64,000 nt of DNA from the NCBI RefSeq assembly GCF_013376415.1, contig NZ_WYET01000004.1, positions 186,001-250,000 on the forward strand, read 5' to 3'. Of the stretch, positions 1-64,000 are shown in pieces (position 1 is the first letter of the stretch; each line of letters begins with the position of its first letter). The stretch comes from Flagellimonas chongwuensis. Lineage in GTDB: Bacteria > Bacteroidota > Bacteroidia > Flavobacteriales > Flavobacteriaceae. The notes beneath the pieces were generated by a model. That model was not told where the DNA came from, did not search any database, and saw only the letters and a list, made by a program, of their open reading frames with translations. The position numbers were made by a program, and so were the translations under genes.

Positions 1-1448
1 TGCACTTTACCCAATGCCCTTTCTAATTCTTTTGAATTAAGGTTTCTTTTACGAATGATTTTAAAAATAGCATTTTCTATTAACCCTTCTTCCCCATTTT
101 GAACCCCAAGTTCTCGAAGTTTTGATGGGTTCTTTAAAGTACCTTGATAGAATGAACTATAATCTATAAATGCTTGCCACCTTCCTTCTTTATCCCCAGT
201 TCCTTCTGAAATAGTATTGTACAGTCCTTCCCTATTAAATGTTTTTAAATATTGGTCAACTCTTTCTAAAGGAAGTAAAAATTTCTTCTTAAATTCTCGT
301 TTTGCGGCTTGTAATTCTTTCCCTTTTTTATCCGCATATTGCGGATCATCTAAAATTTGTGCTTCCAAAGTGTATCCTTCATTAATATTATCTCTAATTG
401 TTAAAGCTCTATTAAGGCCATGGTATTCAGATTTTCCCTCATCTTGAAGTTGGTAACTGTTTTCCAGTCGTTTAATATCATATTCAGTTACGTTTTCTGG
501 AAGAATAACCACCCTCATATTGAGAAATTGTGGGCTCTGATGAGATTTTTCATAAAGTTCTTCAAAGACCATTTTCCTACGATTACCGTTTATTAAAAAA
601 CCATCACATGTGATTATCGCAGGTTCTCTTTGTCCCTTCTTTCTAATTTGCTGTTTCAGAACTTCTTTTTTTTCAGGATCACTTTCTTTAAGAAAGCCTC
701 TTAAAACTTCCTGTCCTTCTTCACTAATCTCATTGATTTCACCAAATTGTTTTTCATAACTTTCTACTTCCGCTTTAATACGTCCATTTTTCTTTCTGAA
801 CTTCAACTCTTTAAATGGAAGTTCGTATATATCACTTTCTTCTTTCTTAGTAAGATTATTTCGAAAATCTATTACATCTTTTTTGGGAGGTGAAGCATCT
901 TCTCTAAGTACGTCAATCTTCTTTTTCAAGTCTTTGTTCACCGGTCTGTAATTGCCTTCAATTCCCATTTCCCCTTCTGATGACCCAAAATAATTATTTT
1001 GAGTAGCTATTTGCTTCTTGATATTCTGGGTAAGAGCTTGATTATTTATTTGAGTGCCCGATTCGTTGTTATTATTACTTTGATTCATAAACTTTTTAAT
1101 AATTCCCTCCGTAAGAATATTTGAGACTTCAAAAGAAGATTGTCCTTTATTATGCTTTTCTTTCCAATCTGTAATTAAGGCTGTGGAGTATTTAACTACA
1201 TCAGAATCGATTTTTTTATGACAAGACTCGCATAAAAGAATTAAATTTTCGAAACTCCTTCGGTAGTTATCATCTGACCTTTTATCATATCTTGGACCTC
1301 CTTTCTCAGCTGCCTCTATATGACATACTTCTCCAAGAATTACGTCATCTTCAATTAATCTGTTTCGGCAGTTAGGAGATGAGCATTCATTCCCTGATAA
1401 CGCAAAGAGTTTTTTTATTGTTGAAGGAGTAGGCTGAATTCGCGCCAT
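1..1448 (-). CDS. HNH endonuclease / ParB-like domain protein, C-terminus cut by window edge
   Basis: Open on the minus strand from ATG at 1448-1446 to the left edge (482 codons, no stop). I translated it by hand. The N-terminus has an HNH zinc-type nuclease signature: C22 and C27, H43 in CHIEA, N68 in FENLILLC, then C73-x2-C76-H77. After a charged linker of about 150 residues, a ParB/sulfiredoxin-like segment (about 265-400) shows REPAIITCDGFLINGNRRK, the motif used by ParB-type nucleotide-binding domains. HNH cuts DNA; ParB-like domains bind nucleotides or act as nucleases, so a DNA-targeting or defence role is likely but inferred. Codon use is strongly AT-rich compared with the genes after 2.3 kb, suggesting transfer. 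The downstream end lies outside the window, so possible partner genes cannot be seen. Confidence 0.8.
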   Translation of the reverse strand, partial: MARIQPTPSTIKKLFALSGNECSSPNCRNRLIEDDVILGEVCHIEAAEKGGPRYDKRSDDNYRRSFENLILLCESCHKKIDSDVVKYSTALITDWKEKHNKGQSSFEVSNILTEGIIKKFMNQSNNNNESGTQINNQALTQNIKKQIATQNNYFGSSEGEMGIEGNYRPVNKDLKKKIDVLREDASPPKKDVIDFRNNLTKKEESDIYELPFKELKFRKKNGRIKAEVESYEKQFGEINEISEEGQEVLRGFLKESDPEKKEVLKQQIRKKGQREPAIITCDGFLINGNRRKMVFEELYEKSHQSPQFLNMRVVILPENVTEYDIKRLENSYQLQDEGKSEYHGLNRALTIRDNINEGYTLEAQILDDPQYADKKGKELQAAKREFKKKFLLPLERVDQYLKTFNREGLYNTISEGTGDKEGRWQAFIDYSSFYQGTLKNPSKLRELGVQNGEEGLIENAIFKIIRKRNLNSKELERALGKV

Positions 1449-1515
1449 AATTAATAAAATTCGTAATTCATTATAAGTCATCAAATTATTTAATTATTTT
1501 TTCTTTAACAAGAAA

Positions 1516-1711
1516 TTAATTACGTTTATTTTTTGTTGCCAAAAAAGCCCTAATGCGCTTCCTCCAACACTCCAAAAACTCCAGCCACTCACCCCCCTTT
1601 TTCACCCATCCATAAAAATCCGTTGGCTCAAAACGGCCATTCGTTAATTCAAAAGGGGCATTCGTCAATTGGGATGCGTAAAATAATTGCGCATTGTGTA
1701 GTTTGGAAAAA
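1516..1711 (-). pseudogene. Possible decayed gene tail (no start codon)
   Basis: About 65 minus-strand codons read openly to a TAA at 1518-1516 and end in a protein-like stretch with YGWVKKGGEWLEFLE. There is no ATG, and an in-frame stop lies just upstream, so it cannot be a complete gene. It may be the tail of a decayed gene. Two near-identical direct repeats, CATTCGTTAATT and CATTCGTCAATT, fall inside it (about 1640-1675). The family is not recognised and chance openness is possible. Confidence 0.2.
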
Positions 1712-1721
1712 AATTAAGAGT

Positions 1722-1841
1722 ATGACTACACTTGAAACGATAAACGCCTTACAGATTTTTTGCTTAGTGGTATTGGGATTCATCATATTTATGGTGGGTT
1801 GGCTTTTGGGAGCAGAATTTTCCAGAAAATACAGATGTTAA
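1722..1841 (+). CDS. Possible small membrane protein (39 aa)
   Basis: The ATG at 1722 opens a 39-residue frame. It has a short polar N-terminus, one hydrophobic segment of about 22 residues (FCLVVLGFIIFMVGWLLGA) and a basic tail ending SRKYRC. The frame is open further upstream to 1623, but that part looks non-coding. The topology is what a single-span small membrane protein would show. No family is recognised and it sits between two degraded stretches, so it may be a fragment. Confidence 0.3.
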   Translation: MTTLETINALQIFCLVVLGFIIFMVGWLLGAEFSRKYRC

Positions 1842-1890
1842 AGCAATACACCAGGTTTTAAACCGTTCGTACACACCCAAACCTTCTTAA

Positions 1891-2268
1891 ACCTACTTAG
1901 CCATTTTTTGGAGAGACCCAAACATTCAAAGCATTCTAGCCTATATAGGAGATGGGCAGTACATTATACGAATAGATCGGTTGCGCAGTGGCGAAATCCG
2001 TTACCTGTGCTGGAACAAGCGTAACGGCATCCTCACCAAGCCCAACCTAATCCTTGGAAATGGGGAAATAAGAAAGTCTGCCGAGGGTGAGACCACGGAA
2101 TACGTGTTTCTTCACGAAGAAAGTACATTTTCGGTGGAGCACATTCATCCCAAAAAAAATGGGATGCCCAATTACTATTTTGTGGAGGTCACAGATAGGA
2201 ACCAAAAAAAAAGTACTTGGAAAATGGAGCCATTGTCCATCCCCAAGTACCTTGAATCGTTATCTTAA
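1891..2268 (+). pseudogene. Hypothetical protein remnant lacking a normal start
   Basis: A protein-like frame runs from just after a TAA at 1888-1890 to a stop at 2266-2268. It reads YLAIFWRDPNIQSILAY, IRIDRLRSGEIRYLCWN and VEHIHPKKNGMPNYYFVEV. No ATG or GTG lies in frame near the beginning; the only candidate is TTG at 1981, which would start in the middle of a smooth coding stretch. The likely explanation is a gene whose 5' end has been lost. The family is not recognised. It is convergent with the sugar dehydrogenase gene, whose stop is 8 bases away. Confidence 0.4.
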
Positions 2269-2275
2269 AAAAGGG

Positions 2276-3463
2276 TTACCCCTTGTAAGTGACCCTGTAA
2301 ATGGCGTTGCCCTCATCATCGGAGATCAACAACGAACCATCTTTTAGGAAAAGAAGGTCTACTGGCCTACCGAAGGCCTCTTGCGATTCTTCGTCCAACC
2401 AACCATCTATAAAAGGTTCGTAGCTTACTACTTCGCCGTTTTCAAGTTTTACCATGCTTATCCTATAACCCACTTTCTTGGAGCGGTTCCAAGAACCATG
2501 CTCTGCCAAAAATGCTTGTCCGGTGTATTGCTCCGGGAACATAGGGCCTTCTCCGAACTTAACGCCCAAAGCGGCTACGTGGGCCTGTAATGTCTGTACC
2601 GGTGGCACAAAATCCGAACAAGGTCGCTGGTCGCCATACTCGGGGTCCTTAACGGTTCCGCCGTGGCAGAACGGATATCCAAAATGTTGGCCTACCTCTG
2701 TAAGTTTATTCAATTCTCCCGGGGGAAGGTCGTCGCCCATCATATCCCGGTTATTATCGGTAAACCAAAGCTCCTTGGTCTCTGGGTGCCAAGTGAAACC
2801 TACGGTGTTTCTTACCCCATTGGCCACAATTTCACGGTTACTGCCATCCAAATCCATTCGGGTGATGGAAGCATAACGCTTGTCCACTGTGGCGCTATCA
2901 CAAATATTGCAGGGTGCTCCAACAGGTACGTAGAGTTTGTCATCAGGTCCAAAAGCGATGTATTTCCAGCCGTGGTGGAACTCCGTCGGATAGTCATCGT
3001 AGATCAATTCGGGTTCCTGTGGGCTCTCCAGCTGGGACTCAATATCCGAATACTTGAACATTTTGCTCACGGCGGCCACATACAAGGCTCCATCCTTGAA
3101 TGCAACACCGTTGGGCTGTTCCAAATCGGATGCAATGGTATAGGTTTTATCCACCCTGTAGTCACCATCGGTATCTTTTAGGGCATAGACCTTTCCTTCG
3201 TTACGGGTACCCACGAAAAGGGTTCCATCGGCCCCCATGGCCATGGAACGGGCCCCTTCAATATTTTCTGCATATACATCTATGCTAAAACCATCGGGCA
3301 GGTTTAGGCGGTCCAATGGCAAATCGGTTGTGGTTTCGGTATTTTCCGCTACTTCTTCCCGGGTTGATTCCTCTTGGTTCTTCTTATTGTTCTTACAGGC
3401 TGCAAAAGCCCCCAACAGCATCAACATAAATATTGACCGTTGGGTCAAAGTGTACATTTTCAT
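2276..3463 (-). CDS. PQQ-dependent sugar dehydrogenase-type lipoprotein
   Basis: 395 aa. The signal peptide has a lipobox ending at C23 (GAFAAC), followed by an Asn/Lys/Glu-rich tether, so it is probably a surface or periplasmic lipoprotein. The rest is a beta-propeller of the soluble glucose/L-sorbosone dehydrogenase family. Typical blocks are LPDGFSIDVYAENIEGARSM, QPNGVAFKDGALYVA, HHGWKYIAFGPDDKLYVPVG, GVRNTVGFTWHPETKELWF and LFLKDGSLLISDDEGNAIY. Family members oxidise aldoses or related sugars with PQQ; the substrate cannot be told here, and some homologues may not bind PQQ. An ATG two codons downstream is an equally good start. It is transcribed alone, with about 100 bases to the next minus-strand gene. 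Confidence 0.85.
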   Translation of the reverse strand: MKMYTLTQRSIFMLMLLGAFAACKNNKKNQEESTREEVAENTETTTDLPLDRLNLPDGFSIDVYAENIEGARSMAMGADGTLFVGTRNEGKVYALKDTDGDYRVDKTYTIASDLEQPNGVAFKDGALYVAAVSKMFKYSDIESQLESPQEPELIYDDYPTEFHHGWKYIAFGPDDKLYVPVGAPCNICDSATVDKRYASITRMDLDGSNREIVANGVRNTVGFTWHPETKELWFTDNNRDMMGDDLPPGELNKLTEVGQHFGYPFCHGGTVKDPEYGDQRPCSDFVPPVQTLQAHVAALGVKFGEGPMFPEQYTGQAFLAEHGSWNRSKKVGYRISMVKLENGEVVSYEPFIDGWLDEESQEAFGRPVDLLFLKDGSLLISDDEGNAIYRVTYKG

Positions 3464-3569
3464 TTTACTAGTTTAGATGTTTTAGTTTCTGAATCAATAA
3501 AACTATGACAAAATGATGGAACGTGGAAAGATATCCCTTGGCAATGGCAAAACTTGACGCCCTCCGCTC

Positions 3570-4127
3570 CTATTCTTTCTTTTTGTATTCGGAAAGGTTG
3601 CCCTGGTACCAAATATTGGCCCGTTGGCTACTGGAGACCGTGAGTCGGGCATTTCCATTGGGATATAACTGGGCGATAACTTGATAACTTTCGGAATCTT
3701 CGGTAATGTTGAAACGCATCGTTTTTCCCGAATCCTTCTTGTTCGATGAAAAAGAAAGGTCTTTCGGCACACCATCAAATTTGATTCCGGCGTTATTCTG
3801 ATTGTAATATCCGCCCATTCGGCGCTCACCGTAAAAGGGCAAATCCGCCTTAACACTGTCACCCACCATGCGCAAATAACCACCTGACCCACTGATATCG
3901 ATACGGCTGGCGGTACTGCCAAAGGGCAAAAGCCCAGCATTGGCAATGCTGTTCAACCCTTGACTTGCCATGGGTTGGGCCCAATTGGCATCGATTTCAA
4001 AGTGTTGGTTCGTGATCATTTTATCCAAAGCCGCCATAGCTTCGGGCGATGCCTGGTTTTTGCTGGAAGCACATCCCACGGACATCAATAGTAAAAGAAA
4101 GGCTCCAAATTTTATAATATGCTTCAT
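3570..4127 (-). CDS. DUF4251 family lipoprotein
   Basis: 185 aa from ATG at 4127; an upstream in-frame ATG at 4214 would overlap the EamA gene and put 29 unsuitable residues before the signal peptide. The N-terminus MKHIIKFGAFLLLLMSVGC is a lipoprotein signal with C19 as the lipidation site. The body matches DUF4251 as I know it from Bacteroidota: GLNSIANAGLLPFGSTASRI, GSGGYLRMVGDSVKADLPF, then RRMGGYYNQNNAGIKFDG. The function of DUF4251 is unknown; it is predicted to be a small beta-rich envelope protein. It follows the EamA gene on the same strand by 67 bases. Confidence 0.85.
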   Translation of the reverse strand: MKHIIKFGAFLLLLMSVGCASSKNQASPEAMAALDKMITNQHFEIDANWAQPMASQGLNSIANAGLLPFGSTASRIDISGSGGYLRMVGDSVKADLPFYGERRMGGYYNQNNAGIKFDGVPKDLSFSSNKKDSGKTMRFNITEDSESYQVIAQLYPNGNARLTVSSSQRANIWYQGNLSEYKKKE

Positions 4128-4194
4128 TGGTTTATGATTAATTCGAAAGAAAATACGAAAAAGCCAAACCAATTCCGAGATAAATAACGGAGCC

Positions 4195-5112
4195 TTAACG
4201 TTTAAAGCGCTCAAAGATGGCCAAGGTCTTTTTGGTGTTGATAAAATACACCCCGGTCAAAAGTATGGCAGCCGCCAGAATAGATTGAAGGGTAATCTGT
4301 TCATCCAAAAAATACCAACCCAACAAGAGGGCAACAATGGGATTCACGTAGGTAGATGTGGCCACTTTTTCAGGAGAAACGGTCTTGAGCAGGTAGTTGA
4401 ACGAGGTGAACGCCAAGATGCTTCCAAAAAAGATGAGCAACAACATCGAAATCTGCACATCGCCGCTCCAGGCCAATGGTGATGACCATTCTTCTCCAAA
4501 CCCAAGACTCATCAAACTTAAAATAAGGCCTGCAAAGAACATTTGATAGCCTGTGTTTACAAAATAATTGGTCGGTAAATCTGCTTTGGCCACAAAAAGG
4601 CTTGCATACGCCCAGCAGAGCATACAAAAGAAAATCATTGCCATTCCAACGATGGATTCCTCTTGGGCTATAATCTGCTTTTGGCTTACTAGTAGGTAAA
4701 TGCCGACGATTCCCAAGACCACTCCCACTACGGACATAGGCTGTATTTTCTTCCCTTGGAGTATGCGCATCATCAAAAGGATAATAAGCGGTTGCGAAGA
4801 GATTTCGAGCGCTGCAAAGCCTGTGTCCACATAACGCAAGGCCCAGACCACCAATCCATTGCCAACGCTCAGGAATAGAATGCCTGCCAATACAGAGTTT
4901 ATAAGCTGTTTTTTGGTAATGCTTAGGGAAATCCCCATGATCTTGGCCAATACAAAAATACAGAGTCCTGCCACGGTGAACCTGCAGCTCGCCAACATGA
5001 ACGGTTCAAGTTCCATGACAGCGATTTTATTCAACAGGTAGGTTGAGCCCCATATAAAGTAAATGGCAAAAAACGCCATGATGACAAGTGCTGATTTTGA
5101 GGATTTTGCCAT
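4195..5112 (-). CDS. EamA/DMT-family transporter
   Basis: 305 aa with about ten hydrophobic segments arranged as two EamA repeats (about 8-140 and 150-295). The first helix has the family hallmark FAIYFIWGSTYLLNKIAV, and the repeat ends carry the usual GILFLSVGNGLVVWALRYV and FLDEQITLQSILAAAILLTG. Drug/metabolite transporters of this type export small metabolites or amino acids across the inner membrane; the substrate is unknown. The last residues FERFKR are cytoplasmic and basic. The start at 5112 (MAKSSKSALV) leaves a short positive N-terminus, as expected. Confidence 0.88.
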   Translation of the reverse strand: MAKSSKSALVIMAFFAIYFIWGSTYLLNKIAVMELEPFMLASCRFTVAGLCIFVLAKIMGISLSITKKQLINSVLAGILFLSVGNGLVVWALRYVDTGFAALEISSQPLIILLMMRILQGKKIQPMSVVGVVLGIVGIYLLVSQKQIIAQEESIVGMAMIFFCMLCWAYASLFVAKADLPTNYFVNTGYQMFFAGLILSLMSLGFGEEWSSPLAWSGDVQISMLLLIFFGSILAFTSFNYLLKTVSPEKVATSTYVNPIVALLLGWYFLDEQITLQSILAAAILLTGVYFINTKKTLAIFERFKR

Positions 5113-5197
5113 TGCGGGATACTGTTATTATCCTGCAATATTACGCATGAATATTGGGTGACGACCGTTTTGTTGAAAATTTAGAACAAAAAATCGC

Positions 5198-5530
5198 TTA
5201 CAAGGGCTTTTTAAGGTCGAAGAGATAGGCCGCGAATTCGCTTTCCAATACTTTGAAACGATCCAAATGGGATTCGATTTCATGGGTATGCGTTTCCGGT
5301 AAATCTACCTTTTGATTTCTTATTTTGGACAACAACCTATTTTGATGCTTCCTAAACTCTTGAATGTGTCTATTGAGCTCATAAAACTTTTCGAACCGCT
5401 GTGGACATTTGGGTTCAAAGGTGTAAGAATTTAATTTTTCCGATAGTCTTTGCACCATACGTTCGTTTCTTTCCACTCTTACAAGAAGTTCCTGTTTATG
5501 TTCAATGGTATTTGGGGATATATGTTGCAT
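5198..5530 (-). CDS. Hypothetical helical protein (110 aa)
   Basis: No family recognised. The sequence is charged and without hydrophobic segments. Two stretches (about 12-35 and 45-75) have the heptad-like pattern of coiled coils (LLVRVERNERMVQRLSEKL; FYELNRHIQEFRKHQNRLLS). It is cytoplasmic by composition. The ATG at 5530 is the first in frame; 85 bases separate its stop from the EamA start, on the same strand. Confidence 0.6.
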   Translation of the reverse strand: MQHISPNTIEHKQELLVRVERNERMVQRLSEKLNSYTFEPKCPQRFEKFYELNRHIQEFRKHQNRLLSKIRNQKVDLPETHTHEIESHLDRFKVLESEFAAYLFDLKKPL

Positions 5531-5649
5531 GGCTTACAAGGTTTTAATGGTGTAACGTGTTGTCCACTATTAAGTTAAAACAATTCTTGCAATACTGTAA
5601 CGGCTTAACTCACATTTAATAGTTTATTTAACATCTGGCCATAAAAAAA

Positions 5650-5667
5650 GCCCGGTTTTATCCGGGC
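5650..5667 (-). terminator. Rho-independent terminator of the OmpA operon
   Basis: GCCCGG (5650-5655) pairs with CCGGGC (5662-5667) around a TTTTAT loop. Read on the minus strand, the hairpin is followed by a run of T (complement of 5643-5649). It lies 26 bases past the stop of the glycine-zipper OmpA gene. Confidence 0.8.
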
Positions 5668-5692
5668 CTTATCTTTTAAAAGCAAGCAGTTC

Positions 5693-6385
5693 TTAATTTT
5701 CAGTCTGCTCCTTAGCTTCTTCCTTAAGTTCGTCGCTGGCTATAATGGCCAACTCCACACGGCGGTTGGCTGCTTTACCAGCAGCTGTTTCGTTGCTTTC
5801 GATAGGTTGCTCCTCACCATACCATTTAGTGGTAAAACGTCCGCTGGAAATTCCTTTGGATACCAAATAACTGGTTACGGATTGTGCTCTACGCTGAGAA
5901 AGGCTCATGTTGTACTCGGCAGCACCATCGGAATCGGTATGTCCTTCAACAAGAATATTGGTTTTTGGATATTCCATAAAGATTCCGGCCAATTTATCCA
6001 ATGTAGTAGCTGAAGCTCCTTTGATATCGGCCTTATTGGTGTCAAAATACACACCATTTTCTCCGCTAAAGGTCACATTGATACCTTCACCTACCCTTTG
6101 CACTTCGGCACCTGGGATTTCCTGTTCAATTTTTTCGGCCTGTCTGTCCATACGGTTACCAATGTACCCACCGGCAGCACCACCTACAACAGCACCGATA
6201 ATGGCACCAAGGGCAGTGTTTCCTTTACCTACATTGTTACCGATAACACCACCGATAACGGCACCACCACCGGCACCTATCGCGGCACCTTTTTGAGTGT
6301 TGTTGGCATTTTTGACAGCATCACAGCTAATAATCATGGTCAAGGCTAAAAAAGCAGTTGCACCTTTCAATAGAATATTTTTCAT
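5693..6385 (-). CDS. Glycine-zipper / OmpA-family lipoprotein
   Basis: 230 aa from ATG at 6385; an upstream ATG at 6415 would run back into the preceding gene. The signal peptide ends in a lipobox at ISC (about residue 21). Next comes a glycine-zipper region (about 32-75: GAAIGAGGGAVIGGVIG, GAIIGAVVGGAAGGYIGN), which can insert in or pack against membrane. A C-terminal OmpA/MotB domain (about 105-220) follows, with VEGHTDSDGAAEYNMSLSQR and RRVEL, the peptidoglycan-binding signature. It probably anchors the outer membrane to the cell wall. It is the second gene of a pair: its start is only 4 bases from the stop of the lipocalin-like gene, and a terminator follows. Confidence 0.92.
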   Translation of the reverse strand: MKNILLKGATAFLALTMIISCDAVKNANNTQKGAAIGAGGGAVIGGVIGNNVGKGNTALGAIIGAVVGGAAGGYIGNRMDRQAEKIEQEIPGAEVQRVGEGINVTFSGENGVYFDTNKADIKGASATTLDKLAGIFMEYPKTNILVEGHTDSDGAAEYNMSLSQRRAQSVTSYLVSKGISSGRFTTKWYGEEQPIESNETAAGKAANRRVELAIIASDELKEEAKEQTEN

Positions 6386-6389
6386 GAAA

Positions 6390-6875
6390 TTATTTTTTTG
6401 AGAATTCGTAAACAATGGTCACACTCTGACCGTCAACCGATACATTGGAGTTAAGGGTCATGGACTGCTCGGACAAACTGACAATGTTCAAACGGTATCC
6501 GTAACCTCCGGAAATATCCTTTCGGTTTTCATCAATAAACTTGAACTGTAACTGACTTTGATAGTTCTGTTCCGGCTCCACAACGGACCATCTGAAAAAA
6601 CGGTCCCCTCCTTGACAGAGCGAACTTGGAGCGATGGTGTAGCGTCCAGTACTATTATTGTCCCTAAAAAACCACTCACTATCCTCAAAGCAGATATCCT
6701 CTGCATCGTTGAAGATGGTGGATTTAAAATTTCCGGAAGCGTTTTGGTAGTAAACATTGTCCAAATTCCAAGTTCCGCTGAACAAGTCTCGCTGTGTTCT
6801 AGCGCTTTTGGAAACCGAACATGATGAGAGCAAAAGTCCCACCACTGTAATCAATAAGAGTGATCGTTTCATCAT
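6390..6875 (-). CDS. Lipocalin-like lipoprotein
   Basis: 161 aa. The N-terminus MMKRSLLLITVVGLLLSSC is a lipoprotein signal with C19 lipidated. The mature part begins with the lipocalin-like pattern FSGTWNLDNVYYQN (G-x-W) and continues as a small beta barrel with CFEDSEWFFRDNNSTGRYTI and a final VTIVYEFSKK strand. Bacteroidota have many such small lipocalin-family lipoproteins; the ligand is unknown. It is the first gene of a two-gene unit with the OmpA lipoprotein downstream, suggesting a shared envelope role. Confidence 0.75.
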   Translation of the reverse strand: MMKRSLLLITVVGLLLSSCSVSKSARTQRDLFSGTWNLDNVYYQNASGNFKSTIFNDAEDICFEDSEWFFRDNNSTGRYTIAPSSLCQGGDRFFRWSVVEPEQNYQSQLQFKFIDENRKDISGGYGYRLNIVSLSEQSMTLNSNVSVDGQSVTIVYEFSKK

Positions 6876-6983
6876 AGGTAATTAAGTTAATGTTTAAGAA
6901 TATACGTTTGGGGACGTACTTATAGTTGTTAAATTATAAAAAAAATGGCTAATCAACTTACTTTAAATGGGATAAACAACATA

Positions 6984-8963
6984 TTAATATTGATACAGTT
7001 CAATTAACTCTGCTTCGAACCGATTTTTGGGCAAATAGTTTGTTTCAAGTGATTTTGCAAAGGGAACCGGTGTTTCCAAACTCCCCACCCTTTTGACGGG
7101 AGCATCCAAATATTCAAAACAATTCTCCATGACCATGGCTGCAATATCGCTGGCGATGCCCCCGAATAAAGTATCTTCTTGCAATATGATCAATTTGCCC
7201 GTCTTTTTAACCGAATTGTAGATGGATTCCGTATCCAAGGGCTGAAGTGTTCTCAAATCCAAGACATCTACATCAATTTCTGGGTGTTTTTCCAAAACTT
7301 CCAAAGCCCAGTGAACACCAGCGCCGTAGGTGACCACGGTCATAGCTTTTCCTTCCTTTAACAGCTTAGCCTTGCCAAAAGGCACTGTGTAATAATCGGT
7401 TGGAACATCACCTTTTACACTTCGGTATAGCCCCTTGTGTTCAAAAAAGAGGACGGGATTAGGGTCGTTTATAGCCGTGTTCAATAATCCTTTTGCATCA
7501 TCCGGGAAGGCCGGGTACACAACTTTTAGACCTGGGGTCTTGGTGAACCACGCCTCATTGGTCTGGGAATGGAAAGGCCCCGCTCCTACACCGCCGCCAC
7601 AGGGCATACGTATTACTACATCGGCTTTCTCGTTCCAACGGTAATGCACTTTGGCCAAATAATTGACAATTGGATTGAATCCGGAACTCACAAAATCGGC
7701 AAATTGCATTTCAACGACGGCCTTCATACCGTTGATGGACAGTCCCATGGCCGTAGAGACTATGGACGATTCGCAAATGGGCGTATTCCGAACCCTGCTC
7801 TTGCCAAATTTGGGCACAAAACCTTCGGTGATTTTAAACACTCCGCCATAATCTGCCACATCTTGTCCCATGATGATGAGTTCGTTGTGACGGTACATGG
7901 ATTGTTCCAAACCTTGGGAGATGGCATCAACAAACCGTATACTTTCTTTGGAGTCTGATTTTGGTTCAATATAATGATAATCAAAATCATGGTATACCTC
8001 TTTTAATTCTTTACTTTCAATTGAATCCACTTCGTTCTCATCAAACGCCAACTGTAAATTTGTATTGATTTCCTCAGTGATTTCTTCTTTGAGGTTCTCA
8101 ATGTAGTCTTGAGTCAATACTCCTTCCGCCACCAAAAAATCTTCATAATTGGAAATAGGGTCTTTTTTGCCCCATTCCTTCATCAATTTTTCTGGAACAT
8201 ACTTGGTTCCACTTGCTTCTTCGTGCCCTCTCATGCGAAAAGTCTTGAACTCGAGCAACACGGGTCTTGGACGCTTGCGTATGGCCCTGCACAATTCATC
8301 CACTTTGGTGTACACTTCCAAAATGTTATTGCCATCAATTATTCGGGACTCCATACCGTAGCCTTTGGCTCGGTCCGCCAAATGTTCACATTTATATTGT
8401 TCATTGGTCGGTGTGGATAGTCCGTACCCATTGTTTTCAATGCAGAACAGCACAGGTAGGTTCCAAACGGAAGCCACGTTCAGAGCTTCGTGAAAATCTC
8501 CTTCGCTCGTTGCTCCTTCACCGGTAAAAACGGTGGTAACCCTTTTTTTCCTGCGCAGCATATCCGCAAGGGCAATACCATCCGCCACCCCCAATTGAGG
8601 CCCCAAATGGGAAATCATACCGATTATTTTATATGCTTGGGTCCCAAAATGAAAACTACGGTCCCTTCCCTGCGTAAAACCACTTTGCTTTCCTTGCCAT
8701 TGGGAGAAAAGACGATTCAATGGAATGTTCCTGGAGGTAAAAACTCCAAGATTTCTATGCATAGGGAGAATGTACTCACTTTCCTTGAGTGCCTGTGTAA
8801 CGCCGACAGAAATAGCTTCCTGACCAATTCCACTAAACCACTTGGAAATTTTGCCCTGCCGAAGAAGAATCAGCATTTTTTCCTCTATCATCCTTGGCTT
8901 CAACATGCCCTTGTACAACTCCAGCAACTTTTCGCGTTCCAAGCTGCCAACATGATACCTCAT
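6984..8963 (-). CDS. Fused alpha/beta E1 of a 2-oxoacid dehydrogenase complex
   Basis: 659 aa. The alpha half (about 1-330) is a thiamine diphosphate domain with the complete motif GEG (148-150)-ATSEGDFHEALN-...-NN (177-178), plus KWFSGIGQEA and FRMRGHEEAS. The beta half (about 335-659) has IIMGQDVADYGGVFKITEGF, NTPICESSIVSTAMG, MQFADFVSSGFNPIVN and LDLRTLQPLDTESI, typical of pyrimidine-binding and transketolase-C domains. In most bacteria these are two proteins; the fused form is common in Bacteroidota. The branched-chain 2-oxoacid complex is the likeliest, but acetoin or pyruvate cannot be excluded. No E2 or E3 gene is nearby. It stands divergent to the dioxygenase gene at 9075. Confidence 0.9.
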   Translation of the reverse strand: MRYHVGSLEREKLLELYKGMLKPRMIEEKMLILLRQGKISKWFSGIGQEAISVGVTQALKESEYILPMHRNLGVFTSRNIPLNRLFSQWQGKQSGFTQGRDRSFHFGTQAYKIIGMISHLGPQLGVADGIALADMLRRKKRVTTVFTGEGATSEGDFHEALNVASVWNLPVLFCIENNGYGLSTPTNEQYKCEHLADRAKGYGMESRIIDGNNILEVYTKVDELCRAIRKRPRPVLLEFKTFRMRGHEEASGTKYVPEKLMKEWGKKDPISNYEDFLVAEGVLTQDYIENLKEEITEEINTNLQLAFDENEVDSIESKELKEVYHDFDYHYIEPKSDSKESIRFVDAISQGLEQSMYRHNELIIMGQDVADYGGVFKITEGFVPKFGKSRVRNTPICESSIVSTAMGLSINGMKAVVEMQFADFVSSGFNPIVNYLAKVHYRWNEKADVVIRMPCGGGVGAGPFHSQTNEAWFTKTPGLKVVYPAFPDDAKGLLNTAINDPNPVLFFEHKGLYRSVKGDVPTDYYTVPFGKAKLLKEGKAMTVVTYGAGVHWALEVLEKHPEIDVDVLDLRTLQPLDTESIYNSVKKTGKLIILQEDTLFGGIASDIAAMVMENCFEYLDAPVKRVGSLETPVPFAKSLETNYLPKNRFEAELIELYQY

Positions 8964-9044
8964 ATCGTAAAAATTCTGTTGGCTAAAAGTAGTAAAAAGC
9001 CCTTCAAAACACTTTAAAATTCAAAAACCTTCAGCTTATTTCCT

Positions 9045-9052
9045 TATTTTTG
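9045..9052 (+). promoter_or_regulatory. -7 promoter box (TATTTTTG)
   Basis: An exact match to the Bacteroidota -7 consensus TAnnTTTG, 22 bases before the ATG at 9075, giving a predicted leader of about 15 bases. No convincing -33 TTG is present. Confidence 0.5.
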
Positions 9053-9074
9053 GTTTTATATCAAAGATGACAAT

Positions 9075-10025
9075 ATGAGTGCGATTCCAAGTGTGGACCT
9101 GAACGACTTTGTTTCGGGCGATGCAAAAAGAAAAGAAAAATTTGTCAATGAAATAGGTGCCGCCTTTGAAGATATTGGCTTTGTGGCACTGAGCGGACAT
9201 TTTTTGTCTGATGAATTGGTGGGTGACCTTTATAGTGAGATTAAAAAGTTCTTCAACCTTCCGCAAGAGGTGAAAGATAAATACGAAATTGAAGGTATAG
9301 GTGGCCAAAGGGGATATACTTCCTTTGGAAAAGAACATGCCAAAGGAAAAAAGGAAGGCGACCTAAAAGAGTTTTGGCATTTTGGCCAATATGTGGAGGA
9401 CAATCCAAAATTGCAGGCCGAATACCCGGATAATGTTACCGTTGATGAGCTCCCTGACTTTAATCGCGTTGGAGAAGAAACCTATAAAATGTTGGAGAAA
9501 ACCGCTAAATATGTGCTACGGGCCCTGGCATTGCATCTAAACCTTGAAGAAACCTATTTTGATGATTATATCAAAAATGGAAATTCCATTTTAAGGCCCA
9601 TCCACTATCCGCCCATTACCGAAGAGCCAAAAAACGCAGTGAGAGCCGCTGCCCATGGCGATATCAATTTGATTACATTGCTTATGGGGGCCCACGGTAA
9701 AGGACTTCAAGTAAAAGACCACCAAGGTAATTGGGTGGACGCCATTGCCCAACCCGATCAATTAATGATCAATGTCGGCGATATGTTGTCCCGCTTGTCC
9801 AATAACAAGTTAAAGTCGACCATTCACCAAGTAGTGAACCCGCCAAAAGAGCTATGGGGAACATCTCGCTATTCCATTCCCTTCTTTATGCACCCGGTAA
9901 GCGATATGCCATTGAATTGCCTTGAAAACTGTATCGATGAGGACAATCCCAAGGCATTTGAGGATATTACCGCGGGAGAATACCTGCATGAAAGACTTAT
10001 TGAGCTAGGGCTTGTAAAAAAATAA
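9075..10025 (+). CDS. Isopenicillin N synthase-family 2-oxoglutarate/Fe(II) oxygenase
   Basis: 316 aa, normal length for the family. The N-terminal DIOX_N part (about 4-120) begins IPSVDLNDF. The C-terminal jelly-roll domain carries the iron ligands H194-x-D196 (AHGDINLITLL) and H251 (STIHQVV), plus the R265-x-S267 (RYS) pair that binds the co-substrate carboxylate. All catalytic residues are present, so it should be an active oxygenase, but the substrate cannot be inferred. It is followed after 2 bases by the SUI1 gene, so the two are probably co-transcribed. Confidence 0.9.
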   Translation: MSAIPSVDLNDFVSGDAKRKEKFVNEIGAAFEDIGFVALSGHFLSDELVGDLYSEIKKFFNLPQEVKDKYEIEGIGGQRGYTSFGKEHAKGKKEGDLKEFWHFGQYVEDNPKLQAEYPDNVTVDELPDFNRVGEETYKMLEKTAKYVLRALALHLNLEETYFDDYIKNGNSILRPIHYPPITEEPKNAVRAAAHGDINLITLLMGAHGKGLQVKDHQGNWVDAIAQPDQLMINVGDMLSRLSNNKLKSTIHQVVNPPKELWGTSRYSIPFFMHPVSDMPLNCLENCIDEDNPKAFEDITAGEYLHERLIELGLVKK

Positions 10026-10027
10026 AG

Positions 10028-10357
10028 ATGGACTTAAAAGACCAACTTAAAAACCTGTTCCCGGACCATGAACCGGAAGATGAGCCTGACAATGAAGGAA
10101 AAGAACCGTCTTACTGGTTACAGGACGACCCCATTATATGCAAATACGAAAAGCGAAAAGGCAAACCTGTTACTATAATTGAAGGATACAACGGCGCAGA
10201 CAGTGACTTCAAAAAACTGGCCAAAGATTTAAAGACACTCTTGGGTGTCGGGGGCAGTTTTAAGAACGAAGCCATCATTATTCAGGGAGATTATCGCGAT
10301 AAAATCATGGATTTCCTAAAGGAAAATGGATTTTCCGTAAAGCGTGTTGGTGGATAA
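10028..10357 (+). CDS. SUI1/eIF1-family translation factor (YciH-like)
   Basis: 109 aa. An acidic N-terminal 40 residues precede a SUI1 domain (about 45-109). Recognisable blocks are RKGKPVTIIEGYNGADSDFK, LAKDLKTLLGVGGSFKNEAI and IIIQGDYRDKIMDFLKENGF. Bacterial SUI1 proteins resemble eIF1 and can influence start-codon selection on the ribosome. That may matter in this genome, where TTG starts are frequent and leaders lack clear Shine-Dalgarno sites, but this link is speculation. It starts 2 bases after the oxygenase stop. Confidence 0.93.
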   Translation: MDLKDQLKNLFPDHEPEDEPDNEGKEPSYWLQDDPIICKYEKRKGKPVTIIEGYNGADSDFKKLAKDLKTLLGVGGSFKNEAIIIQGDYRDKIMDFLKENGFSVKRVGG

Positions 10358-10500
10358 TATAAAATTTAACAAAAAATCGATTCTGTTTTTAATTGATGTT
10401 AAAAACTTGATGTTTAAAGCAATGTTTAGTGAAAAAATTTTTGTGTTCCTGCTTTAAACCGTACTTTTATTATTCCTAACCAACGAAAACTGAGCTGAAA

Positions 10501-11433
10501 ATGAAATCACTGTTGCACATAACCAACGGGGACAGTTTCACGTCCAGATTACAATCTTTGCAATTAAAAGGAGACGTAATTACATGGAGAGAAATGCTTT
10601 GCGAAGGCAAAACTCTCTCTTCCGTGGGAAGCGAATCTTTTTGGAAAACAAGGTTCGAGTTCCTTAACAAGAACTACAAAGTATCCAAATCTTGGTTCAT
10701 TGAAAAAACCCTGAAAGAGTATAGGTCCCTTTGTAACCACAAACAGCAGGACCAGATAGTGCTATGGTTTGAATATGACCTATTTTGCCAAATAAATATG
10801 CTGGCCGTACTTAGCTGGTTAAAAACCCACAGAAGACATGCCGAAATTTATTTGGTATGTAGTGGCAAAGTTGAAGGCTCCAATAAGCTTTATGGCCTAA
10901 ACGAGCTCAACGACGAAAAACTTCTTGAGCTTTACGACAATAAAAAAGTCCTTTCACAGGACGATATTGAATACGCGGATTACATCTGGCAGTTATATTG
11001 CAGTGACAATCCCATTCGTTTGGAAAACCAGATTGCCAATAACGATTTCCAGTTCGAATATCTTTCGGATGCACTCAAAACCCATTTGAAGCGCTACCCT
11101 ACCATTAAAAATGGTCTTAACGACTTGGAGAACCATATTTTGGAAGTAGCCAAAGAAGAAAAGCCACAATCCAGAAATGAGCTTATGGGCAAACTATTGA
11201 CCAATCAAGGTTATTATGGTTTTGGCGATACGCAATATGACCGAATGATTTCGTCCCTAAAACCTTTGTTCAGTTCTTTTGACCCGGTCAAACTGACCAA
11301 AAAAGGGTTGCATGTGCTAAAGCAAGAAGCTAACTATTATTCAGAACTACGTGATAGTCAAATGTATCTGGGAGGTTCCTTAAAGTATAACTTTTTATAC
11401 AATACGGATACCGAACGAATTCTGAAATTGTAA
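10501..11433 (+). CDS. DUF1835 domain-containing protein
   Basis: 310 aa, soluble. The N-terminus MKSLLHITNGDSFTSRLQSL followed by GDVITWREMLCEGKT is the DUF1835 hallmark, and the centre has IVLWFEYDLFCQINMLAVLS. A C-terminal region (about 200-310) looks like the usual helical companion domain, ending with an HTH-like stretch (SRNELMGKLLTNQGYYGFG; LTKKGLHVLKQ). The function is unknown. It starts about 140 bases after SUI1 and is followed after 3 bases by the nucleoside phosphorylase, so these two are likely an operon. Confidence 0.8.
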   Translation: MKSLLHITNGDSFTSRLQSLQLKGDVITWREMLCEGKTLSSVGSESFWKTRFEFLNKNYKVSKSWFIEKTLKEYRSLCNHKQQDQIVLWFEYDLFCQINMLAVLSWLKTHRRHAEIYLVCSGKVEGSNKLYGLNELNDEKLLELYDNKKVLSQDDIEYADYIWQLYCSDNPIRLENQIANNDFQFEYLSDALKTHLKRYPTIKNGLNDLENHILEVAKEEKPQSRNELMGKLLTNQGYYGFGDTQYDRMISSLKPLFSSFDPVKLTKKGLHVLKQEANYYSELRDSQMYLGGSLKYNFLYNTDTERILKL

Positions 11434-11436
11434 TAC

Positions 11437-12324
11437 ATGAAAGCCTCTTTGAGCAATTCAGAGCTTATTCTGAATGCTGATGGGAGCATTTACCATCTCA
11501 ACCTTCTTCCAGAAGATCTTGCCAATAGTATTATAACTGTAGGTGACCCAGAACGTGTTTCCGAAGTTTCCAAACACTTTGATTCTATTGAATTAAAGAA
11601 AGGGAAACGCGAATTTGTCACCCATACAGGTACATATGCCCATAAACGAATAACAGTTATCTCAACAGGCATCGGAACGGACAATATCGACATTGTTTTT
11701 AATGAATTGGACGCCCTTGCCAACATCGATTTTGTTTCCCGAGAAATTAAATTCAAAAAAAAACAGCTCAGTTTTATACGGATTGGTACATCCGGTTCCA
11801 TACAACCAGATATTCCCGTTGATTCGTTTTTGATCAGCAGTTCTGGAATAGGTTTTGACAACTTACTCCATTTTTATGAGCATGGGCATATAAAGAACCA
11901 TGAACTCGAATCCGCCCTTACATCCTATTTGGGTTGGGCAGACCACAATATACATCCCTACTTTGTCGATTTTGACGAATCATTAGCTAAAATTTTTGAA
12001 TCAAATCGTATACGATACGGTGTAACCGTAACAAATTCAGGTTTTTATGGGCCACAAGGAAGGACATTGAGATTAGCGCCATCCATTCAAGATTTTAACG
12101 ACAAATTAGCCGGGTTTTCCCATAAAAATACAAGGATAACAAATCTGGAAATGGAAACCGCAGGTATTTATGGTCTTGCCAAACTCCTTGGACATCGAGC
12201 GGTTTCGCTCAATGCGATATTGGCGAACAGGGCCACCGGAGAGTTTTCCAAGCAAGGACATAAAACCGTCGAAGAACTCATCAAGTACACTTTAAGCGCT
12301 ATCGCAAATAGTGACCTGACATAA
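11437..12324 (+). CDS. Nucleoside phosphorylase (uridine phosphorylase-like)
   Basis: 295 aa. This is a PNP/UDP phosphorylase-1 fold with VGDPERVSEVSKHF, ISTGIGTDNIDIVFNELD, IRIGTSGSIQPDIPVDS and LEMETAGIYGLAKLLGHRA; the EMETA block is the ribose-binding signature. Such enzymes split nucleosides with phosphate to base and ribose-1-phosphate for salvage. Differences from Escherichia coli Udp (insertions around FKKKQLSF) leave uridine versus other nucleosides open. It is cytoplasmic and starts 3 bases after the DUF1835 stop. Confidence 0.85.
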   Translation: MKASLSNSELILNADGSIYHLNLLPEDLANSIITVGDPERVSEVSKHFDSIELKKGKREFVTHTGTYAHKRITVISTGIGTDNIDIVFNELDALANIDFVSREIKFKKKQLSFIRIGTSGSIQPDIPVDSFLISSSGIGFDNLLHFYEHGHIKNHELESALTSYLGWADHNIHPYFVDFDESLAKIFESNRIRYGVTVTNSGFYGPQGRTLRLAPSIQDFNDKLAGFSHKNTRITNLEMETAGIYGLAKLLGHRAVSLNAILANRATGEFSKQGHKTVEELIKYTLSAIANSDLT

Positions 12325-12396
12325 TTTTACGCTACTTTTTTTTGATGGATACCGAACGGAATCATAATTTTAATACCACAAAGCAACAAGTCCCCT

Positions 12397-13245
12397 ATGA
12401 AAACGGTAAAAATAATTGGTGTCCCAGAACATTTTAACCTCCCTTGGCATCTGGCCATGGAAGATGGTGCTTTTGAAGACAGGGGCATTCAATTGGAATG
12501 GACCGATGTTCCAGAAGGAACCGGTAAAATGACACAAATGCTACAAGATGGAGAAGCGGATATGGGCATTATTCTTACCGAAGGCATTATCAAAAGCATA
12601 TCGCAGGGAAATTCTAGTAAAATTGTTCAGGGATTCATTTCCTCTCCGTTGCTTTGGGGCATTCATGTGGACGCTAACAGTAGCCGCACATCTATTTCCG
12701 ACCTTAGGGATGATAAAGTAGCCATTAGCCGAATGGGAAGTGGAAGCCACTTAATGGCCTACGTTAATGCGCAAAACCAAGGGTGGGACACGGAAAAACT
12801 GGAATTTGAGATCATCAACAATTTGGATGGCGCCATCGAAAGTCTAACTGGCGGTTCCGGCGCCTATTTTATGTGGGAGCATTTCACTACTAAACCTTTG
12901 GTCGACAACGGTACTTTTAAAAGAGTGGGCGACTGCCCTACCCCTTGGCCTTGTTTTGTGATTACTGCTTCAGACTCATTTATTCAGGATAACGAAGGCG
13001 TGCTCAAACATGTTTTGGAGGTTATCAACACTTATACATCGGAATTCAAACAAATTCCAAGTATTGACAGAACCCTGTCCAACAGATATGAGCAAAAACT
13101 GGAGGACATAAAAGCATGGTTATCCAAAACAACTTGGGGACAGGAACAACTTTCCTCAGCAACCGTGAACGAAGTCCAATCGAGATTGCACGACCTTAAC
13201 TTAGTCGATGAAGTCAAGTCTATTGAAACCTTTCTTTGGAAATAA
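12397..13245 (+). CDS. NMT1/THI5-like substrate-binding protein without signal peptide
   Basis: 282 aa with the two-lobe periplasmic-binding fold of the NMT1/SsuA type: IIGVPEHFNLPWHLAMEDGA, EGTGKMTQMLQDGEADMGII, and ISDLRDDKVAISRMGSGSHL. It starts directly at MKTVKIIGVPEH, and no signal peptide or lipobox is present or can be added upstream. No permease or ATPase gene is adjacent. It therefore probably works in the cytoplasm as a small-molecule binding or biosynthetic protein (THI5-type proteins make the thiamine pyrimidine; no Cys-rich THI5 signature is seen here). The role is undetermined. Confidence 0.75.
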   Translation: MKTVKIIGVPEHFNLPWHLAMEDGAFEDRGIQLEWTDVPEGTGKMTQMLQDGEADMGIILTEGIIKSISQGNSSKIVQGFISSPLLWGIHVDANSSRTSISDLRDDKVAISRMGSGSHLMAYVNAQNQGWDTEKLEFEIINNLDGAIESLTGGSGAYFMWEHFTTKPLVDNGTFKRVGDCPTPWPCFVITASDSFIQDNEGVLKHVLEVINTYTSEFKQIPSIDRTLSNRYEQKLEDIKAWLSKTTWGQEQLSSATVNEVQSRLHDLNLVDEVKSIETFLWK

Positions 13246-13296
13246 ACCAAAGTCCGCGAATCAAAAAAATCCAATAATCCAACATTCGAATTCAAC

Positions 13297-13962
13297 CTAC
13301 CAGTCAATAGCCTCTTTACCCATGCGGTTCAACAAATCATTTGTTTTGCTGAAATGCTGATTGCCAAACCACAGTCCTCTATTGGCACTCAAGGGCGAAG
13401 GATGCCCAGAGGTAAGAATATGGTGCTTGGTTTTATCAATCAAAGATGATTTTTTTTTGGCGAATCCGCCCCAAAGCAGAAAAACCACACCTTCCAATTC
13501 GTTGGAAACTGTTTGGATCACCGCATCCGTAAATTGCTCCCAACCCTTTTTCTGATGGCTTCCGGCCTGATGTGCCCGAACCGTCAGCGTCGCGTTCAAC
13601 AAGAGTACGCCTTGGTCGGCCCAACGCTCAAGATTACCGCTTTTAGGGTAAGGCTTTTCAACATCCGTTTTAATTTCTTTAAAAATATTGACCAAGGATG
13701 GTGGATGTGGAATCCCATCTTTTACGGAAAAGCACAATCCGTTGGCCTGGTTTGGGCCGTGGTACGGGTCTTGTCCAATAATTACCACTTTGGTTTCTTG
13801 AAAAGGGCAATGGTCGAACGCCGAAAAAATATCCGTTCCTTTGGGATAGCAGGTATGTTGTTGATATTCCTGCTTCACAAAAGCGGCTAATTGTTGGAAA
13901 TAGGGTTTTTCAAATTCGTCAGATAATTGCGTTTTCCAACTGGGTTCAATGTTTACCTCCAT
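13297..13962 (-). CDS. ung: Uracil-DNA glycosylase (family 1)
   Basis: 221 aa, full length. The catalytic water-activating motif GQDPYHGPNQANGLCFSV, the stacking segment LLLNATLTVRAHQAGSH, LLWGGFAKKK and the minor-groove loop HPSPLSANRG are all intact. It removes uracil from DNA as the first step of base excision repair. It is convergent with the NMT1-like gene and divergent from mutS2; the 122-base divergent region holds a -7 box for each gene. Confidence 0.98.
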   Translation of the reverse strand: MEVNIEPSWKTQLSDEFEKPYFQQLAAFVKQEYQQHTCYPKGTDIFSAFDHCPFQETKVVIIGQDPYHGPNQANGLCFSVKDGIPHPPSLVNIFKEIKTDVEKPYPKSGNLERWADQGVLLLNATLTVRAHQAGSHQKKGWEQFTDAVIQTVSNELEGVVFLLWGGFAKKKSSLIDKTKHHILTSGHPSPLSANRGLWFGNQHFSKTNDLLNRMGKEAIDW

Positions 13963-13995
13963 ATGATGGTTTTGATGGGAATTTCAAGTTTCACC

Positions 13996-14003
13996 CAAAA
14001 GTA
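13996..14003 (-). promoter_or_regulatory. -7 promoter box for ung
   Basis: The minus strand reads TACTTTTG, an exact TAnnTTTG match, 34 bases before the ung ATG at 13962. No clear -33 element. Confidence 0.4.
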
Positions 14004-14058
14004 CATAATGCAGACAGTTTTTACTAGACAGCACATCTGCTAAAAGACTTCAAAATCC

Positions 14059-14066
14059 TATATTTG
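14059..14066 (+). promoter_or_regulatory. -7 promoter box for mutS2
   Basis: TATATTTG, an exact TAnnTTTG match, 18 bases before the mutS2 ATG at 14085. The predicted leader is short, about 11 bases. Confidence 0.5.
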
Positions 14067-14084
14067 CCCTGCTAGTCGAAAAAG

Positions 14085-16256
14085 ATGCGAAACATTCACC
14101 CCAAAACACTTCAAGACCTAGAGTTTCCAACCGTATTGACGCAGATTGCTGCACGATGCAATACGGCGCTGGGAAAGGAAAAGGCATTGACCATTCAGCC
14201 ATACCGCCACAAAGATGAATTGATGGGTGTTTTGGGACAGACTTCGGAGTATCTGGCTTCGTTTTCCAACGATAACCGTATTCCCAATCACGGTTTCGAC
14301 CACATCAATAGTGAACTCGGACTGCTCAAGATTGACAACAGCACCTTGGAGATTAGCGGTTTTCGAAAAATTGGCGGGATTTGCAAAACGGTTGCCATTC
14401 ATCATAAATTCTTCAAAAAGTTTAAGGAGTATTATCCCTTACTTTTTATTAAAGTGGATGCTTTGGAGCTACATCCTGAAATTCCCGATGCCATTGATGA
14501 TGTTATCGATAAGTTTGGGGAAATCAAGGATTCCGCGTCAGATGAACTTCGGTACATCAGGAGTCAAATCAATGAGGTGCGTAGCAAGATAAACCAAAGT
14601 TTTAGTGCTGCATTGGGGCGTTATCAATCGTCCGACTTTTTGGATGAAATCCGTGAATCCGTGGTTGAAAACCGCCGGGTTTTGGCCGTTAAGGCCATGC
14701 ACCGCAAAAAAGTGAAGGGTACCGTGATGGGCACCTCCAAAACAGGGAGTATCGTTTACATTGTGCCGGAAACTACGCTGGCCTACACCAGGGAGTTGAG
14801 CAATTTGGAGTTTGATGAGAAAGAAGAGGTACAACGTATCCTGAACAAGTTGACGGACGAAATCCGTCCATACTTGGAAGTGTTGAAATCGTATCAAACG
14901 TATTTGGCCGAAACCGATATTACGGCTGCAAAGGCACGTTATGCCAACGATATGAACGGCATATTACCGGAAATCAATGATGAGCGTGAAATGTTTCTCC
15001 GCGATGCCTTTCATCCACTACTCTATTTATCCAACAAGCGGAAGAACGAAAAAACGTGGCCACAGACCATAAAACTGTATCGGGAGAATCGAATTATTGT
15101 GATTTCGGGACCCAATGCAGGGGGTAAAAGTATCACGTTAAAGACCATTGGACTGCTTCAAGTAATGCTTCAAAGTGGTATGTTGATTCCTGTGCACGAG
15201 CGCAGTTCAGTTTGCTTTTTTGATAAGATTTTGACGGACATCGGAGATAATCAATCTATTGAAAATCATTTAAGTACATATAGTTATCGATTAAAGAACA
15301 TGAACCACTTTCTTAAAAAGTGCAACGACAAAACATTGTTCTTAATTGATGAATTTGGAACGGGAAGCGACCCGGAATTGGGCGGTGCCCTGGCCGAAGC
15401 TTTCTTGGAAGTCTTCTACGAGCGTGAAGCTTATGGGGTCATCACAACGCACTATGCCAATTTGAAGGCTTTGGCCAACGAATTGCCGCATGCCACCAAC
15501 GCCAACATGTTGTTCAATTCCAAAACACTGGAACCCACCTTTCAATTGGTGTTGGGCGAAGCGGGAAGTTCCTTTACGTTTGAGGTCGCCCAAAAGAACG
15601 GTATCCCCTACTCCTTAATCAATAAGGCCAAGAAAAAGATTGAACGTGGAAAGGTCCGTTTTGACGCCACCATCGCCAAGCTGCAGAAAGAGCGCAGCAA
15701 AATGGAAGAGACCGGTTCCAAACTTAAAGAGGAGGAAAATAAGGCCCGTGAGGAAAATGAACGTTTGGAGCAGCTGAATTCCAAGATCAAATCCAAACTA
15801 GAGAGCTACCAAGAGATGTACGACCACAACCAACGTATGATCCAATTGGGCAACAAGGTGAACACCGCTGCGGAAAAATACTTTATGGACAAGAAAAAGC
15901 GTCCGTTGATCTCCGAAATGCTGCGTATTGTGGAAACCGAGAACAGTAAGCGCAAAAAGACCACTGCCAAAAAGGCCAAGGCCAAACAGGAAGAAAAGAA
16001 ACAGGTGGCCGAAGAGCTGGAGCAAAAAATCAAAAAGGTACGGGTCGAGAAGAAAATCCAGAAGAAAAAGGAAATCCAGGCCGAGAAGAACAAACCCAGA
16101 CCTGTTTTTAAGATTGGTGACCGTGTCCGTTTGATGGATGGTAAGGCCGTGGGCAGCATTGATACGCTGGAAAAGGGCAAAGCGGTGGTCAACTATGGTA
16201 TGTTTACTACCAACGTGAGCGTGGACCAATTGGAACTGGTGGAAGCAAAAAAGTAA
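14085..16256 (+). CDS. mutS2: MutS2-family ATPase without Smr domain
   Basis: 723 aa. It begins with the MutS2 core (THPKTLQDLEF-like, TALGKEKAL) and helical levers, then an ABC ATPase with Walker A GPNAGGKSITLK (about 344-355) and Walker B FLIDEFGTGSDPELGGALAE. A long basic coiled coil (about 515-690) follows, then a KOW-like end domain FKIGDRVRLMDGKAVGSID. The Smr endonuclease domain that closes Bacillus-type MutS2 is missing: the protein stops right after the KOW-like part, and no Smr-like frame follows. MutS2 acts on branched DNA or on collided ribosomes; without Smr this copy probably has no hydrolytic cleavage of its own. A REP-like element begins 7 bases after the stop. Confidence 0.92.
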   Translation: MRNIHPKTLQDLEFPTVLTQIAARCNTALGKEKALTIQPYRHKDELMGVLGQTSEYLASFSNDNRIPNHGFDHINSELGLLKIDNSTLEISGFRKIGGICKTVAIHHKFFKKFKEYYPLLFIKVDALELHPEIPDAIDDVIDKFGEIKDSASDELRYIRSQINEVRSKINQSFSAALGRYQSSDFLDEIRESVVENRRVLAVKAMHRKKVKGTVMGTSKTGSIVYIVPETTLAYTRELSNLEFDEKEEVQRILNKLTDEIRPYLEVLKSYQTYLAETDITAAKARYANDMNGILPEINDEREMFLRDAFHPLLYLSNKRKNEKTWPQTIKLYRENRIIVISGPNAGGKSITLKTIGLLQVMLQSGMLIPVHERSSVCFFDKILTDIGDNQSIENHLSTYSYRLKNMNHFLKKCNDKTLFLIDEFGTGSDPELGGALAEAFLEVFYEREAYGVITTHYANLKALANELPHATNANMLFNSKTLEPTFQLVLGEAGSSFTFEVAQKNGIPYSLINKAKKKIERGKVRFDATIAKLQKERSKMEETGSKLKEEENKAREENERLEQLNSKIKSKLESYQEMYDHNQRMIQLGNKVNTAAEKYFMDKKKRPLISEMLRIVETENSKRKKTTAKKAKAKQEEKKQVAEELEQKIKKVRVEKKIQKKKEIQAEKNKPRPVFKIGDRVRLMDGKAVGSIDTLEKGKAVVNYGMFTTNVSVDQLELVEAKK

Positions 16257-16262
16257 TCCGGT

Positions 16263-16345
16263 TGTCATTTCGAAATGAGGAGGGCACCGACGATTGAGAA
16301 ATCTCTTTGCCGTCTTCAGATTTCTCACATGCGTTCGAAATGACA
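16263..16345. repeat. REP-like nested inverted repeat, copy 1
   Basis: The outer arms TGTCATTTCGAA (16263-16274) and TTCGAAATGACA (16334-16345) are perfect complements. The inner arms TGAGAAATCT (16295-16304) and AGATTTCTCA (16318-16327) also pair perfectly. The same arms recur at 20367, 26380 and 47541, marking a dispersed intergenic repeat family. Confidence 0.75.
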
Positions 16346-16500
16346 CGCTGCCATCATTTGTAGTGTTAACAATTCCTCATAAGTCAACCATCCAACCTAT
16401 TGTTTGTTATGGTTTTTTCGGAGAACTTCGTCAGAAGTCGCTAAAGGTCGATAAAATGATGTTTAGCTAAGCCCTTATAGATGACTAAAAAACAAAATCG

Positions 16501-16514
16501 AGGTAAATTTACCT
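16501..16514. promoter_or_regulatory. Upstream palindromic operator
   Basis: AGGTAAATTTACCT is a perfect 14-base palindrome. Its 12-base core GGTAAATTTACC is identical to that of the downstream site, and the two centres are 52 bases apart (about five helical turns). It is a probable binding site for the HTH protein encoded at 16574. Confidence 0.65.
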
Positions 16515-16544
16515 TTTTTAATACTTCTTTATTAATATTTTTAC

Positions 16545-16568
16545 TATTTTTGCGGTAAATTTACCGCA
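16545..16568 (+). promoter_or_regulatory. -7 box with overlapping palindromic operator
   Basis: TATTTTTG (16545-16552) matches TAnnTTTG and lies 21 bases before the ATG at 16574. The 18-base perfect palindrome TGCGGTAAATTTACCGCA (16551-16568) overlaps the box end and the predicted transcription start, so protein bound there should block initiation. Autoregulation by the HTH protein is the natural inference. Confidence 0.65.
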
Positions 16569-16573
16569 GCTAA

Positions 16574-17746
16574 ATGATTGGCAATATATTAGATAGAAGT
16601 TTTAAAACTAACAAAGATCTTGAGAAACTACTTAAAGACAAACTTAAGACAACAGGACTAAGTAAAACTCATTTCGAAAGACTTTCCGGGATTCAAAGAA
16701 AAAGTTTAGATGGCATATTAAAAAAGTCTTCTAAACAAACAGACATATTAAATCTTTTAAAGTTAGGCGAATTTTTAGAATTAAGCTTAGAGGATTTATT
16801 GATTCTTCATTTCAAAGATAGACCAAGAGAAGAAATAAGAGATTTACAAAATTCAATGGATATCACATACATCAACAAAAATTTTGATTTAAAAACACTA
16901 GCAAACCTAGGTTTTATAAACATAGATGATTCTGTAGAAGAATTATCAGAAAGAATATGTGGATTTTTTGAACTCGATTCAATTTACGATTATGAAAAAG
17001 ATTTAAATGATGCTTTATACAGTAGGACAAAAAGGTCTTACAGTGATAAAATGAAAGACTTTTGGATCAAATCTTCTTACAAGTATTTTGAATTAATTGA
17101 CAATCCTAATGAGTATTCCCGAAAAGATTTAGTTGATTTAATACCAAAAATAAAACCTTACACTCAAAATGTTGAAAAAGGACTATTGACAGTTTTTCAA
17201 GCTTTATACAATATTGGAGTTACAGTTGTATTTCAACCATCTTTGCCTAAAACACAAATCCGAGGCGCAACTTTTTATATTAATGACAAACCCTGTATTG
17301 TAATTACTGATTTTAATAAAAATTATGCTACTATATGGTTTGCTCTTATTCACGAACTGAACCACGTTCTGTTTGATTTAGATACAATAGTGAATACAAA
17401 ATTTCATTTATCCGGAGAACCCGATTTATTTCTGCTACAAGAGGATAAAGCAAACGAATTTGCATCAGAATATTTATTGTCTTCTGAGAAAATGAGATAT
17501 ATCGAAAAATTAATAGATAATCCATTAATTGTCAAAAGATTTGCAAAGGAGTGTCAACTACATCCTTGCATTATCTATTCACAATATCAATGGAGACAAT
17601 CGGAATTAGGCAATAATTATTGGGGATATTTTAAAGAATATTTTCCTGATATCAATTTGGCTACTAAAAATCTAAATGTTTCAAATTGGGGCGCTGAGTC
17701 TTTAAGGATTGCTGCAGAAAATATAAGAGAACTTTTAACAGTATAA
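16574..17746 (+). CDS. HTH (XRE-type) plus ImmA/IrrE-type metallopeptidase
   Basis: 390 aa. The N-terminus (about 18-80) is a helix-turn-helix domain (LKTTGLSKTHFERLSGIQRK, then LNLLKLGEFLELSLEDLL). The C-terminal half (about 210-330) is an ImmA/IrrE-like zinc peptidase with the motif HELNH (FALIHELNHVLFDLD) and a downstream glutamate in EDKANEFASEYLL. Proteins of this design bind their own promoter and, in other systems, cleave a repressor or partner. Base composition is very AT-rich compared with mutS2 and the following oxidoreductase, indicating acquired DNA. It is followed after one base by a small gene, so translation is probably coupled. No phage genes are nearby. Confidence 0.82.
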   Translation: MIGNILDRSFKTNKDLEKLLKDKLKTTGLSKTHFERLSGIQRKSLDGILKKSSKQTDILNLLKLGEFLELSLEDLLILHFKDRPREEIRDLQNSMDITYINKNFDLKTLANLGFINIDDSVEELSERICGFFELDSIYDYEKDLNDALYSRTKRSYSDKMKDFWIKSSYKYFELIDNPNEYSRKDLVDLIPKIKPYTQNVEKGLLTVFQALYNIGVTVVFQPSLPKTQIRGATFYINDKPCIVITDFNKNYATIWFALIHELNHVLFDLDTIVNTKFHLSGEPDLFLLQEDKANEFASEYLLSSEKMRYIEKLIDNPLIVKRFAKECQLHPCIIYSQYQWRQSELGNNYWGYFKEYFPDINLATKNLNVSNWGAESLRIAAENIRELLTV

Positions 17747-17747
17747 T

Positions 17748-18239
17748 ATGAAAGAAGATAATAAAAACATAGAAAAGAAAAAAAGAGAACTATCACAAGC
17801 TGATATTGAAAGGTTAGAAATCATTCAAAAATCAGAAGAAATAAAAGGAGAACAACTAACTCTAAATGTAGATTCTGAATTAAAGATAGAAAATGAAGCT
17901 CTAAAATTACTTGGTCAAACCATTGATGACCCAGTAGAGAAATTTCAGCTTTACTATCATGGATTAACAAAACTTCTTAAAGATAATTTACCAAAGGGTA
18001 AAGAAAACGAAGAAGTCAGACGCATAGTTTATGATGAAAAAAATATATTAATTAATCGTGGTGCCAAAAAAGATGATAAAGGTATTAGAGGTAGTGACGG
18101 AAGAATGGCTTACATAGAAGATTTAGAGTTTGCAATTCAAATAGTGGCAGATTGGATTTCCAGAAAAGGTTCTGCTTCAGAATTATTTATGGCATTTTGG
18201 GACAAAAACGAAGAACTAGGATACGATCATCAAGATTAA
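17748..18239 (+). CDS. Hypothetical partner of the HTH/ImmA-IrrE protein
   Basis: 163 aa, no family recognised. It is hydrophilic and charged, with a lysine/glutamate-rich N-terminal helix (about 1-45) and a folded-looking centre and C-terminus (LLGQTIDDPVEKFQLYYHGL, IEDLEFAIQIVADWISRKG). No membrane segment or signal peptide. It starts one base after the upstream stop, shares the same low GC, and is therefore almost certainly the second gene of an acquired two-gene module. It could be the peptidase target, an antitoxin or a toxin; sequence alone does not decide. Confidence 0.7.
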   Translation: MKEDNKNIEKKKRELSQADIERLEIIQKSEEIKGEQLTLNVDSELKIENEALKLLGQTIDDPVEKFQLYYHGLTKLLKDNLPKGKENEEVRRIVYDEKNILINRGAKKDDKGIRGSDGRMAYIEDLEFAIQIVADWISRKGSASELFMAFWDKNEELGYDHQD

Positions 18240-18292
18240 AAAAATCTATAACAAAGCTGATTGTAAGTAATTGCTTCCACTCGCCTATCTTT

Positions 18293-18312
18293 GAAAATCC
18301 TCGCGGATTTTC
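18293..18312. repeat. Strong stem-loop after the acquired module
   Basis: GAAAATCC (18293-18300) and GGATTTTC (18305-18312) pair perfectly around TCGC. The hairpin lies 53 bases past the stop of the 163-aa gene but lacks a following T run, so it is not a classic terminator. Its position at the edge of AT-rich DNA suggests a mobile-cassette boundary. Confidence 0.5.
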
Positions 18313-18478
18313 AGTTTGTTGTGTACTTATAAAGTTAACCGCTAAACCACGCAACTACTCATATCCAAGACCAACAAACCCTCCTCATTTTACACATATC
18401 ACAAAATCCCTCCGAGCGTTCAGTTCATTTTTTCCTATCTTGTTTAGCAATTAGAAACTAAACATCGTTAAACAAAAA

Positions 18479-19948
18479 ATGAAAAAAACAACCAATTCCC
18501 AAAGCAGAAGAAATTTTGTTAAAAACACTGCGCTGGCGTCCAGTATTTTTATTGTGCCCCGCCATGTGCTGGGCGGTCCGGGCTTTTTGGCCCCCAGCGA
18601 CCGTTTGAACATCGCTGCCATTGGTGCCGGTGGCAAAGGTGCCAGCGACATTGCCAACGCCTCCGTAAACGGGCGCGAAAATGTAGTGGCCCTTTGTGAT
18701 GTCGATTTTTCCGGATCGGCCAAGAAATCCGTGGAGCGTTTTCCCAAGGCAAAGCTCTTTAGCGATTATCGCGAAATGCTCGATACCATGAAGGATATCG
18801 ATGCGGTTACCATCAGTACGCCCGACCACGTTCACGGTCCGGCAGCAGCTTATGCCATGCAGCGCGGCAAGCACGTGTATGTACAAAAACCGATGACGCA
18901 CAACATTCGAGAGGCACGTATGCTTACTCAAATGGCCCGTGATAAAAAAATAGTGACCCAAATGGGGAACCAAGGAGCGTCCAACCCGTTATTGGGCATG
19001 GTGCAAAAATGGGTAGATTCCGGAGCACTGGGCAGAATCACAAAGGTTGAAATTTGGACTAACCGTCCAGTTTGGCCACAAGGAAACGCCATGCCAGAAC
19101 CCGATGCTTCCAGCAAACCCAACGATTTGAACTGGGACCTATGGTTGGGCCCAGCACCCATGAAACCGTATACACCGAACCTGCATCCGTTCAACTGGAG
19201 AGGTTGGTGGGATTATGGAACCGGAGCTTTGGGAGATGTAGGATGCCACTTGATCGACATTCCTTACCGAACCCTAAAACTTAAATATCCGACTGCAGCA
19301 GAATGTAGTGTAGGAACCGTGTTCTCCCAAATGTGGAACCCTGATTACCATCCGGAAGGTTGTCCACCATCATCCTTTATTACACTGAACTACGAAGCTA
19401 CCGACAAAACCGGAGGAGCTCCGTTGACCATGACTTGGAGCGATGGCGGAATCCGACCTTCGCACCCAGAGATCATACCTGCGGATAGCGATATTGGTGG
19501 GCCAGGAAGTCAAAACGGTGTGTTGATCCATGGAGAGCATGGGGTAATTTCCACGAACATCAACGATAGTTCGCCATTGACTCCAAAATTATACATGAAC
19601 AATGGCGTTACCGAATTTGGACCAGAGGTAGAGGAAATGCCAGAACCTGAATACGGTCACCAACGCAAATGGGTAGATGCCTGTAAAGCCGGTTTCGGAA
19701 GTACAGAACACCTAGACCTAACGTCTTCATTCGACTATGCCGGACCTATGACGGAAACCGTTCTTATGGGTAACTTGGCGATACGCAGTTATATGTTGCG
19801 CAAGGAAAATGCCGAGGGCAATATGGAATTTTATGGCCGTAAAAAGTTGCTTTGGGACGGCGACAACATGGAAATCACCAATTTTGATGATGCCAACCAG
19901 TTTGTTACCCGTACTTATCGTGAGGGCTGGGAAATGCAGGATGTTTAA
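18479..19948 (+). CDS. Gfo/Idh/MocA-family oxidoreductase, Tat-exported
   Basis: 489 aa. A twin-arginine signal SRRNFVKNTALASSIF (from residue 9) predicts export of the folded, cofactor-loaded enzyme. The NAD(P)-binding Rossmann part has IAAIGAGGKGASDIANA. The family EKP motif appears as VQKPMTHNIREA, with Q in place of E. The large C-terminal domain with GLG-type glycoside features (NLHPFNWRGWWDYGTGALGD, GCHLIDIPYR) resembles the secreted Gfo/Idh enzymes common in Bacteroidota. Substrate unknown, likely a sugar or glycoside. A strong terminator follows 23 bases later. Confidence 0.9.
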   Translation: MKKTTNSQSRRNFVKNTALASSIFIVPRHVLGGPGFLAPSDRLNIAAIGAGGKGASDIANASVNGRENVVALCDVDFSGSAKKSVERFPKAKLFSDYREMLDTMKDIDAVTISTPDHVHGPAAAYAMQRGKHVYVQKPMTHNIREARMLTQMARDKKIVTQMGNQGASNPLLGMVQKWVDSGALGRITKVEIWTNRPVWPQGNAMPEPDASSKPNDLNWDLWLGPAPMKPYTPNLHPFNWRGWWDYGTGALGDVGCHLIDIPYRTLKLKYPTAAECSVGTVFSQMWNPDYHPEGCPPSSFITLNYEATDKTGGAPLTMTWSDGGIRPSHPEIIPADSDIGGPGSQNGVLIHGEHGVISTNINDSSPLTPKLYMNNGVTEFGPEVEEMPEPEYGHQRKWVDACKAGFGSTEHLDLTSSFDYAGPMTETVLMGNLAIRSYMLRKENAEGNMEFYGRKKLLWDGDNMEITNFDDANQFVTRTYREGWEMQDV

Positions 19949-19971
19949 AATATACATCCCATTAGAAATCA

Positions 19972-19994
19972 AAAGACCGCTTATCGCGGTCTTT
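19972..19994 (+). terminator. Rho-independent terminator
   Basis: AAAGACCGC (19972-19980) and GCGGTCTTT (19986-19994) pair perfectly around TTATC, and T residues continue to 19998. It ends the Gfo/Idh transcript. Confidence 0.92.
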
Positions 19995-19998
19995 TTTT

Positions 19999-20622
19999 AT
20001 ACTCTTTTAAGCAAACATCGTAATCAATTGCCAAAAAACCTGTGCAACTGGGTGTTCAACCTAACCCTTTTCCATGTACAGCATTGATTTTTCTATTGAT
20101 TACACCTTCTTCCTAAACTTGGCCTTGTAGCCATATCTGGAATGGTGGCTACTTTGGGAAAAGTGTGAAACATCACAAGGAAATGGCCCCTAAAAGCCTG
20201 TTGATGGAAAATTATTGAAATGGATAGCGATGATTTGCCATGTTTGCTTGGCTGTTTGGATTGTATTGAAGTTTACAGCTTCGTAACGATAAATGTTAGT
20301 GGTTTCTATATCGTGAAGACTTTTCTAAACCATTTTTCATTACAGAATAACCAAAACAATATCATGGTCATTTCGATATGAGGAACGAAGTGAGGATTGA
20401 GAAATCAAGAAAACAGATGTCTCGACTGCGCTCGACATGACAGCGCTACAATAATTCGTGAGAGTTCGGGAAATTCGTGTCAAACTGTAAAAAAACGATT
20501 GTATATCACCTCCACCGCAACCAAACTCACTTTAGTGTTCAAAACTTGTCTGAGTCCCACCGTAACTTTTGCTTTTCAAGGATATTTCAACGAAATTGGA
20601 CGCCAATTAAAAACTCAACTCC
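19999..20622. other. 624-base intergenic stretch without a convincing gene
   Basis: No frame here has recognisable protein features. The only clear structure is a REP-like element at 20367-20442. A plus-strand frame from 20397 runs through that repeat and into the next gene and is not credible. Confidence 0.6.
20367..20442. repeat. REP-like element, copy 2 (diverged)
   Basis: The left arm is GTCATTTCGA (20367-20376), and the right end has CTCGACATGAC (20431-20441). ATTGAGAAATC (20397-20405 region) matches the inner arm of copy 1. The arms are less perfect than in copies 1 and 4. Confidence 0.6.
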
Positions 20623-22299
20623 TTGAAAACAACCAACCTTATTCTTTCTTTTTTGTTCGTGCTCTTGCTGAGCTGCAAAACCGATAAAAAAGAAGGTGCC
20701 ACAGAATCCCCGACCACAACTCAAAATTTCACCTCTAACGATTATCAAGATCTTGTGGCCTTGTTCAAGGAATGGAGAACATTCGAAAATCCTCCGCTTT
20801 TGGATGGAGCTCCCGATTATACCGCCGAAACCTTTGAGAAACGCTGGCCAACATTCAAAGAATTACAATTCAAACTACAGGCCATCGACACCACCAATTG
20901 GTCCGTGGAAAACCAAGTGGATTGGATGATTGTTTGGGCCGAAATGAACGGCTACGATTTCAACCAGCGCGTTTTACAACCCTGGGTCCGTGATCCTGCC
21001 TTTTACAAAGTGGTCTGGACAGCTAAAAGCGATGTGCCCGCCCACGAAGGACCTACCAACCACGGCACCACGGAGCTTTGGACCTATACTTTTCCTTTAT
21101 CCACAGAGGAACGTACCAAGCTTCTGTCCGACTTAAAAGTCATTGTCCCGTTCTACACGCAAGCCAAGCAAAACTTGACAGGGAACGCTCGTGAATTATG
21201 GATCACAGGTATTCGAGATATCAAAAACCAGAGCGAAGTGCTTACCGAGTTAAAAGAAAACGATGCCGTTACCAACGATGCCGAATTGGTCAAAGTTATT
21301 GATGAAGCCATAACCGCCACCGACGACCTTGTTAGTTGGTTGGAGACCGAATCCGAATCAAAAACCGGCCCTTCGGGCATTGGCAAGGATAATTACACTT
21401 GGTATATTCAAAATGTACACCTGGTGCCGTTGACATGGGAAGATGAGGTAATGATCCTAAAAAGGGAACTTGCCCGTGCATGGACCGCTTTAAAATTGGT
21501 GGAGCACAACAACCGAAACCTTCCGGAACTGGTGGATGCCGACTCCCCGGAAGCCTATGATAAAATGGCAGATGCATCCGCCAAAAGTTTGATAAACTTT
21601 TTGGAGCAACAAGACATCGTTACCGTAAAACCGTATTTTGATTCCGCCCTACGCGAGCATTTAGGTGAGTTTATCCCCAAGGAAAAACGTAATTTCTTCT
21701 CCATTGGCGAGCATTATGATGCCAGACCCCTCTACTCCCATTTTTACCATTGGTTCGAGTTGGCCCGCATGGATTTGGAACCCCACAAAAGTGAAATACG
21801 AAAAGGCCCGTTGTTGCACAATATTTGGGATTCCAGAAACGAGGGAACTGCCACGGCCGTGGAAGAAATGTTTATGCAGGCCGGACTGTACAACGATAGC
21901 CCACGGACCAAAGAAATCGTATACATTATGATCGCGCAACGTGCGGCTAGAGGCTTGGGCTCGTTATACGCCCACGCCAATGAAATGACCATGGAAGAAG
22001 CCGGAGGCATCCACAGCGAATACACCCCGCGTGGATGGATGAAGACCGAAAAGGAACTGCTCATTTTTGAGCAACACCTCTATTTGCGTCAACCCGGGTA
22101 TGGATCTAGCTATATTACCGGTAAATATTTATTGGAAGCCGCCTTGGCCGATTATGCCCGACTACAGGAACTGGAGGGCAAACCCTTTACCCCAAAGGAC
22201 TTTTTTGATACGTTGAACAGTATGGGCAACATCCCTATTTCGTTGGGACATTGGCAAATGACGGGCTCCAAGGAGCATTTAAAGACCATTACCGAATAA
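20623..22299 (+). CDS. DUF885-like lipoprotein (probably lacks the metal site)
   Basis: 558 aa starting at TTG 20623: an in-frame TAA at 20608 rules out any upstream start, and the signal peptide [18 protein letters not shown] (lipidated C18) begins exactly there. The body resembles DUF885 peptidase-like proteins, with the C-terminal pattern [38 protein letters not shown] and [17 protein letters not shown]. The usual HExxxH zinc motif before the NEG block is not found; the matching region reads [15 protein letters not shown]. It may be a catalytically dead or divergent member in the periplasm. Family assignment is moderate. Confidence 0.65.
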
Positions 22300-22461
22300 A
22301 CGCAGTATAAAACAAAAGGAACGAGGGCTATAACATGGTCCTCCCCCCTATTACCTTTATTAAAACAGAATACCATAATAAATCATGGCAGGGAACGCTA
22401 TACCTTACTATGCACTAATACAATACATTAAAAATTATATCTTTAGAAAAACTAACCTCTA

Positions 22462-23202
22462 ATGATCAAATTCTTCCGAAGAATCCGTCAGCGATTGCTT
22501 TCCGAAAATAAGTTCAGCCAGTACCTACTCTATGCCATTGGCGAGATCATACTAGTGGTTATCGGGATACTAATCGCCCTACAGTTCAATAATTGGAACG
22601 AAAACCAAAAAAACAATACCATACGCAGGAGCTATTCCCTTTCCTTGATCAGTGACCTACAAAAGGACAACATAGCCCTAAACAGTCTTATTTCTCAACT
22701 ACAGACCGATAGCTTAAACTTTGTGGACATTGAAAATAAAATTAAAGCCTCCAACTCCAATCTAGATACCATTGCAGAAGTTTTCAGGTATCAATTCCCG
22801 GCCTTTATTCGGTCCGACTACAGTTTTAACAATACCACTTTAATTAATTTGATCGGCGACAATACCGTTAGCTATCCGCCGGAAATTCGGCAATCCATGG
22901 CGGAGGTGATCAAATATCAGAACGATTTTGACAAGACCAACACCAATCTGATATATGAGTATTTCAGCATATTGAACGAGAACTCCCAATACCCGATGGA
23001 AAATTATTTTTTTGATAGCGGAAAGGCGGTCCGGGATAAAATTTGGGAAAATGCCGACCCACTTCAGCTTGCTGCCGACTTTGAACGCGTAGCAGATTGG
23101 AAAATGGCCTATACCATGGTGATATTGCAGTTTGCCCGGGGCATCCTAAAATCCAACACTACTTTAAAAAGCGATTTGGAGCAATTGGAAGATTTAAAGT
23201 AA
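22462..23202 (+). CDS. DUF6090 family membrane protein
   Basis: 246 aa. The N-terminus MIKFFRRIRQRLLSENKFSQ followed by YLLYAIGEIILVVIGILIAL and QFNNWNE is the highly conserved signature of DUF6090 proteins, which are abundant in Flavobacteriia. One membrane helix (about 21-40) anchors a mostly helical domain, probably periplasmic. The function is unknown. It stands alone, with 162 bases before it and 178 after. Confidence 0.88.
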   Translation: MIKFFRRIRQRLLSENKFSQYLLYAIGEIILVVIGILIALQFNNWNENQKNNTIRRSYSLSLISDLQKDNIALNSLISQLQTDSLNFVDIENKIKASNSNLDTIAEVFRYQFPAFIRSDYSFNNTTLINLIGDNTVSYPPEIRQSMAEVIKYQNDFDKTNTNLIYEYFSILNENSQYPMENYFFDSGKAVRDKIWENADPLQLAADFERVADWKMAYTMVILQFARGILKSNTTLKSDLEQLEDLK

Positions 23203-23380
23203 AGTGCGTTGGTTTAAGCACTCCAATTATACATTTTATCCCGAAACAGAATAATGGGGCTGGTTGATAACTTTTTTACAACTAGCTAGATTAACTTGTT
23301 GATTTTGAGGTGAATTTCGGTGAAATTAGAAATCTGATAGATTTTACATCAAAAAAATGAGCTAGCAATAATTTAAGAAC

Positions 23381-25153
23381 ATGACCAAATATCAAACTCT
23401 CATAAATATTCTCGACACAATAATTGATGACGCACCACCATCAATGAATAAAAAATATCCAAATACAACTGATATTGAAAAAAAGAATCAAGCAAGAGCA
23501 AGAGCTTTTATTCATCTCTATTTGAAAGTTAATTTTGGTTTATTAAACTTTAGTGAAAGAGAACATTTTATTACCGATGGTCCATATGACGGTGGTATAG
23601 ATGGTTATTATATCCACAATGACTCAAAAACTATTTATTTCATTCAATCCAAATTTAGAACTAATGACTTAAACTTTGAAAGCAAACAAATTGACTTGTC
23701 TGAAATTTTAGTAATGGATGTTAATAGAATATTAGATGGTGAAAAGAATGATGAGGATAGTAATGAGTATAATGGAAAAATAAAGCAACTACAAAGAGAA
23801 ATTTCTTCTATAGAGGATATCGCTAGATATTCGTACAAGGTTATAATTTTAGCAAATTTAAAAGACGTCAAAGCCAGTGACTTAAGAAAACTTACAGGAG
23901 GTTTTTCGTGCTCAGTTTTTGATTTTTCAAAATGTTATGAAAATTTAGTTTTTCCAGTAATAACAGGAACGTATTACAAGGCATCTGATTTAAGTATTAA
24001 TATAGACTTAAGTAATAAAAATGCAGGAAGTAAAATTAGTTATACGGTTTTAACAGGTAAAGGAGAATGCGAAATCACTGTTCTATTTGTTCCTACAATA
24101 GAGCTTGCAAGAATTATGTATAAATACAAAAACTCGATTTTAAAGTATAACCCAAGAAGTTATCTAGGTCATGAAGGCAAAAAAGTAAATGACGCCATTA
24201 AAGAAACTATAATTGAGAAAACAACCAATGAATTTGCACTATATAATAATGGGATTACCATGTTGTCTGACGAAACATACATCAATGAAAGAATAGGTCA
24301 GAAAAACAAAGCTCAATTAATAGTTAAAAACCCTCAAATAATTAATGGAGGACAAACTTCATATACCTTAAGTAGAATTTACGAAGAGAATATAGATAAT
24401 GATATTGAAAGTGTGTTTCAAAGTAAAGAGGTTTTGGTGAAAATTATCACACTGCTAGAGAATAGTAATCACAACAACAAGGTTGAACTCATCAATAACA
24501 TTTCTAACGCTACCAACCAACAAACACCAGTTATTAACGCCGATAAAATATCTAATGATGAACTGCAAATAAAAATCCAAAAATGTCTTTTTGATAAATA
24601 CGGTTTACTCTATGAACGTAAAAGAGGTGAATTTGCTGATGGCATCTATAATAACTATATACCTGCAAAAAGTATATTAGAGAGAAATCTATTTTTCAGA
24701 ATGTTTTATTGTTCTAATGGAAGGGTTACAAAAGCTAGACAAAAAAAATTGTTCATAAGACAAGACTTAACATTTGAAGATTTAACAGCTGACGAAAACT
24801 TACTAGACAATACTTATTTTGCTTTTTTATGCTTTAAAAAAATCATTAAGCTTACACATCAGAACCAACGAGTTGATTTAAATACTTATGCAAAGGTTAG
24901 AGCAATGACAATTCTATTTAAACCTACAAAAATTGAAAATTATGAGGACAACATTGAAAATAACTATAATAAACTAAATGAAAAATGGAATAGTTACCTA
25001 GAAGATTGGAAAAAATCAAATTACAATACAAAAACTAGAAAAGACAAAAAAACAGGTGAAATAAGAACCTACCAAAGTTATAACTTTTCAAAATGGTTTG
25101 ATAGTGAGAAATTTGAAGAAGATTTAAAAGAATATTATAAAATAACAAACTAA
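23381..25153 (+). CDS. AIPR-family (abortive infection phage resistance) protein
   Basis: 590 aa, about the family length. The N-terminal part (about 45-105) has a nuclease-like pattern GPYDGGIDGYYI followed by TIYFIQSKFR, that is D...QxK of a PD-(D/E)xK-type fold. The centre carries the AIPR block: NEFALYNNGITMLSDETYI, then NPQIINGGQTSYTLSRIYE and NNISNATNQQTPVINADKIS. AIPR proteins are associated with abortive infection against phage, often alone or beside restriction systems. Very AT-rich compared with both neighbours, consistent with horizontal gain; no partner methylase or antitoxin lies next to it. Confidence 0.88.
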   Translation: MTKYQTLINILDTIIDDAPPSMNKKYPNTTDIEKKNQARARAFIHLYLKVNFGLLNFSEREHFITDGPYDGGIDGYYIHNDSKTIYFIQSKFRTNDLNFESKQIDLSEILVMDVNRILDGEKNDEDSNEYNGKIKQLQREISSIEDIARYSYKVIILANLKDVKASDLRKLTGGFSCSVFDFSKCYENLVFPVITGTYYKASDLSINIDLSNKNAGSKISYTVLTGKGECEITVLFVPTIELARIMYKYKNSILKYNPRSYLGHEGKKVNDAIKETIIEKTTNEFALYNNGITMLSDETYINERIGQKNKAQLIVKNPQIINGGQTSYTLSRIYEENIDNDIESVFQSKEVLVKIITLLENSNHNNKVELINNISNATNQQTPVINADKISNDELQIKIQKCLFDKYGLLYERKRGEFADGIYNNYIPAKSILERNLFFRMFYCSNGRVTKARQKKLFIRQDLTFEDLTADENLLDNTYFAFLCFKKIIKLTHQNQRVDLNTYAKVRAMTILFKPTKIENYEDNIENNYNKLNEKWNSYLEDWKKSNYNTKTRKDKKTGEIRTYQSYNFSKWFDSEKFEEDLKEYYKITN

Positions 25154-25257
25154 TAGAAACAATGCCAATAATCCATTGTTCCTCCCTCCCCTAAACTAAA
25201 TTCCTTATTTTTAAGAAACTAAACAGCTATAGCAGAGACCATTATCATATAATTTCA

Positions 25258-25923
25258 ATGAAAATATATTCTCTTATCATCATGGCAGCCCTTTTGGTTG
25301 GTTGTCAGCCAGAAAAGGAAAAAATTATTATTCCCGAGGGAAAAGTAGGACTGATTGGTTATGGGTCGCTCACATCCTCAAAACAAATGGAACAACAGCT
25401 TGGTAAAAAATATGACGGTCCAGTACAGATTGTCCATTTGACCGGTTATCAAAGGAACTGGAATATGGTATTTCCCAATAACCTGCCCCACCCACCCGTA
25501 GATCATATCATAATGTGTATTCAGGACCAGGATACCATAATACCCCAGTCCATTGTAAATCCTAATTTGGAAGCAAAGGAAGGCGCCTTTATGAACGCCT
25601 GTTTTTTCATAATTGACGAACAGGACCTATCCATAATAGACCGAACGGAAAAAGGCTATGAGCGTATCGAGGTAACCCAATCCATTAGAGAATTCGAAGT
25701 GGCCCAAGGAAAGGTATATGCCTACCAAGCACTTCCAAACTATACTATTATCCCCGTTAGCAACAACCCCTACAAAAATGTGATTCCAGATGTATACTTG
25801 GAATTTTTAAATGCAGCTTTTAAGGAAAAAGGCGAAGCTTATAAAAAGGAATTTGAGCAAACCACTGTTGGCTTTGACGAGTCCTTGATATTGGAATGTT
25901 CTATAGAAAATGATTCATTGTGA
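25258..25923 (+). CDS. Gamma-glutamylcyclotransferase-like lipoprotein
   Basis: 221 aa. The signal peptide MKIYSLIIMAALLVGC has C16 as the lipidation site. The mature part begins with the GGCT/AIG2 signature VGLIGYGSLTSSKQM (YGSL binds the glutamyl group) and includes LTGYQRNWNMVF and IDRTEKGYERIEV, the region of the catalytic glutamate in the family. GGCT enzymes release 5-oxoproline from gamma-glutamyl compounds; a lipid-anchored form would act outside the cytoplasm, which is unusual. The ggt gene at 41.7 kb acts on the same class of substrates. Confidence 0.75.
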   Translation: MKIYSLIIMAALLVGCQPEKEKIIIPEGKVGLIGYGSLTSSKQMEQQLGKKYDGPVQIVHLTGYQRNWNMVFPNNLPHPPVDHIIMCIQDQDTIIPQSIVNPNLEAKEGAFMNACFFIIDEQDLSIIDRTEKGYERIEVTQSIREFEVAQGKVYAYQALPNYTIIPVSNNPYKNVIPDVYLEFLNAAFKEKGEAYKKEFEQTTVGFDESLILECSIENDSL

Positions 25924-25982
25924 GAACTTGGACCATGATCTATTTCTTCTCACAAACCCGTAACCTAAATCCCTACATTTAA

Positions 25983-26369
25983 ATGAAGATTGAGCATATC
26001 GCCATATGGACTTCGGATTTGGAAAAAATGAAAGAGTTTTATCTGCGTTTTTTCGAACTGGAATCCAATGAAAAATATTACAATCCAAAGAAAAAATTCA
26101 GTTCCTATTTCCTCTTCTTTAAAAAAGGAGCGCGCATCGAATTAATGCACAGACCCGATATTTCAGAATTCATGGCCAATAGAGATGTCAAACTTGGCCT
26201 CACCCATTTTGCCATATCCGTTGGTTCAAAAGAAAAAGTAGATGCTATTACCGAAACCATCCGCAAAAATGGATTCACGGTCATCGGGGAACCTAGAACC
26301 ACCGGAGATGGCTATTATGAAAGTGTTATTGGCGACCCCGAAGGAAATTGGATTGAAATAACGGAGTAA
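25983..26369 (+). CDS. VOC-family (glyoxalase/bleomycin-resistance fold) protein
   Basis: 128 aa, one VOC unit with two beta-alpha-beta-beta-beta modules. Metal-ligand positions look complete: H5 in IEHIAIW, E in ARIELMH, H in LTHFAIS and E in NWIEITE near the end. RTTGDGYYESVIGDPEGN is the usual C-terminal block. Metal-dependent isomerase or lyase activity on a small metabolite is plausible; the substrate is unknown. REP-like DNA follows the stop. Confidence 0.88.
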   Translation: MKIEHIAIWTSDLEKMKEFYLRFFELESNEKYYNPKKKFSSYFLFFKKGARIELMHRPDISEFMANRDVKLGLTHFAISVGSKEKVDAITETIRKNGFTVIGEPRTTGDGYYESVIGDPEGNWIEITE

Positions 26370-26379
26370 ACTTCCGCTA

Positions 26380-26426
26380 GAGAAATCTAGATTTCTCACA
26401 CTCGTAGAACTCGGTTCGAAATGACA
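26380..26426. repeat. REP-like element, copy 3 (half unit)
   Basis: GAGAAATCTAGATTTCTC (26380-26397) is a perfect 18-base palindrome equal to the inner arms of the family, and TTCGAAATGACA (26415-26426) is the right outer arm. The left GTCATTTCGA arm is absent, so this copy is truncated. Confidence 0.65.
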
Positions 26427-26516
26427 CTATTCTTCATTCGTGTTTATTTGTTTAATTAGTGTCAGCCCATTAGACTTAGATAGCAAAGCTGCGTATCTTT
26501 ATAGAAAAGAAATTGG

Positions 26517-26536
26517 ATTCCTGCCCGCGCAGGAAT
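26517..26536. repeat. Short inverted repeat of a second type
   Basis: ATTCCTGC (26517-26524) and GCAGGAAT (26529-26536) pair perfectly around CCGC?-like GC-rich loop bases (26525-26528). It sits in the 5' region of the DCC gene, 10 bases before its ATG, so it could also form a hairpin in the leader. Confidence 0.5.
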
Positions 26537-26545
26537 AATAGGGAT

Positions 26546-26950
26546 ATGGAAAATAAAAAAATAATCTTGTTCGATGGTGTTTGCAACTTATGCAACAACT
26601 CCGTCCAGTTTGTGATCAAACGGGACAAAAAAGATATATTTCGCTATGCCGCATTGCAAAGTGAAATCGGTCAGGAATTGGTGAACCAACGCCATATCGA
26701 TGCCAGCAAGGTGGATTCCATTATCTTAATAGAGCCAGGAGTGGCCTACTACACCAAATCGGATGCCGCTTTGGAGATAGCTCAGGATTTAGGAGGCTTA
26801 TGGAAATTGTCCGCAATTTTCACTTGGATACCCACTTCCATCAGAAACAGCATTTACGATTTTGTTGCCAAAAACCGCTACAAATGGTTCGGAAAGCAGG
26901 ATGCCTGTATGATTCCCACACCCGAATTGAAGGCCAAGTTTTTGGACTGA
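26546..26950 (+). CDS. DCC-family thiol-disulfide oxidoreductase
   Basis: 134 aa from ATG 26546; an earlier in-frame ATG at 26513 would read through the inverted repeat and is not likely. The N-terminus has the family motif ILFDGVCNLCNNSVQFVIKR with the DxxCxxC pair, then FRYAALQSEIGQEL, and ends with the conserved YRWFGK-like YKWFGKQDACMIPTPEL. It is a small predicted thioredoxin-like redox protein; partner unknown. Confidence 0.93.
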   Translation: MENKKIILFDGVCNLCNNSVQFVIKRDKKDIFRYAALQSEIGQELVNQRHIDASKVDSIILIEPGVAYYTKSDAALEIAQDLGGLWKLSAIFTWIPTSIRNSIYDFVAKNRYKWFGKQDACMIPTPELKAKFLD

Positions 26951-27060
26951 CTCATCCAAACATTACTTTCCCTAAGTCAATCTGCCCATTCACACCATTG
27001 TTGGTTTTAATTGGAAGATGTGAATCATAGGTTTGGGTAAACAATTAATATCCAACCCTT

Positions 27061-29115
27061 ATGAAAAATACAGTCATCCTATTTTTGTTGGCACCCTTGT
27101 TTTTATTTGCCAACACACCGAAAACTCCTTCCAAGATCAAGGAAGTAACTGTTTACCTGAATGGAGCCCAGATTACCCGAACGGCCTCTTGTCTGCTCCA
27201 AGAAGGTTCTAACGAAGTAATATTTACTGGACTGTCCCACAAAATTGATGAAAGTAGCATTCAAATCTCAGGTTTGGGTTCCGTTTCCATTTTATCCATT
27301 GCCTACGATATCAATTATCTTGAAAAATCTGAAAGCAATCCAAAAATCAAAGAATGGAAAAACCGAATTGAGGCACTGGAGCAAGAAATCTCGTTGTTAA
27401 AGAACACCATTGCCGGTCTGGAAGAGGAAGAAAAGGTAATTACCTCCAATCGAATCGTTAACGGTGACAGCCAAGTATTGGATTTGGAGCGTATGAAACA
27501 AATTGGTGCCTACTACCGGGAAAGGATTACAGAAATCAAAAACGAAATATTCAAAACCAACCTGAATATCAATACATACAATCTTGAAATCAATGATTTG
27601 CGACAACAATTGGCCGAAGCCAATAACGGCAGTCAAACTCCTCAAGGAGAAATCACCATAACCTTTGATACGCCTATTACCACAACTTTGAACGCTACGC
27701 TATCCTACTTAGTACAAGATGCTGGATGGGTGCCCAATTACGACATTAAATCCTCTGGTACAAACGCTCCTATCTCTCTGGCATATAAAGGCAATGTATA
27801 TCAGAATACAGGTCAGGACTGGAAGAACGTCAAAATTTCCCTCTCTACGGGAAACCCTCAATATAACATCAGCAAACCTACTGTTGACGCACATTATTTG
27901 AACTTTGTAAGTGCTTATAACAAAAGAAAGGTTGCAACTACGGGTAAAAAGGGATATGCATTTAACCCCTACGTTAAAAAAGTTACAGGAACCATAACAG
28001 ACGAATCCGGTGCTCCCCTACCAGGGGTCAATATTGTAGTCCAGGGGACAACTATGGGAACTACTTCTGATTTTGATGGAAATTATACGTTGGAAGTGCC
28101 TTCTGGGAAAGAATTGACCTATTCCTACATTGGGATGCACATGCAAGAATTGCCCATTTACTCCTCCATTATGAACGTGCGTATGGAAGAAGATGCACAA
28201 AGATTGGAAGAAGTGGTTGTAACCGGATATGGCACGGCAGCAGTTGGTTCGGTTTCCCCTGAAAGAACCTTAAATGGTCGTGTAGCTGGCGTTTCCATCA
28301 GAGGTGCGTCATCCATTGACAGTACACCAGAACGCTTATACATTATTGATGGAGTTCCTATTGATAATTTTACCGAAGGTGATTTGGACGAGAACGAAAT
28401 CCAGGACATTGAAGTCTTAAAAGACACTAATGCCACCTCCATTTATGGAAACCGGAGTGCCAATGGCGTTGTTGTGATAACCACCAAGAAAAGTCAAATG
28501 CAGGAGGGAGCAACCAAAACAGAATTCGCCATAAAAAAGCCGTACACTATTTTGGCAAATGGGGATATAACCGCCATTGAGGTGAATACATTTAAAATGC
28601 CGGCCACTTATGAATACTTTGCCGCTCCCGTTCTAAATGACAATGTTTATCTAACCGCAAGTTTCAAGGATTGGGAACAACATCAACTTTTACCGGGAGA
28701 AGCCAACATCTACTTTGAGGGAACCTATGCCGGTAAAACGGTTATAGACCCATATACCACGAAAAAAGAAATGATTCTATCCTTGGGCATTGAGCACAAT
28801 ATTTCCGTAACAAGGCAACAGGATCGAAATTTTAAAAGTAAACCGTTTGTTGGCAGCAACCGAATAGTAGATCGTACATATGTTTTGGAAGTTAAAAACA
28901 ATAAAAACATCCCCATTAATCTGAAGCTGATGGACCGCATACCAAAATCCCAAAACAAGGAAATTAAAGTGGATGATGTAAGTCTCAACAATGCCGAATA
29001 CGACGAAAGCAAAGGCTTGTTAACGTGGAACATGACACTCGGGCCAAAATCCGTCCAGAAAGAAAACTTCTCTTTTCAAGTGAAATTCCCAAAAGGAAGA
29101 TATATCTCGCTCTAA
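27061..29115 (+). CDS. DUF4139/MuiA-like protein with inserted SusC-type carboxypeptidase-like and plug domains
   Basis: 684 aa. The signal peptide is MKNTVILFLLAPLFLFA. An N-terminal DUF4140 region (about 25-115: IKEVTVYLNGAQITRTASC) precedes a coiled coil (about 100-190). The DUF4139 region starts about 200 (LNATLSYLVQDAGWVPNYDI) and resumes at about 485 (EFAIKKPYTILANGDITAIE to the end). Between them (about 308-480) sits a carboxypeptidase-like regulatory domain (VTGTITDESGAPLPGVNIVV, TTSDFDGNYTLEVPSG), then a SusC-type plug (LEEVVVTGYGT, LYIIDGVPIDNF, IEVLKDTNATSIYGNRSANG). There is no outer-membrane barrel. The frame is continuous and both halves are intact, so this is a genuine domain insertion. 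Function unknown; envelope location is likely. Confidence 0.85.
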   Translation: MKNTVILFLLAPLFLFANTPKTPSKIKEVTVYLNGAQITRTASCLLQEGSNEVIFTGLSHKIDESSIQISGLGSVSILSIAYDINYLEKSESNPKIKEWKNRIEALEQEISLLKNTIAGLEEEEKVITSNRIVNGDSQVLDLERMKQIGAYYRERITEIKNEIFKTNLNINTYNLEINDLRQQLAEANNGSQTPQGEITITFDTPITTTLNATLSYLVQDAGWVPNYDIKSSGTNAPISLAYKGNVYQNTGQDWKNVKISLSTGNPQYNISKPTVDAHYLNFVSAYNKRKVATTGKKGYAFNPYVKKVTGTITDESGAPLPGVNIVVQGTTMGTTSDFDGNYTLEVPSGKELTYSYIGMHMQELPIYSSIMNVRMEEDAQRLEEVVVTGYGTAAVGSVSPERTLNGRVAGVSIRGASSIDSTPERLYIIDGVPIDNFTEGDLDENEIQDIEVLKDTNATSIYGNRSANGVVVITTKKSQMQEGATKTEFAIKKPYTILANGDITAIEVNTFKMPATYEYFAAPVLNDNVYLTASFKDWEQHQLLPGEANIYFEGTYAGKTVIDPYTTKKEMILSLGIEHNISVTRQQDRNFKSKPFVGSNRIVDRTYVLEVKNNKNIPINLKLMDRIPKSQNKEIKVDDVSLNNAEYDESKGLLTWNMTLGPKSVQKENFSFQVKFPKGRYISL

Positions 29116-29126
29116 AACAAAAAAAG

Positions 29127-29144
29127 ACCTCTTTAAAAAGAGGT
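29127..29144. terminator. Bidirectional terminator
   Basis: ACCTCTT (29127-29133) and AAGAGGT (29138-29144) pair around TAAA, with a T run to the right and an A run to the left. It separates two convergent genes (DUF4139 and the symporter). Confidence 0.88.
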
Positions 29145-29171
29145 TTTTTTATTTAGGATTCTTAAATCTAT

Positions 29172-30479
29172 CTATTGCTTCTTTTGATAATTATCGTCCC
29201 AATTCTTCACTTTGGGCTCACCCAATTTACCTACTGATTTTGCCACAACCATGGATACGGTTGCATCCCCGGAAACATTCACTACGGTACGGCACATATC
29301 CAGCGGTCGGTCCACTGCAAATATTAGGGCCAATCCCGCTTCTGGAATTCCCGCTTGTGCCAATACGATAACCAACATTACCATTCCAGCTCCCGGAACC
29401 GCAGCGCTGCCAATGGAGGCCAAGGTAGCCGTTACAATGATGCCAAGTTGCGCGGACAGACTAAGGTCCATACCAAATGCCTGCGCGATAAAAACTGCGG
29501 CCACAGCTTGGTACAAACTGGTGCCGTCCATATTAATGGTGGCTCCAATAGGCAACACAAAACTGGTTACCTCCTCTTCTACTCCCAAATGCTCCTCGAC
29601 CCTTTCCATGGTTACGGGCAAGGTCGCCGCACTGGAACTCGTAGAAAATGCCAATAATTGTGCAGGGGACATCCCTTTCATAAAAAAGGCCGGGCTTCTT
29701 TTTGTGAAAACCCAAGCGATCAAGAGGTAAACACATAACATTAACGCAAGACCAAGCAGTACACAGAAGGAATACCAAGCCAACGCCTTGAACAAGTCTA
29801 AACTTGGCGATTCCACTACAAGCGCAGCCAACAGGGCGAATACACCATATGGTGCGGCCAACATGATGATATCTATCAATTTAAGAATAACCTCATTAAA
29901 GCCATCGAAGAATTTCTTGACCGGTTCTGCGGTTTTTTCGGGAATCAAAATCAAACCTATTCCAAAGAAAATAGCAAAGAAGATGACTTGGAGCATATTG
30001 CCATTATCGCTCGCAGCCTTAAATATGTTGCTCGGCACCAAATCTTCCAAAGCCTGCAATGGACCAGCTTCCTTTTGTTTATCCGCGGCAGTTTTAATAT
30101 TATCGGCGTCTCCTTTGTAGTTTTCGACCAGTTCGTTTCGGGTATCTTCGGAAATGGAACTTCCTGGTTTGACCGTATTTACCACCAATAAACCTATGGT
30201 AACAGCAATAATAGTAGTCACGATGTAAATACCAATGGTCCTACCCCCCATTTGGGATAGCTTGGAAATATCCTTTAGATCTGAAACGCCTTTGATCAGT
30301 GAAGCCAAAATCAAGGGTACAGCAATCAATTTTAGGGAATTGATGAAAATATTTCCAAAAGGCTTGATCCAGTCGGAGACAATTTTGGGTCCCCATTCAA
30401 ATTGAACCATCAATAGCGCGAACAAAACACCTGCGGCCATTCCGATTAGGATTTGCCAGTGTAATTCCAGTTTCTTCAT
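29172..30479 (-). CDS. Dicarboxylate/amino acid:cation symporter (DAACS)
   Basis: 435 aa, typical length. Eight membrane helices and two re-entrant loops are visible, with the substrate and sodium motifs AFSTSSSAATLPVTMERVEE and LPIGATINMDGTSLYQAVAA (NMDGT), followed by DRPLDMCRTVVNVSGDATVS. It imports glutamate, aspartate or C4-dicarboxylates with Na+ or H+. A hydrophilic loop at about 115-150 (NELVENYKGDADNIKTAADK) is longer than in Escherichia coli GltP. Transcribed alone. Confidence 0.93.
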   Translation of the reverse strand: MKKLELHWQILIGMAAGVLFALLMVQFEWGPKIVSDWIKPFGNIFINSLKLIAVPLILASLIKGVSDLKDISKLSQMGGRTIGIYIVTTIIAVTIGLLVVNTVKPGSSISEDTRNELVENYKGDADNIKTAADKQKEAGPLQALEDLVPSNIFKAASDNGNMLQVIFFAIFFGIGLILIPEKTAEPVKKFFDGFNEVILKLIDIIMLAAPYGVFALLAALVVESPSLDLFKALAWYSFCVLLGLALMLCVYLLIAWVFTKRSPAFFMKGMSPAQLLAFSTSSSAATLPVTMERVEEHLGVEEEVTSFVLPIGATINMDGTSLYQAVAAVFIAQAFGMDLSLSAQLGIIVTATLASIGSAAVPGAGMVMLVIVLAQAGIPEAGLALIFAVDRPLDMCRTVVNVSGDATVSMVVAKSVGKLGEPKVKNWDDNYQKKQ

Positions 30480-30538
30480 AAAGAGTTAAGTTAGGGACGG
30501 AAAGATACTTTATTGAATGGAAACGTCCTAACCTCTAC

Positions 30539-31603
30539 CTAGATTTTGTTGGTCCGTGCCAACAGTGAATAGTCGGCCAAAACTAATGCAGCCATGGCCT
30601 CCACGATGGGAACTGCCCTCGGGACTACACATGGATCATGTCTTCCCTTCCCTTGTGTGGTCACTTTTTCACCTTCCTTATTGATAGTTTCATAGGACTG
30701 CAACACCGTGGCCACAGGTTTAAACGCAACACTGAAATAAATGTCCATACCGTTGCTGATACCGCCTTGGATACCTCCACTTCGGTTGGTTTTGGTGGTA
30801 CCGTCCGTATTGAAAGCATCGTTATGCTCGCTTCCCTTCATGGCCACCCCGGCAAAGCCGCTGCCGTACTCAAAACCTTTTACGGCGTTTATGGACAACA
30901 TCGCTTCACCTAATCGAGCATGCAACTTATCAAAAACTGGCTCACCAAGACCAATTGGTACATTCTGGATAACGCACGTGATAACGCCACCAATGGTATC
31001 ACCTTCCTTTTTAATGGATTTGATATAGTCTTCCATTTTCTGTGCCATCTCGGTATCTGGACAACGAACGGCATTGGATTCAATCTTGGAAAAATCCAAG
31101 TCTTGGTAGGGTTTGTCCAATTTCATTGCTCCGACCTGAGAAACAAAGGCATTTATTTTGATATCGCTCAAAAATTGTTTGGCAATGGCACCGGCCACTA
31201 CCCTACTGGCGGTTTCACGGGCCGAGCTTCTACCACCACCTCTATAATCACGAAAACCATATTTTATGTCATACACATAATCCGCATGCGAGGGTCGATA
31301 CGAATCTTTGATGTGCGAATAGTCCTTGGACTTTTGGTTGGTATTGTGGATGGCAAAACCTATCGGCGTACCAGTGGTCTTACCCTCGAATATTCCAGAG
31401 TAAATTTCAACAGTATCGGGCTCTTTTCTTTGTGTAACAATGGCAGATTGCCCAGGTTTTCTTCTGTTCAATTCTTCTTGAATCTTATCCAAATCCAACA
31501 CAATCCCGGCAGGGCATCCATCAATGACGCCCCCCAATGCTTTTCCGTGAGATTCACCAAATGTGGTGAGCTTAAAAAGTTGTCCAAAAGAATTTCCTGC
31601 CAT
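30539..31603 (-). CDS. aroC: Chorismate synthase
   Basis: 354 aa, full length. Signature stretches are [57 protein letters not shown] and [20 protein letters not shown]. It uses reduced FMN to turn EPSP into chorismate, the last step of the shikimate pathway to aromatic amino acids. A minus-strand promoter with both -33 and -7 elements lies just upstream. Confidence 0.98.
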
Positions 31604-31627
31604 TCGGTATAAAAATTATATCGTCCT

Positions 31628-31657
31628 CAAAGGTAGATGTTACAAAGCTAATTCAAA
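31628..31657 (-). promoter_or_regulatory. aroC promoter (-33 TTTG, -7 TACCTTTG)
   Basis: Read on the minus strand: TTTG (31657-31654), an 18-base spacer, then TACCTTTG (31635-31628), a full match to the Bacteroidota housekeeping consensus. The aroC ATG is 25 bases downstream. Confidence 0.65.
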
Positions 31658-31797
31658 AACAGGGGTTTGACTTAATGTTATTGTAACATAATTCACTTTA
31701 AGGTGATATTATTTTAACAATATGCTCATGAATTAATGATTTGGATTTGATTTCTATTTTATTCCTACCGTTTTATTTTGTACTAAACCCTATACAA

Positions 31798-32718
31798 TTG
31801 AAAAAAAGGAAGATAGAATTGGCGGTTATCTCAGATGTTCACCTGGGAACCTATGGCTGTCATGCCGATGAACTCATAACATATCTAAATAGCATTCAGC
31901 CCAAGAAGCTGATTTTGAACGGGGACATCATTGACATTTGGCAGTTTAGCAAACGTTATTTCCCCCCTTCCCACCTCAAAGTCCTGAGAAAGATAATAGG
32001 TATGGCCTCGAAGGGCGTTGAAGTTTACTATATCACTGGAAATCATGATGAAATGCTCCGTAAGTTCAGTAATACTTCAATGGGTAATTTCAAGGTGATG
32101 GATAAACTCGTACTTAACCTGGATGGCAAAAAAGCATGGATTTTCCATGGTGATGTGTTCGATGTTTCCATACAAAATGCAAAATGGCTGGCCAAGTTGG
32201 GTGGTTATGGTTACGACCTTCTCATTTTGATCAACAGCTTCTTAAACTGGTCTTTGACCAAAATGGGCCGCGAAAAATATTCCTTGTCCAAAAAAATCAA
32301 AAACAGCGTTAAGGGCGCGGTTAAATACATTAACGATTTTGAAAAGACCGCTGCAGATCTTGCTATAGAAAATGAGTATGATTATGTGGTATGTGGCCAT
32401 ATCCATCAACCCAAAAAAGAAGTGTATGAGAACAAATATGGCAGCTGCACCTATCTGAATTCCGGAGATTGGGTGGAAAATTTAACCGCTCTTGAATACT
32501 CTTTTAAAAGATGGAAAATATATCACTACAACCATGACCGACTTTCGCCGTTTTTTATGGACGAGGATCTAAAGGAAATGGACATGAACGACCTTATCGC
32601 TTCCATAACCGACAAGGAAGTGAACATGTATGATGTAACGGAAGAACATCTTAGCCAGACCGAAGAAGAGAATATCGAGAACGACTTCTTAGACGATAAG
32701 GGCCTGTCTCAAGATTGA
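31798..32718 (+). CDS. LpxH-like UDP-2,3-diacylglucosamine diphosphatase / metallophosphoesterase
   Basis: 306 aa from TTG 31798. The frame is also open to a TTG at 31741, which would add 19 mostly hydrophobic residues; I prefer 31798 because the conserved part begins KKRKIELAVISDVHLGTYG right there. Metallophosphoesterase motifs are complete: SDVHLG, LNGDIID, YITGNHDEML, FHGDVFD and VCGHIHQPK. The LpxH-type enzyme hydrolyses UDP-diacylglucosamine in lipid A synthesis. The acidic tail (DEDLKEMDMNDLIASITDKE onward) is longer than usual. Its last 30 bases overlap the 3' end of the convergent FAD/Fe-S gene. Confidence 0.85.
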   Translation: MKKRKIELAVISDVHLGTYGCHADELITYLNSIQPKKLILNGDIIDIWQFSKRYFPPSHLKVLRKIIGMASKGVEVYYITGNHDEMLRKFSNTSMGNFKVMDKLVLNLDGKKAWIFHGDVFDVSIQNAKWLAKLGGYGYDLLILINSFLNWSLTKMGREKYSLSKKIKNSVKGAVKYINDFEKTAADLAIENEYDYVVCGHIHQPKKEVYENKYGSCTYLNSGDWVENLTALEYSFKRWKIYHYNHDRLSPFFMDEDLKEMDMNDLIASITDKEVNMYDVTEEHLSQTEEENIENDFLDDKGLSQD

Positions 32719-35604
32719 AACCGGGTGTTGCGCCTCCCTTTTCGTCCCATCCTTTATTTGATGCCTACAACTGGTTCCGTTTGCCGCAATTAACGTATCC
32801 TCTGAACTCTTCTTCACCGCAGGGAACAGTTTTAGCCCACCTACCTGCATACTAACCTCATAATGTTCTTTCTCATATCCGAACGAACCCGCCATACCAC
32901 AACAACCGGACGGTATAATGGTCACCGTATAGTTCTTGGGCAGATTTAAGATGTCAAAAGTTACTTTTTGATTGCTCAATGCCTTTTGATGACAATGCCC
33001 GTGTATTTTGATGGTCTTTTTCTCATCGGTAAAACTACTGGCAGAGATATGGCCTTTAATGATTTCACCAGCCAAAAACTCCTCTATCAAAAATGATTGT
33101 AAGGACAATTTTTGTAACTGTGCTTTATCATCGTGAAGACGCTGGTACTCATCCCTGAAAGATAAAATGGCCGATGGCTCCAGTCCAACAATAGGAGTTC
33201 CTGCACTTAAAACATCCTTTAGGTTCTCCATGTTCTTGGCCACCAATTTTTTGGCCTGTTTCAGAAAACCTTTGGATAGATAGGTCCTGCCACTTTCCCC
33301 ATAGAACAGTTCCACATCGTAACCGAGCTTGCACAAAAGTTCGATGGCATCTTTACCCACCTGAATGTCCAAATACCTGACGAATTCATCAATATAAAGA
33401 ACAACAGGTCGCTTGGAAACTTCCTTTTGCTTCGCAAGGTTATCCTTAAGATGCTCTTCAAAATTGAAACGTCCCACCTTCGGCAAACTACGCTCAGGAG
33501 CCACGCCTACGGCTTTTTTTAGCATTCCGCCCACGGCTTTGGACTCGTACATCCAATTGGTGATGCCGGCCACTTTACTGCCCACGGCATTTAATTGCGT
33601 GTTATGGGCGAACAATTTGCTTCGCAAAGTGTATCCGTTCGCCTCCTGATAATTATATAGGAATTCAGCCTTTAAAGCGGATACATCCACATTACTGGGA
33701 CATTCACTCGCACAGGCCTTACAGCTCAAACAAAGGTCGAATGCCGATTTTAGTTCTTGGTGGTCAAATCGATTGGTTTTATCGGAATTGGTCAAGAATT
33801 CGCGCAAGGCATTGGCTCGGGCACGAGTCGTGTCTTTCTCATCTTTGGTAGCTTGATAGCTCGGGCACATACCCCCGTTCATGTGATGGCTCTTTCTACA
33901 GTCCCCACTACCGTTACATTTTTCAGCAGCCTTTAAAATTCCTTCGCTATCGGAGAAATCCATAACAGTCTTCACTTCGGGTTCCTTCCTATCGATTTCA
34001 TAGCGAAGCGACTCATCCATAGGATAGGCTTCAACTATTTTTCCCGGATTTAGAATCAAGTTGGGGTCAAAAAAGGCTTTTACCCTTTTCAACAGCTCAT
34101 AATTCGCCTCTCCGATCATCAAAGGAATAAACTCGGCCCTAACGATACCATCACCATGTTCCCCGCTAAAACTGCCATTGTACTTCTTCGTCAGCTTGGC
34201 CACATCGGTGGTAATGCTGCGGAAAAGCACTACATCTTCCGATTTCTTAAGATTCAATATGGGCCTTAAATGAAGTTCACCTGCACCCGCGTGGGCATAA
34301 TACACCGCATCTTGGTTATATCCTTTCATGATCAAGGAAAACTCTGCGATAAAATCCTTTAAATCTTCCAAGGCCACGGCAGTATCCTCGATACAGGCAA
34401 CTGCTTTTTTATCTCCCACCATGTTTCCCAAAAGACCAAGACCGGCTTTTCTCAATTCAATAGCTTTGTTGATATCCTCACCATATAAAATTGGATTGGC
34501 ATAGCTTAATCCTGATGCTTCAATGGTTTTGAGGAGTGATTCAAGTTGCCTTTCCAAATCTCCCTCGGAATTCGCTTTCACTTCCAACATCAAAATTCCG
34601 GCAGGATCTCCCTCTACAAAAAATCGGTTTGCCAACTGTGCTCGGTTGTTTTTGGTACAATCCAAGATCACCTTGTCCATCATCTCGCACAAATGAAGGC
34701 TATGCTGCATTACGGGAGCCACGTCACTAAGACAATCTTCCAAGGTTTTATAGTGCGTGGCGACCATTGCCGCGAATGGTGGCGGCAAATCATCTAACTG
34801 CAGTGTTATTTCTGTGGTAAAAGCTAACGTGCCTTCACTTCCCGATAACAACCTGCATAAATTGAAATCTGTGTTATAATCGCCAAAAACCGTGTTGTCC
34901 AATAATTCATCAACGGCGTATCCTGTGTTTCGTCTATGTATGCTCGGTTTGGGGAACTCGGATTTAATGGTTTCCCTTGTGCCTGAATTGGAAAGTTCTT
35001 CGTAAAGTTTTCTGTAAATTGTTGCTTCCAAGGAGCTTCCCTGCTTCTTCCGTTCAAATTCTTCTTTTGAAATATCCGAGAAAAACGCATCGCTCCCATC
35101 GGACAGCACACATTGCATGGACAATACTTTATCCCGGGTGACACCATATTGTATGGATGTGGTTCCCGATGAATTGTTCCCGACCATTCCCCCTATCATA
35201 CATCTATTGGAAGTAGAGGTATTTGGCCCAAAAAAGAGACCAAATGGTTTTAAATACTGATTGAGCTCATCTCTGACCACCCCAGGTTGAACGGTAACCT
35301 GTCTTTTATCCTTATCCAAACTGACAATTTTGGTAAAATGGCGACTGACATCCACAACGATACCTTCACCGACACATTGTCCAGCCAAAGAAGTTCCCGC
35401 AGTACGAGGTATAAGACCTACCTTATTTTTGGTTGCAAAAGCAAGCAAAGTTTTAAGGTCATCAGTGTTTTTTGGATATGCAACGGCTATTGGCAACTTA
35501 CGATATACCGAAGCATCCGTAGCGTAGATTGCCTTACTCAAATCATCGAACAACAACTCACCTTTCAGATGTTCAGAAAGACCTTTTAACAAATTTTTAT
35601 TCAA
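32689..35604 (-). CDS. Fused FAD-linked oxidase / Fe-S oxidoreductase (GlcD-GlcF-type, D-lactate dehydrogenase-like)
   Basis: 971 aa. An FAD-binding PCMH domain (about 25-250) has LIPRTAGTSLAGQCVGEGIV and MVGNNSSGTTSIQYG; an FAD-oxidase C domain follows (about 260-530: YYAHAGAGELHLRPILNLKK, NGSFSGEHGDGIVRAEF). Two 4Fe-4S sets come next, one in CNGSGDCRKSHHMNGGMCP and one in CLSCKACASECPSNVD. The C-terminus has CCG-type segments HGHCHQKAL and IPSGCCGMAGSFGYEKEH. Such proteins oxidise D-lactate, glycolate or D-2-hydroxyglutarate and pass electrons to the respiratory chain; the exact substrate is uncertain. It overlaps the convergent LpxH-like gene by 30 bases. Confidence 0.9.
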   Translation of the reverse strand: MNKNLLKGLSEHLKGELLFDDLSKAIYATDASVYRKLPIAVAYPKNTDDLKTLLAFATKNKVGLIPRTAGTSLAGQCVGEGIVVDVSRHFTKIVSLDKDKRQVTVQPGVVRDELNQYLKPFGLFFGPNTSTSNRCMIGGMVGNNSSGTTSIQYGVTRDKVLSMQCVLSDGSDAFFSDISKEEFERKKQGSSLEATIYRKLYEELSNSGTRETIKSEFPKPSIHRRNTGYAVDELLDNTVFGDYNTDFNLCRLLSGSEGTLAFTTEITLQLDDLPPPFAAMVATHYKTLEDCLSDVAPVMQHSLHLCEMMDKVILDCTKNNRAQLANRFFVEGDPAGILMLEVKANSEGDLERQLESLLKTIEASGLSYANPILYGEDINKAIELRKAGLGLLGNMVGDKKAVACIEDTAVALEDLKDFIAEFSLIMKGYNQDAVYYAHAGAGELHLRPILNLKKSEDVVLFRSITTDVAKLTKKYNGSFSGEHGDGIVRAEFIPLMIGEANYELLKRVKAFFDPNLILNPGKIVEAYPMDESLRYEIDRKEPEVKTVMDFSDSEGILKAAEKCNGSGDCRKSHHMNGGMCPSYQATKDEKDTTRARANALREFLTNSDKTNRFDHQELKSAFDLCLSCKACASECPSNVDVSALKAEFLYNYQEANGYTLRSKLFAHNTQLNAVGSKVAGITNWMYESKAVGGMLKKAVGVAPERSLPKVGRFNFEEHLKDNLAKQKEVSKRPVVLYIDEFVRYLDIQVGKDAIELLCKLGYDVELFYGESGRTYLSKGFLKQAKKLVAKNMENLKDVLSAGTPIVGLEPSAILSFRDEYQRLHDDKAQLQKLSLQSFLIEEFLAGEIIKGHISASSFTDEKKTIKIHGHCHQKALSNQKVTFDILNLPKNYTVTIIPSGCCGMAGSFGYEKEHYEVSMQVGGLKLFPAVKKSSEDTLIAANGTSCRHQIKDGTKREAQHPVSILRQALIV

Positions 35605-35638
35605 TTTGGAATACTTTTTGGGAACTAAAACGGTTTTT

Positions 35639-35646
35639 CAAACGTA
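35639..35646 (-). promoter_or_regulatory. -7 promoter box for the FAD/Fe-S oxidase
   Basis: The minus strand reads TACGTTTG, an exact TAnnTTTG match, 35 bases before the ATG at 35604. Confidence 0.4.
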
Positions 35647-35693
35647 AATCTAACACAAAACTATCTCTAATTTTTAACTTAAAAGAGAAACTC

Positions 35694-36185
35694 ATGAAGA
35701 TTACCACATTATTTGCCGCTGTTATGTTATTTGCAACAGCTAGCGTAAGCGCTCAAAGTATTTCCGAACATGCCTTGGGGCTACGATTGGGAGACAGCGA
35801 TGGCTTTGGGGCCGAAATTTCGTACCAAAATGCCCTTGGAGCCAATAACAGGTTGGAAGTTGACCTAGGCTGGAGGGATAGCCGACACTTTGATGCTTTT
35901 AAACTTGCCGGACTTTACCAATGGGTATTTCCTTTAGACGGCAATTTTAACTGGTACGTTGGTGCCGGTGGTGGATTGGGAAGCGTTGACTTTGAAGATC
36001 CCATTTTTGACGATGATGAAGGACTATTCATTTTCGGGGCCGGTGATATTGGTATTGAATACAATTTCAATATCCCTTTACTGTTATCATTGGACTTTAG
36101 ACCGGAAGTCGGGCTTGTAGGCTATGATGGCTTCGATAATGATTTTGATTTTGACATTGCGCTAGGTATTAGATACCAATTCTAG
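35694..36185 (+). CDS. Small outer-membrane beta-barrel protein
   Basis: 163 aa from ATG 35694; the frame is open further back, but the signal peptide MKITTLFAAVMLFATASVSA begins here. The mature protein is alternating beta strands rich in Gly and aromatic residues (SEHALGLRLGDSDGFGAEIS, LAGLYQWVFPLDGNFNWYVG, SLDFRPEVGLVGYDGFDN) and ends in phenylalanine (IALGIRYQF), the usual signal for outer-membrane insertion. It is an OmpW/OmpX-like size, eight strands expected. Function unknown. A terminator follows. Confidence 0.82.
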   Translation: MKITTLFAAVMLFATASVSAQSISEHALGLRLGDSDGFGAEISYQNALGANNRLEVDLGWRDSRHFDAFKLAGLYQWVFPLDGNFNWYVGAGGGLGSVDFEDPIFDDDEGLFIFGAGDIGIEYNFNIPLLLSLDFRPEVGLVGYDGFDNDFDFDIALGIRYQF

Positions 36186-36201
36186 TAGAGCACATATATG
36201 T

Positions 36202-36235
36202 AAAAACCCTTGGCCAATAAAAGTCAAGGGTTTTT
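36202..36235 (+). terminator. Rho-independent terminator
   Basis: AAAAACCCTTG (36202-36212) pairs with CAAGGGTTTTT (36225-36235) and is followed by T residues; 17 bases past the barrel gene stop. Confidence 0.85.
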
Positions 36236-36280
36236 TTATGCCATAAACATTGAATACCTTAGCAACTTAAACATTCTGAA

Positions 36281-37402
36281 ATGAAAAGACTTTTAGCAAT
36301 AACCTTGGGAGTTTTGTTTTTATCATCATGTAATTCAGACCCTAAAGGATACACATTGAGTGGAACCATTACCGGAGAGCCCGAAAATGGAACAAAAATA
36401 TTTTTGAAGACCACAGATTCCATCAATCAATTGATTGATATTGATACTACTACGGTAGAGAATGGGCTGTTTAGTTTCAGCGGAAATCAGTCCGGTCCTA
36501 AAATGCACTACCTATTTGTGGATAAAGTTCGAGGAAACGTACCGGTAATTCTGGAAAACGGCACCATAGAAGTAGAGTTTCCGAAGGATAGCATTGAGTA
36601 TGCTAAACTAAAGGGTACGGAACAAAATGAGTTGTTCATGGACTTTTTGGAAGAATCCCGCAAACTTTCCGAAAGAGCAAGGTCTATGCAAAATGATATG
36701 CGAGTAGCAGCCCAACAACAAGATACGGCCACGGTCACCGCACTTCGTGAGGAGTTTATCGAGTTTCAAGAAGATGCGAAAAACTTTAATATCGATTTTG
36801 CGAAAAATAATCCAAATGCTTTTGTTTCCGTATTGGTTATTGGCAATCTTTTGGCCACAAAAGCAGTGCCTGTTGATGAAATCAAATCAATGTTTGAGGG
36901 TCTTACCCCTGAAATGAAGCAAACAGAACCCGCAAAGAAAATTGCGGAACAGCTTGAAAATTTAAAGTCGACCGAAATCGGTGCAGTTGCCCCAGATTTC
37001 TCGGCCCCTACCCCATCTGGCGATGTTTTGGCGCTCAGTGATGTGACCAGTAAGGCTAAACTTACGTTGGTGGATTTTTGGGCCGGTTGGTGCAGACCTT
37101 GTCGTGCTGAAAATCCGAACATTGTATCCGTTTACAAAAAATACCACGATAAAGGTTTTGATGTATTGGGCGTTTCTTTGGACAACAAAGAAGACCTTTG
37201 GAAAAATGCCATTGCTTCAGATGGGTTGGAGTGGAACCATATTTCCAATCTACAACGGTTCCAAGACCCGATTGCTCGACTTTACAATATAAATGCCATA
37301 CCTGCCGCATTCCTATTGGATGAAAATGGGGTAATCGTAGCAAGAGATTTAAGAGGTCCTGCGTTAGAGGAAAAAGTAGCCGAAATACTTGGAAAGAGCT
37401 AA
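36281..37402 (+). CDS. TlpA-family thiol-disulfide reductase lipoprotein with DUF4369 domain
   Basis: 373 aa. The signal peptide ends in LFLSSC (C17). The N-terminal DUF4369 domain (about 23-115: YTLSGTITGEPENGTKIFLK, FSGNQSGPKMHYLFVDK) is followed by a helical linker and a TlpA thioredoxin domain (about 235-373) with WAGWCRPCRAENPN, so the redox active site is CRPC. It should keep periplasmic cysteines reduced, for example during cytochrome c maturation. The DUF4369-TlpA layout is common in Bacteroidota. It ends at a shared terminator before the convergent rhomboid gene. Confidence 0.93.
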   Translation: MKRLLAITLGVLFLSSCNSDPKGYTLSGTITGEPENGTKIFLKTTDSINQLIDIDTTTVENGLFSFSGNQSGPKMHYLFVDKVRGNVPVILENGTIEVEFPKDSIEYAKLKGTEQNELFMDFLEESRKLSERARSMQNDMRVAAQQQDTATVTALREEFIEFQEDAKNFNIDFAKNNPNAFVSVLVIGNLLATKAVPVDEIKSMFEGLTPEMKQTEPAKKIAEQLENLKSTEIGAVAPDFSAPTPSGDVLALSDVTSKAKLTLVDFWAGWCRPCRAENPNIVSVYKKYHDKGFDVLGVSLDNKEDLWKNAIASDGLEWNHISNLQRFQDPIARLYNINAIPAAFLLDENGVIVARDLRGPALEEKVAEILGKS

Positions 37403-37428
37403 ACAGTAAAATATATTTTGATAAAAAG

Positions 37429-37452
37429 AAGGTCTTGATGTTTCAAGGCCTT
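37429..37452. terminator. Bidirectional terminator between tlpA-like and rhomboid genes
   Basis: AAGGTCTTGA (37429-37438) and TCAAGGCCTT (37443-37452) pair with one G-T pair around TGTT; T run to the right, A run to the left. Confidence 0.85.
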
Positions 37453-37463
37453 TTTTATTACCC

Positions 37464-38114
37464 CTATAGCTTGCCCATTTTATCCAACACAAAAAGAACA
37501 ATGATAGGAATGGCCAACAGAATCACAATCAAAGTATCTGTTACGAACAGTCCTGGCATAAACAATAAGGTAGTCGCATACCCACCTATGGCACCGCCAA
37601 AGTGGGCCGTATGACCGATATTGCCCATTCTACTCTTCATCCCCCAGATAGAATATAATAGATATGCTATACCTAGAACATAAGCAGGTAACGGAATCGG
37701 GATAAACATAATACCTAATTGCATATCCGGATTTAATAGTATAGCCGCATAGAGAACCCCCATTACCGCTCCACTGGCACCAACCGCACTGTAGTATGGC
37801 TCATTTTTATGAAAAACCAGTGCCAAAAGACTTCCCGCAACCAAACTCACCAAATAAATAATCAAGAATTTTAGGGGTCCGAACCATCCGATGACAACAG
37901 GGGCGAAAAAATACAGCGTAAACATGTTCAAGAACAAATGCGAAATATCAACGTGTAAAAACCCAGAGGTCAGCATTCGTTCCTTTTGCCCTGCTTGAAT
38001 GGCGCTGATACTAAACTTGTATCTATCAAAAAATGCCTGACTGTTGAATCCGCGAAGGGAAACCAAGACATTGGCGGCCATAATAGCAATGGTAGCGATA
38101 TGTAAATTGAGCAT
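37464..38114 (-). CDS. Rhomboid-family intramembrane serine protease
   Basis: 216 aa with six membrane helices. The catalytic serine is in GASGAV (S114), the catalytic histidine in GHTAHFGGAIGGY (H171), and the oxyanion-side H59-x3-N63 is in SHLFLNMFTLYFF, so the enzyme should be active. It cleaves transmembrane segments inside the inner membrane; the substrate is unknown. The divergent gene is a lipid A-type acyltransferase, and the two promoters share an 18-base palindrome. Confidence 0.93.
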   Translation of the reverse strand: MLNLHIATIAIMAANVLVSLRGFNSQAFFDRYKFSISAIQAGQKERMLTSGFLHVDISHLFLNMFTLYFFAPVVIGWFGPLKFLIIYLVSLVAGSLLALVFHKNEPYYSAVGASGAVMGVLYAAILLNPDMQLGIMFIPIPLPAYVLGIAYLLYSIWGMKSRMGNIGHTAHFGGAIGGYATTLLFMPGLFVTDTLIVILLAIPIIVLFVLDKMGKL

Positions 38115-38133
38115 GTAAATAAAGGTTTGGGTT

Positions 38134-38151
38134 CAAATATAGCTATATTTG
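38134..38151. promoter_or_regulatory. Palindromic divergent promoter: two back-to-back -7 boxes
   Basis: CAAATATAGCTATATTTG is a perfect 18-base palindrome. Each half reads as TATATTTG, an exact -7 box, one per strand. Predicted starts lie about 12 bases before the rhomboid ATG (38114) and about 10 before the acyltransferase ATG (38168). Confidence 0.65.
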
Positions 38152-38167
38152 CACACAAGAATAGTCT

Positions 38168-39070
38168 ATGCAGCTGGTAGTTTATATCCTTGTTTATCCT
38201 TTGCTCTGGTTGATTTCCAGACTTCCCTTTAAAATCATATATTTTATTTCTGATGGTGTTTACGCACTACTCTATCATGTAATAGGTTACCGTAAAAAAG
38301 TGGTCCGCAATAATTTAGCGTTGGTTTTCCCCGATAAACCGGAAAAGGAACGTTTACTGATAGAGAAAAAGTTTTACAAGCACATGTGCGATATGTTTTT
38401 GGAAATGATCAAGACCATGGGCATAAGTAAAAAGGAAATCCAAAAACGGTTTACAGTTACCAATATTGAGGTATTAAATGGTCTCGAAGACAAAGGAATA
38501 AACACCATGCTAATGCTTCCCCATTATGCCAGTTGGGAATGGGTATTGTCTTTGAACCTTCAGATCAAATCGAAAGGTTACGGGATCTATCAGAAAATAC
38601 AGAACAAGTACTTTGATAAATTGGTGCGAAATATAAGGGGCAAATTTAACACTGAACTGATTTCCACAAGGGAGTCCCGAAAAATCTTAAAAGCTGCCAA
38701 AGACAGCGAAAAATTGACCATGGTCGGCATAATCAGTGACCAGTCGCCCATGGTGAGCAAGGCCAAATATTGGACCGAATTTATGGGCATTACCGTTCCT
38801 GCGCACGTTGGAGGTGAAGAAATCTGTAAAACGAACAACTTTGTACCCGTTTACCTTAAGGTTAAAAAACTAAATAGGGGATATTACCAAGGCACCTTTA
38901 AGGTGCTTTTCGAGGAGCCTACGACGGTTCCCGATTACGAAATCACAGATGCCTTTTTAAGAGAAACAGAAAAATCCATCAGGGAGGCACCGGAATATTA
39001 TTTCTGGACCCACAAACGCTGGAAGCACAAGGACAAAGCACCTAAAATCCCTAAAAAAGTAATATCTTAA
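38168..39070 (+). CDS. LpxL/HtrB-family lipid A acyltransferase-like protein
   Basis: 300 aa. One N-terminal membrane segment (about 2-20) is followed by the acyltransferase fold. The catalytic H-x4-acid motif is H119...E124 (PHYASWEW), with E rather than D. Other family blocks are YRKKVVRNNLALVFPDK, GIISDQSPMVSKAKYWTEFM and YYFWTHKRWKHK. It transfers a secondary acyl chain in lipid A synthesis or a related lipid, at the inner membrane. The LpxH-like hydrolase at 31.8 kb belongs to the same pathway. Confidence 0.9.
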   Translation: MQLVVYILVYPLLWLISRLPFKIIYFISDGVYALLYHVIGYRKKVVRNNLALVFPDKPEKERLLIEKKFYKHMCDMFLEMIKTMGISKKEIQKRFTVTNIEVLNGLEDKGINTMLMLPHYASWEWVLSLNLQIKSKGYGIYQKIQNKYFDKLVRNIRGKFNTELISTRESRKILKAAKDSEKLTMVGIISDQSPMVSKAKYWTEFMGITVPAHVGGEEICKTNNFVPVYLKVKKLNRGYYQGTFKVLFEEPTTVPDYEITDAFLRETEKSIREAPEYYFWTHKRWKHKDKAPKIPKKVIS

Positions 39071-39089
39071 CAGGAAAAGGTAGTTCAAC

Positions 39090-39626
39090 ATGAAAAAATC
39101 AATTGTTATCTTTTTTTGTCTTGGAATTGGTCTGTGCTTTGGGCAAACATCTCCCAAACAAATACCACCAGAAATCATGGAAGCCATTAAAAACGACGTT
39201 TGGGTCCCTTTTATGGAGGCTTACGATCAGCTGGATTCCAAGAAAATCAAAGCTATCCATACCCCGGATATTGTTCGGGTTACCATTACCCAAAACAATG
39301 TTGCATCCGGGAGTCAGTACCTGAATGAATTTGGCGGGTTTTTAGATAGCGTAAAAAATCAAGGGAATCATTTGAGTATAGCTTTTGCAATCCGTACCAT
39401 CGCCCTCAATTCCAATGAAGATGTTGCCTACCAAACCGGTTATTACCGTTTAGTCCGATATAATTCAACAATTGCCCAACCTCAATACACGGGATATGGT
39501 TTTTTTAACGTTGGACTTAGGAAGGAAAATGGAACTTGGAAAATTTGGCTGGATTCCGATAGCCGTACCGATATTTCTGACGATGAATTTGGTAGTTCAA
39601 AAATCATCTATGAGCTGAAAAAATAG
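39090..39626 (+). CDS. Secreted NTF2-like (SnoaL/DUF4440-type) protein
   Basis: 178 aa. The signal peptide MKKSIVIFFCLGIGLCFGQ is followed by a single NTF2-like domain: VWVPFMEAYDQLDSKKIKAI, then VAYQTGYYRLVRYNST and RKENGTWKIWLDSDSR, where the final GxWKI strand is typical. No catalytic residues can be assigned. It starts 19 bases after the acyltransferase stop, so the two are probably co-transcribed, and its stop is 2 bases from that of convergent glmM. Confidence 0.75.
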   Translation: MKKSIVIFFCLGIGLCFGQTSPKQIPPEIMEAIKNDVWVPFMEAYDQLDSKKIKAIHTPDIVRVTITQNNVASGSQYLNEFGGFLDSVKNQGNHLSIAFAIRTIALNSNEDVAYQTGYYRLVRYNSTIAQPQYTGYGFFNVGLRKENGTWKIWLDSDSRTDISDDEFGSSKIIYELKK

Positions 39627-39628
39627 AT

Positions 39629-41020
39629 TTATTCCAATCCTGCCACTTCTTTAATTTCACCAATAATTCGGTCCGCCAGACCATCAGCTTCATCCTGTGA
39701 TTTTGCCTCGGTATAAATTCGGATAATGGGTTCTGTGTTCGATTTCCTCAGGTGTACCCAGTTTTCAGGGAAATCAATTTTTACTCCATCAATTGTGGAC
39801 ACTTCCTCATCTTTGTATTTGTGGTGCATGGCTTCCAAAAGAGCATCTACATCCAAATCAGGGGTGAGTTCGATTTTCTTTTTGCTCATAAAATAACTTG
39901 GGTAGCTAGCACGCAATTCGGCAACCGTCCCGCCTTTTTCCGCCATTAACATCAAGAATAATGCAGTTCCTACCAATGCATCGCGCCCGTAATGACTTTC
40001 TGGATATATGATTCCGCCATTGCCCTCTCCACCTATAATGGCATTGTTGGCTTTCATTTTGGTCACAACATTTACCTCTCCAACCGCAGCAGCTTCGTAA
40101 GTACCTCCATGTTTTTCGGTAACGTCACGCAAAGCTCTGGAAGATGATAGGTTGGAAACCGTATTCCCTTGGGTTTTGGACAAGACATAATCGGCACAGG
40201 CCACCAATGTATATTCCTCCCCGAACATTTGTCCATCGTTGCTGATGAATGCCAAACGGTCCACATCTGGGTCGACCACAATTCCAAAATCAGCCTTTTC
40301 TTCAACCACTTTTTTACAGATGTCTCCCAAATGCTCTTTTAAAGGTTCAGGATTGTGCGGAAAATGACCGGTTGGGTCACAATATAACTTTACTACTTCC
40401 ACTCCCAATTCTTCGAGCAATTTGGGTATGGCAATGCCTCCTGTGGAATTTACACCGTCCACAACCACTTTGAAACCTGCCTTCTTGATGGTATCCGCAT
40501 CCACAAGGGAAAGCTCTAGGACTTCATCAATATGGATATCGATATAGGAATCATTTTTAATGATTTCCCCAAGATCATCGACTTCGGCAAATTCAAAATC
40601 CTCTTCCTCGGCCAGTTTTAAAATTTTGGCGCCCTGTTCGGCATCCAAAAACTCACCTTTTTCATTCAAAAGCTTAAGGGCGTTCCATTGTTTTGGGTTA
40701 TGACTGGCCGTTAAAATGATGCCACCATCCGCTTTTTCCAAAGGAACTGCAATTTCTACGGTAGGTGTAGTGGACAATCCTAGATCGATCACATCAATTC
40801 CAAGCCCCACCAAAGTGGAAACCACCAAATTCTGAATCATCTCTCCGGATAATCGGGCATCACGTCCAATTACAACTTTCAAATCATCTGTTTCCGAATA
40901 CGATTTTAACCAAGTACCGTAGGCCGCTGCAAATTTAACCGCATCAACAGGTGTTAAGTTGTCATTAGTTTGGCCTCCAATAGTGCCTCGTATTCCAGAA
41001 ATTGATTTGATTAGTGTCAT
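39629..41020 (-). CDS. glmM: Phosphoglucosamine mutase
   Basis: 463 aa, four-domain phosphohexomutase. The phosphoserine loop is LTASHNPKQWNALKLLN, the metal loop DPDVDRLAF, the sugar-binding loop GGEGNGGIIYPESHYGRDA, and the phosphate loop RKSNTEPIIRIYTEA. The sugar loop is of the NGG type seen in archaeal and Bacteroidota enzymes rather than the GEQSGH of Escherichia coli GlmM. It makes glucosamine-1-phosphate for UDP-GlcNAc, the shared precursor of peptidoglycan and lipid A. Phosphomannomutase activity is the main alternative. Confidence 0.9.
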   Translation of the reverse strand: MTLIKSISGIRGTIGGQTNDNLTPVDAVKFAAAYGTWLKSYSETDDLKVVIGRDARLSGEMIQNLVVSTLVGLGIDVIDLGLSTTPTVEIAVPLEKADGGIILTASHNPKQWNALKLLNEKGEFLDAEQGAKILKLAEEEDFEFAEVDDLGEIIKNDSYIDIHIDEVLELSLVDADTIKKAGFKVVVDGVNSTGGIAIPKLLEELGVEVVKLYCDPTGHFPHNPEPLKEHLGDICKKVVEEKADFGIVVDPDVDRLAFISNDGQMFGEEYTLVACADYVLSKTQGNTVSNLSSSRALRDVTEKHGGTYEAAAVGEVNVVTKMKANNAIIGGEGNGGIIYPESHYGRDALVGTALFLMLMAEKGGTVAELRASYPSYFMSKKKIELTPDLDVDALLEAMHHKYKDEEVSTIDGVKIDFPENWVHLRKSNTEPIIRIYTEAKSQDEADGLADRIIGEIKEVAGLE

Positions 41021-41040
41021 AATTGTTAAAAAAGTTTTTG

Positions 41041-41048
41041 CAAATATA
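41041..41048 (-). promoter_or_regulatory. -7 promoter box for glmM
   Basis: The minus strand reads TATATTTG, an exact TAnnTTTG match, 21 bases before the ATG at 41020; the expected leader is about 14 bases. Confidence 0.5.
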
Positions 41049-41111
41049 ATCGGGCATATCCGATTCCATGTTTTGAATTTGTAAATTTCGACAGAAAAGG
41101 AATTTGTCCCG

Positions 41112-41705
41112 ATGAACTTCTTAGCGCATATCTATCTTTCTTTTGATGATAAAGAGATTACTTTGGGCAATTTCTTTGCCGATCATATCCGTGGAAACAA
41201 GTTTGGTCATTTGCCCATAAAGATTCAAAAAGGCATACTATTGCACCGCGAAATCGATACTTTTACCGATTCGCATCCCACGGTTCGGAAGAGCAGTAAA
41301 CGTCTTCATAAAAATTACAGTCATTACAGTCGGGTCATTGTAGATATATATTACGACCATTTTTTGGCCAAGAACTGGAGCGATTATTCAGAAGTGCCCT
41401 TGGATGAGTATGTGGAAAACTTCTATAACCTATTGGAAGACAACTATGATGTGCTCCCGATGGCCACCAAAAGAATGATGCCCTATATGATGGCGGACAA
41501 TTGGCTGCTGAATTATGCCAACTTAGCCGGTATCAACAATGTTCTGCATGGCATGAACCGACGCACCAAGAACAAATCCAAAATGAACTTTGCCATTTTG
41601 GACCTTGAAGAACATTATACCGAATTCGAAAATGAGTTCACCTCCTTTTTTGAAGAATTAATTACCTTTTCCAACCAAAAATTTATTTCTCTATGCGAAG
41701 ACTGA
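41112..41705 (+). CDS. Acyl carrier protein phosphodiesterase (AcpH-like)
   Basis: 197 aa. The N-terminus [11 protein letters not shown] followed by [14 protein letters not shown], then [16 protein letters not shown] and [14 protein letters not shown], are the AcpH (former DUF479) signatures; the His/Asp residues belong to a metal-dependent HD-like site. It removes 4'-phosphopantetheine from acyl carrier protein. Its last 13 bases overlap the start of ggt, so the two are translationally linked. Confidence 0.92.
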
Positions 41706-43378
41706 TACTCCTTCTGCCCTTCCTAATCTTTTTTGTCAATTGTAAGCAACAGCCAGCGGAACCTACCGGATTAGTAGCCGAAAAGGCTATGGTTGTCTCT
41801 GCCCGTAAAGAAGCATCGCAACTCGCTGTTGATATTATGAAAAAGGGAGGAAATGCTTTCGATGCCATGGTAGCTACAGAGCTAACCTTGGTTATTGCAT
41901 ACCCTTTTGCTGGAAGCGTTGGTGGTGGTGGATTTATGGTGTACCGCAAAAGCAATGGCGAGGTCGGCGGAATCGATTATCGCGAAAAAGCTCCTCTGGC
42001 AGCCCATAAGGACATGTATTTGGACTCATTGGGTAATGTAATCTCTGGATTGAGCACCTCGGGAGGAACGGCAGTTGGAGTTCCCGGCACGGTAGCAGGA
42101 GTGTTGGAAGTCCATAAAAAATTTGGAAAACTTCCTCTGAATGAGATAATTGAGCCTATTATTGCACTTGCCAATAAGGGCGTGGTAGTTACCGAGAACC
42201 AAGCCAATAGACTGGAAAGAACGCGTGAACGATTTATCGAGGCCAACGGTGACGGCACCAAATTTGCAGGACCATTTACAGCAGGTGATACCATAAAATA
42301 TCCCAACTACGCCAAAACCCTTGGTAAAATAATGGAAGAAGGTCGAGATGGCTTCTATAAAGGTGAAATCGCCCAAAAACTCGCCGCATTTGTTCAAGAA
42401 AAAGGTGGTCTGATCACCGAAGAAGACTTGGAAAAATATGAAGCGGTCTGGAGAGACCCCATTGTTTTCAGCTATAAGGACATGAAAATTATTTCCATGA
42501 GCCCACCTAGCAGCGGAGGTGTGACCATCAATCAAATCTTTAAAATGATGGAGCCCTACAATGTTTCTGATTTCGGACATAACTCCGCCAAAACCATCCA
42601 ATTGTTTACCGAAGCATCCCGAAGGGCCTATGCCGATAGAAACTTTTACTTGGGAGACCCCGATTTTGTTGATATACCATATAATGTTCTTTTGAGTGAT
42701 GATTACCTTCAGGATAGAATGGAGAATTTCTCATTTGATAAAGCAACTTTGTCATCGGAAGTAAGCCATGGCGAAGTCGAAATAATTGAAAGCGACCAGA
42801 CCACCCATTTTTCCATTGTTGATGGGGAAGGCAACGCTGTTTCGGTAACGTCAACATTAAATGGTGGATATGGTTCTAAATTGTTCTGTGAGGAGTTGGG
42901 CATCTTTTTGAACAATGAAATGGACGATTTTAGTGCTAAACCGGGAGTTCCTAATATATTTGGTCTTATTGGGGCCAAAGCGAATAGCATTCAACCCGAA
43001 AAACGTATGTTGAGCAGTATGACCCCCACGATTGTGGAAAAAGATGGGGAACTGTACATGGTCGTGGGCACTCCCGGAGGGTCGACCATTATCACCGCTG
43101 TAGCACAAACTATCCTAAATGTATATGAATTTAATTTGAGCATGCAAGAAGCTGTCAATGCACCCCGCTTTCATCACCAATGGTTGCCGGATATGGTCAT
43201 TTTTGAACCGGAAGGTTTCTCCGAAGAATTAATTGAAGAATTAAAGAGCAAAGGATATATCATTAACGAAGAACGTACGCCCATAATCGGAAAAGTAGAC
43301 GCTATTCGAGTTCTGCCGAATGGTAAACTTGAAGGTGGAGCGGATAAACGTGGTGATGATACCGCTGTTGGCTATTAA
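41693..43378 (+). CDS. ggt: Gamma-glutamyltransferase (Ntn hydrolase), lipoprotein form
   Basis: 561 aa, full length. [17 protein letters not shown] is a lipoprotein signal (C17). The autocleavage and catalytic threonine is T370 in [50 protein letters not shown] and [17 protein letters not shown] are the other family blocks. It splits gamma-glutamyl bonds, such as in glutathione, in the periplasm. The ATG at 41693 lies inside the acpH-like frame (13-base overlap), and an ATP-grasp gene follows after 10 bases. Confidence 0.96.
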
Positions 43379-43388
43379 TCCTTACTGA

Positions 43389-44309
43389 ATGAAATTTGAC
43401 GTAGTCGTTCTAACGGACCACCGTTATGTGGCCCCAGACAAGAAAACACCTTATATTAAAAATGTTCTCCAAGAAGACCGGTTGGTTTTGGAAGCTTTGC
43501 AAAATCAAGGGCTAAAAGCAGTCCGAAAAGCTTGGGACGACCCCGGTTTTGATTGGACGAGCACTAAATATGCCCTGTTCCGAACCACTTGGGACTATTT
43601 TGATAGATATGCAGAGTTTTCACTTTGGTTGGATGAAACCTCACAGCAAACAAAGTTCATCAACTCCAAAAAGCTCATCTATTGGAACATCGACAAACAT
43701 TATTTAAAGGATTTGTCAATTGCGGGCGTTAATATTCCAAAAACGATATTTATCGAACAGGGAGCCACACCTTCACTTGCCGAAACAATTGAAATTTCGA
43801 AATCGAAACATGATTTTTACGGAAACGAATATATCCTCAAACCTTGTGTGTCCGGAGCGGCAAGACATACCTATAAATTGGACGATAGCACTGTTGCAGA
43901 GCACGAATCCATCTTTTCGGAACTGATTAAGGAGGAGGCCATGATGCTTCAAGAATTTCAACACCACATCGTATCCGAAGGGGAAATCTCCATGATGCTT
44001 TTTAACGGAGAGTTCACCCACGCAGTTTTAAAAATTGCCAAAACAGGTGATTTTAGGGTGCAAGACGATTTTGGCGGTACCGTACACCCCTATTCCCCGA
44101 GTGCAGATCAAATTGCTTTTGCCAAAAGTGTTGTGTTTGCCGCTCCCGAGCTCCCCATGTATGCAAGGGTCGATATTTTTAAGGACAATCAAGGCAAATG
44201 GGCTTTGGCCGAACTGGAGATTTTTGAGCCCGAACTATGGTTTAGACTCCATCCAGAAGCAGCGGACACCCTGGCCATTGGGATTAAGGAACATCTATTT
44301 CAAAAATAG
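43389..44309 (+). CDS. ATP-grasp domain protein (glutathione-synthetase/RimK-like fold)
   Basis: 306 aa, cytoplasmic. The N-terminal lobe (about 1-100) has VVVLTDHRYVAPDK and LFRTTWDYFDRYAEF. The ATP-grasp part shows YILKPCVSGAARHTYKL (lysine and glycine-rich loop), MMLQEFQHHIVSEGEISMML (hinge) and ARVDIFKDNQGKWALAELEI with the metal-binding acidic residues before EPELWFRLHP. ATP-grasp enzymes join a carboxylate to an amine or thiol. Position 10 bases after ggt suggests gamma-glutamyl or peptide chemistry, but the substrates are unknown. Confidence 0.82.
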   Translation: MKFDVVVLTDHRYVAPDKKTPYIKNVLQEDRLVLEALQNQGLKAVRKAWDDPGFDWTSTKYALFRTTWDYFDRYAEFSLWLDETSQQTKFINSKKLIYWNIDKHYLKDLSIAGVNIPKTIFIEQGATPSLAETIEISKSKHDFYGNEYILKPCVSGAARHTYKLDDSTVAEHESIFSELIKEEAMMLQEFQHHIVSEGEISMMLFNGEFTHAVLKIAKTGDFRVQDDFGGTVHPYSPSADQIAFAKSVVFAAPELPMYARVDIFKDNQGKWALAELEIFEPELWFRLHPEAADTLAIGIKEHLFQK

Positions 44310-44356
44310 AAACATCTTAAGATAGCGATGTCTTATATTTACGTAAATGATTAAAA

Positions 44357-45346
44357 ATGAAAAAATTAGCCCTACTGTTTGTTCTTGTTACAATAAGTTG
44401 TTTTGGTCAAAACAAAACTAAATTGGTCGCATTGGATGATGCATTTTATGATTACATAGATAAAAATGCAAAAATTGAAGTGCTTGCCGAGGGTTTCATT
44501 TGGGCCGAAGGTCCTGTATGGGTGAAGGAAGGCTCGTTTCTTCTTTTTTCAGATGTTCCCCAAAACACCATTTTTAAATGGAGTGAAACGGAAGGTGTTA
44601 CCGAATTTTTAAAACCATCCGGATATACAGGAATTTCTCCTTATAGTCGTGAACCAGGAAGTAACGGTTTGATCATAAACAAGCAAGGAGAACTGGTTTT
44701 CTGCGAACATGGCGACCGTAGGATTTCAAAAATGCCATTGGCAAATGGAGGCAAAGTCACCATTGCGGATAATTGGAAAGGCAAACGCTTCAACAGTCCA
44801 AACGATATTGTTCAAACCTCCAATAGCACCTATTACTTTACCGACCCACCTTACGGTTTGCCCGAGCAACAAGATTCACACTCCCGGGAAATTGATGCGT
44901 TCGGAGTCTATAAAATTGATTCCGAAGGCAAGGTCGAAATGGTGGTCAGCAACCTCAAAAGACCCAACGGGGTGGCCCTTTCTCCAGATGAAAAATTACT
45001 TTATGTAAACCAATCCGATTCGGACGAGTCATACATCATGGTTTACCAAATAAAAAACAACGGCACTTTGGATGAAGGCCGTATCTTTTTTGATGCCTCT
45101 CAGTTATTGAAAGAAGGATTTGTAGGTTCCTTGGACGGTCTTAAAGTAGCTGCGGACGGAACTATATTTTCCACTGGACCAAGTGGAGTTTTAGTCATCA
45201 CTCCAAAAGGAAAGTTGTTGGGACGAATTGAAACCGGACAGCGAACAGCGAATTGTGCATGGGGCAATGATGGTTCAGTCCTGTACATGACTGCTCATAA
45301 TTATCTTATGAGAATCCAAACAAAATCAAAGGGTCTGGGATTCTAA
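44357..45346 (+). CDS. SMP-30/gluconolactonase-family secreted protein
   Basis: 329 aa. The signal peptide MKKLALLFVLVTISCFGQ is followed by a six-bladed propeller: WAEGPVWVKEGSFLLFSDVP, FNSPNDIVQTSNSTYYFTDP, LKRPNGVALSPDEKLLYVN and SLDGLKVAADGTIFSTG. The N and D residues of SPNDIV and SLDGL are the usual metal ligands. A lactonase acting on sugar lactones is likely. It could complement the sugar dehydrogenase at 2.3 kb, whose product would be a lactone, though the genes are far apart. Confidence 0.9.
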   Translation: MKKLALLFVLVTISCFGQNKTKLVALDDAFYDYIDKNAKIEVLAEGFIWAEGPVWVKEGSFLLFSDVPQNTIFKWSETEGVTEFLKPSGYTGISPYSREPGSNGLIINKQGELVFCEHGDRRISKMPLANGGKVTIADNWKGKRFNSPNDIVQTSNSTYYFTDPPYGLPEQQDSHSREIDAFGVYKIDSEGKVEMVVSNLKRPNGVALSPDEKLLYVNQSDSDESYIMVYQIKNNGTLDEGRIFFDASQLLKEGFVGSLDGLKVAADGTIFSTGPSGVLVITPKGKLLGRIETGQRTANCAWGNDGSVLYMTAHNYLMRIQTKSKGLGF

Positions 45347-45355
45347 AAGCCTATA

Positions 45356-46111
45356 CTAACTTCCTGCTATTTGCTTTTTCAGCTCCTCCATCGATTCCTG
45401 TAACTGCCTTAAAAGTCCAGTTTCAGTTGTGGCGTCCACATTGAAAGTCAATTTACTGCTCACTTCCCAAATCTCCTGTATTTGAAAGGGCTTTATTTCG
45501 TATGGCGGGTAGGTTTCGTTTAAAGAAACCAAGGTAATATTGTTGGAGTTTGGCTTTCGCTCAATCTTCTTTACCATAACAGAGTCCTGAAGGACCACCA
45601 CATACATTTTATTTGGGCTCACATAATCGATATGTTCGATGGCACGGGCCAAGACCCAGTCATTAGGTCTTAGATTCGGCAACATACTGTCCCCTTCTAC
45701 TTGAAACCCCCTATACGTTGCATTCCGGAACTCTGGAATGGGCATGTCAAAAGCAGGCAATTGTCTGTACCAACTCGTATCGGAAATATTCTGCGGATAG
45801 CCCGCAGCGGCCTTGGCATTTACCATCACCATGTTATCGTTATCTGAATTATCAACCGTTACGACTTTTGGGATTACGCTAGTTTTGGAGGTATCCAGAT
45901 GTTTCTGGTCACTTTCCCCAAACAACCAAAGAGGATTGATTTTAAATTGCTTTAAAAGTTCGGTCACCACTTTCCCCGAAAGTTTGGTCCTCCCCCGCTC
46001 TATATCCGCTGTTGTATTCTTAACACCGAGTAAATCGGCAAATTCAGTTTGAGTAAAACCAAGTTCCCTTCGTAAATCGGTAAATCTTTTTAAGGTTATT
46101 TCATTTTCCAT
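45356..46111 (-). CDS. LexA-like XRE/S24 autocleaving repressor
   Basis: 251 aa from ATG 46111; an in-frame ATG at 46189 would start inside the operator region. The N-terminal HTH (about 8-62) reads LRRELGFTQTEFADLLGVKN and KLSGKVVTELLKQF. The C-terminal S24 peptidase domain keeps every LexA feature: cleavage site A103-G104 in AAAGYP, S142 in EGDSMLPNLRPNDWV, and the lysine general base K181 in VMVKKIER. Such repressors cut themselves when RecA filaments form on damaged DNA, then release target genes. It faces the radical SAM gene across four operators, implying autoregulation and control of that repair pair. A C-terminal helix (about 225-251) is an extra feature. Confidence 0.9.
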   Translation of the reverse strand: MENEITLKRFTDLRRELGFTQTEFADLLGVKNTTADIERGRTKLSGKVVTELLKQFKINPLWLFGESDQKHLDTSKTSVIPKVVTVDNSDNDNMVMVNAKAAAGYPQNISDTSWYRQLPAFDMPIPEFRNATYRGFQVEGDSMLPNLRPNDWVLARAIEHIDYVSPNKMYVVVLQDSVMVKKIERKPNSNNITLVSLNETYPPYEIKPFQIQEIWEVSSKLTFNVDATTETGLLRQLQESMEELKKQIAGS

Positions 46112-46125
46112 CTTCCTGTTGATAG

Positions 46126-46151
46126 TGTCAGGCCGAGCAAGTCGAAGTGAC
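46126..46151. repeat. Short partial REP-like element
   Basis: TGTCA (46126-46130) and TGACA (46147-46151) enclose a GCCGAGCAAGTCGAAG-like interior resembling REP elements. It lies just upstream of the repressor ATG, inside its probable leader, so it could form a weak hairpin. Confidence 0.35.
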
Positions 46152-46176
46152 AATCCATACCAAATATAAACGTTTT

Positions 46177-46251
46177 GGATTATTTCCAAAAATATTCATG
46201 GATTATTTCCACTTATTGGAATAATTCCATATTTTTGATTGGAATATTTCC
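46177..46251. promoter_or_regulatory. Four-site operator array with divergent promoters
   Basis: Four 11-base sites of the form GGAwTAwTTCC-like symmetry: GGATTATTTCC (46177-46187), GGATTATTTCC (46200-46210), GGAATAATTCC (46218-46228) and GGAATATTTCC (46241-46251). Centre spacings are 23, 18 and 23 bases, so the array is itself symmetric. A plus-strand -7 box TATTTTTG (46230-46237) lies between sites 3 and 4; a minus-strand -7 box TATTTTTG (46194-46187) lies between sites 1 and 2. A second minus-strand box TATATTTG (46168-46161) is also present. Binding should shut both promoters. Confidence 0.8.
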
Positions 46252-46256
46252 AAGTT

Positions 46257-47519
46257 ATGAATTTTGATAGGATACGAGAAAAACTGAACATATTGGCCGA
46301 TGCCGCTAAATACGATGTCTCCTGTGCAAGCAGTGGCAGTGACCGCTCCAACAAAAACAAAGGGTTGGGTAATGCCTCCAAAATGGGTATTTGCCATACC
46401 TACACGGCAGATGGTCGATGTGTATCATTATTAAAAATTCTTTTGACCAACCACTGCATTTTTGATTGCGCTTATTGTGTGACCCGAAAAAGCAACGATG
46501 TACCAAGGGCTGCTTTTAAAGTACAGGAAGTGGTGGACCTCACCATCAATTTTTATCGTAGAAATTATATCGAGGGGCTTTTTCTGAGTTCTGGCATATT
46601 CAAAAGCCCCGACCACACTATGGAACGCTTGATAGCGGTAGCTAAAAAACTGCGTGACGAGGAAAATTTCAATGGTTACATCCATTTAAAGTCAATTCCT
46701 GGTGCAAGTGATGAGTTAATGTACGAAGCAGGTCTTTACGCCGACCGACTTTCCGTAAATATAGAGGTTCCGACCATATCAGGTTTAAAACTTTTAGCCC
46801 CTGACAAAAAACATGAAGATTTCACCAAACCTATGGAAAAGGTAAAGAATGAAATTGTGCGCTACCAATCAGAGCGGAAGGTCATTAAAAATACACCGAA
46901 ATATGCCCCGGCGGGACAAAGCACCCAGATGATTGTAGGCGCTTCGGGAGAATCGGATAAGGATATCATGTATTCAGCCACTTATTATTACAAAACGTAT
47001 AATATGAAGCGAGTGTATTATTCCGGTTATGTTCCGGTGACCCACGATTCCCGTTTGCCAGCCATTGGCTCCCAGGTGCCTATGCTAAGAGAAAACCGTT
47101 TGTATCAGACGGATTGGCTTTTACGCTTTTATGGTTTTTCCATCGGCGAAATCTTAAACAATCAATTTCCCAACTTAGATATGGATGTGGACCCCAAACT
47201 CTCATGGGCCTTACGAAACCTACATCACTTTCCCGTAAATGTGAATACAGCTGACAAACAATTGTTGGCTCGAATTCCGGGAATAGGAATGCAATCGGTG
47301 CATAAAATTTTACAAGCAAGAAAATTTAGAAAATTGAACTGGGACCACCTTAAAAAAATCGGGGTGGCCCTCAACCGTGCCCAATATTTTATGGTCTGCG
47401 ATTCCCGGCTATGGGAACGTCGCGATATGGATGCGGATAAAATTAAAGGTATGATTTTGCAACAGTCCTCTGGAAAGTTTCGAGATCAGTACAGTGCACA
47501 ATTGTCCTTGTTCAATTAG
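46257..47519 (+). CDS. Putative DNA modification/repair radical SAM protein (TIGR03916-like)
   Basis: 420 aa from ATG 46257 (an upstream in-frame TTG at 46239 lies in operator 4). The radical SAM cluster motif is CIFDCAYC (C-x3-C-x2-C), preceded by SCASSGSDRSNKNKGLGN and followed by EGLFLSSGIFKSPDHTMERL. The C-terminus (about 320-375) has helix-hairpin-helix DNA-binding features: VNVNTADKQLLARIPGIGMQ and ILQARKFRKLNWDHLKKIGV. This matches the radical SAM family often linked to uracil-DNA glycosylase-like domains. The reaction is unknown; radical-based repair or modification of DNA is the family-level inference. It is the first gene under the four-operator promoter. Confidence 0.9.
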   Translation: MNFDRIREKLNILADAAKYDVSCASSGSDRSNKNKGLGNASKMGICHTYTADGRCVSLLKILLTNHCIFDCAYCVTRKSNDVPRAAFKVQEVVDLTINFYRRNYIEGLFLSSGIFKSPDHTMERLIAVAKKLRDEENFNGYIHLKSIPGASDELMYEAGLYADRLSVNIEVPTISGLKLLAPDKKHEDFTKPMEKVKNEIVRYQSERKVIKNTPKYAPAGQSTQMIVGASGESDKDIMYSATYYYKTYNMKRVYYSGYVPVTHDSRLPAIGSQVPMLRENRLYQTDWLLRFYGFSIGEILNNQFPNLDMDVDPKLSWALRNLHHFPVNVNTADKQLLARIPGIGMQSVHKILQARKFRKLNWDHLKKIGVALNRAQYFMVCDSRLWERRDMDADKIKGMILQQSSGKFRDQYSAQLSLFN

Positions 47520-47540
47520 CAACAGGCAATTGACAAGTAA

Positions 47541-47600
47541 GTCATTTCGACCGAAGGGTAGAAATCTAGATTTCTCAGTCGTAAACTCCTTCGAAATGAC
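47541..47600. repeat. REP-like element, copy 4, inside the repair operon
   Basis: GTCATTTCGA (47541-47550) and TCGAAATGAC (47591-47600) are perfect outer arms, and AGAAATCTAGATTTCT (47560-47575) is a perfect inner palindrome. It sits between the radical SAM stop (47519) and the DUF4130 start (47627) and may affect transcript stability or relative expression. Confidence 0.75.
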
Positions 47601-47626
47601 ATTAACGAAACTAAAAAGCAAACATT

Positions 47627-48403
47627 ATGAATACTTCAACAACCTTAGTTTACGACGGCAGTTTTAATGGTTTCTTGACTTCCGTCTTCGTCGCCTTTGA
47701 TGAGAAAATCAACGTGGCAGACATTCAAAAGAACAATCAATCCCAAAACGGATTGTTTTCTGAAACCGAAACTGTTTTCACGAATGTTGAAAAAGCAAAA
47801 CGGGTTTGGAACGGAATCCGCAACAAGAGCCATAACGCCATTTCCAATGTGTACTTTGCTTTTTTGAGCGAAGCCGAAGGCGTCGAAATGATGCTCTACA
47901 GCTACATTCAAAAATTGATGCGTGCCAAAAGTGGTAAAAATTTGGACTATTCGGACAGTACCGTGCTTTACATTGCCCAATTGGCCAAAAAAGTGGGGCG
48001 CGAGAAACATCGTATGGAAGCCTTTGTACGATTTCAATTGACCAAGGATGAAATCTTCTTTGCCAACATAGAACCTGATTTTGATATTCTACCTCTAATC
48101 TCCAAACATTTTCGCGACCGTTACGCCGACCAAAAATGGTTAATTTATGATGTAAAGCGCAAGTATGGTATTTATTACGATTTGGACCATGTGGAGATGG
48201 TATCCCTCAATTTAAAAGATATTCACCATAATAAAACAGTAAAAAGTGATTCCTTTGCCTCCGAAGAATATGAATGCCAAACGCTTTGGAACGATTATTT
48301 TAAAAGGACCAATATCGCATCTCGCATTAACCCTAAACTGCATAAACAACACGTACCTAAACGCTATTGGAAGTATTTGAGCGAGAAAAAGGAAGCGGTT
48401 TGA
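47627..48403 (+). CDS. DUF4130 protein, putative DNA repair partner (TIGR03915-like)
   Basis: 258 aa. It begins TTLVYDGSFNGFLTSVFVAF, the usual start of this family. The centre has TVLYIAQLAKKVGREKHRME and FVRFQLTKDEIFFANIEPDF, and it ends LWNDYFKRTNIASRINPKLH then KRYWKYLSEK. In other bacteria this domain is found next to, or fused with, a uracil-DNA glycosylase-like domain and beside the same radical SAM protein; here it stands alone, without the glycosylase part. It probably acts with the upstream enzyme; biochemistry is unknown. Its stop abuts the stop of the convergent gene at 48404. Confidence 0.9.
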   Translation: MNTSTTLVYDGSFNGFLTSVFVAFDEKINVADIQKNNQSQNGLFSETETVFTNVEKAKRVWNGIRNKSHNAISNVYFAFLSEAEGVEMMLYSYIQKLMRAKSGKNLDYSDSTVLYIAQLAKKVGREKHRMEAFVRFQLTKDEIFFANIEPDFDILPLISKHFRDRYADQKWLIYDVKRKYGIYYDLDHVEMVSLNLKDIHHNKTVKSDSFASEEYECQTLWNDYFKRTNIASRINPKLHKQHVPKRYWKYLSEKKEAV

Positions 48404-48931
48404 TTATCCCTTACTCTTCTCCCCTACAAAATGGTCGCTTTTGGTCTTGAACAGCACATTAAAACTGGTCAAACTGCCATAAACGCGTGTAATATACTGC
48501 TGTAGGTCCACTTTTTCTTGGTCGTCCAAGTTTTTACTGCTGTTTATCTTTTGTTCCATCACGCGGATACGGTCGCGCACCATCACAATTTTATGGAAAA
48601 AGGTTTCAATGGGCATATCCTTGTTGGCCGTACCATCACCGGATTCCAAAACCAATTTACCTCCTTTCCATTTATCGGCCATGGCAACTTTTTCGTGCGT
48701 GTCGCTCCATTTTTCCAGTATTTTTACCAGCGAGCGTTCTACGTCAAAAAAGCTTACGCTGTCCACCTCGTCCTCTACGCTTTCGATTACCTCAAAATCA
48801 GCATCAAGATCAATGGTTTCCAATCCATTTTCCAAAAAAGTAACCCAATAATGTTTGGATGATACGTTGGTGACCACACCTTTGCCATATTCCGGATGAT
48901 CTATTCTTGAGCCTATGCCTAATATTTTCAT
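48404..48931 (-). CDS. Hypothetical protein with SH3/Tudor-like N-terminus
   Basis: 175 aa, family not firmly recognised. The first 50 residues (IGSRIDHPEYGKGVVTNVSS, YWVTFLENGLETIDLDADF) look like the small beta-barrel found at the end of UvrD-type helicases and in other nucleic-acid-associated proteins. The rest is acidic and helical (FFDVERSLVKILEKWSDTHE; IVMVRDRIRVMEQKINSSKN). Cytoplasmic. A -7 box lies 23 bases upstream. It is convergent with the DUF4130 gene without any spacer. Confidence 0.6.
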   Translation of the reverse strand: MKILGIGSRIDHPEYGKGVVTNVSSKHYWVTFLENGLETIDLDADFEVIESVEDEVDSVSFFDVERSLVKILEKWSDTHEKVAMADKWKGGKLVLESGDGTANKDMPIETFFHKIVMVRDRIRVMEQKINSSKNLDDQEKVDLQQYITRVYGSLTSFNVLFKTKSDHFVGEKSKG

Positions 48932-48953
48932 AATTGTATTTATTTTCTGTTCT

Positions 48954-48961
48954 CAAATTTA
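48954..48961 (-). promoter_or_regulatory. -7 promoter box for the 175-aa gene
   Basis: The minus strand reads TAAATTTG, an exact TAnnTTTG match, 23 bases before the ATG at 48931. Confidence 0.45.
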
Positions 48962-49013
48962 GATTTTTTGGTTGTAAGCCCTAACTTCGTTGTCGGTTTT
49001 TTAACCAGTATTC

Positions 49014-50762
49014 ATGGAACCACGAAAAATAAGAGCAAAGCTCGGGGAGTTGGCTTCAACTTCAATCAGTGGTAACGATATCAGTTCTTCTTGTCTGTAC
49101 GTATCCGCTTTGGCCGTTTTACATGCAGGCCAATATGCATGGATTTCATTGTTGATTGTCGGTGTTGTTCTCTTTTTATTTCGGAAAATTTACGGTGAAG
49201 TAGTCGGGGCACTGCCCATGAACGGAGGAGCCTACAACGCCCTGTTGAACACCACCAGCAAGGGAATGGCATCTTTAGCTGCGTCTCTGACCTTATTATC
49301 GTATATGGCGACCGCGGTAATCTCCGCCAATGAAGCCATGGCCTATTTAAAGAACATTGTGCCACAACTGCCCGTGATTTTGGCCACTATAGGCCTATTG
49401 TCCATATTTATGGGGCTGGTTATCATCGGTATTGGCGAATCTTCCAAAGTGGCCATTGTCATTTTTATTTTCCATTTGGCTTCCTTGATTTTATTATCCT
49501 CTTTCGCAGGCATCTATCTTTTCGAACATGGCTTGGATGTGTTTGCCGACAACAACGCATTGCCCGTAAAGCACGGTGCGTTGCCCATGGCCCTGTTCTT
49601 TGGATTTTCTGCGGCCATGTTGGGTATAAGCGGATTCGAAAGCTCCGCCAACTTCGTTGAAGAGCAGAAAAAAGGCGTGTTTCCCAAAACCTTGCGCAAT
49701 ATGTGGGTGGTGGTCACCATTTTTAATCCCTTAATTGCCTTTTTGGCGCTGGCCGTTTTACCTATTTCAGATATAGAGTCCAATAGTGAAGCATTGCTAT
49801 CCATAATGGGCAACCAAGTAAGTGGTTCGTGGTTATCCTTCTTGGTTTCTGTGGATGCCGTACTGGTTTTGAGCGGGGCCGTACTTACCTCCTTCGTGGG
49901 TGTATCCGGTCTGGTGGAACGTATCACTTTGGATAGAATCCTGCCCCCATTTTTATTAAAACGTAACAAGAACGGAAGCACCTACCGGATTGCCATCGTG
50001 TTTTTTATGCTTTGTGTTTCCATTCTATTGATTACCGAAGGTGACTTGGAAGCTTTGGCCGGTGTGTATACCATAGCCTTTTTGTCCGTAATGGCACTTT
50101 TTGGCATTGGTAATATTTTGCTTAAAGTAAGGCGAAAAAACCTACCACGGCCTGAACGTTCTGGTTGGTTGTCCTTACTTGTTGCCATTGCTTCGGTAAT
50201 TACAGCTTTGGTGGGAAATATTCTTTTGAACCCTGACTATTTGGTTGTTTTTATGGAATATTTTGTTCCGACCATAGCACTGGTTTTGGTAATGCTCAAT
50301 AGGACCGCCCTGTTAAAATTGTTATTACGTTTGATTCGGTATTTTCTGGACCCCATCAACCGATTTTTGGTGAAATCCTATCGAGGTATCAATCGGGTAA
50401 TCGACCACATCAACGACCAAGAGTTTGTCTATTTTACCAAGAAAGATGATGTGGCCGCTCTCAATAAAGTGCTGCTGTACATCCGAAACAACGAGCATAC
50501 CCGCAAATTAAAAATCGTATCTATTTTTTCCGAAGGAGAACAGGCCACCGACAGCTTTATATCTGATTTAAAAGTACTGGATAGGGAATATCCAGAAATT
50601 AAAATCGAATACATTCAATTGAAAGGAGAATTTACACCCAAAAAAATAAAAGAACTCTCCGAAAAATGGAATATTCCCATCAATTTTATGTTTATTGGAA
50701 GCCCTAGCGATAAATTCCCATACCCTTTGCAAGAGCTCGGAGGCGTCCGCCTCATCATTTGA
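49014..50762 (+). CDS. APC-family amino acid permease with C-terminal soluble domain
   Basis: 582 aa. About twelve membrane helices (about 20-440) start with the APC pattern GELASTSISGNDISSSCLYV and include MNGGAYNALLNTTSKGMASL and FGFSAAMLGISGFESSANFV. The C-terminal 140 residues (from about 450) are soluble, with VAALNKVLLYIRNNEHTRKL and IPINFMFIGSPSDKFPYPLQ, resembling a USP-like cytoplasmic domain. It moves amino acids or related cations across the inner membrane; the substrate is unknown. About 105 bases separate it from uvrA, which has its own promoter. Confidence 0.88.
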   Translation: MEPRKIRAKLGELASTSISGNDISSSCLYVSALAVLHAGQYAWISLLIVGVVLFLFRKIYGEVVGALPMNGGAYNALLNTTSKGMASLAASLTLLSYMATAVISANEAMAYLKNIVPQLPVILATIGLLSIFMGLVIIGIGESSKVAIVIFIFHLASLILLSSFAGIYLFEHGLDVFADNNALPVKHGALPMALFFGFSAAMLGISGFESSANFVEEQKKGVFPKTLRNMWVVVTIFNPLIAFLALAVLPISDIESNSEALLSIMGNQVSGSWLSFLVSVDAVLVLSGAVLTSFVGVSGLVERITLDRILPPFLLKRNKNGSTYRIAIVFFMLCVSILLITEGDLEALAGVYTIAFLSVMALFGIGNILLKVRRKNLPRPERSGWLSLLVAIASVITALVGNILLNPDYLVVFMEYFVPTIALVLVMLNRTALLKLLLRLIRYFLDPINRFLVKSYRGINRVIDHINDQEFVYFTKKDDVAALNKVLLYIRNNEHTRKLKIVSIFSEGEQATDSFISDLKVLDREYPEIKIEYIQLKGEFTPKKIKELSEKWNIPINFMFIGSPSDKFPYPLQELGGVRLII

Positions 50763-50843
50763 TGGAAAGCATGGTACTTTAAACATTCCATCGTTAACAA
50801 AAACGAAACCAAAAGGCCACTTCATTTTTACATACCAAATCGC

Positions 50844-50851
50844 TATTTTTG
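50844..50851 (+). promoter_or_regulatory. -7 promoter box for uvrA
   Basis: TATTTTTG, an exact TAnnTTTG match, 17 bases before the uvrA ATG (50868). The operator motif of the S24 repressor (GGA-N5-TCC with an AT core) is not present here. Confidence 0.5.
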
Positions 50852-50867
50852 AGGTTTGCTATGATTT

Positions 50868-53729
50868 ATGATCAATTACGAAGAACATATTGAGGTTAAG
50901 GGCGCAAGAGTCCATAATCTGAAAAATATAGATGTCACCATACCCCGTGAAAAACTGGTGGTGATTACTGGACTTTCCGGCAGCGGAAAATCCTCCTTGG
51001 CCTTTGACACCATTTACGCCGAAGGTCAAAGAAGATATATTGAAACCTTCTCAGCCTATGCCCGACAATTTTTGGGCGGTTTGGAACGTCCCGATGTAGA
51101 TAAAATCGATGGACTTTCCCCAGTAATCGCCATTGAACAAAAGACCACATCAAAATCTCCGCGCTCCACGGTCGGTACCATCACAGAGGTTTACGATTTT
51201 CTTCGTCTTCTTTTTGCCCGCGCCGGCGATGCCTACAGTTACAATACGGGCGAAAAAATGGTAAGCTATAGCGATGAGCAGATCAAGGATTTAATCATTG
51301 AATCTTACAAAGACAAAAAAATAAATGTGCTGGCGCCTGTCATCAAATCACGTAAAGGACATTACCGTGAACTGTTTGAACAAATTGCCAAGCAAGGGTT
51401 TGTAAAAGTTCGGGTAGATGGTGAGATTACCGACATCACCAAGGGAATGAAAGTGGACCGATACAAAACCCACGATATCGAAATCGTAATCGATCGTTTA
51501 AAAGTCGGTGACAACGAAGATTTCCATAAACGTTTGAGCGAAACCATCAATACGGCCATGTACAGTGGAGAAAATGTTTTGATGGTACTGGAAGAAGGCG
51601 AAACCGTGCCCCGGTATTTCAGCAGGGATTTAATGTGTCCATCATCGGGCATCTCCTATCCCACACCAGAGCCAAATACGTTTTCCTTTAACTCTCCGAA
51701 AGGAATGTGTCCGGAATGTAGTGGATTGGGCCACGTGTTCCAGGTTAACGAGAATAAAATCATTCCCAACAAAAAAATATCCATTAAATCTGGTGGACTT
51801 GCCCCTTTGGGCGAATACAAAAAATCTTGGGCCTTCAAACAACTGGAAACCATTGCGCAGCGGTATAATTTTGATTTGACAGATGCCATTGAAAAGATTC
51901 CGGAAGAAGCCATGAACGTTATTTTGAAGGGTGGCAAGGAAAGTTTTGAGGTAGACTCCAAAAGCTTAGGGGTCAAGAGACAGTACAAAATTGATTATGA
52001 AGGTATTTCCAACTTCATAAAGACCCAGTATGAAGAAGCTAACTCAACATCCATAAAACGATGGGCCAAAGATTACATGGACAAGGTGAAATGTCCAGAA
52101 TGTGAAGGCTCCCGCTTGCGGAAAGAATCTCTCTATTTTAAAGTAGATGGTAAAAATATTGCCGAATTGGCCCAAATGGACATTGTAGAGCTGAACAATT
52201 TCTTCCACAATCTAGAAGATACCTTGGAAGGCAACCAAAAGAAAATTGCCGAGGAAATCATCAAGGAAATCAAAGCACGTGTCGGGTTCTTATTGGATGT
52301 AGGGTTGGATTACCTATCATTGAACCGCAGTTCCAAGTCATTGTCAGGTGGTGAAGCGCAACGTATTCGTTTGGCCACGCAAATTGGCTCACAATTGGTG
52401 GGCGTACTCTACATTTTGGACGAACCTAGTATCGGTTTGCACCAGAGGGACAATGAACGCCTGATTCATTCTTTGGAAGCCTTACGGGATATCGGAAACT
52501 CAGTAATTGTAGTGGAGCACGACCGCGACATGATCGAATGTGCAGACCATGTTATCGATATAGGCCCAAAGGCCGGCAAGCACGGCGGAGAAATCATTTC
52601 AGAAGGAAGTCCAAAGGATTTGGTCAACCAGCAAACATTGACCGCACAATACATTACAGGGGAACTGGAAATTCCAGTACCAGCAGAAAGACGTAAGGGA
52701 ACCGGCAAAAAGATTACTCTTTCGGGTTGTACCGGCAATAACCTTAAAAATGTGACCGTGGATTTCCCATTGGGGAAACTGATAGGGGTCACCGGGGTCT
52801 CCGGGAGTGGCAAATCCACTTTGGTTAACGAAACCCTCTACCCTATTATGAACGCCCACTATTTTAATGGCGTTAAAAAACCAATGCCGTATAAAAAAAT
52901 CAAGGGTTTGGAACATATCGACAAGGTCATCGATATCAACCAGTCTCCCATTGGCCGTACTCCACGATCAAACCCAGCCACCTACACTGGGGTTTTTAGT
53001 GAAATACGCTCGCTTTTCGCCAAAACCACGGAGGCTACCATACGCGGATATAAACCGGGGCGTTTTAGTTTCAATGTGGCCGGAGGAAGATGTGAAACCT
53101 GTCAAGGGGGCGGCCTAAAAGTGATTGAAATGAACTTTTTGCCCGATGTATACGTAGAATGTGAAACCTGTAATGGCAAACGATTTAACCGGGAAACCTT
53201 GGAAATCCGATATAAAGGCAAATCGATAGCCGATGTTTTGGAAATGACCATCAACGAAGCTGTAGATTTCTTTGAGAATATTCCAAAAATTCATCGTAAA
53301 CTTAAGACAATAAAAGATGTAGGTTTGGGTTATATTTCATTGGGTCAACAGTCCACTACCTTATCCGGTGGTGAAGCCCAAAGGGTAAAGTTAGCTACGG
53401 AACTTTCCAAAAGGGACACTGGAAACACCTTTTATATCCTCGACGAACCAACAACAGGCTTGCATTTTGAAGACATTAGAGTACTTATGGACGTACTCGA
53501 CCGTTTGGTGGACAAGGGCAACACCATTTTGGTAATAGAGCACAACATGGATGTAATCAAAATGATGGACCACATTATAGACATAGGTTATGAAGGAGGA
53601 AGAGGTGGTGGAACAGTTGTTGCTACCGGTACCCCGGAAGAAGTCGCCAAGGACAAAAAAAGCTTTACCGCCAAGTTTTTAAAGAAAGAATTGGAAAATA
53701 CTAAACAAAAAATTGCACGCGCAGTTTAG
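50868..53729 (+). CDS. uvrA: Excinuclease ABC subunit A
   Basis: 953 aa, full length. Two ABC ATPase modules: Walker [21 protein letters not shown] and [17 protein letters not shown]; signatures [20 protein letters not shown] and [20 protein letters not shown]; Walker [12 protein letters not shown] and [11 protein letters not shown]. Zinc modules have [22 protein letters not shown] and CETCQGGG...CETCNGKRF. It recognises bulky DNA lesions and loads UvrB in nucleotide excision repair. It is followed after 9 bases by the LOG gene and then by the M1-like gene, so it probably heads a three-gene operon. Confidence 0.98.
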
Positions 53730-53738
53730 ATAAAAGTT

Positions 53739-54431
53739 ATGCATATGCGAAGAGAGCAACATTCCAAGGGATGGAATGAAATAAAGACAAACGATTCATG
53801 GGCCATATTCAAAATTATGGGCGAGTTTGTCAATGGATTTGAAAAAATGAGCAGAATAGGACCATGTGTCTCCATTTTTGGGTCGGCACGGGTTCGCGAA
53901 GGCCATCAATATTATGATTTAGCGGTTAGAATATCTCAAAAAATCGCCGAGGCCGGTTATGGTGTCATTACCGGTGGAGGTCCCGGAATCATGGAAGCCG
54001 GTAACAAAGGAGCTAGTTTAGCTGGTGGAACCTCTGTTGGATTGAACATAGACCTGCCATTTGAGCAGCATGACAATCCTTATATTGACGATGATAAAAG
54101 TCTTGATTTCGATTACTTTTTTGTACGAAAAGTAATGTTTGTGAAGTATTCTCAAGGTTTTGTGGTAATGCCTGGAGGATTCGGAACATTGGATGAGTTC
54201 TTTGAGGCGCTCACCTTGATTCAAACTCATAAAATACATACATTTCCTATTATACTTGTTGGTACCGAATTCTGGAAGGGATTGATGGATTGGATCAAAA
54301 ATACTTTGGTCGAAGCCGGTAACATTAGTCCAAAAGACCTTGATTTGATCAAATTGGTGGACACCGAAGATGAAGTTGTTGAGATTATAGACGCCTTTTA
54401 TAAGGGCAGAACATTGAGTCCAAATTTTTAA
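53739..54431 (+). CDS. LOG/TIGR00730-family Rossmann protein
   Basis: 230 aa. The family motifs ITGGGPGIMEAGNKGA and PGGFGTLDEFFEALTLIQ (PGGxGTxxE) are intact, together with FGSARVREGHQYYDLA. LOG-type enzymes release a base from nucleoside 5'-monophosphates (cytokinin-activating phosphoribohydrolases; formerly annotated as lysine decarboxylases). In bacteria they probably clean up nucleotides. It sits between uvrA and the M1-like gene with about 10-base gaps, so co-transcription is likely. Confidence 0.93.
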   Translation: MHMRREQHSKGWNEIKTNDSWAIFKIMGEFVNGFEKMSRIGPCVSIFGSARVREGHQYYDLAVRISQKIAEAGYGVITGGGPGIMEAGNKGASLAGGTSVGLNIDLPFEQHDNPYIDDDKSLDFDYFFVRKVMFVKYSQGFVVMPGGFGTLDEFFEALTLIQTHKIHTFPIILVGTEFWKGLMDWIKNTLVEAGNISPKDLDLIKLVDTEDEVVEIIDAFYKGRTLSPNF

Positions 54432-54441
54432 TCCTACTACA

Positions 54442-57276
54442 TTGATTATCCATCGAGTTTTACTTAGCGCTTCGCTGCTTATCATTCTGGTGTGCCCCAA
54501 ACTTTGGTCGCAACACCGAAATGAGATTGTGGCTACACTCGATGGGCCCACCAATCAAATTCGTATACGACAGCATTTCACATACGTAAACCAATCCAAA
54601 AGAGGTCTTTCCACATTGTATTTCAACGATTGGAACCATGCCTACTCTAATAAAAATACTGCCTTGGCCAAAAGGTTTGGTGAAGAATTCAATAGGAGCC
54701 TGCACTTGGCAAAGGACAGGGAGCGAGGACAAACCACGATTAAGTCCATTGTGGACAACAACTACGCAGGTTTGGACTGGAAACGGCGCGGCAATACGGA
54801 TATCATTGCCGTTAACCTGAATGAAATTCTTAAACCCGGAGAGTCTGTTAAGCTGTTTTTCACCTACACCATTAAATTGCCGGAAGCCAAGTTTACTGGA
54901 TATGGGCATACGGGCAACGGGTATAATTTAAAGGATTGGTACCTTACCCCTGCGGTTTTTACAAATGGAGACTGGGAGCTGTACGATAATATGAACCTTG
55001 ACGATCTGTACACCGACCTCACCGATACCCGTATCAACTTTACTTTTCCGAACCTGCTATATGTTGCCTCCAATTATCGTATGTCCAGTATTTCCAATTT
55101 TCCAGAAGGACAACACGTGCAACTCATTGGCGACAAACGAAAAAGTTGTGAAATCATACTTACTATTGACGAAAGATTCACCAAGCACATAACCAGCTAC
55201 GTTACCATAACCACAGATATTGAATCCAATAAATATGAGGAAATAGCCCAGGGCATATCCATAAACAAGATTTCACAGTTTCTTTATGAGAATATGGGTG
55301 AATACCCGCACGATAATCTTTTGGTAAGTGAATTTGACTACAATAGGTCTCCACTCTACGGAATCAGTCAACTTCCATCTTTTATCAGGCCATACGAAGA
55401 GCAATTTCAATTTGAAATGAAATTCCTAAAAACGGCCATCCGAAATTACTTGAAGGAATCATTATATCTGAACCCAAGAAAAGAACGATGGGTAAACGAT
55501 GCCATCGGGTATTACCTCATGATAAAATTTGTGGAGGAACACTACCCTGATCAAAAATTGATTGGAAAACTTTCAAGAATTTGGGGCCTTAAAAACTTCC
55601 ATTTGGCACAAATGGACTTTAATGAACAGTACTCACTGTTCAGTATGCTGTCCGCTCGAAAAAACATTGACCAAGCACTGACCACCTCCAACGATTCATT
55701 GATCAAGTTCAACGAAAAAATCGCCAACGGCTATAAAGCTGGGCTTGGAATGTCATATTTATCCGCTTATTTGGGTAAAAAGGAGATCGATAGCACCGTG
55801 CTTGACTTCTATAAAAATTACAAGCAGAAGCAACAGGTCAGCGCCACTGATTTTAGAGCAACTATTGAAAAATATGCTGACAAAGATGTTGATTGGTTTT
55901 TTGATGAATATGTATCCACTGACAAGAAAATAGATTTCAAGATCAAAAAAATCCAGAAAACGGAAGACTCCATCACCTTTACTTTGAAAAATAAAAGAGG
56001 CACCAACGTTCCCATTTCGGTTTTTGGACTGGAAAATGATTCCGTGGTTTCCCAATATTGGTTTTCGGACATAGACAGCACCAAAAGCATTACCATTCCC
56101 CGCCAAACTGAGGACCGACTAGTGCTCAACTATGATCAAAAAATCCCTGAGTTTAATCAACGTGATAATTGGAAGACCTTGAACGGGTGGCTGTCCAGCA
56201 ATAAAAAATTAAAATTTCAATTCTTTAAGGATACCGAGGATCCCTATTATAATCAGGTGTTTTATGTCCCTATTGCAAATTTTAACCTTTATGATGGTAT
56301 TACGCCTGGTTTACGATTGTACAACAAAACTTTCTTGGAGCGCCAATTCCAATACGATATCTCCCCTACCTATTCCTTTTTGGAGAAAACAATGGTAGGA
56401 AAAGTTGGTTTCAGGTATAGAAAATACCACAAGAAAACTGGGCTTTACGTCACCAATTATTCGTTTTCAGCCTCCACCTCGCACTTTCAGGAAAACTCTC
56501 GATTTACCACGATTACGCCGGCAGTAAGTTTTGGGTGGCGCCCCAATGACCTACGTTCCAACCGGAGACAAAACCTTCTTTTTCGTTATCGCAGTGTTTA
56601 CCGGAACATAGACGAGAGCCTTGTTGGGGAGTTGGATACCGACCCAGACTACGGGGTCCTTAATGCGCGATATACAGATGTGGACAACAACATTCTTAAC
56701 TACTCTCTTTGGTCTGTAGATGCCCAACACTCCAGTGAATTCACTAAGCTTGCCTTTGAGTTCGAATACCGAAAGCTTTTCCAGAGCAACAGGCAGTTCA
56801 ATCTACGCTTTTATGCAGGTAAATTTCTAAGAAACGACACGGAATCCAATTTCTTCAGTTTCGCTTTGGACAGGCCCACCGATTATATGTTCGACCTTGC
56901 CTATCTGGGAAGATCCGAGGATTCCGGCTTGTACAGTCAACAGGTCATCATTGCCGAAGGAGGATTTAAGTCAAAATTGGAAAACCCCTTTGCAAACGAT
57001 TGGATCGCCACCACTAACGCCAGTACCAATATTTGGCGATGGGTCGAGGCATATGGTGACTTGGGGTTCATAAGAAACAAAGGCAATGACCCTCGTTTTG
57101 TATACGATTCCGGTATCCGCTTAAATTTGGTGACGGACTATTTTGAACTCTACTTTCCCGTATACTCCAATCGAGGGTGGGAAATAGCTCAAGACAACTA
57201 TGGAGAGCGTATTCGCTTTATAGTCACTATTAGTCCTAGGACCTTGACAGGTTTGTTTACTCGAAAGTGGTTTTGA
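54442..57276 (+). CDS. M1-aminopeptidase-like protein fused to an outer-membrane barrel, peptidase site lost
   Basis: 944 aa from TTG 54442; no ATG lies between this site and the previous stop region, and the signal peptide MIIHRVLLSASLLIILVCPK begins here. The N-terminal part (about 25-470) follows the M1 gluzincin layout (beta saddle, then helical domain). However, no HExxH motif exists: the region expected to hold it reads FLKTAIRNYLKESLY, and the following WVNDAIGYYLMIKFVEEHYP has ND where active enzymes have NEG. The C-terminal part (about 600-944) is beta-rich with aromatic girdles and ends IRFIVTISPRTL...FTRKWF, fitting an outer-membrane barrel. It may be a surface-assembly or binding protein. 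Confidence 0.75.
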   Translation: MIIHRVLLSASLLIILVCPKLWSQHRNEIVATLDGPTNQIRIRQHFTYVNQSKRGLSTLYFNDWNHAYSNKNTALAKRFGEEFNRSLHLAKDRERGQTTIKSIVDNNYAGLDWKRRGNTDIIAVNLNEILKPGESVKLFFTYTIKLPEAKFTGYGHTGNGYNLKDWYLTPAVFTNGDWELYDNMNLDDLYTDLTDTRINFTFPNLLYVASNYRMSSISNFPEGQHVQLIGDKRKSCEIILTIDERFTKHITSYVTITTDIESNKYEEIAQGISINKISQFLYENMGEYPHDNLLVSEFDYNRSPLYGISQLPSFIRPYEEQFQFEMKFLKTAIRNYLKESLYLNPRKERWVNDAIGYYLMIKFVEEHYPDQKLIGKLSRIWGLKNFHLAQMDFNEQYSLFSMLSARKNIDQALTTSNDSLIKFNEKIANGYKAGLGMSYLSAYLGKKEIDSTVLDFYKNYKQKQQVSATDFRATIEKYADKDVDWFFDEYVSTDKKIDFKIKKIQKTEDSITFTLKNKRGTNVPISVFGLENDSVVSQYWFSDIDSTKSITIPRQTEDRLVLNYDQKIPEFNQRDNWKTLNGWLSSNKKLKFQFFKDTEDPYYNQVFYVPIANFNLYDGITPGLRLYNKTFLERQFQYDISPTYSFLEKTMVGKVGFRYRKYHKKTGLYVTNYSFSASTSHFQENSRFTTITPAVSFGWRPNDLRSNRRQNLLFRYRSVYRNIDESLVGELDTDPDYGVLNARYTDVDNNILNYSLWSVDAQHSSEFTKLAFEFEYRKLFQSNRQFNLRFYAGKFLRNDTESNFFSFALDRPTDYMFDLAYLGRSEDSGLYSQQVIIAEGGFKSKLENPFANDWIATTNASTNIWRWVEAYGDLGFIRNKGNDPRFVYDSGIRLNLVTDYFELYFPVYSNRGWEIAQDNYGERIRFIVTISPRTLTGLFTRKWF

Positions 57277-57383
57277 TTATCAAATCAATAATTTAATATC
57301 CAATAAATCAATATAAATTAATATATATTTATTTTTTAATGGTTTATTTTAATAAATTCTCATTTTATTAACAAGGTTTGATG

Positions 57384-57414
57384 TTGCTATTTTGATGTAT
57401 TTTTAATAGTTTTG
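57384..57414 (+). promoter_or_regulatory. Promoter for the second E1 gene (-33 TTG, -7 TAGTTTTG)
   Basis: TTG (57384-57386), a 20-base spacer, then TAGTTTTG (57407-57414), 20 bases before the ATG at 57434. The region before it (57290-57360) is extremely AT-rich. Confidence 0.55.
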
Positions 57415-57433
57415 CATAAATCTTCAAACATCC

Positions 57434-59845
57434 ATGAAACCTAAACCTAGTACAAGTAACGACATCTCTTTTGACGATTTCAAATCTCAAATTCTTCAAG
57501 ATTACGAGACCGCCGTTATGAGTAGGGAATGTAGTCTATTGGGACGTCGCGAAGTACTTTCGGGAAAAGCCAAGTTTGGAATATTCGGAGACGGTAAAGA
57601 GCTTCCTCAACTTGCTATGGCAAGAGCATTCCAGGATGGTGATTTTAGAAGCGGTTACTATCGTGATCAAACCTTTATGATGGCGTTGGGTTACTTAAGC
57701 CCCAAAGCATTTTTTCATGGACTTTATGCCACAACGGACTTGGAGAAGGAACCCATGAGTGCCGGAAGGCAAATGGGCGGTCATTTTGTGACCCACAGCC
57801 TAAATGAAGATGGAACATGGAAAAACCTGACCGAACAAAAGAACAGTAGTGCCGATATTTCCTGCACCGCAGGCCAAATGCCCCGTTTGCTCGGTTTGGC
57901 ACAAGCCTCAAAAATATATAGACATGTCGAGGGAATCGACCAATCCAATTTTTCCAAAAACGGGAACGAAGTAGCATGGGGGACCATTGGCAACGCAAGC
58001 ACAAGCGAAGGTCATTTTTTTGAAACCCTGAATGCAGCCGGGGTAATGCAGGTACCCATGGTAATAAGCATCTGGGATGACGAATATGGAATCTCGGTAC
58101 CCTCCGAATTCCATACCACCAAAGGTGATATCTCCAAAGCGTTGAGCGGATTACAACGGGATGAAACACATGATGGCTTTGAAATCTTAAAAGTAAAGGG
58201 ATGGGATTATACAGCGCTGATACATGCCTTTGAAAATGCATCTGACATTGCACGCGAAGGCCATGTGCCCGTATTGGTCCATGTAACAGAATTGACCCAG
58301 CCTCAAGGTCACTCGACATCCGGATCGCACGAAAGGTACAAATCCACAGAAAGGCTGGAATGGGAACGCAAAAATGATTGCAACAAACGTTTTAGAGAGT
58401 GGATCATAGAAAATGGCATAAGCACAGAAGAAGAGCTTAAAAAGGTAGAACGCGAGATAAAGCACAAAGTACGTTCCGCTAAAAAAGAAGCTTGGTCTGA
58501 ATTTTTGAAACCTCAGTTGAGTGCGAAAAAGGAATTGGTGCAACTATTGGAAAAAGTGTCCGCACAAAGTCCCAACAAAGCGTTCATCAATAAATTAAAA
58601 AATGATCTAATTGCTACTGAAGAACCTCTAAAGAAAGATTTAGCATCAAAATCCAGACAAGCACTTCGTTACCTTTTAGGTGAATCCACCCCGGAAAAAA
58701 AACAGCTCCAGCAGTGGATAGATAATTTTTTAAAATCCAACGAACCCCATTACAGTTCGCACCTTTATAACGAACTAGAAAATAAGGCCACAAAAATAGA
58801 GTCCGTAGCACCTTCTTATCCTGAAAAAACCGAGGAAGTCGACGGAAGAATCATTTTGAGGGACAATTTTGACGCTCTTTTCTCCAAATATCCTGAGGCA
58901 CTTATTTTTGGTGAGGACACTGGAAATATTGGTGATGTTAACCAAGGACTTGAGGGCCTTCAAAAGAAGTATGGCGAACTAAGGATTGCCGATACAGGAA
59001 TTCGTGAAACATCTATCATAGGTCAAGGAATCGGTATGGCCCTCCGTGGTTTAAGGCCCATTGCTGAAATACAATATCTGGATTATATCCTTTATGCCAT
59101 CCAAACATTGAGTGATGATTTGGCCACTTTGATGTACCGGACCGTGGGTAAACAAAAGGCTCCGCTCATCGTCCGTACACGCGGGCACCGTTTGGAAGGA
59201 ATATGGCACTCTGGATCCCCTATGGGAGGATTGGTGCATTTATTAAGAGGAATGTACATTTTAGTACCCAGAAATATGACTCAAGCAGCAGGTTTTTACA
59301 ATACACTTATGAAAAGTGACGAGCCCGCTTTGGTCATAGAAAGCCTTAACGGGTATCGCCTAAAAGAACAAAAACCCGCTAATCTAGGAGAGTTCTGCAC
59401 ACCAATTGGCAAGGTAGAAACCCTTAAAGAAGGAACGGATATTACACTCCTATCATACGGTTCCACACTTCGTATTGTGGAAAAAGTAGCAAACGATTTA
59501 TTGGAAGTAGGCATTGATGCAGAGGTTATCGACGCACAGTCACTTCTACCATTTGATTTAGACCATGACGTGGTGAAAAGTCTTCAGAAAACCAATCGCT
59601 TTTTGGTGATTGATGAAGATGTTCCAGGAGGGTGTTCGGCCTATTTGATGCAAGAAGTGGTCGAAAAGCAAGGTGGCTATAAATATTTGGACAGTGCACC
59701 CCAAACTTTATCGGCCAAGGAGCATAGGCCGGCTTATGCTTCTGATGGGGACTATTTTTCCAAGCCCAATGCCGAAGATATTTTTGAGAAGGTATATCAG
59801 ATTATGCACGAATCGGACCCAAAATCATATCCATCTTTACGTTAG
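57434..59845 (+). CDS. Second fused alpha/beta E1 (2-oxoacid dehydrogenase), altered thiamine-diphosphate motif
   Basis: 803 aa. The alpha part (about 10-400) has FRSGYYRDQTFMMALGYL, PMSAGRQMGGHFVTHSL and the cofactor stretch GNASTSEGHFFETLNAAGVM...WDDEYGIS. The canonical GDG...NN has become GNA (186-188)...DD (215-216), so an Asp and an Asn have effectively swapped places. A helical linker (about 340-475) is much longer than in the first E1. The beta part (about 475-803) is regular: ALIFGEDTGNIGDVNQGLEG, IADTGIRETSIIGQGIGMAL, RPIAEIQYLDYILYAIQTLS and DAQSLLPFDLDHDVV. It is likely the E1 of a branched-chain or related 2-oxoacid complex; E2/E3 are not adjacent. Confidence 0.88.
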   Translation: MKPKPSTSNDISFDDFKSQILQDYETAVMSRECSLLGRREVLSGKAKFGIFGDGKELPQLAMARAFQDGDFRSGYYRDQTFMMALGYLSPKAFFHGLYATTDLEKEPMSAGRQMGGHFVTHSLNEDGTWKNLTEQKNSSADISCTAGQMPRLLGLAQASKIYRHVEGIDQSNFSKNGNEVAWGTIGNASTSEGHFFETLNAAGVMQVPMVISIWDDEYGISVPSEFHTTKGDISKALSGLQRDETHDGFEILKVKGWDYTALIHAFENASDIAREGHVPVLVHVTELTQPQGHSTSGSHERYKSTERLEWERKNDCNKRFREWIIENGISTEEELKKVEREIKHKVRSAKKEAWSEFLKPQLSAKKELVQLLEKVSAQSPNKAFINKLKNDLIATEEPLKKDLASKSRQALRYLLGESTPEKKQLQQWIDNFLKSNEPHYSSHLYNELENKATKIESVAPSYPEKTEEVDGRIILRDNFDALFSKYPEALIFGEDTGNIGDVNQGLEGLQKKYGELRIADTGIRETSIIGQGIGMALRGLRPIAEIQYLDYILYAIQTLSDDLATLMYRTVGKQKAPLIVRTRGHRLEGIWHSGSPMGGLVHLLRGMYILVPRNMTQAAGFYNTLMKSDEPALVIESLNGYRLKEQKPANLGEFCTPIGKVETLKEGTDITLLSYGSTLRIVEKVANDLLEVGIDAEVIDAQSLLPFDLDHDVVKSLQKTNRFLVIDEDVPGGCSAYLMQEVVEKQGGYKYLDSAPQTLSAKEHRPAYASDGDYFSKPNAEDIFEKVYQIMHESDPKSYPSLR

Positions 59846-59941
59846 TATTTCTCATAAGTCAATTCAAAAGCACTTTTCGTCAATTAATGTTACGTTTTTT
59901 AAAACATAATTTATATTTTCACGTGCATTAATTTTCCCCAC

Positions 59942-60319
59942 ATGAAAAACAATACTTTGATACACCTGGGTCTGGCATTATTAAGGATAGTTCCATCAGC
60001 ATTTATGCTTACTCATGGTTATCCAAAACTTATGAAACTTATCAATGGCAACACGGAATTTGCTGATCCTTTTGGGATAGGCCAAGCTCCCTCATTGTTT
60101 TTAGCCGTTGTTGGTGAATTTATCTGCCCCCTATTAATGATTATCGGGTTTAAAACCCGTTGGGCCGCAATACCTGCAGCCATTACTATGTTCGTTGCAG
60201 CTTTTATCGCCCATGGTGCTGATCCTTTTGGAAGAAAAGAGTTACCATTGCTTTATCTTGCCTTTTTTGTAATTATAATGCTATTGGGCCCGGGCAAGTA
60301 CAGTGTGGATAAAAAATAA
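59942..60319 (+). CDS. DoxX-family membrane protein
   Basis: 125 aa with four hydrophobic helices. Typical DoxX pattern: LALLRIVPSAFMLTHGYPKL, FADPFGIGQAPSLFLAVVGE, ICPLLMIIGFKTRWAAIPAA and DPFGRKELPLLYLAFFVIIM. Members are linked to thiosulfate:quinone oxidation or redox stress in some organisms; the role here is unknown. Inner membrane. Convergent with holA, with only 3 bases between the stops. Confidence 0.93.
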   Translation: MKNNTLIHLGLALLRIVPSAFMLTHGYPKLMKLINGNTEFADPFGIGQAPSLFLAVVGEFICPLLMIIGFKTRWAAIPAAITMFVAAFIAHGADPFGRKELPLLYLAFFVIIMLLGPGKYSVDKK

Positions 60320-60322
60320 CCT

Positions 60323-61324
60323 TTAGATTATTTCGGAGAGTAGTTCTTTCAGCAAATCAGCCTGTCCCATATTGCTGGCACCTACTCCTTTTCCCTTTAG
60401 ATCTAAATTCCTTAAGCTGGAAATAATGCCGCTCACTCTTTTCATGGGATAATTTTTTGCGGCCACTACATACTCGTTTACAAAATAGGGGTTGACTCCA
60501 AGTACCTTGGCCACATTTCCCGGAGAATGGTCCTTGAGTCCATGATACTGTAAAAGTTGGGTAAAAAAGGTGTTCAGAAGAGTAACCGTAACCACAAAGG
60601 GATTGTCTTTTGGGTTCTGTGCGAAATAATCGATGATTCGTGATGCCTTTTTAACGTCCCGCTCCCCTATTGCCTTTTTCAGCTCAAAATTATTGAAGTC
60701 TTTGCTTATACCGATATGCTCTTCGATCAGTTCGGGGGTTATTTCCGTGGTAGGTGAGACAATCAATGTCAATTTATCAAGTTCGTTGCTGATTTTGCTC
60801 AAATCGGTTCCAAGATACTCCACCAACATGATACAAGATTTGGGGGAAATTTTGTACTTTTTACTCGCCAAGGTCCTTCGAATCCAATCTGCCACTTGAT
60901 TATCATACAGTTTTTTACTTTCGAACAACTCACCACTTTTGTTGACGGCCTTATATAGTTTTTTACGCTTATCAAGCTTCTTGTACTTATAACAAAGTAC
61001 CAAAATTGTGGTCGGTTGTGGGTTTTCGGCGTACGGAACAAGGTTTTCGATAGTTCTTGACAAATGTTGCGCCTCTTTCACGATAACCACTTGGTACTGA
61101 GCCATCATAGGAAATCTCTTGGCATTGGCAACTATATCATCAACAGTGGTATCCTTTCCATAAAGTACCATCTGATTAAAGCCTTTTTCATCTTCCGTAA
61201 GTACATTTTCGGCAATATATTGAGAAATCCTATCAATATAATAGGGCTCCTCCCCCATTAAAAAATATATAGGTTTTGGATTTCCCTTGTTGATTTCCGA
61301 TACAATCTCCTTTACTTTGTCCAT
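60323..61324 (-). CDS. holA: DNA polymerase III subunit delta
   Basis: 333 aa. It begins IVSEINKGNPKPIYFLMGEE, then PYYIDRISQYIAENVL; the middle has LVPYAENPQPTTILVLCYKY and SKKLYDNQVADWIRRTLASK, and the end SNMGQADLLKELLSEII. These are the standard blocks of the clamp-loader delta subunit, which opens the beta clamp during replication. It stands divergent to the HsdR-N gene, with 26 bases between start codons. Confidence 0.95.
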   Translation of the reverse strand: MDKVKEIVSEINKGNPKPIYFLMGEEPYYIDRISQYIAENVLTEDEKGFNQMVLYGKDTTVDDIVANAKRFPMMAQYQVVIVKEAQHLSRTIENLVPYAENPQPTTILVLCYKYKKLDKRKKLYKAVNKSGELFESKKLYDNQVADWIRRTLASKKYKISPKSCIMLVEYLGTDLSKISNELDKLTLIVSPTTEITPELIEEHIGISKDFNNFELKKAIGERDVKKASRIIDYFAQNPKDNPFVVTVTLLNTFFTQLLQYHGLKDHSPGNVAKVLGVNPYFVNEYVVAAKNYPMKRVSGIISSLRNLDLKGKGVGASNMGQADLLKELLSEII

Positions 61325-61350
61325 TCAAATTATATCACCAGTTTTGTAGA

Positions 61351-61797
61351 ATGCAAGATTTGAATTTTCCAACCTATTCGTTTCGAATCAAAAATAGCCA
61401 AAATAGGCAGTACATTTTTGATGGGCTACGTAAAAAATTTGTAGTCCTCCAACCGGAAGAATGGGTTCGCCAGCATGTGCTCAGATATTTGGTCTTTACC
61501 AAAAATTATCCTAAAAGCTTGATCAATGTTGAAAAACAGTTGACGGTCAACAATTTAAAAAAACGATACGATGTTGTCGTATTTAAACCTGATGGCTCAA
61601 TCTATCTTCTAATCGAGTGCAAAGGTCCCGATGTAAAAATCACTCAAGATACTTTTGACCAAATAGCCCGTTACAACTACGAGTTAAAGGCTGAATACTT
61701 AATGGTGACCAACGGTCTAGATCATTATTATTGCAAAATGGATCATGAGAATGAAAAGTATGCGTTTTTGAAGGATATTCCTGATTTTAGCCGTTAA
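61351..61797 (+). CDS. Stand-alone HsdR N-terminal-type nuclease domain protein
   Basis: 148 aa. A single PD-(D/E)xK nuclease fold of the type I restriction R-subunit N-terminus: E61 in NVEKQLTVNN, D74 in KKRYDVVVFK and E89-x-K91 in LLIECKGPDVKIT; all expected active-site residues are present. PEEWVRQHVLRYLVF is the family helix. No helicase, methylase or specificity subunit is nearby, so it is not part of a restriction system here. Its place beside holA hints at a housekeeping DNA role, but this is inference. Confidence 0.85.
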   Translation: MQDLNFPTYSFRIKNSQNRQYIFDGLRKKFVVLQPEEWVRQHVLRYLVFTKNYPKSLINVEKQLTVNNLKKRYDVVVFKPDGSIYLLIECKGPDVKITQDTFDQIARYNYELKAEYLMVTNGLDHYYCKMDHENEKYAFLKDIPDFSR

Positions 61798-61809
61798 TTT
61801 GCCTCCGTT

Positions 61810-62811
61810 TTGAAAATCGCCGTCGTCATACTCAACTGGAATGGAGAAGCCTTGCTCGAAAGGTTCCTGCCTTCTGTTATGAAGCATTCGGATGGAGCCG
61901 ATATATATGTGGTGGACAATGCTAGCACGGACGGGTCTGTTGATTTTTTAAAACAATACTACCCTGGCATCGGAATAGTTCAGAACAGCTCTAATGGTGG
62001 TTTTGCCAAAGGATACAACGATGGCCTTGAACACATTAAAGCAGATATATTCTGCTTACTAAACTCCGATGTGGAAGTAACTCCCAATTGGTTGGAGCCT
62101 GTCAAAAATGCTTTTAAGTCGATACCAGAAGCATCCATTATTCAACCAAAAATTTTGGACCTAATCCAAAAAGACCATTTTGAATATGCTGGCGCAGCAG
62201 GTGGATTCATTGATATGTTTGGATACCCTTTTTGCAGGGGGCGCATTTTTCAGACCATCGAAAAAGACGAAGGACAGTACAACGATATTAGAGAAGTATT
62301 TTGGGCCACTGGTGCCTGTATGTTCATTAAAAGTGACGTGTTTCAGAAATTAAGAGGGTTTGACGAGGACTACTTTGCCCACCAAGAAGAGATAGATTTA
62401 TGTTGGCGCGCAAAAAATGCTGGTCATAAAGTATATTATGTAGGCCATAGTAGCGTGTATCACTTGGGCGGTAGCACCCTTTCCAATATGAACCCGAAGA
62501 AAACATTTCTCAACTTTAGGAACTCGCTGTACTCCATCACAAAAAATCTTCCCAGAAAAAAAGCAATCCCGCTGGTATTTGCGCGATTGGCCTTAGACGC
62601 CTTGGCAGCATTACGTTTTGTTTTCCAATTAAAATTCGACCACTGCTTCGCTATCTTGAGGGCTCATCTTAGCTTTTATGCTAACTTTATAAAAATGTAC
62701 AGAAAGCGCGAAAAAGCTAATTTTATATTAAAATACCATATTACGACATCCATAGTATGGTCCTACTTCGTACATCAAGTAGAGAATTTTAACATTTTAG
62801 TAAAAGATTAA
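61810..62811 (+). CDS. Glycosyltransferase family 2 (rhamnosyltransferase-like)
   Basis: 333 aa from TTG 61810: an in-frame TAA at 61795 and no ATG in between force this start, and the protein begins MKIAVVILNWNGEALL as GT2 enzymes do. Nucleotide-sugar motifs are VVDNASTDGSVDFL and FCLLNSDVEVTPNW (NSD in the DxD position), then FWATGACMFIKSDVF and FAHQEEIDLCWRAKNAGHKV. A C-terminal hydrophobic patch (about 250-290) suggests membrane association. It probably adds a deoxysugar to a cell-surface glycan. It starts 12 bases after the nuclease gene stop. Confidence 0.92.
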   Translation: MKIAVVILNWNGEALLERFLPSVMKHSDGADIYVVDNASTDGSVDFLKQYYPGIGIVQNSSNGGFAKGYNDGLEHIKADIFCLLNSDVEVTPNWLEPVKNAFKSIPEASIIQPKILDLIQKDHFEYAGAAGGFIDMFGYPFCRGRIFQTIEKDEGQYNDIREVFWATGACMFIKSDVFQKLRGFDEDYFAHQEEIDLCWRAKNAGHKVYYVGHSSVYHLGGSTLSNMNPKKTFLNFRNSLYSITKNLPRKKAIPLVFARLALDALAALRFVFQLKFDHCFAILRAHLSFYANFIKMYRKREKANFILKYHITTSIVWSYFVHQVENFNILVKD

Positions 62812-62844
62812 CGAAGCCGAAATATAGGTACCTTGCTTTTTATC

Positions 62845-62852
62845 TAATTTTG
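62845..62852 (+). promoter_or_regulatory. -7 promoter box for the OmpA lipoprotein
   Basis: TAATTTTG, an exact TAnnTTTG match, 55 bases before the ATG at 62908; the leader would be about 48 bases. Confidence 0.45.
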
Positions 62853-62907
62853 GTGTAGTTTTTTAACATTTGATATATCTAACAATCCTTAAATTATAAT
62901 CTGAACT

Positions 62908-63780
62908 ATGAAAAAAGTTTTTCTAGGAACATTGGCAATGACGATTCTATTATCCTCTTGCGTATCGCAAAAGAAATATGCCGAATTGGAGGCCAAGCAC
63001 AAAGAAACGCAAGACCTATTAAATTCCGCAACCGTTAAATTGAACGATTGTTTGGAAGATAAAGCAACCGCTGACTCTAGGTTGAAAACTCTCGAAGATC
63101 AAAATGCATTCCTTAAAGCGAACAACCAAGAGCTTATCAACAACATGGGCAACTTGACAACGCTTACCACTAAAGGTGCCGAAAACCTTGAAAAGTCTTT
63201 GGAAAGCCTTAAAGAAAAAGATCTTACTATTAGAAAACTTCAAGATGCCGTTACACGTAGAGATTCTGTAAACCTTTCTTTGGTACAGAGCCTAAAAGGT
63301 GTGTTGGGCAACTTGGACGATGAAGATATCGAAATCAGTGTTGAAAAAGGTGTTGTATTCGTTTCTATCTCTGACAAACTATTGTTTAGAAGTGGTAGCT
63401 ACAACGTAACCAACGCTGCTAAGGAAGTACTTGGTAAAGTAGCCAAAGTAGTGAACAACAAGCCTGATTTTGAATTTATGGTAGAAGGTCACACTGATAA
63501 TGTACCTTATAGAAGCGGTGTTCTACTTGACAACTGGGATTTGAGTGCTAAAAGAGCAACATCCGTTGTTAGAATACTACAAGATGATTTTGGTGTAGAC
63601 CCTGCAAGAATGACCGCTGCCGGACGTAGCTACTACGTACCACTAGTAGGTAACGATACTTCTGCAAACAGAGCTAAAAACAGAAGAACACGAATTGTTG
63701 TACTTCCAAAAATCGATCAGTTCTATAGCATGATCGAAGAAGGAATGAAAGACCCAGCAATCGGTGGTTCTGGAAAATAA
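62908..63780 (+). CDS. OmpA-family lipoprotein with coiled-coil stalk
   Basis: 290 aa. MKKVFLGTLAMTILLSSC is a lipoprotein signal (C18). A long heptad-rich helix (about 22-130: KYAELEAKHKETQDLLNSAT; LEKSLESLKEKDLTIRKLQD) forms a stalk. The OmpA/MotB domain (about 150-275) has FMVEGHTDNVPYRSG, WDLSAKRATSVVRIL and RAKNRRTRIVV, the peptidoglycan-binding motifs. It probably tethers the outer membrane to the cell wall. Codon choice is noticeably biased and regular, as in highly expressed genes. A strong terminator follows. Confidence 0.94.
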   Translation: MKKVFLGTLAMTILLSSCVSQKKYAELEAKHKETQDLLNSATVKLNDCLEDKATADSRLKTLEDQNAFLKANNQELINNMGNLTTLTTKGAENLEKSLESLKEKDLTIRKLQDAVTRRDSVNLSLVQSLKGVLGNLDDEDIEISVEKGVVFVSISDKLLFRSGSYNVTNAAKEVLGKVAKVVNNKPDFEFMVEGHTDNVPYRSGVLLDNWDLSAKRATSVVRILQDDFGVDPARMTAAGRSYYVPLVGNDTSANRAKNRRTRIVVLPKIDQFYSMIEEGMKDPAIGGSGK

Positions 63781-63807
63781 GAAATAAGCTTTAGCTTATA
63801 GAATAAG

Positions 63808-63830
63808 AAAGCGGCCAAATAGGCCGCTTT
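63808..63830 (+). terminator. Rho-independent terminator
   Basis: AAAGCGGCC (63808-63816) and GGCCGCTTT (63822-63830) pair perfectly around AAATA, followed by T residues to 63834. It ends the OmpA transcript and may also serve the convergent Sua5-like gene. Confidence 0.9.
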
Positions 63831-63835
63831 TTTTA

Positions 63836-64000
63836 TTAATATATCTCAAGGCTTCCCTTGCCTTCCCGAATCACTATCGGTTCATCACCCGATAAGTCTA
63901 TTACGGTGGAAGCGACATTATCCCCATACCCCCCATCGATTACAATATCCACCAAGTTCTCCCATTTTTCAAAAATTAGTTCAGGGTCGGTGGTGTATTC
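63836..64000 (-). CDS. L-threonylcarbamoyladenylate synthase (Sua5/YrdC/YciO family), C-terminal part
   Basis: The last 54 codons and stop (TAA, 63838-63836) of a minus-strand gene cut by the right edge; I translated it by hand. It reads YTTDPELIFEKWENLVDIVI, DGGYGDNVASTVIDLSG and DEPIVIREGKGSLEIY. The pattern D-GG-x4-STV-D and the final REGKG are the C-terminal signature of YrdC-fold proteins, which make threonylcarbamoyl-AMP for the t6A37 tRNA modification. Only the end is visible, so Sua5 versus the YciO subgroup is not resolved. Confidence 0.82.
   Translation of the reverse strand, partial: EYTTDPELIFEKWENLVDIVIDGGYGDNVASTVIDLSGDEPIVIREGKGSLEIY

Follow-up and report, generated by a model that had tools for sequence, protein, structure and literature searches.

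The locus at positions 45,356..48,403 of the window (the 64,000-nucleotide stretch analysed here) of Flagellimonas chongwuensis (NZ_WYET01000004.1, GCF_013376415.1) holds a repressor gene divergent from a radical SAM gene and a DUF4130 gene, and it raises the question of whether these three genes form a self-contained, damage-inducible switch standing apart from LexA, as a first-pass annotation had proposed. The genes, the helix-hairpin-helix, the radical SAM cysteines and the GGA-N5-TCC operators all lie where that annotation had placed them. The repressor is the SOS regulator already known from marine flavobacteria, here divergent from two genes that form a putative DNA-repair operon, and the new part is the repeated loss of the operon's first gene in relatives, where the second gene is kept under the same control.

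The Repressor

The repressor (45,356..46,111, minus strand; 251 aa) is a non-canonical LexA-type protein composed of a CI-like HTH_3 domain (PF01381, 33.4 bits against a cut-off of 23) and an S24 peptidase domain (PF00717, 51 bits against 23.3). The self-cleavage features announced for it, the scissile A103-G104 bond and the S142/K181 dyad, are present in the same numbering. Its start is likely the ATG at 46,111, a TTG at 46,189 having been set aside in favor of this methionine, from which the relatives align. No LexA winged-helix domain was detected, the only DNA-binding matches at E values up to 0.001 being HTH_3 and HTH_19; no LexA model is listed for the protein in the curated TIGR profile search, and PADLOC returned only weak HTH matches. 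Some of its relatives are labelled "LexA family transcriptional regulator" or "SOS-response transcriptional repressor LexA" in their source annotation.

The proposal that the module is separate from classical LexA control is not supported. The genome has no canonical LexA, and its S24 genes are two, the repressor and a 149-aa UmuD overlapping umuC. As the repressor is the sole repressor-type S24 protein, it is the LexA of this genome rather than a protein apart from LexA, and a dedicated switch beside a classical LexA is excluded. Judged by its sequence, the repressor matches in domains, residues and operator the non-canonical Flavobacteriaceae LexA described in the available text of Sanchez-Osuna et al. 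2021 (PMC8565304). Like the members of that Bacteroidetes GGA-N5-TCC group, it combines HTH_3 and S24 domains, an Ala-Gly bond, a Ser-Lys dyad and operators at its own promoter, and it belongs to the Flavobacteriaceae; a COG1533 radical SAM gene and a COG4277 operon are reported in the regulon of that group. What differs is the head-to-head radical SAM/DUF4130 pair, an arrangement not found in the Results of that paper as available.

A RecA-dependent cleavage step is expected because of the residues of the repressor and its family. Very unlikely, in comparison, is a repressor that senses a signal other than RecA, such as a ligand or a partner protein, and controls an operon that modifies DNA instead of repairing it. 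Such a regulator would have a parallel in IrvR, an S24 protein reported to depart from the RecA paradigm (PMC7101444, available part), and a modifying role would be compatible with a literature on TIGR03916 and TIGR03915 chemistry that, as far as accessible, consists of two context papers and a single mention of TIGR03914 (PMC13212565). However, the A-G bond and the Ser and Lys residues are intact, and induction by mitomycin C is reported for two members of this repressor family, and in another flavobacterium (PMC8565304, available text).

The Divergent Operon

The first gene of the operon (46,257..47,519, plus strand) encodes a radical SAM protein of 420 aa with a C-terminal helix-hairpin-helix, which matches TIGR03916 with 665 bits (curated cut-off 343.5) as well as PF04055 and HHH_3, and whose translation contains CIFDCAYC (CX3CX2C). 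The second (47,627..48,403, plus strand) encodes a DUF4130 protein of 258 aa that matches TIGR03915 with 270 bits (curated cut-off 112) and the DUF4130 family with 181 bits (against 27). Profile searches found no UDG domain in it, in agreement with the first-pass annotation, which had noted that the glycosylase-like part is missing. PADLOC returned nothing for either protein. Carriage of the pair by phages is not supported, since viral contigs gave one partial match to DUF4130 (L296) and none to the radical SAM protein.

Genes of the same radical SAM family lie near DUF4130 on two alphaproteobacterial plasmids, but the DUF4130 proteins of those plasmids carry a fused UDG domain (DUF4130-UdgX, 481 and 472 aa). 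A UDG-based system under SOS control has been described in Alphaproteobacteria and Verrucomicrobia (PMC8565304, available text); a literature search linking UdgX with radical SAM found nothing relevant. The locus also resembles the LexA-imuA-imuB-dnaE2 and umuDC SOS cassettes, in which a gene for an autocleaving repressor or peptidase adjoins damage-response genes, although the effectors here are the radical SAM/DUF4130 pair and no polymerases.

Operators and Promoters

Four GGA-N5-TCC palindromes lie between the divergent genes (46,176-46,252): O1 (46,176..46,188) and O2 (46,199..46,211), both TGGATTATTTCCA, O3 (46,217..46,229; TGGAATAATTCCA) and O4 (46,240..46,252; TGGAATATTTCCA). O1 falls within the spacer of a putative repressor promoter on the minus strand, TTG-N18-TATATTTG (46,161..46,189), which is of the Bacteroidetes -33/-7 type. 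On the plus strand, O3 adjoins a putative -7 box of the effector operon, TATTTTTG (46,230..46,237).

The 260 nt upstream of the repressor relatives in 151 loci contain 469 such sites, that is, 3.1 per locus against the 0.14 expected from the site density in the same loci, so this clustering is not due to chance. An operator lies inside a repressor-side TTG/-7 promoter in 109 of 123 loci, whereas 2.4% of shuffled promoters contain any such promoter. On the effector side, TAnnTTTG follows an operator within 4 nt in 117 of the 123 loci (about 1% by chance). A TTG at a spacing of N17-22 was found there in a single locus of the 123; a full -33/-7 promoter was consequently dropped for this side, and the conserved element is the operator-adjacent -7 box alone.

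Other Targets in the Genome

All 43 genome sites of type WGGAWWWWWTCCW were inspected; they were classed as intergenic or inside genes from mechanical ORF calls which, with TTG starts, flag even O1 and O4 as inside. One promoter besides that of the repressor and operon carries a tandem pair, and it lies upstream of a PA0069-family radical SAM gene, whose class is taken to correspond to COG1533 in the published regulon. The part of PMC8565304 available gives this regulon as COG1533 genes and a COG1573-COG4277 operon. Operators cover both divergent promoters of the module, which is nevertheless not fully self-contained, since a second tandem-operator promoter exists elsewhere.

The upstream regions of recA, dinB and umuDC hold no convincing GGA-N5-TCC site, and therefore the repressor may be a LexA that controls a reduced set of genes; a search of the genome for the IMS family found DinB and UmuC only. 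The lack of clear sites at these genes sets the genome apart from the published GGA-N5-TCC group, although recA was apparently not induced in the tested S. agarivorans either (PMC8565304, available text). The lack of sites at these genes and the single additional tandem promoter would also suit a dedicated local switch, in which a repressor derived from phage CI governs almost only its own divergent operon, with recA, umuDC and dinB run otherwise. We regard this as unlikely: a further radical SAM gene, of the class taken as COG1533, stands behind the second tandem promoter, the search pattern would miss degenerate sites, and 29 of 72 close repressors face neither a radical SAM/DUF4130 pair nor DUF4130 alone within the stretch fetched, from which it follows that the repressor can occur without this operon.

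Distribution in Relatives and Probable Radical SAM Loss

The gene-order comparison suggested by the first-pass annotation was carried out on 199 Flavobacteriaceae genomes, and conservation of the repressor and operators beside the pair was borne out. DUF4130 occurs in 65 of these genomes, always as an open frame of 178-321 aa. The repressor stands head to head with the pair in 25 of the 46 that have both radical SAM and DUF4130 genes; the radical SAM gene is missing from the other 19, and in 18 of them DUF4130 directly faces the repressor. This absence is read as repeated loss rather than gain, the pair being the usual state across the phylum. A quick tree, in which 62 of 116 inner forks stay open and which by itself cannot separate gain from loss, gave 18 changes by parsimony, five of them forced by starred branches.

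The tree has 119 rows, that is, 123 minus four with a repeated repressor sequence. Loci L171-L173 overlap L090, L096 and L095, with the same layout and identity, and the 97 DUF4130 loci counted as paired include eight fetched without a repressor and L204, which lies 4.4 kb away from its repressor. Other repressor neighbors were viewed for loci up to L223. The background set of 379 ORFs contains mutual homologues.

The DUF4130 Protein without Its Partner

Solo DUF4130 genes could be functionless leftovers decaying after the loss of the radical SAM gene. Many residues invariant in the pairs are mostly lost from the solo proteins, and so is the C-terminal motif (the PKRYW part), which does not vary among paired proteins but has mostly decayed or disappeared in solo ones. 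Solo proteins also diverge faster: crude Nei-Gojobori dN/dS, in which saturated dS gives a printed bound that takes a dS of 3, is 0.06-0.09 in five solo comparisons with finite estimates, whose members may have some paired history in common, against 0.02-0.06 in six comparisons of pairs, and reaches up to 0.14 between solo and paired proteins. Nevertheless, decay is improbable. The solo frames are open, all 34 solo loci have at least two operators, 33 of 34 have the -7 box, 24 of 34 proteins end in Ala-Val, and ratios this low indicate that the solo genes are under purifying selection.

The DUF4130 core (residues 1-195; 47,627..48,211, plus strand) is modelled mostly at pLDDT above 90, and its fold resembles those of DHH-DHHA1 proteins (RecJ, Cdc45, NrnA) with moderate scores in a structure search. 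The AlphaFold model used was built from 96 sequences (pLDDT 84.1); an earlier one, built from 36 close homologues, was of poor quality, with a pLDDT of 45.9, and was left aside. The C-terminal part (residues 196-258; 48,212..48,400, plus strand) is modelled with low confidence and ends in Glu-Ala-Val. The claim of a DHH-like fold is structural, since a PDB profile search at E values up to 10 found no match and a Pfam search with the 96 members, also up to 10, listed 25 of 56 families, neither DHH nor DHHA1 being one of them. Unlike the DHH-DHHA1 phosphoesterases, DUF4130 has no DHH motif among the invariant columns of its alignment; only D10 of its YDGSF is read as resembling DHH motif I.

Tentatively, DUF4130 may be a miniature RecJ/Cdc45-like (DHH-DHHA1) SOS protein that functions independently of the radical SAM enzyme. 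Its core would do one damage-response job, the PKRYW part would depend on the radical SAM gene and be lost with it, and the Ala-Val end would be a removal signal; in that case the conserved centre of the system would be LexA and DUF4130 with their common promoter region, and the radical SAM enzyme would be an optional addition.

Proposed Mechanism

It is highly probable that the non-canonical LexA, which shares a promoter region back to back with the putative radical SAM/DUF4130 repair operon, acts as a RecA-triggered SOS switch. The four GGA-N5-TCC sites adjoin both promoters or fall inside them; as long as the DNA is undamaged, repressor dimers would occupy these sites and keep both directions off. 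DNA damage would generate RecA-ssDNA and prompt self-cleavage of the repressor at A103-G104, as its residues and family suggest, so that both divergent units would be switched on together with one or more radical SAM genes elsewhere in the genome. The pair would then act on DNA, and the Ala-Val tail of DUF4130 could serve as a proteolysis signal by which the protein is removed afterwards.

Significance

An apparently novel switch is hereby placed within a published SOS system. The uncharacterised repair pair becomes testable, as relatives that have repeatedly lost the radical SAM gene in nature show which DUF4130 residues require its presence and which are independent of it. Where the SOS regulon of flavobacteria is said to include a "uracil-DNA glycosylase", some caution is also advisable, since the protein may be of the DUF4130 type and have no glycosylase domain at all. 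Should the RecJ/Cdc45-like fold and the tail signal prove true, DUF4130 would represent a new type of SOS effector in marine Bacteroidota.

The repressor as the LexA of the genome

The locus consists of a repressor of 251 residues (45356–46111, − strand), which holds HTH_3 and S24 domains and is 98% identical to its Allomuricauda abyssi counterpart, placing the window in an Allomuricauda/Muricauda-like flavobacterium, and, divergently oriented, a radical SAM protein (46257–47519, + strand; TIGR03916, which we take to be the same family as COG4277) with a CIFDCAYC motif and a helix-hairpin-helix, followed by a DUF4130 protein (47627–48403, + strand; TIGR03915). The first-pass annotation had correctly read the repressor residues A103-G104, S142, and K181; it had also described operators, and four GGA-N5-TCC palindromes (46176–46252) were found between the divergent genes. 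It described the glycosylase-like part as absent, in agreement with the lack of any UDG match in the DUF4130 protein.

S24 repressors with a CI-like HTH form the class of non-canonical LexA proteins defined by Sanchez-Osuna et al. 2021 (PMC8565304). According to the running text of that paper, its GGA-N5-TCC group is found primarily in Flavobacteriaceae, binding and site mapping were carried out by EMSA, mitomycin C induces the target genes, and an operon of COG1573 and COG4277 belongs to the regulon, as do radical SAM genes of COG1533. The genome studied here (3.77 Mb, 99.99% complete) contains two S24 genes, the repressor and a UmuD-like protein overlapping umuC. Matched to the published class by its description in that text, the repressor is the LexA substitute of this genome, and the locus exemplifies an SOS regulator already described, whose putative targets are known too. 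The module had been proposed to be separate from classical LexA; the repressor, however, is itself the LexA substitute, with none beside it.

Operators and regulon

Upstream of repressor relatives at 151 loci, 469 GGA-N5-TCC sites lie within 260 nt (3.1 per locus, versus 0.14 expected from the density of the same loci), most commonly spaced by 23 or 18 nt; only two loci (L200 and L241) hold zero sites in this interval. Using the Bacteroidetes −33/−7 promoter consensus, TTG...TAnnTTTG, the repressor promoter encloses an operator in 109 of the 123 loci also holding DUF4130, while any such promoter occurs in 2.4% of shuffled sequences. On the effector side, TAnnTTTG starts no more than 4 nt after an operator in 117 of these 123 loci (about 1% by chance), with the full TTG-N17-22 spacing around the operator in only one. 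Judged from sequence, the GGA-N5-TCC operators are genuine and placed where they would serve repression.

All 43 WGGAWWWWWTCCW sites of the genome were inspected (the pattern read backwards gives 21). Apart from the four at the locus, multiple sites occur at just one promoter, on contig 2, where tandem sites (253244–253275; L269, 1545–1576) precede a radical SAM gene of the PA0069 family by a few bases; this gene is a probable second target of the repressor. Three more single sites are intergenic (L268, L280, and L287), the remainder falling inside mechanically called ORFs, and no convincing operator was found upstream of recA, dinB, or umuDC. The regulon is apparently small, and the earlier description of the switch as self-contained is therefore nearly right in extent, but the switch is the LexA substitute of the genome. 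On contig 4 (L001, 1477–3182), umuC lies before umuD and overlaps it; GGA-N5-TCC is absent from the upstream stretch, TTACATAGTAA is present, and these genes may be under some other control.

Conservation of the arrangement and probable repeated loss of its radical SAM gene

Among 199 Flavobacteriaceae genomes, one per genus, DUF4130 is present in 65, the radical SAM protein in 46 (a 47th match being a weak fragment), and some repressor relative in 134, 72 of them at E < 1e-60. The first-pass annotation had proposed checking the co-occurrence of repressor and pair in relatives: 25 of the 46 pairs, including the one studied here, face the repressor head to head at a distance of up to ~500 nt. 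Two further pairs (G111 and G010) are directed away from the repressor at ~4.4 and 5.9 kb; for another four, the close repressor lies at a different place or on a different contig, and 15 have no close repressor. The 72 close repressors divide into 25 facing the pair, 18 facing a solo DUF4130 gene, without the radical SAM gene, and 29 facing neither within the fetched stretch (some stretches end at contig ends); thus the regulator is not tied to the pair operon.

DUF4130 accompanies the radical SAM gene in 46 of 46 genomes, while the latter is missing in 19 of the 65 DUF4130 genomes; in 18 of these 19 (the exception being G132) the solo gene is directly divergent from the repressor. The same arrangement, with operators kept, was found in 16 of 80 named relatives fetched (L039, L040, L043, L053, L059, L064, L066–L068, L071, L072, L075, L087, L088, L091, and L099), and a radical SAM query gave zero matches in all 15 of their genomes searched. 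On a quick repressor tree, presence or absence requires 18 changes by parsimony, at least five on starred branches alone; for example, Muricauda sp. NBRC 101325, which has lost the gene, is the sister of A. zhangzhouensis, which has kept it. The radical SAM gene appears to have been lost recurrently while DUF4130 stays. Across 296 Bacteroidota genomes (two listings compared), 94 of the 96 with DUF4130 also hold the radical SAM gene, the exceptions being G032, from the same clade as the locus, and G244; therefore, pairing is the usual condition across the phylum, and solo genes are found mainly in the back-to-back setting. In G236 and G328 the radical SAM gene lies at a contig start and DUF4130 is not present.

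Glycosylase domains and other hosts

On two alphaproteobacterial plasmids, the partner is a DUF4130-UDG fusion annotated as UdgX (481 and 472 residues), whereas the DUF4130 open frame spans only 178–321 residues in all 65 Flavobacteriaceae matches. Because of this length, the COG1573 "uracil-DNA glycosylase" label given to the flavobacterial regulon in the text of PMC8565304 may cover DUF4130 proteins free of a glycosylase domain. On a Spirosoma plasmid, the partner is a DUF4130 protein of 255 residues with no fused UDG domain. On Azospirillum sp. TSA2s plasmid p2 (L299), the radical SAM and DUF4130-UDG genes are separated by a TnpB-type gene (4252–5394) encoded on the other strand. The only viral-contig match to the DUF4130 alignment (L296, IMGVR_UViG_2515154147_000003, 364–813) shows 49% identity over residues 107–257. 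A separate uracil-DNA glycosylase gene of 221 residues (window ~13297–13962; L253, 1468–2133) and a second PF03167 match on contig 2 both lie outside the radical SAM/DUF4130 operon.

The DUF4130 tail

The DUF4130 protein ends in Ala-Val (48395–48400). This ending, with varied codons, is found in 53 of the 97 proteins of the paired set and in 24 of the 34 solo proteins, including five solo forms of 200–202 residues that lack the entire C-terminal motif (RxNxKLHxxHxPKRYWKYLxEK, nearly invariant in pairs and lost in most solo proteins). It occurs in 94 of 120 close homologues, 0 of 120 distant ones, and 4 of 379 other ORFs from the window and the fetched loci. Its frequency in pairs is partly due to shared ancestry, which accounts for less of it in the rebuilt solo ends. 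Signals of the ssrA type, recognized by ClpXP, include the AAV and ASV tag variants. The Ala-Val ends resemble them, as does the Lys-Ala-Ala-Ala end that repressor cleavage at A103 would produce, and a degradation signal is possible in DUF4130.

Solo DUF4130 genes and additions to the known system

What the locus adds to the known system is head-to-head conservation, apparent repeated radical SAM loss with DUF4130 kept, and the tail and fold of DUF4130; searches by family and topic terms, and the running text of PMC8565304, yielded no account of them. The solo genes are more than simple remnants. Their reading frames are open, all 34 have at least two operators and 33 a −7 box, and the four proteins tested all score as DUF4130. 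The dN/dS ratios were 0.06–0.09 for solo comparisons with finite estimates (n = 5), 0.02–0.06 for pairs (n = 6), and 0.03, 0.04, and 0.14 for solo versus pair, with bounds of 0.08–0.11 for saturated solo comparisons and 0.24 for the most diverged. More than 90% of solo proteins keep Y9 D10 G11, F13, G15 F16 L17, W61, P150, L155 P156 L157, W171, D175, and R178. Most have lost the C-terminal motif together with H128, R135, R165, D168, and Q169, all nearly invariant in pairs, and this contrast singles out the radical-SAM-dependent part of DUF4130.
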